Assembly: GCA_003560175.1 (NCBI GenBank)
Contig: PWIZ01000143.1
Coordinates: forward strand, 1 to 12,935
Length of the DNA: 12,935 bases
Source of the DNA: Halomonas sp.
GTDB lineage: Bacteria; Pseudomonadota; Gammaproteobacteria; Pseudomonadales; Halomonadaceae
Reading direction: 5' to 3'
Made by a program: the position numbers and the translations under genes. This document shows, in pieces, positions 1 through 12,935 of the stretch (its first letter is position 1; each line of letters starts with the position of its first letter). The notes under the pieces were generated by a model. It was given only the letters and a program-made list of their open reading frames with translations, was not told the origin of the DNA and made no database searches.

Positions 1-1703
1 TGATCGCCACCCTCAAGGAAACTCCCGCCGACGCCGAGGTCATCAGCCATCAGCTGATGCTGCGTTCGGGCATGATCCGCCGCCTCACCTCCGGCCTCTA
101 TACCTGGCTGCCGATGGGGCTGAAGACCCTGCGCAAGGTCGAGCGCATCGTGCGCGAGGAGATGGACCACGCGGGCGCCCAGGAGTTGCTGATGCCGGCG
201 GTGCAGCCCGCCGAGCTGTGGCAGGAGTCCGGCCGCTGGGAGCAGTACGGCCCCGAGTTGCTGCGACTGAAGGATCGCCACGACCGCGACTACTGCGTCG
301 GCCCCACCCATGAAGAGGTGATCACCGACCTGATGCGACGCGAGCTGGCAAGCTACAAGCAGCTGCCGGCCAACTTCTATCAGATACAGACCAAGTTTCG
401 CGACGAGATCCGACCGCGCTTCGGCGTGATGCGCTCCCGCGAGTTCATCATGAAGGATGCCTACTCCTTCCATATCGACCAGGCCTCCCTGAAGGAGACC
501 TACCAGGCGATGTACGATGCCTATGTGCGCATCTTCACCCGCCTGGGATTGGACTTCCGCCCGGTGCTCGCCGACACCGGCGCCATCGGCGGCACCGACT
601 CCCACGAGTTCCACGTGCTGGCCGATTCCGGCGAGGACGCCATCGTCTTCTCCAACGAGTCCGACTACGCCGCCAACATCGAGAAGGCGGAAGCCCTGCC
701 GGCGCCGCTGGGCACCACGCCCGAGCGCGCCGCGCCGAGCGAGGCGCTGCGCCTGGTCGATACCCCCAACGCCCGCACCATCACCGCCCTGGTGGAACAG
801 CACGGCCTGCCCATCGAGAAGACCCTCAAGACGCTGATGGTACGTGCCGCCGAGGGTGGCCTGATCGCCCTACTGGTGCGTGGAGACCACGAACTCAACG
901 AGATCAAGGCGGAAAACCTGCCCCAGGTGGCCGCGCCGTTGACGATGGCCACGGAAGAGGAAATCCGCGCCGCGGTGGGTGCCGGCCCGGGCTCGCTGGG
1001 CCCGCTAAATCTCGACATGCCGATCATCGTCGACCGCAGCGTGGCGCTGATGAGCGACTTCGGTGCCGGTGCCAACGTCGACGGCAAACACTATTTCGGC
1101 ATCAACTGGGAGCGCGATGTGGCACTGCCCCAGGTGGCCGACCTTCGTAACGTGGTCGAGGGCGACCCCTCGCCGGACGGCCGAGGCACGCTGGCCATCA
1201 AGCGCGGCATCGAGGTGGGACACGTCTTCCAGCTGGGCAAGAAGTACTCCGAAGCCATGAACGCCACGGTGCTCGACGACAGCGGCAAGGCCGCCTACCC
1301 CTGGATGGGCTGTTACGGCATCGGCGTGACCCGCGTGGTGGCCGCCGCCATCGAGCAGAACCATGACGACGCCGGTATCATCTGGCCAGATACCATCGCG
1401 CCCTTCCAGCTCGCGCTGGTGCCGATGAACGCTCACAAGTCACAGCGGGTGCGCGAGGAGTCCGAGAAGCTCTATGCCGAGCTGACCGAGGCCGGCTTCG
1501 AGGTACTGCTGGATGACCGCGACCTTCGCCCGGGGGCCAAGTTTGCCGACCATGAGCTGATGGGCCTCCCCCATCGTCTGGTGGTCGGCGACCGCGGCCT
1601 GGACAAGGGTGAACTGGAATACAAGGGACGCCGTGACAGTGACGCCACCATGCTACCGGCAGAGCAGCTACTCGATTTCCTGCGTGCGCGCATCAGCCGC
1701 TGA
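1..1703 (+). CDS. proS: Proline--tRNA ligase (ProS), 5' end outside the window
   Basis: ProS is a cytoplasmic class II aminoacyl-tRNA synthetase that charges tRNA-Pro with proline. The reading frame is open from base 3, and its first residues ([18 protein letters not shown]) match E. coli ProS from about residue 8, so only about seven codons are missing. The ATG at 57 is an internal Met, not the start. Visible in order: the N-terminal core with [16 protein letters not shown] and [11 protein letters not shown]; motif 2 ([17 protein letters not shown], then MKDAYSFH); the inserted editing domain, roughly bases 650-1200, with the conserved [12 protein letters not shown] segment; motif 3 ([18 protein letters not shown]); and the anticodon-binding domain from about 1410 to the stop. 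Total length would be close to the usual 572 residues of the long bacterial form with editing domain. The next gene starts 13 bases after the TGA on the same strand. Confidence 0.97.
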
Positions 1704-1716
1704 CGCACGCGTCGGC

Positions 1717-2373
1717 ATGAAGCGCTTCGCCGCCGCTCTCGCCACGCTCTGCCTGGTCGCCGCCTCCACGGCGGCGGCCAGTGATGACACCTTCCTGGCC
1801 TCCCTGGAGGCCAACCAACGCCCCCTGGTGATCCAGGCGCTTCCGGCCGCCCCCGCCTCCCTGCGCGCGACCCTCGACGCCACTCTCTCCCTCCCCCGGG
1901 ATCCGGCAGAGATTTGGGCGGCACGCCAGTGGCAAAATGCCATGGAGCCCTCGGTTGCGCGCTTCGTCAAGGATGAGGCGCTGCGCGGCGAACTGCTTCA
2001 GCGGGTCTATATGGAGGCCCGCCTGGCCAGGCTTCCACCGGAGCTGGTACTAGCGGTCATCCAGGTGGAGAGTGCCTTCCGGGCCGACGCGATCTCCTCC
2101 GCCGGAGCGGTGGGCCTGATGCAGATCATGCCGTTCTGGATCCGCGAGCTGGGCCTGCCCGCCGACGATCTCAAGGACCCTGGGCGCAACCTGCGCTATG
2201 GCACCACGATACTCGCCCACTACCTGGCGGTGGAGCGCGGCGACTTTACCCGGGCGCTGGCCCGCTACAACGGCAGCCTGGGCCAGACCTGGTACCCGGA
2301 GCGGGTGATGCGCGCCTGGCAGCGCCACTGGCGTGGGCCGCCAGAGAGTGGCAGAGCCACTGTGCAGCGCTGA
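1717..2373 (+). CDS. Secreted SLT-family (family 1) lytic transglycosylase
   Basis: 218-residue periplasmic murein lytic transglycosylase, predicted to cleave the MurNAc-GlcNAc bond and leave 1,6-anhydroMurNAc ends. Residues 1 to about 21 form a signal peptide (MKRF basic start, alanine-rich core, AxA-type cleavage near STAAA-SDD). The SLT domain fills roughly residues 95-205: catalytic Glu118 in the VESAF motif, GLMQIMP at 133-139 and ARYNGS at 182-187, which are the hallmark motifs of the family. No lipobox is seen, so it is probably soluble or loosely wall-bound. The frame is open further upstream (from 1609, inside proS), but the ATG at 1717 is chosen because it gives an intact signal peptide and does not overlap proS. 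The Shine-Dalgarno sequence is poor, so translation may be coupled to proS, 13 bases upstream. It resembles the small single-domain Slt/MltC-like enzymes; I cannot name the exact orthologue. Confidence 0.88.
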   Translation: MKRFAAALATLCLVAASTAAASDDTFLASLEANQRPLVIQALPAAPASLRATLDATLSLPRDPAEIWAARQWQNAMEPSVARFVKDEALRGELLQRVYMEARLARLPPELVLAVIQVESAFRADAISSAGAVGLMQIMPFWIRELGLPADDLKDPGRNLRYGTTILAHYLAVERGDFTRALARYNGSLGQTWYPERVMRAWQRHWRGPPESGRATVQR

Positions 2374-2380
2374 TCTTCCA

Positions 2381-2410
2381 AGAAAAAAAGCCGACCCAAA
2401 CGGGTCGGCT
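2381..2410 (-). terminator. Rho-independent terminator of the small membrane-protein gene
   Basis: A perfect 9-bp stem (2389-2397 AGCCGACCC with 2402-2410 GGGTCGGCT) and a 4-base loop. Read on the - strand, the stem is followed by TTTTTTTCTT, so the T-tract serves leftward transcription, ending the gene at 2461-2574. It lies 8 bases after the transglycosylase stop on the other strand and has only weak T content on that side, so it probably also shields that gene but is built for the - strand. A second hairpin (2415-2420 GGGGGA with 2425-2430 TCCCCC) lies just before it in the leftward transcript. Confidence 0.85.
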
Positions 2411-2460
2411 ACTGGGGGGATGACTCCCCCCTCCCCTGACAACTTTTCGCGATGTCTGGA

Positions 2461-2574
2461 TTAGTGCTTCTTCTTGCGATGGTCCCGCACGATGAAGGCG
2501 ATCCAGCCACCCATGAAGGCGATCATCATCGCGACGGTGACCAATCCGAAGATTACGGCGTCATCCCAGTACAT
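2461..2574 (-). CDS. Small single-helix membrane protein, CcoM-like (candidate cbb3 oxidase subunit)
   Basis: A 37-residue protein too short for usual ORF cut-offs. It begins MYWDDAVIFGLVTV, continues with a hydrophobic helix rich in Met, Ile, Ala, Gly and Phe (about residues 6-29) and ends in a basic tail RDHRKKKH, predicting one membrane span with the C-terminus in the cytoplasm. Evidence that it is real: a strong Shine-Dalgarno GGGAGGA 7 bases before ATG, a T-tract terminator about 50 bases after TAA on the same strand, and a promoter with an FNR/ANR-like box. From memory, the pattern W-D-x-x-VI-x-G-x-VTV-x-x-M-x-AF and the basic tail resemble CcoM, the roughly 36-residue accessory subunit of cbb3 cytochrome c oxidase in Pseudomonas stutzeri. 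The oxygen-responsive control fits that role. The gene is solid; the CcoM identity is probable but untested. Otherwise it is an unassigned single-span membrane protein. Confidence 0.8.
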   Translation of the reverse strand: MYWDDAVIFGLVTVAMMIAFMGGWIAFIVRDHRKKKH

Positions 2575-2600
2575 AGTGGTGTCCTCCCGTCTCGATCTGA

Positions 2601-2649
2601 TGAAACGACTTTAGCCCGGACGGACGGGGGAAACCCTGACCTGCATCAA
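2601..2649 (-). promoter_or_regulatory. Candidate class II FNR/ANR-dependent promoter of the small membrane-protein gene
   Basis: Read leftwards, an FNR/ANR-like box TTGAT-GCAG-GTCAG lies at 2649-2636 (8 of 10 bases of TTGAT-N4-ATCAA). A -10 element TAAAGT (2613-2608; 4 of 6 to TATAAT) follows. With an A at 2601 as transcript start, the box occupies exactly -48 to -35 (centre -41.5) and the hexamer -12 to -7, the geometry of FNR-activated class II promoters. No recognisable -35 hexamer is needed or seen. The leader before the ATG at 2574 would be about 27 bases and carries the Shine-Dalgarno. The sequence facts are direct; the start site and regulator are inferred. Confidence 0.6.
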
Positions 2650-2685
2650 TTTGATATCCGCAGCCCGGCATGGGCGGATCGAATC

Positions 2686-2699
2686 TTGATGCAGATCAG
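2686..2699. promoter_or_regulatory. Second FNR/ANR-like box, 50 bp upstream of the first
   Basis: TTGAT-GCAG-ATCAG matches 9 of 10 bases of the FNR consensus. Its centre (2692.5) is exactly 50 bases from that of the box at 2636-2649, placing it at -91.5 relative to the inferred start at 2601. The two boxes are near-perfect inverted copies (13 of 14 bases). A paired arrangement near -40 and -93 is known at E. coli yfiD, where the distal site moderates activation. The box begins 3 bases after the slyD-like stop codon. It also sits in a longer imperfect palindrome with GAATC/GATTC flanks (2681-2702). Confidence 0.55.
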
Positions 2700-2702
2700 A
2701 TT

Positions 2703-3212
2703 CTACAGCACCTTCTTGTCTTCCACGCTGGCAGGGTCGGTGCCAGGAGGCAGCGGATGGCCCTTGGCGAGCTCGGCACGGGTGGCGTCGCGCACCTCAA
2801 GCACCTCCAGCCGGTAGCGTAGGCTCCGGCCCGCCAGCGGATGATTGGTGTCGATCAACACGCTGGCGTCACGCACCTCTAGCACCGTGACCACTTGGGG
2901 ACCAGCCTCGCCGGGGGTCTGGAAGCGCATGCCCGGCGCCAGGTCATCCACCGGGAAGGCGCTGCGGCCAACCTCGCGAACCAGCGCCTCGTTGCGCAGG
3001 CCGTAGGCCTCGGCCGGCATCAGGGTCACGCTGAGTTCGGCGCCCTCGGTCTGGCCATCCAGGGCGCGCTCCAGCCCCTCAACGATGTTGTGGTGGCCGT
3101 GGAGATACTCCAGCGGCTGCTGGCGGGTACGAGAGTCATCCAGCACCTCGCCGGCGGCGGTATCGGTCAGGACATAGTGCAGGGTCACGACCCGCTGGGG
3201 AGCGATCGTCAT
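2703..3212 (-). CDS. SlyD-like FKBP-type peptidyl-prolyl cis-trans isomerase
   Basis: 169-residue cytoplasmic FKBP-type prolyl isomerase/chaperone. It aligns by eye with E. coli SlyD throughout: PLEYLHGHHNIVEGLE at 33-48, AYG at 69-71, the inserted chaperone (IF) domain at about 70-122, NHPLAGRSLRYRLEV at 123-137, and RDATRAELAKGH just before the tail. The FKBP half catalyses prolyl isomerisation; the IF domain holds unfolded or Tat-type clients in known SlyD proteins. Oddity: the long His/Cys/Asp-rich metal-binding tail of E. coli SlyD is absent and replaced by a short tail ending in EDKKVL, so nickel storage or delivery to hydrogenase is unlikely. The start ATG has GAGGAG about 7 bases upstream. 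It lies 39 bases after rfaH on the same strand, so the two are probably co-transcribed. SlpA is the alternative name, but the 33-48 and 123-137 segments look more like SlyD. Confidence 0.88.
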   Translation of the reverse strand: MTIAPQRVVTLHYVLTDTAAGEVLDDSRTRQQPLEYLHGHHNIVEGLERALDGQTEGAELSVTLMPAEAYGLRNEALVREVGRSAFPVDDLAPGMRFQTPGEAGPQVVTVLEVRDASVLIDTNHPLAGRSLRYRLEVLEVRDATRAELAKGHPLPPGTDPASVEDKKVL

Positions 3213-3248
3213 GGCATTCTCCTCGAATATGAGTGGGGGGCATGGCGC

Positions 3249-3273
3249 GGCTCAACTGCGGCGCAGCTGAGCC
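3249..3273. other. Hairpin spanning the rfaH stop codon
   Basis: GGCTCA-A-CTGC (3249-3259) pairs with GCAG-C-TGAGCC (3263-3273), with one A/C mismatch and a 3-base loop. It overlaps the last codons and stop of rfaH and has no T-tract on either side. It is therefore more likely an RNA-stability or attenuating element between rfaH and the slyD-like gene than a true terminator, or simply coding-sequence coincidence. Confidence 0.35.
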
Positions 3274-3788
3274 ACCGGCACCTCGAGCCGCTGCTGACGA
3301 TGCAGCAGATTAAGCAGCACGATGGCACGCTCCTCGCCCTTGTGGCCGGCAAAGACCGCCTGCAGATCCTTGAAGGGCCCTTCGGTGATCTGCACGGTCT
3401 CGCCTGCCCGGAAGTAGAGGTTGGCGGTGGCGTCGTCGCGTTGGCTGCCGTGCTCGCGCAGGGTGGCCACCAGGTCGTCATTCACCGCCACGGGCATCTC
3501 GCCAAAGCCCACCAGCTTCAGCACGCCTCGGGTGGAACGAATCGGCCGCCAGTTGCTCACCAGTTGGTCTAGGCGGATAAACAGGTAATAGGGAAACAGC
3601 GGCTCGCTGACCCACTCCAGCTTGCCGCGGCGCTTCTTCTGCACCTCGAGCACCGGGTGGAACACATCGTAGCCCTGATTCGACAGGTGCTCGGCGGCCC
3701 GGAAGGACTCACCGCCCTTGCACTGGATCACGTACCAGCGCGGAACGGCTTTATCGCCGGACTCGAGGCTCGCATCGTTCTCGTTCAT
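3252..3788 (-). CDS. rfaH: Transcription/translation antiterminator RfaH
   Basis: 178-residue NusG paralogue that binds paused RNA polymerase at ops elements, suppresses Rho-dependent termination and recruits ribosomes on long surface-polysaccharide and secretion operons. The NGN domain spans about 16-112 (PRWYVIQCKGGESFRAAEHL, then RRGKLEWVSEPLFPYYLFI, matching RfaH rather than NusG). The C-terminal KOW domain spans about 124-178 (AGETVQITEGPFKDLQAVF, then ERAIVLLNLL). The ATG at 3788 is preceded by AGGAG; the frame stays open to 3905 but has no homology there. A roughly 15-residue N-terminal extension (MNENDASLESGDKAV) precedes the usual start and makes it longer than the 162-residue E. coli protein. 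No ops target was found in the window, so its regulon lies elsewhere. The upstream neighbour ampG is divergent; the slyD-like gene follows. Confidence 0.95.
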   Translation of the reverse strand: MNENDASLESGDKAVPRWYVIQCKGGESFRAAEHLSNQGYDVFHPVLEVQKKRRGKLEWVSEPLFPYYLFIRLDQLVSNWRPIRSTRGVLKLVGFGEMPVAVNDDLVATLREHGSQRDDATANLYFRAGETVQITEGPFKDLQAVFAGHKGEERAIVLLNLLHRQQRLEVPVAQLRRS

Positions 3789-3852
3789 GGGACTCCTGCC
3801 AAGGGTGAAGGATGCTGGTATCGGCGCGGACGCTCTGCAACAATCGGCGCGA

Positions 3853-3868
3853 TATGAGGATTCTACCA
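3853..3868 (-). promoter_or_regulatory. Candidate extended -10 promoter for rfaH
   Basis: On the - strand, TGG-TAGAAT (3868-3860) fits the extended -10 pattern TGn-TATAAT with 5 of 6 bases in the hexamer. There is no convincing -35, as expected for extended -10 promoters. The inferred start near 3853 gives a leader of about 65 bases before the rfaH ATG at 3788. The 132-base spacer to ampG must also hold the ampG promoter, for which I see no clear hexamers. Confidence 0.4.
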
Positions 3869-3920
3869 TCGACGGTGGCCCCCCGCCGTGCCGGGTGGTT
3901 CGCAAGGAGTGCCCTGCCCG

Positions 3921-5300
3921 ATGTCAACCCCCCTGCCCAGCCCAACGCCCCACCGCAGCTGGAGTGAAGCCTTGGCGATCTATCTGCGCGCGCCGGTGAT
4001 CACCATGCTGTTTCTCGGCTTCTCGGCCGGCCTGCCCTTCCTGCTGGTATTCTCGACGCTCTCCGCCTGGCTGCGCAGCGACGGGGTCGAAGTGGCCGCC
4101 ATCGGCTTCTTCTCCTGGATCGGCATCCTCTACTCGATCAAGTTCTTCTGGGCCCCGATAGTGGACCGCCTGGCGCTGCCTCTGCTGACCCGTACCCTGG
4201 GCCAGCGCCGCGGGTGGATGCTGCTGGCTCAGGCGATGATCGCCGCCGGTCTGATCGGCCTGGCGAGCCTCGACCCGACCGAGAACCTGGCGATGGTGGC
4301 GGGCTTTGCGCTGCTGGTGGCCTTCGGCTCCGCCACCCAGGACATCGCCATCGACGCCTTCCGCATCGAGTCGGCGCCGGACGATATCCAGGCGGCCATG
4401 GCCTCCACCTACATCATCGGTTACCGAGGGGGGCTACTGGCCGCCGGCGCCGGGGCCATGTATGTGGCCTCCTGGCTCTCCTGGGAGGCGGCCTACTTGA
4501 CCATGGCGGCCCTGGTGGGCGTCGGGGTGATCACCGTTCTGCTGCGCCCGGAGCCCGACCGACTGTCGCTCACTACCCAGCTGATTCACGAGCCGCGGGT
4601 ACGCGCCTTCCTGCGCGCCAGTCGTGGCAAGCCGCGCCAGCTGCGCCGTCTGGGGGCCTGGGTGATCGGCGCCATCGTCTGCCCCTTCACCGACTTCTTC
4701 ACCCGCCACCGCCTGAAGGCGCTGTGGCTGCTGGTGTTCATCGCGGTGTTCCGGATCAGCGACCTGGCCATGGCTTCCATGGCCAATCCCCTCTACATCG
4801 ATATGGGATTTTCGCTTGCCACCATCGCCAACGTCACCAATGTGTTCGGTATCGCCATGAGCATAACCGGAGGCATCCTGGGGGGGCTGCTGGTGGCGCG
4901 CTACGGCATTGGGCCGATCCTGGTGCTGGGGGCGGCGGCGGCCACCCTGACTAACTTGCTGTTCGCCGCCCTGGCGCTGGCCGGTCAGAGCCTGCCGATG
5001 CTGGTGATGGCGATCGTCGGCGACAACCTGGCCAACGGCCTGGCCAGCGCGGTATTCATCGCCTTCCTCTCCAGCCTGACCTCACGGGCCTACACGGCGA
5101 CCCAGTACGCGCTCTTCTCATCGCTGATGACCCTGCCAGGCAAGTTCCTCAGCGGCTTCGGGGGACTGGTGGTGACCGCCGAGGGCTACGCGACCTTCTT
5201 CGTGATCGCCACGGCCCTGGGCCTGCCGGCCATCGCTCTGGCGATCTGGATCAGCCGCGACCGCGACCTGGTGCCGGCACCGCTGCCACGCGGTGCCTGA
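3921..5300 (+). CDS. ampG: AmpG-family muropeptide MFS permease
   Basis: 459-residue inner-membrane major facilitator that imports GlcNAc-anhydroMurNAc peptides for peptidoglycan recycling; in many Gram-negatives this flux also sets AmpC beta-lactamase induction. The chain is almost wholly hydrophobic with about 12-14 predicted spans, from about residue 25 (VITMLFLGFSAGLPFLLV) to the end. AmpG-type signatures: LGFSAGLP at 32-39, IGFFSWIGILYSIKFFWAPI at 61-80 followed by VDR, the loop GQRRGWMLLAQ at 94-104 and SATQDIAIDAFRIE at 137-150. A cytoplasmic, arginine-rich loop sits mid-protein (about residues 210-250). The ATG at 3921 has AAGGAG about 10 bases upstream; an upstream in-frame ATG at 3888 adds only a non-hydrophobic 11-residue stretch. 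It is divergent from rfaH and converges with the SEC-C gene, leaving 69 bases with no clear T-tract terminator. No ampC, nagZ or ampD is visible here. Confidence 0.92.
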   Translation: MSTPLPSPTPHRSWSEALAIYLRAPVITMLFLGFSAGLPFLLVFSTLSAWLRSDGVEVAAIGFFSWIGILYSIKFFWAPIVDRLALPLLTRTLGQRRGWMLLAQAMIAAGLIGLASLDPTENLAMVAGFALLVAFGSATQDIAIDAFRIESAPDDIQAAMASTYIIGYRGGLLAAGAGAMYVASWLSWEAAYLTMAALVGVGVITVLLRPEPDRLSLTTQLIHEPRVRAFLRASRGKPRQLRRLGAWVIGAIVCPFTDFFTRHRLKALWLLVFIAVFRISDLAMASMANPLYIDMGFSLATIANVTNVFGIAMSITGGILGGLLVARYGIGPILVLGAAAATLTNLLFAALALAGQSLPMLVMAIVGDNLANGLASAVFIAFLSSLTSRAYTATQYALFSSLMTLPGKFLSGFGGLVVTAEGYATFFVIATALGLPAIALAIWISRDRDLVPAPLPRGA

Positions 5301-5369
5301 CGGCAAGCCCCCGATTGTTGCGACGGCCATCACGGCGGGCAGCGCGACCAGGTACCCCGGGGATCACCG

Positions 5370-7199
5370 TCACCCGTCGAGCCAGGCCTGCAGCCAGGCC
5401 AGCGCCCCGGGGGTGGTCCGCCACTGATCGCGCATCAGAGTGCGATACTGCCACCCCTCCGCCCGGGAACCGGGCTCGGTCAGCCCATCGCGGCTGGCGG
5501 CGGTTACTGGGCGAGGATTCTCGGCACACAGCAGGGCCAGGGCATGGGCATTGTATCGACGCGCCTTCTCCAGGGCTTCCGCGGCTTCGTCCAGGCGCTC
5601 GAGACGAAACAGCGACAGCGCCCGGCCCAGCAGCAGACTCAGCGCCGCCTCGCCCAGCTCCTCGCCCTCTGGCGGATAGCTGATGGCCAGCGCCTCGCTG
5701 TCGCGCCCGTCGCGCAGCAGCTGGTCGAGCACCAGCTCCCGCAGCCCCAGGCTATCGTGGTCATCCAGCGCCAGCAGGCGCTCGGCGAGCCGCCGGGAGT
5801 GCTGCCTCGCGCCGCGCTCCATGCCCACCACCAGCGCCAAGCCGGTGCGCAGCAGCAGGGCATTGTCACCGTCGTCCCAGATCAGGGTGCCGGTCCCCTC
5901 GGCGGCCGCCTGCTCGAGCCAGCGCTCCAGGCGTTCGGCCAGCGGCACGAACAGACTCGGCGCCATCCACGGCAGGCTGCCGAAACGGGTGGTGAGGGCC
6001 AAGGTCAGCCCCTGAAGCACAGCCGGGGCATCGAGCCATTCGGGGTGGGCACACAGCTCGGCCAGCCACTCTCCGGCTGCCGGCCAGGGGTCATCTTCCA
6101 GACCCAGTGGTGACTCGCTGACCGCTTCCGCCGGAAAGCAGGCGAGCCAGGCGGTGATCAGGGCCTGCTCGCGATCGCTCTGTCGGTACATCAGACGCCC
6201 CTCGTCGCTGCAGGTCACCTGCAGACGGGGCGCGGTGGGCAGCACCTCGAGCAGGGCCTGTAGAGAGGCGAGGGGGCCGGCCAGGTCCTCCTCGGCGTTG
6301 AGCAGCTGCTCGGCCAGGGTGGCCCCGGGGTTTTCAGCCAGGTCGGCCAGGAATTCGAGCTGGTCGGGGTCGAGCTCGCCCTGGCGAGCGAGGCGACGGA
6401 ACCAGAAGCGCGCCCGCTCGGCGGCCTCCTGCTCGTGACCCTCGTGGAGCAGCAGCATCGCCTCGATATAGGCCAGCGTGGGCGAGTCCGGCAGCGCCTG
6501 CTGGGCGCGCACGAAGGCCGCCCGGGCACTATCCAGATCATCGGCATCGAGGTGCATCAGGCAGAGGCGCTCCAGGGCGACCCCGCGCAGAAACAGCGGG
6601 CCGTGCTCGAGCACCGCATCGAGCAGTGCCTCCCGCTTGCGGTGGAAACCGCGCTCCTGATAGAGGTCGATGAGGATTTCGAAGGCGGGCTCGGCCTGCT
6701 CCGGCAGCTGCGACCAGTCGCCGCGTTCGAACAGCGACTCGAGGATCTGCTGGGCGCGACCGCGCTGGCCGGTCTCGGCGGCGATCAGCCCCGCCTCCAG
6801 CAGACCCTGGGCCGGGGCGCGGCCGCTGGCCAGCGCCGCCTTGAGGGTATTGCCCTTCCACTCGCGCAGCGAGAGCATCCACATCAGGTGGCCAGGCACC
6901 GGGCCCGGCAGACGCACGGCCCCGCAGCACTGCTTGGTCTTGCGCCCGGAATCGCACCAGCAGGGCTCGTTCCGGCCCGGGCGCGCCAGGGGTTCGGTGG
7001 CGAAATCGAGACGTTCCAGCGGCGTCTGGGACCAGAGCTCCGGCGCCAGCGCCTGGGCCATGGGCAAGTTACCCCCGACTAGCGTCGGGCCTTCCTTGCG
7101 AGCCCAGGTCATCAGCGTCGGATAGCGCTCGTCCTGGCGAATCGCCTTGAGCGCCCCCGAGGAAAATCCCAGGAGCTGTTCGACCCATACCGCCAGCAT
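5370..7199 (-). CDS. SEC-C zinc-motif protein with helical (TPR-like) repeats, function unknown
   Basis: 609-residue, probably cytoplasmic protein. The one clear domain is a SEC-C-type zinc motif near the N-terminus, PGRNEPCWCDSGRKTKQCCG, with ligands Cys80, Cys82, Cys91 and Cys92; this motif is best known from the SecA C-terminus, where it binds zinc and SecB. Residues 100 to about 310 are alanine/leucine/glutamate-rich paired helices resembling TPR repeats (for example AERARFWFRRLARQGELD), and a second helical block covers about 400-570. There is no signal peptide or membrane span. The start is ATG 7199, with GGTGGAG six bases upstream; a GTG at 7211 would overlap that site and has no Shine-Dalgarno of its own. 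It lies 63 bases after the ABC1 kinase gene on the same strand, so an operon is likely. I do not recognise a named family beyond the SEC-C motif; a protein-binding or adaptor role is inference. Confidence 0.85.
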   Translation of the reverse strand: MLAVWVEQLLGFSSGALKAIRQDERYPTLMTWARKEGPTLVGGNLPMAQALAPELWSQTPLERLDFATEPLARPGRNEPCWCDSGRKTKQCCGAVRLPGPVPGHLMWMLSLREWKGNTLKAALASGRAPAQGLLEAGLIAAETGQRGRAQQILESLFERGDWSQLPEQAEPAFEILIDLYQERGFHRKREALLDAVLEHGPLFLRGVALERLCLMHLDADDLDSARAAFVRAQQALPDSPTLAYIEAMLLLHEGHEQEAAERARFWFRRLARQGELDPDQLEFLADLAENPGATLAEQLLNAEEDLAGPLASLQALLEVLPTAPRLQVTCSDEGRLMYRQSDREQALITAWLACFPAEAVSESPLGLEDDPWPAAGEWLAELCAHPEWLDAPAVLQGLTLALTTRFGSLPWMAPSLFVPLAERLERWLEQAAAEGTGTLIWDDGDNALLLRTGLALVVGMERGARQHSRRLAERLLALDDHDSLGLRELVLDQLLRDGRDSEALAISYPPEGEELGEAALSLLLGRALSLFRLERLDEAAEALEKARRYNAHALALLCAENPRPVTAASRDGLTEPGSRAEGWQYRTLMRDQWRTTPGALAWLQAWLDG

Positions 7200-7262
7200 C
7201 GCACTCTCCACCGTCCGGAAAACGGCACAGTCTACCAGTCCCCCAGGGCTCTGGGCAGCCGT

Positions 7263-8507
7263 TCACCCCTTCGCCCACTCCATCAGCGGCCGGGCGCGGG
7301 CGTGCATATCGAGTCGGGCGCCCAGCCGCACCAGATTCCAGTAGTGCCCATTGAGGGTGCGCGACAGCAGCAGGGTATCCGCCGGGGGCTGTAAGCGATC
7401 CATGGCGGCCCATACCTTCGGGGTCAGGTCACGCAGCCGCCGGTGCACGCGTACATCGGAAAAGTCCTGCTCGCCGGGGGCGAACAGCGGCCCCACCGCC
7501 TCGGCCGATTCTCGATAGAGCGCCAGCGGCGCCCCCTGTCCCTGGCGGCCGCCGAGCCTGAGCAGCGCCTCGTCCATGGCCATGGGATCGCGTGCCAGCG
7601 TGGCCTCGAGCAGCTGAATCATGGCCCGCAGGCTCGGTTCGGGCACCAGTATCACCGCGCCCAGGTCATAAATCACCAGCCGCCCCCGGTCGTCGACGGC
7701 GAAGTTGCCGGCGTGGGGGTCGGCGTGCAGTTCGCCATGGGTGAACAGCTCCTCGGTGAGCCAGTCGGCCAGGGTCACCGCTACCCCCTGACGCAGGGCA
7801 TCGTCGCCCGACTCCAGGTCACGCAGCGGGGTGCCTGGGGCATAGCGCATGGCCAGCACCCGCTCCCCACAGAGCTCGAGCAGCGGCTCGGGAATCACCA
7901 GGTTGTCCAGATGGGCGTAGCGCTCTCGGTAGCGGGCCAGCGCCGCGGCCTCGGCGCGGTAATCGAGCTCTCCGCGCAGGCTGACGGCGAGCTCCTCGAA
8001 GAGCGCATCCAGGCGCGCCTGTGGCACCTTGAACCAGCGGCCCAGGCGCATCAGCCGTCGCACCTGGGCCAGGTCGCTCTCCAGCACCTCGGCGAGCCCC
8101 GGGTACTGCACCTTGAGCACCAGGGTCTCGCCGTCGAGTGTCACGGCGCGGTGCACCTGCCCCATGGAGGCGCTGGCAAAGGGGCGCTCCTCGATCTCGC
8201 GGAACACCTCGCCGAGCTCGCCATACTGAGCCACCAGGCTATCGCGGATGCGCGGCCAGGGCATGGGCTCGGCCTGGCGCTGCAGGCGGGCGAGCTCCTC
8301 GGCCAGATCGGGCGGCAGCAGATCGTCCCACTGGGACATGATTTGAGCCAGCTTCATGGCCGGGCCCTTGAGCTCGGAGAGTCCCTCGAACAGCGCCTCG
8401 CCCAGCGCCCGCCAGTCGGCCTGGCCGCCCATCCGGGTGCGGATAAGGGCACCACCGGTCCTGGCCCCCAGCCCCAGCAGTCGTCTCGTCCTGCCGCGTT
8501 CTCGCAT
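7263..8507 (-). CDS. ABC1/UbiB/ADCK-family atypical kinase
   Basis: 414-residue protein of the ABC1 (UbiB/COQ8/AarF) protein-kinase-like family, whose members support ubiquinone synthesis or other lipid processes through ATPase activity. Family landmarks: the KxGQ region as MKLAQIMSQWDDLLPPDL at 51-68 (Gly replaced by Ala); the Ala-rich nucleotide loop PFASASMGQVHRA at 109-121; the ATP-binding Lys132 in LVLKVQYPG; GELDYRAEA at 179-187; the catalytic HADPHAGNF at 261-269; and the metal-binding YDLG at 280-283. The kinase core is therefore complete. It lacks the C-terminal membrane helices of true UbiB and no ubiE/ubiJ neighbours are present, so I do not call it ubiB; it looks like the soluble ABC1 paralogue. 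The ATG at 8507 has AAGGGAG six bases upstream; the frame continues to 8591 without homology. The SEC-C gene follows 63 bases later; topB is divergent. Confidence 0.9.
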   Translation of the reverse strand: MRERGRTRRLLGLGARTGGALIRTRMGGQADWRALGEALFEGLSELKGPAMKLAQIMSQWDDLLPPDLAEELARLQRQAEPMPWPRIRDSLVAQYGELGEVFREIEERPFASASMGQVHRAVTLDGETLVLKVQYPGLAEVLESDLAQVRRLMRLGRWFKVPQARLDALFEELAVSLRGELDYRAEAAALARYRERYAHLDNLVIPEPLLELCGERVLAMRYAPGTPLRDLESGDDALRQGVAVTLADWLTEELFTHGELHADPHAGNFAVDDRGRLVIYDLGAVILVPEPSLRAMIQLLEATLARDPMAMDEALLRLGGRQGQGAPLALYRESAEAVGPLFAPGEQDFSDVRVHRRLRDLTPKVWAAMDRLQPPADTLLLSRTLNGHYWNLVRLGARLDMHARARPLMEWAKG

Positions 8508-8548
8508 CACGGGCTCCCTTGAGGTAGTGGACAATCGAAAAATAGTGA

Positions 8549-8583
8549 TACAGGAATTGTACATCATGTTGCACCGATGACAC
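8549..8583 (-). promoter_or_regulatory. Candidate sigma-70 promoter for the ABC1-SEC-C operon
   Basis: Leftward GTGTCA (8583-8578; 4 of 6 to TTGACA), a 16-base spacer and TACAAT (8561-8556; 5 of 6 to TATAAT). The inferred start near 8549 gives a leader of about 42 bases to the ATG at 8507. The -10 overlaps a short inverted repeat TACA-N5-TGTA (8549-8561), a possible operator. This 137-base divergent spacer is AT-richer than its surroundings and must also hold the topB promoter, which I cannot assign. Confidence 0.4.
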
Positions 8584-8644
8584 CTGGCCAATCCTCACCG
8601 ACACTGGAAGAATATCCATAACGCCACGCCAGAGCCCACCCGCT

Positions 8645-10600
8645 ATGCGCCTGATCATCGCCGAGAAGCCCAGCCTCGCCCGCGCCATCGCAGCCGCCCT
8701 GCCTGGTGCGCCCCGCAAGCAGGACGGCGCCATTGCCGTGGGCGACACCACCGTGACCTGGTGCCTGGGGCACCTGCTGGAACAGGCGCCGCCGGACGCC
8801 TACGACCCGGGCCTCAAGCAGTGGCGTCTCGATACCCTGCCGATCCTGCCCAGCCGCTGGAAGCTGACGCCCCGCGCCCGCGCCCGAAGCCAGCTGGCGG
8901 TGATCCGCGGCCTGCTCAAATCCGCCCGGGAGGTGGTCCACGCCGGCGACCCTGACCGCGAGGGCCAACTGCTGGTGCAGGAGGTGATCGAGTATCTGAA
9001 TTGGAAGGGGACGGTCTCGCGGCTGCTGGTCAGCGACCTCAACCGCCCGGCGGTGCAGCGCGCGCTGTCCCGACTGGAGGATAATGCTCGCTACCAGCCG
9101 CTCTATCGCGCTGCCGAGTCGCGCTCCCGGGCCGACTGGCTCTACGGTATCAACCTGACCCGGGCCTGGACCCTCACCGGCCGCCAGGCGGGTCACGATG
9201 GCGTGCTCTCGGTGGGCCGGGTGCAGACCCCGGTGCTGGGCCTGGTGGTCCGCCGTGACGCCGAGATCCGCGATTTCATCCCCCATCCCTTCTTCGTGCT
9301 CTGGGCGGACCTGGCCGTGGAGCGCGGCACCCTACGCGCCTGGTGGGCCCCCGGTGAGCAACAGCCGTTGGACGACCAGGGCCGGCTGCTTGCCCGCGAA
9401 CCCGCCGCCGCCCTGGCCGAGCAGTTGCCCGGCGCCGAGGGACGGCTGGTCAAGCTGGACACCCAGAGCAAGCGCCAGGCCGCGCCGCTGCCCTACTCGC
9501 TCTCGGCGCTGCAGGTGGACGCCGCCCGCCGTTATGGGCTCTCCGCCAAGGGGGTGCTGGACACCTGCCAGACCCTCTATGAGCGCCATCAGCTGATCAC
9601 CTACCCACGCTCCGACTGCCGCTATCTTCCCGAGGAGCATCTTGCCGCCGCCCGGGCCACCCTGGAAGGCGCCTGCCGGGCGGACGACACCCTGCGCCAG
9701 TGGCTGGCCGGGGCGGACTTCACGCGGCGCTCACGGGCCTGGAACGACAAGCAGGTGGGCGCCCACCACGCCCTGGCGCCCACCGGTCGGCCCATGGACC
9801 CGACGCGGCTGTCGGCCACCGAGGCCAACGTCTTCCGGTTGATCGCCCGCAACGTGCTGGCCCAGTTCTACCCGCCGCTCTCCACCCGGGAAGTGAAGGC
9901 CGAGTTCCGCATCCTCGACGAGGCCTTCCGCGCCCGCGGCCAGGAAGTTCTCGAGGCGGGCTGGAAGCCGCTGTTCACCACCCGTGACGAGGCGCCGCCG
10001 CTGCCGGCGCTCACCGAGGGAGAGGCGTGCCGGGTCAGCGGGGCCGGCGTGGAGGATCGCGAGACCCGGCCACCGGAGCCCTTCAACGACGCCAGCCTGA
10101 TCAAGGCGATGATGAACATCGCCCGCTACGTTGAGGACCCGGCGGTCAGGCGTACCCTACGCGAGCATGACGGCCTGGGCACCGAGGCGACCCGAGCCGG
10201 CATCATCGAAACGCTGGTGGAGCGAAGCTACCTGGTACGCCAGAGCAAGGCGCTGCGGGCCACCCGCCTGGGCAGCGCCCTGATCGCCTCGCTGCCCGAA
10301 GCGGCCAGCCGCCCGGAACGCACCGCCCAGTGGGAACAGCGCCTCTCGGCCATCGCCGAGGAGGGCGCCGACCCCGCCCCCTTCCTCGGCGACCTGGTGA
10401 GCGACCTGCACGGCCTGCTGGCCAGCGCCGACGCCGGCCGACTGCGCGAGGCCCTGGCCAGGTCCCAGGGCGAGGAGCCCGCTACCGCCGGCCGCGCCGC
10501 GCCGAAACGGCGGAGTCCCGCTTCCCGGCGTCGCAGCGGGGCGGGCGCCGGCACCGGTAGCGGCAAGCGCCGGACGAGTCGTAAGCGGGGCCGCTCATGA
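8645..10600 (+). CDS. topB: DNA topoisomerase III (TopB)
   Basis: 651-residue type IA topoisomerase that decatenates and unlinks single-stranded DNA intermediates by transient 5'-phosphotyrosine cleavage; size is close to E. coli TopB (653). The TOPRIM domain has Glu7 and Lys8 in IIAEKPS and the metal-binding DPDREG at 102-107. The active-site tyrosine is Tyr320 in LITYPRSDCRYLP. Other family segments are SRADWLYGINLTRAWT (161-176), DGVLSVGRVQTPVLGLVV (185-202) and DGLGTEATRAGIIE. After about residue 610 comes a disordered Arg/Lys/Ser/Gly-rich tail, as in other TopB proteins, for nucleic-acid contact; no zinc-finger cysteines are seen. The ATG at 8645 fits the conserved MRLIIAEKPS start but lacks a good Shine-Dalgarno. 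The last bases overlap the panE start (ATGA), so the two are translationally coupled. Confidence 0.96.
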   Translation: MRLIIAEKPSLARAIAAALPGAPRKQDGAIAVGDTTVTWCLGHLLEQAPPDAYDPGLKQWRLDTLPILPSRWKLTPRARARSQLAVIRGLLKSAREVVHAGDPDREGQLLVQEVIEYLNWKGTVSRLLVSDLNRPAVQRALSRLEDNARYQPLYRAAESRSRADWLYGINLTRAWTLTGRQAGHDGVLSVGRVQTPVLGLVVRRDAEIRDFIPHPFFVLWADLAVERGTLRAWWAPGEQQPLDDQGRLLAREPAAALAEQLPGAEGRLVKLDTQSKRQAAPLPYSLSALQVDAARRYGLSAKGVLDTCQTLYERHQLITYPRSDCRYLPEEHLAAARATLEGACRADDTLRQWLAGADFTRRSRAWNDKQVGAHHALAPTGRPMDPTRLSATEANVFRLIARNVLAQFYPPLSTREVKAEFRILDEAFRARGQEVLEAGWKPLFTTRDEAPPLPALTEGEACRVSGAGVEDRETRPPEPFNDASLIKAMMNIARYVEDPAVRRTLREHDGLGTEATRAGIIETLVERSYLVRQSKALRATRLGSALIASLPEAASRPERTAQWEQRLSAIAEEGADPAPFLGDLVSDLHGLLASADAGRLREALARSQGEEPATAGRAAPKRRSPASRRRSGAGAGTGSGKRRTSRKRGRS

Positions 10601-11613
10601 CCCGACCGGACACGCACTGGATCGTCGGCCCCGGAGCTCTGGGTCGGATGATCGGCCTACGTCTGGCCACCCGGCCGGCGCCCTCCATGGCAGTAGCCCT
10701 GATCGGGCGCCGCCGACTGCCCGCGGAACAAACCCTGGTCACCCCCCAGGGCGAGACACTGCGCGAACGCATGGCCAGCGCCACCCTGGCGACCCTCCCG
10801 GCCATGCCGCCTGCCGTGGTGCACCTGACCACCAAGGCCTATGCCGCCGAGGCAGCCCATTCAGCGCTGGCGCCACACCTGCCGGCCGGCACGCCCCTGG
10901 TGCTATGGCAGAACGGCTTCGGCTGCCAGTCACGGCTCAGCCGGCGCCATGATGGCCCGGTCCTGTGCGCCACCACCACCGAGGGCGCCTATCTCGAGGA
11001 CAGTCTCAAGGACAGTCTCGAGGACAAGGGGGCGAGCGATACCCGTGTGGTCCATGCCGGCCATGGCGAGACCCTGATCGGCGCCCTGGACGGCCGCCAT
11101 GCCGAGCTGGCCGGCGAGCTGGCCAGCATGCTCACCGCCGCCGGCCTACCCGCCCGAAGCGTCACCGACATCCGCCAGCGGCTATGGCAGAAACTCGCCG
11201 TCAACGCCGCCATCAATCCCCTGGTGGCACGCTTCGGTATCCGCAATGGCCAGCTGCGCGACCGCCCCTTCCGGCCCATGGTGGAGGCGATCATCGCCGA
11301 GGTGGCGGCGATCCTGGCCGCGGAGGGCATCGACCCACCGGAAACCGAGGACAGCGTGAGAGCCGAATCGGGGCAGAGACAAGAGGGGCTCGAGGGCTGG
11401 CGGGCCCTGGTGTGGCGAGTAGTGGAAGGCACCGCCGGCAACCGCGCCTCCATGCTGCAGGACATGCTGGCCAGGCGTCCCACGGAGCACGAAGCGATCC
11501 TCGGGCCGCTGCTGGCCACCGCCCAGGCCCACGGACTCAACGCGCCACGCCTGTTCGCGCTGGCCAACTGGCTCAAGGCTCGCGAACTGGCGGGCTCGAC
11601 CGACACTTGCTAA
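10597..11613 (+). CDS. panE: 2-Dehydropantoate 2-reductase (ketopantoate reductase)
   Basis: 338-residue cytoplasmic enzyme reducing ketopantoate to pantoate with NADPH, a step to coenzyme A. The N-terminal Rossmann fold carries VGPGALGRMIG at 10-20; Lys80 in TTKAY and Asn106 in QNGFG match conserved nucleotide/substrate positions; the catalytic Lys199 is in LWQKLAVNAAINPL; the C-terminal helical domain has NRASMLQDMLARRPTEHEAI, the conserved SMLQD segment. The sequence is longer than E. coli PanE (303), partly because of an acidic tandem insertion at 133-144 (LEDS-LKDS-LEDK). The start overlaps the topB stop by ATGA, implying co-transcription and coupling although the functions are unrelated. 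Some PanE/ApbA homologues act on other 2-keto acids, so the substrate is likely rather than proven. Confidence 0.9.
   Translation: MTRPDTHWIVGPGALGRMIGLRLATRPAPSMAVALIGRRRLPAEQTLVTPQGETLRERMASATLATLPAMPPAVVHLTTKAYAAEAAHSALAPHLPAGTPLVLWQNGFGCQSRLSRRHDGPVLCATTTEGAYLEDSLKDSLEDKGASDTRVVHAGHGETLIGALDGRHAELAGELASMLTAAGLPARSVTDIRQRLWQKLAVNAAINPLVARFGIRNGQLRDRPFRPMVEAIIAEVAAILAAEGIDPPETEDSVRAESGQRQEGLEGWRALVWRVVEGTAGNRASMLQDMLARRPTEHEAILGPLLATAQAHGLNAPRLFALANWLKARELAGSTDTC
10993..11028 (+). repeat. Three 12-bp tandem repeats inside panE
   Basis: Units CTCGAGGACAGT (10993-11004), CTCAAGGACAGT (11005-11016) and CTCGAGGACAAG (11017-11028). Units 1 and 2 differ at one base; unit 3 differs from unit 1 at the last two. 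They encode LEDS-LKDS-LEDK at residues 133-144, in frame, between the TTTEGA segment and the following beta strand, where E. coli PanE has a short loop. A slippage-prone minisatellite that keeps the reading frame. Confidence 0.85.
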
Positions 11614-11619
11614 GCTGAC

Positions 11620-11648
11620 TTGACACCATTTGCTCGCTCTGATGCTCT
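11620..11648 (+). promoter_or_regulatory. Weak candidate promoter for the outer-membrane barrel gene
   Basis: A perfect -35 TTGACA lies at 11620-11625, just after the panE stop. No good -10 follows at 16-18 bases (TGCTCT at 11643-11648 matches only 2 of 6), so this is either an activator-dependent promoter or chance. The 74-base gap and the stop of panE make a separate promoter reasonable. Confidence 0.3.
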
Positions 11649-11687
11649 CGCCAACCCCGGTAGGTCATCAGCGCAAGGCCAGGGATC

Positions 11688-12254
11688 ATGAAAACAAGTT
11701 CCCTCTGTACCTGCCTGGTGGCCTGCCTCGCCATCATCAGCACCCCCGTTGCTCTTGCCGACAACGCCCCCTCGTTTTCCGGAAAGGACCGTGACCTGAT
11801 GCGCCTGGACAACGGCGTTGTGATAGAGGGCCGTGACATCGAGACACCGGACGGCTACACCTCCGGATTCCGACTTATTGCCGGCTTCTCCCCACTGCGC
11901 TTGCCCCGCCTCGACTTGGCCGCCGAGTTCAGTTATCGAGTAAGCGACGAAGTCCCCACCCAAATGGGCGAGAACAGCCTGCTGGTCAACTCGGTCAGCC
12001 TGGGCGGCAGCCTGATGGCCGGCGTGCGCATCGGCCGACTGGGCCTCTACGCCAAGTCCGGCATGGCGGGCTGGGAAGGCGACGCGGTGATACCCCGGGA
12101 CGCCCTCGATACCGCCGGCACCACCCGCGTCACCGGTCTCGGTGCCCGCCTGACATTCAACAATCTGGTCAGCCGCCTGGAGTTCGAGGAGTTCGATGCC
12201 CCAGATATGGCCCACCACAATCTGCTGACCGCTTCGCTGCACTACCCGTTCTAG
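11688..12254 (+). CDS. Small outer-membrane beta-barrel protein, function unknown
   Basis: 188-residue exported protein. The signal peptide is residues 1-24 (hydrophobic core LVACLAIISTPV, cleavage after ALA before Asp25). The mature part alternates polar and hydrophobic residues in strand-like segments: SGFRLIAGF, RLDLAAEFSYR, SVSLGGSLMAGVRIG, GLYAKSGMAGWEG, TRVTGLGARLTF, SRLEFEEFD and NLLTASLHYPF. The terminal aromatic Phe preceded by an alternating strand is the outer-membrane insertion signal read by BamA. The size and six to eight strands fit an OmpA/OmpX/YfaZ-like barrel; I cannot choose between them. Each third of the protein is Gly-rich at strand ends, as in such barrels. The ATG at 11688 has only a weak AGGG nearby. 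It is followed by a strong terminator, so it is probably a single-gene unit. Confidence 0.75.
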   Translation: MKTSSLCTCLVACLAIISTPVALADNAPSFSGKDRDLMRLDNGVVIEGRDIETPDGYTSGFRLIAGFSPLRLPRLDLAAEFSYRVSDEVPTQMGENSLLVNSVSLGGSLMAGVRIGRLGLYAKSGMAGWEGDAVIPRDALDTAGTTRVTGLGARLTFNNLVSRLEFEEFDAPDMAHHNLLTASLHYPF

Positions 12255-12296
12255 GGTCGAGGTATTCCAGTCTGAGAGATCCCGATACCCTCGAGA

Positions 12297-12335
12297 AACC
12301 CCGCAGGCTAGTGCCCGCGGGGTTCCTTGTCTCTT
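12297..12335 (+). terminator. Rho-independent terminator after the barrel gene
   Basis: AACCCCGC (12297-12304) pairs perfectly with GCGGGGTT (12317-12324). After one mismatch, three more pairs (GGC/GCC) close a TAGT loop, and the T-rich run CCTTGTCTCTT follows. On the opposite strand the stem is followed by TTTCTC, so it may also stop leftward transcripts from ppc. Confidence 0.85.
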
Positions 12336-12348
12336 GCCCCTTGTTCCT

Positions 12349-12365
12349 CCCGGGCGAAGCCCGGG
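12349..12365 (-). terminator. GC-rich hairpin directly after the ppc stop
   Basis: CCCGGGC (12349-12355) and GCCCGGG (12359-12365) form a 7-bp stem with a 3-base loop (TTC in the leftward transcript), immediately downstream of the ppc TAG. There is no T-tract, so on its own it is a weak terminator; it may stabilise the 3' end, with the hairpin at 12297-12324 acting as backup. Confidence 0.4.
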
Positions 12366-12366
12366 C

Positions 12367-12935
12367 CTAGCCCGTGTTGCGAAGCCCAGCGGCGATGCCG
12401 GCCATGGTCACCATCAGCGCCCGCGACAGATCGGCGCTGATGGCACCGTCCGCATCCCGGTTACGCTGCAGCAGTTCCGCCTGCAGGCCGTGCAGCGGGT
12501 CGATGTAAGGGTTACGCACCGCAATTGCCTGGCGGATCAGCGGTGTCTTCTCCAGCAACTCCTGCTGCTCGAGGACCTGCAGCAGCACCTCGTTGAGGCG
12601 CCCAAAACGCTTGCGTAGACGTTCACCCAGCGCCTTGAGCGCGGGCTCGTCCACCAGGCGGTGCTCGTAGTAGGCGGCGATGCCCACATCGGCCTTGGCC
12701 AGCAACATCTCCAGCATGTCCAGATAGGTGCCGAAGAAGGGCCAGCTATCGCGCATCTCCTGCAGCACCGCAAGGCCGCCCTCCTCCTCCAGGCGCCGGG
12801 CGAAGGCCTCGCCGCTGCCCAGCCAGGCGGGCAGCATCAAGCGGATCTGGGTCCAGGCGAAGATCCATGGGATCGCCCTCAGGGTCTCGACGCCGCCGTC
12901 CTGGCGGCGCTTGGTGGGTCGCGAGCCCAAGGGCA
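12367..12935 (-). CDS. ppc: Phosphoenolpyruvate carboxylase, C-terminal part (5' end outside the window)
   Basis: The last 189 or so codons of PEP carboxylase, which makes oxaloacetate from PEP and bicarbonate to refill the TCA cycle. The frame is open to the right edge. Visible conserved blocks: GSRPTKRR, then GGVETLRAIPWIFAWTQIRLM and LPAWLG, WPFFGTYLDMLEMLLAKAD, YYEHRLVD, RNPYIDPLHGLQAELL, and the end ALMVTMAGIAAGLRNTG. The final RNTG holds the Asn (third from the end; Asn881 in E. coli) that takes part in allosteric aspartate inhibition, so this control is probably kept. The family is about 880 residues, so most of the gene lies outside. It converges with the barrel gene, with hairpins between them. 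Confidence 0.96.
   Translation of the reverse strand, partial: PLGSRPTKRRQDGGVETLRAIPWIFAWTQIRLMLPAWLGSGEAFARRLEEEGGLAVLQEMRDSWPFFGTYLDMLEMLLAKADVGIAAYYEHRLVDEPALKALGERLRKRFGRLNEVLLQVLEQQELLEKTPLIRQAIAVRNPYIDPLHGLQAELLQRNRDADGAISADLSRALMVTMAGIAAGLRNTG

Follow-up and report, generated by a model that had tools for sequence, protein, structure and literature searches.

Promoters with tandem FNR sites are, to our knowledge, known mainly from yfiD of Escherichia coli and from synthetic promoters. In a limiter of the yfiD type, the distal box is weaker than the proximal one and is filled only when the regulator is abundant. The original report of repression by tandem FNR sites in E. coli is said to have found the effect sharpest with the upstream site near -85 and -95, at spacings of 43.5 and 53.5. 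In the tandem CRP promoters of Belyaeva 1998, synergy reportedly peaks near spacings of 33, 42, 52 and 62.

The yfiD gene (grcA; Green 1998, Marshall 2001) resembles the ccoM promoter described here in having a class II FNR box with a second box about 50 bp upstream. Its sites at -40.5 and -93.5 are 53 bp apart, whereas the spacing at ccoM is mostly 49-52 bp with variants of 32, 41 and 61-62 bp, and both the gene and the regulator orthologue differ. According to PMC11264516, the second yfiD site lies at -93.5, upstream of a class II FNR site, and E. coli melR constructs are strongly repressed when a further FNR site is placed upstream in the -85 to -95 region; PMC10208419 gives a higher yfiD activity under micro-oxic than under fully anoxic conditions. 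A single site is present in 89% of the direct FNR peaks of E. coli (PMC3688515). Tandem CRP promoters (Belyaeva 1998, cited in PMC5957442) involve the same protein superfamily and, as in ccoM, a second dimer in helical phase with the dimer at -41.5; the regulator there is CRP, whereas at ccoM it would be ANR, and synergy at ccoM is putative.

The window examined here is a stretch of 12,935 nucleotides from Halomonas sp., taken from a draft assembly of 2.63 Mb in 439 contigs that is 72% complete. Literature searches, judged by titles and the beginnings of abstracts, found no paper on the ccoM promoter, and the texts consulted do not describe the promoter of ccoM in Pseudomonas stutzeri either.

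The ccoM Gene and Its Surroundings

The small gene downstream of the boxes lies on the minus strand (2461..2574), with its ATG at 2574 and its stop codon ending at 2461, and comprises 37 codons. In a profile search the 37-amino-acid product scores 59.6 bits against NF041600, above the curated cut-off of 40, and its sole match in the PDB is chain N of entry 5djq (E 1e-5), which is titled 'putative uncharacterized protein'. We take this chain to be the CcoM chain of the Pseudomonas stutzeri cbb3 oxidase, a subunit reportedly described by Kohlstaedt in 2016, which makes it the homologous subunit to the product encoded in the window. Judged by these matches, the gene at 2574..2461 is ccoM, encoding a small accessory subunit of cbb3 cytochrome c oxidase, a low-oxygen respiratory enzyme. 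The genome also contains ccoN.

A Shine-Dalgarno-like GGGAGG (2583..2588, minus strand) is located 8 bases before the ATG. A consensus scan identified a terminator-like stem and T run 3′ of ccoM (2389..2410, minus strand), from which a monocistronic ccoM RNA of about 0.2 kb is predicted. Upstream of ccoM and on the same strand is a gene for an FKBP-type peptidyl-prolyl isomerase (2703..3212), SlyD-like and under the curated cut-offs. Its end at 2703 abuts the distal box, with the stop codon three bases away. The nearest relatives of this FKBP gene are in Halomonas (98% in a Halomonas MAG), and 74 of the 78 relatives found carry names of Halomonadaceae genera. In PMC6588701, slyD is listed in the core Anr regulon of Pseudomonas. 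A link between this entry and the adjacency of the FKBP gene and ccoM was considered and dropped, since no slyD was seen by eye, among the matches listed, beside ccoM in three loci (L124, L128 and L137) of family f19, which would correspond to Pseudomonadaceae.

Architecture of the Promoter

The predicted proximal FNR/ANR box, TTGATGCAGGTCAG, occupies 2636..2649 on the minus strand (centre 2642.5) and has two mismatches to the consensus TTGATNNNNATCAA. The predicted distal box (2686..2699, minus strand, centre 2692.5) reads CTGATCTGCATCAA on the minus and TTGATGCAGATCAG on the plus strand; in the latter form it has one mismatch. Both were located by sequence match. The boxes are inverted copies with one base different, and their centres are exactly 50 bases apart, or about five turns of DNA. 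The 36 bp spacer (2650..2685, minus strand) keeps its length among relatives while its sequence drifts (identity 0.43), and together with the boxes it can fold as an RNA hairpin (fold z -3.2). A -10 hexamer, TAAAGT, is present at 2613-2608 (minus strand). With this hexamer and a transcription start at 2601 on the minus strand, predicted from the positions of the -10 and the box, the boxes fall at -41.5 and -91.5. The order toward the gene is CTGATCTGCATCAA (2699-2686), 36 bp, TTGATGCAGGTCAG (2649-2636), TAAAGT (2613-2608), GGGAGG and ATG. No sigma-70 pair of -35 and -10 was found in 2380-2760, and the arrangement is that of a class II promoter, with a box at about -41.5 of the predicted start, a -10 and no -35.

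The original prediction had placed two inverted boxes 50 bases apart at -41.5 and -91.5, with class II spacing to TAAAGT; given the predicted start at 2601, both points are borne out, the boxes differing at a single base. The likeness to yfiD that it drew also holds, in the sense of a class II box and a second about 50 bp upstream.

Within the window, sites with at most two mismatches number 5 as against 1.06 expected, and 1 of 200 shuffles reaches 5, which is a modest excess. In the whole draft genome, TTGATNNNNATCAA with at most one mismatch occurs in 66 places, compared with 9 for the reversed control. Elsewhere in this genome, two FNR-like boxes lie 71 bp apart (G000:C312, 1828-1841 and 1899-1912; L219).

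The Probable Regulator

The genome encodes an FNR-type protein (C199) that scores 285 bits against NF008365 (cut-off 228). It carries an N-terminal CQTCSLSSLC and ETVSR in the helix, its best PDB matches are the FNR entries 9qll, 5cvr and 5e44, and by eye its gene is flanked by ttcA- and hemN-like genes. A second FNR-type protein with N-terminal cysteines (C324, L235) reaches 223.1 bits, just below the 228 required. A third protein, of the Crp/Fnr type (C252, L236), has no N-terminal cysteine cluster, reaches 44.6 bits and by eye lies beside molybdenum-cofactor-like genes. All three proteins carry the ET(V/L)SR helix. An ANR homologue is present in H. elongata, according to PMC9006882. ANR is the presumed protein acting at ccoM. 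The FNR/ANR control proposed in the original prediction is strongly supported by the conservation of the boxes described below, by the FNR-type regulator in the same genome and by the probable identity of the gene as ccoM.

In family f5 (e.g., L139, L141, L144), a motif test covering 900 bases found an FNR-type regulator gene upstream of ccoM, and in the same orientation, in 10 of 17 loci, so that the regulator stands beside its likely target.

Conservation of the Paired Boxes

In the window's own family (f1), 105 of 201 sampled genomes have ccoM, and all 105 loci were fetched. A sample of 391 genomes from the order gave 110 matches to NF041600, of which 101 were over the cut-off; nine sub-cut-off genomes were left out, and the 91 over-cut-off loci outside the family were all fetched, bringing the total to 196 loci. 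Up to 260 bases upstream of the start were scanned with a hand-weighted FNR score. The window's own genus is denoted g1, and g11 is another genus of f1.

Pairs of boxes at 49-52 bp number 143 in the 196 ccoM loci, compared with 1.7 in first-order scrambled sequence, the loci being related and the counts not independent. This comparative count is stronger proof of the pair than the modest excess within the window. The boxes, on whose conservation in relatives the original prediction had made itself depend, are indeed kept: some best pair at 28-65 bp is present in 186 of the 196 (related) loci, and it lies at 49-52 bp in 138 and outside that range, or is absent, in 58. In 130 of these 138, the proximal centre is followed by a TA...T hexamer at a distance of 28-29 bases. 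By family, the best pair is at 49-52 bp in 99 of 105 loci of f1, 16 of 16 of f35, 15 of 17 of f19, 3 of 3 of f32 and 2 of 2 of f24, in 2 of 17 of f18 and 1 of 2 of f2, and in none of f5 (17 loci), f26 (7), f7 (5), f40 (4) and f34 (1). Chance pairs among the 138 are L124 in f19, which has a spurious second site and without which f19 counts 14, and two weak ones in f18.

Among 31 distinct sequences of the window's genus, identity is 0.90 in the distal box, 0.91 in the proximal box and 0.43 in the 36 bp spacer, with the picking of boxes by score inflating the box values. The corresponding figures in g11, where boxes were likewise picked by score, are 0.75, 0.89 and 0.43. The maintenance of the pair at the same gene in many related bacteria suggests that the second box matters.

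A second set of loci was anchored on the FKBP gene. Here ccoM adjoins in 59 of 78 named loci (57 with a stricter expression), and the spacing between boxes in the 59 is 50 (43 loci), 51 (12), 49 (2), 60 (1) or 61 (1). In the other 19 of the 78, ccoM was not recognised within the fetched flank, and four of these (L340-L343) are from records not named Halomonadaceae. The spacing is 49 in the closest relative (L266) and 60 in H. halocynthiae.

Several lineages apparently have a single box at ccoM, namely f7, f40, f26 g72, f18 g41 and f5 g104. In f18 g41 (e.g., L155, L160, L183) a single upstream box is located near -72 of the ATG. An FNR-like site of the CTGA type, often CTGAGCTTAATCAA, follows 39-40 bp downstream of the -72 box in 12 of the 15 loci of this genus, near the expected start region.

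Helical Phasing of the Spacing

A pair was called strict when both boxes scored at least 12 and a -10 was present at class II distance. The strict spacings are 32 (7 loci), 41 (2), 49 (7), 50 (96), 51 (24), 52 (3), 61 (2), 62 (1) and 67 bp (1). All but one of the 143 strict pairs (142) therefore fall on a ladder of 32, 41, 49-52 and 61-62 bp, with steps of about one helical turn. The 32 bp form occurs in f5 g65 and f18 g109, the 41 bp form in f1 g5, and the 61-62 bp form in single lineages of f1, f34 and f26. The phase of the main mode is shared by six non-modal lineages to a greater degree than by random spacings (p 0.0086); the test is small, its period of 9.7 bp was fitted, and the 67 bp case was excluded. 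Strong pairs without a class II -10 amount to 17 loci-by-distance, at 17, 39, 40, 51, 63, 70 and 72 bp; 12 of them are at 39-40 bp and belong to f18 g41, with one or more in f5 g65. These comparisons lend good support to tandem ANR sites kept in helical phase at this promoter. At one orthologous promoter, the spacing has been varied naturally by about whole turns, which provides a ready-made series for asking whether a phased upstream dimer of the FNR type helps or restrains.

Specificity of the Pair for ccoM

In the window's genus, the pattern of the pair matches 37 of 51 genomes, at one place each (in G122 on one strand only), and the reversed control matches none. A second form of the pattern matches 1 of 51 (G126), at ccoM, giving 38 of 51 for both forms together. 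The pair is at ccoM in 28 of these 38 genomes and at a ccoM-less copy of the locus in one; nine matches (G573, G575, G577, G581, G582, G584, G588, G589, G590) were outside the inspection. For the first pattern, 23 of the 37 places adjoin known ccoM coordinates and 4 more have a ccoM ORF 62-64 bases on. Four of the 13 genomes that match neither form are without ccoM in the profile search (G084, G114, G138, G142), and two (G135, G178) carry a ccoM whose boxes or spacing the patterns do not cover; the seven others were outside the inspection. In G188 (L355, G188:C11, ~350126-350190), the box pair, a TACAGT -10 and the terminator-like stem are kept; no ccoM ORF was seen at the locus and NF041600 has no match in the genome. 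Apparently ccoM has been lost there and its promoter left behind.

Similar behavior is seen in genus g71 of f19, where 29 of 40 genomes have one pair, at ccoM in 28; among the 11 without a match, G254 has ccoM with one box. The lone g71 pair away from ccoM (L379, G611) precedes, by eye, an alcohol-dehydrogenase-like gene. The box pair is close to a signature of ccoM, specific enough to point to a gene that is small enough for annotation to miss.

The original prediction had raised the question of whether ccoNOPQ shares the same boxes, and for ccoN in the family mostly a single box was seen. Of the 34 ccoN loci of the family that exceed the cut-off, 30 were read, 23 of them in genomes with ccoM. 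One box near -80 of the start codon is present upstream of ccoN in 28 of the 30, strong by and large and weak (11.3) in L245. In five loci where the script picked an early start, the box is at -8 or -33. L254 and L241 have weak second sites, at distances of 52 and 62 bp respectively, and ccoN of L264 has no box. Promoters of the ccoN type (class II FNR/ANR) thus share an FNR box with ccoM but, across these 30 loci, do not have its strong phased second box. The window's own ccoN contig contains only 68 bases upstream, so that a box is not readable there.

Role of the Distal Box

At low oxygen, iron-sulphur ANR would bind the -41.5 box and act as a class II activator of RNA polymerase at a promoter without a recognisable -35. 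Some five helical turns further upstream, another ANR dimer would sit at -91.5 and act in cis on the same complex, probably through contact with the alpha C-terminal domain. The distal box would then be a helper that raises or sharpens the induction of ccoM, and this is thought likelier than a limiter. The core of the proposal, namely tandem ANR sites in helical phase and a distal box that functions, appears highly probable from the comparative evidence; the explanation as a whole, with the helper role included, is evenly poised between right and wrong. The start site is inferred, as are the filling of the two boxes and whether the distal one raises or lowers expression.

The principal alternative, put forward in the original prediction, is a limiter of the yfiD type. 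Once active ANR is plentiful, the dimer at -91.5 would curb class II activation, and ccoM would peak under micro-oxic conditions and fall in full anoxia. By analogy such repression at ccoM is possible, and it merits serious consideration even though it is probably not the correct reading. The E. coli precedent for repression by FNR at -85 to -95 (PMC11264516) favors it, as does the higher micro-oxic than anoxic activity of yfiD (PMC10208419); a micro-oxic peak would also suit a cbb3 oxidase. In the window the second box is 50 bp upstream of the class II box, consistent with the ~50-53 bp of the yfiD type, but the distal box is not the weaker of the two by sequence score (one mismatch against two).

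The relative strength of the boxes bears directly on this choice. On the hand-made score, the distal box outscores the proximal at 50 of 104 f1 loci, ties with it at 36 and falls below it at 18. If a limiter comes into play only at high levels of the regulator, it is expected to be the weaker of the two boxes, and the finding that the distal box is equal or stronger in 86 of 104 therefore counts for a helper; in the window's family the distal box is not generally weaker, unlike in a yfiD-type limiter. Most of this excess is contributed by g11, in which the distal box scores higher in 26 of 31 loci, the same in 4 and lower in 1, and ten distal boxes are perfect consensus. The window's genus is close to balanced, the distal box being higher in 7 of its 42 loci, equal in 26 and lower in 9. 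The order expected for a limiter is seen in f19, whose distal box is the weaker one in 14 of 16 loci. The best box of unpaired loci scores 14.05 (n = 44) and the proximal box of paired loci 13.41 (n = 152, p 2e-5), a weak comparison because a best-of-region box is set against a chosen one and relatedness is uncorrected. No difference between single and paired loci was found within f5, and two unpaired f1 loci score lower, not higher. Compensation between distal and proximal strength within f1 was considered separately and rejected (Spearman 0.06, p 0.59).

The spacing points in the same direction as the f1 scores. The observed ladder of 32, 41, 50-51 and 61 bp is within 1-2 bp of the positions at which tandem CRP synergy reportedly peaks, so a helper fits slightly better, while the spacings said to give the sharpest FNR repression (43.5 and 53.5) are 2-3 bp out of register with 41, 50-51 and 61. 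The mostly single box at ccoN (28 of 30 loci) also argues against a limiter, since this catalytic subunit would have to be restrained too. On balance we lean slightly toward the distal box as a helper.

A broader proposal can be made, one that we put forward tentatively and that is more doubtful than not. The phased second ANR dimer may be an ancestral feature that marks the ccoM promoter almost exclusively in much of the order, letting CcoM precede ccoNOPQ by responding earlier or at lower active ANR. If true, the assembly subunit would be in place before the oxidase, a control of stoichiometry written in promoter geometry.

Other Interpretations of the Paired Boxes

The two boxes could be read by different proteins, ANR and either a further FNR paralogue or an NO sensor of the DNR type, such that ccoM integrates oxygen and nitrogen-oxide signals. 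The genome does hold C324 (223.1 bits) and C252 (44.6 bits) besides C199, all with the ET(V/L)SR helix. However, nothing points to separate specificities: the window's two boxes are almost the same, and in most loci of the genus they resemble each other, which makes this division of labor improbable.

Very improbable, in our judgment, is that the inverted boxes matter as RNA, with a long hairpin in FKBP transcripts ending or stabilising the message and the FNR resemblance being secondary or a dual use. The window does fold (z -3.2), with the stem built from both boxes, and complementarity of the middle four bases exceeds that of shuffles over all loci (241 versus 195.1), in f1 (178 versus 154.7) and slightly in f19 (27 versus 22.3, p 0.0465). 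Against this, no excess is present within g1 (p 0.227), g11 (p 0.567) or f35 (p 0.50); f19 keeps the spacing with direct rather than inverted boxes; the upstream gene differs in other families, by eye among the matches listed; and the consensus scan called no terminator at the box stem. A hairpin or terminator as a general constraint was rejected, as covariation of the middle bases is absent within g1 and g11.

Least probable of all is that only the proximal box works and the distal one is a relic or bystander, a reading that the apparently single-box promoters of f7, f40, f26 g72, f18 g41 and f5 g104 and the lower conservation of the distal box in g11 (0.75 versus 0.89) would suit, but that sits poorly with near-equal identity in the window's genus (0.90 versus 0.91) beside a drifting spacer and with phasing of the pair across families.

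A short run of A/T is present on the upstream side of each box (2700-2702 and 2650-2652 in the window), and in the window's genus the three positions immediately preceding the distal box have an A+T content of 0.95-1.0. These runs are a possible docking place for the alpha domain of the polymerase.
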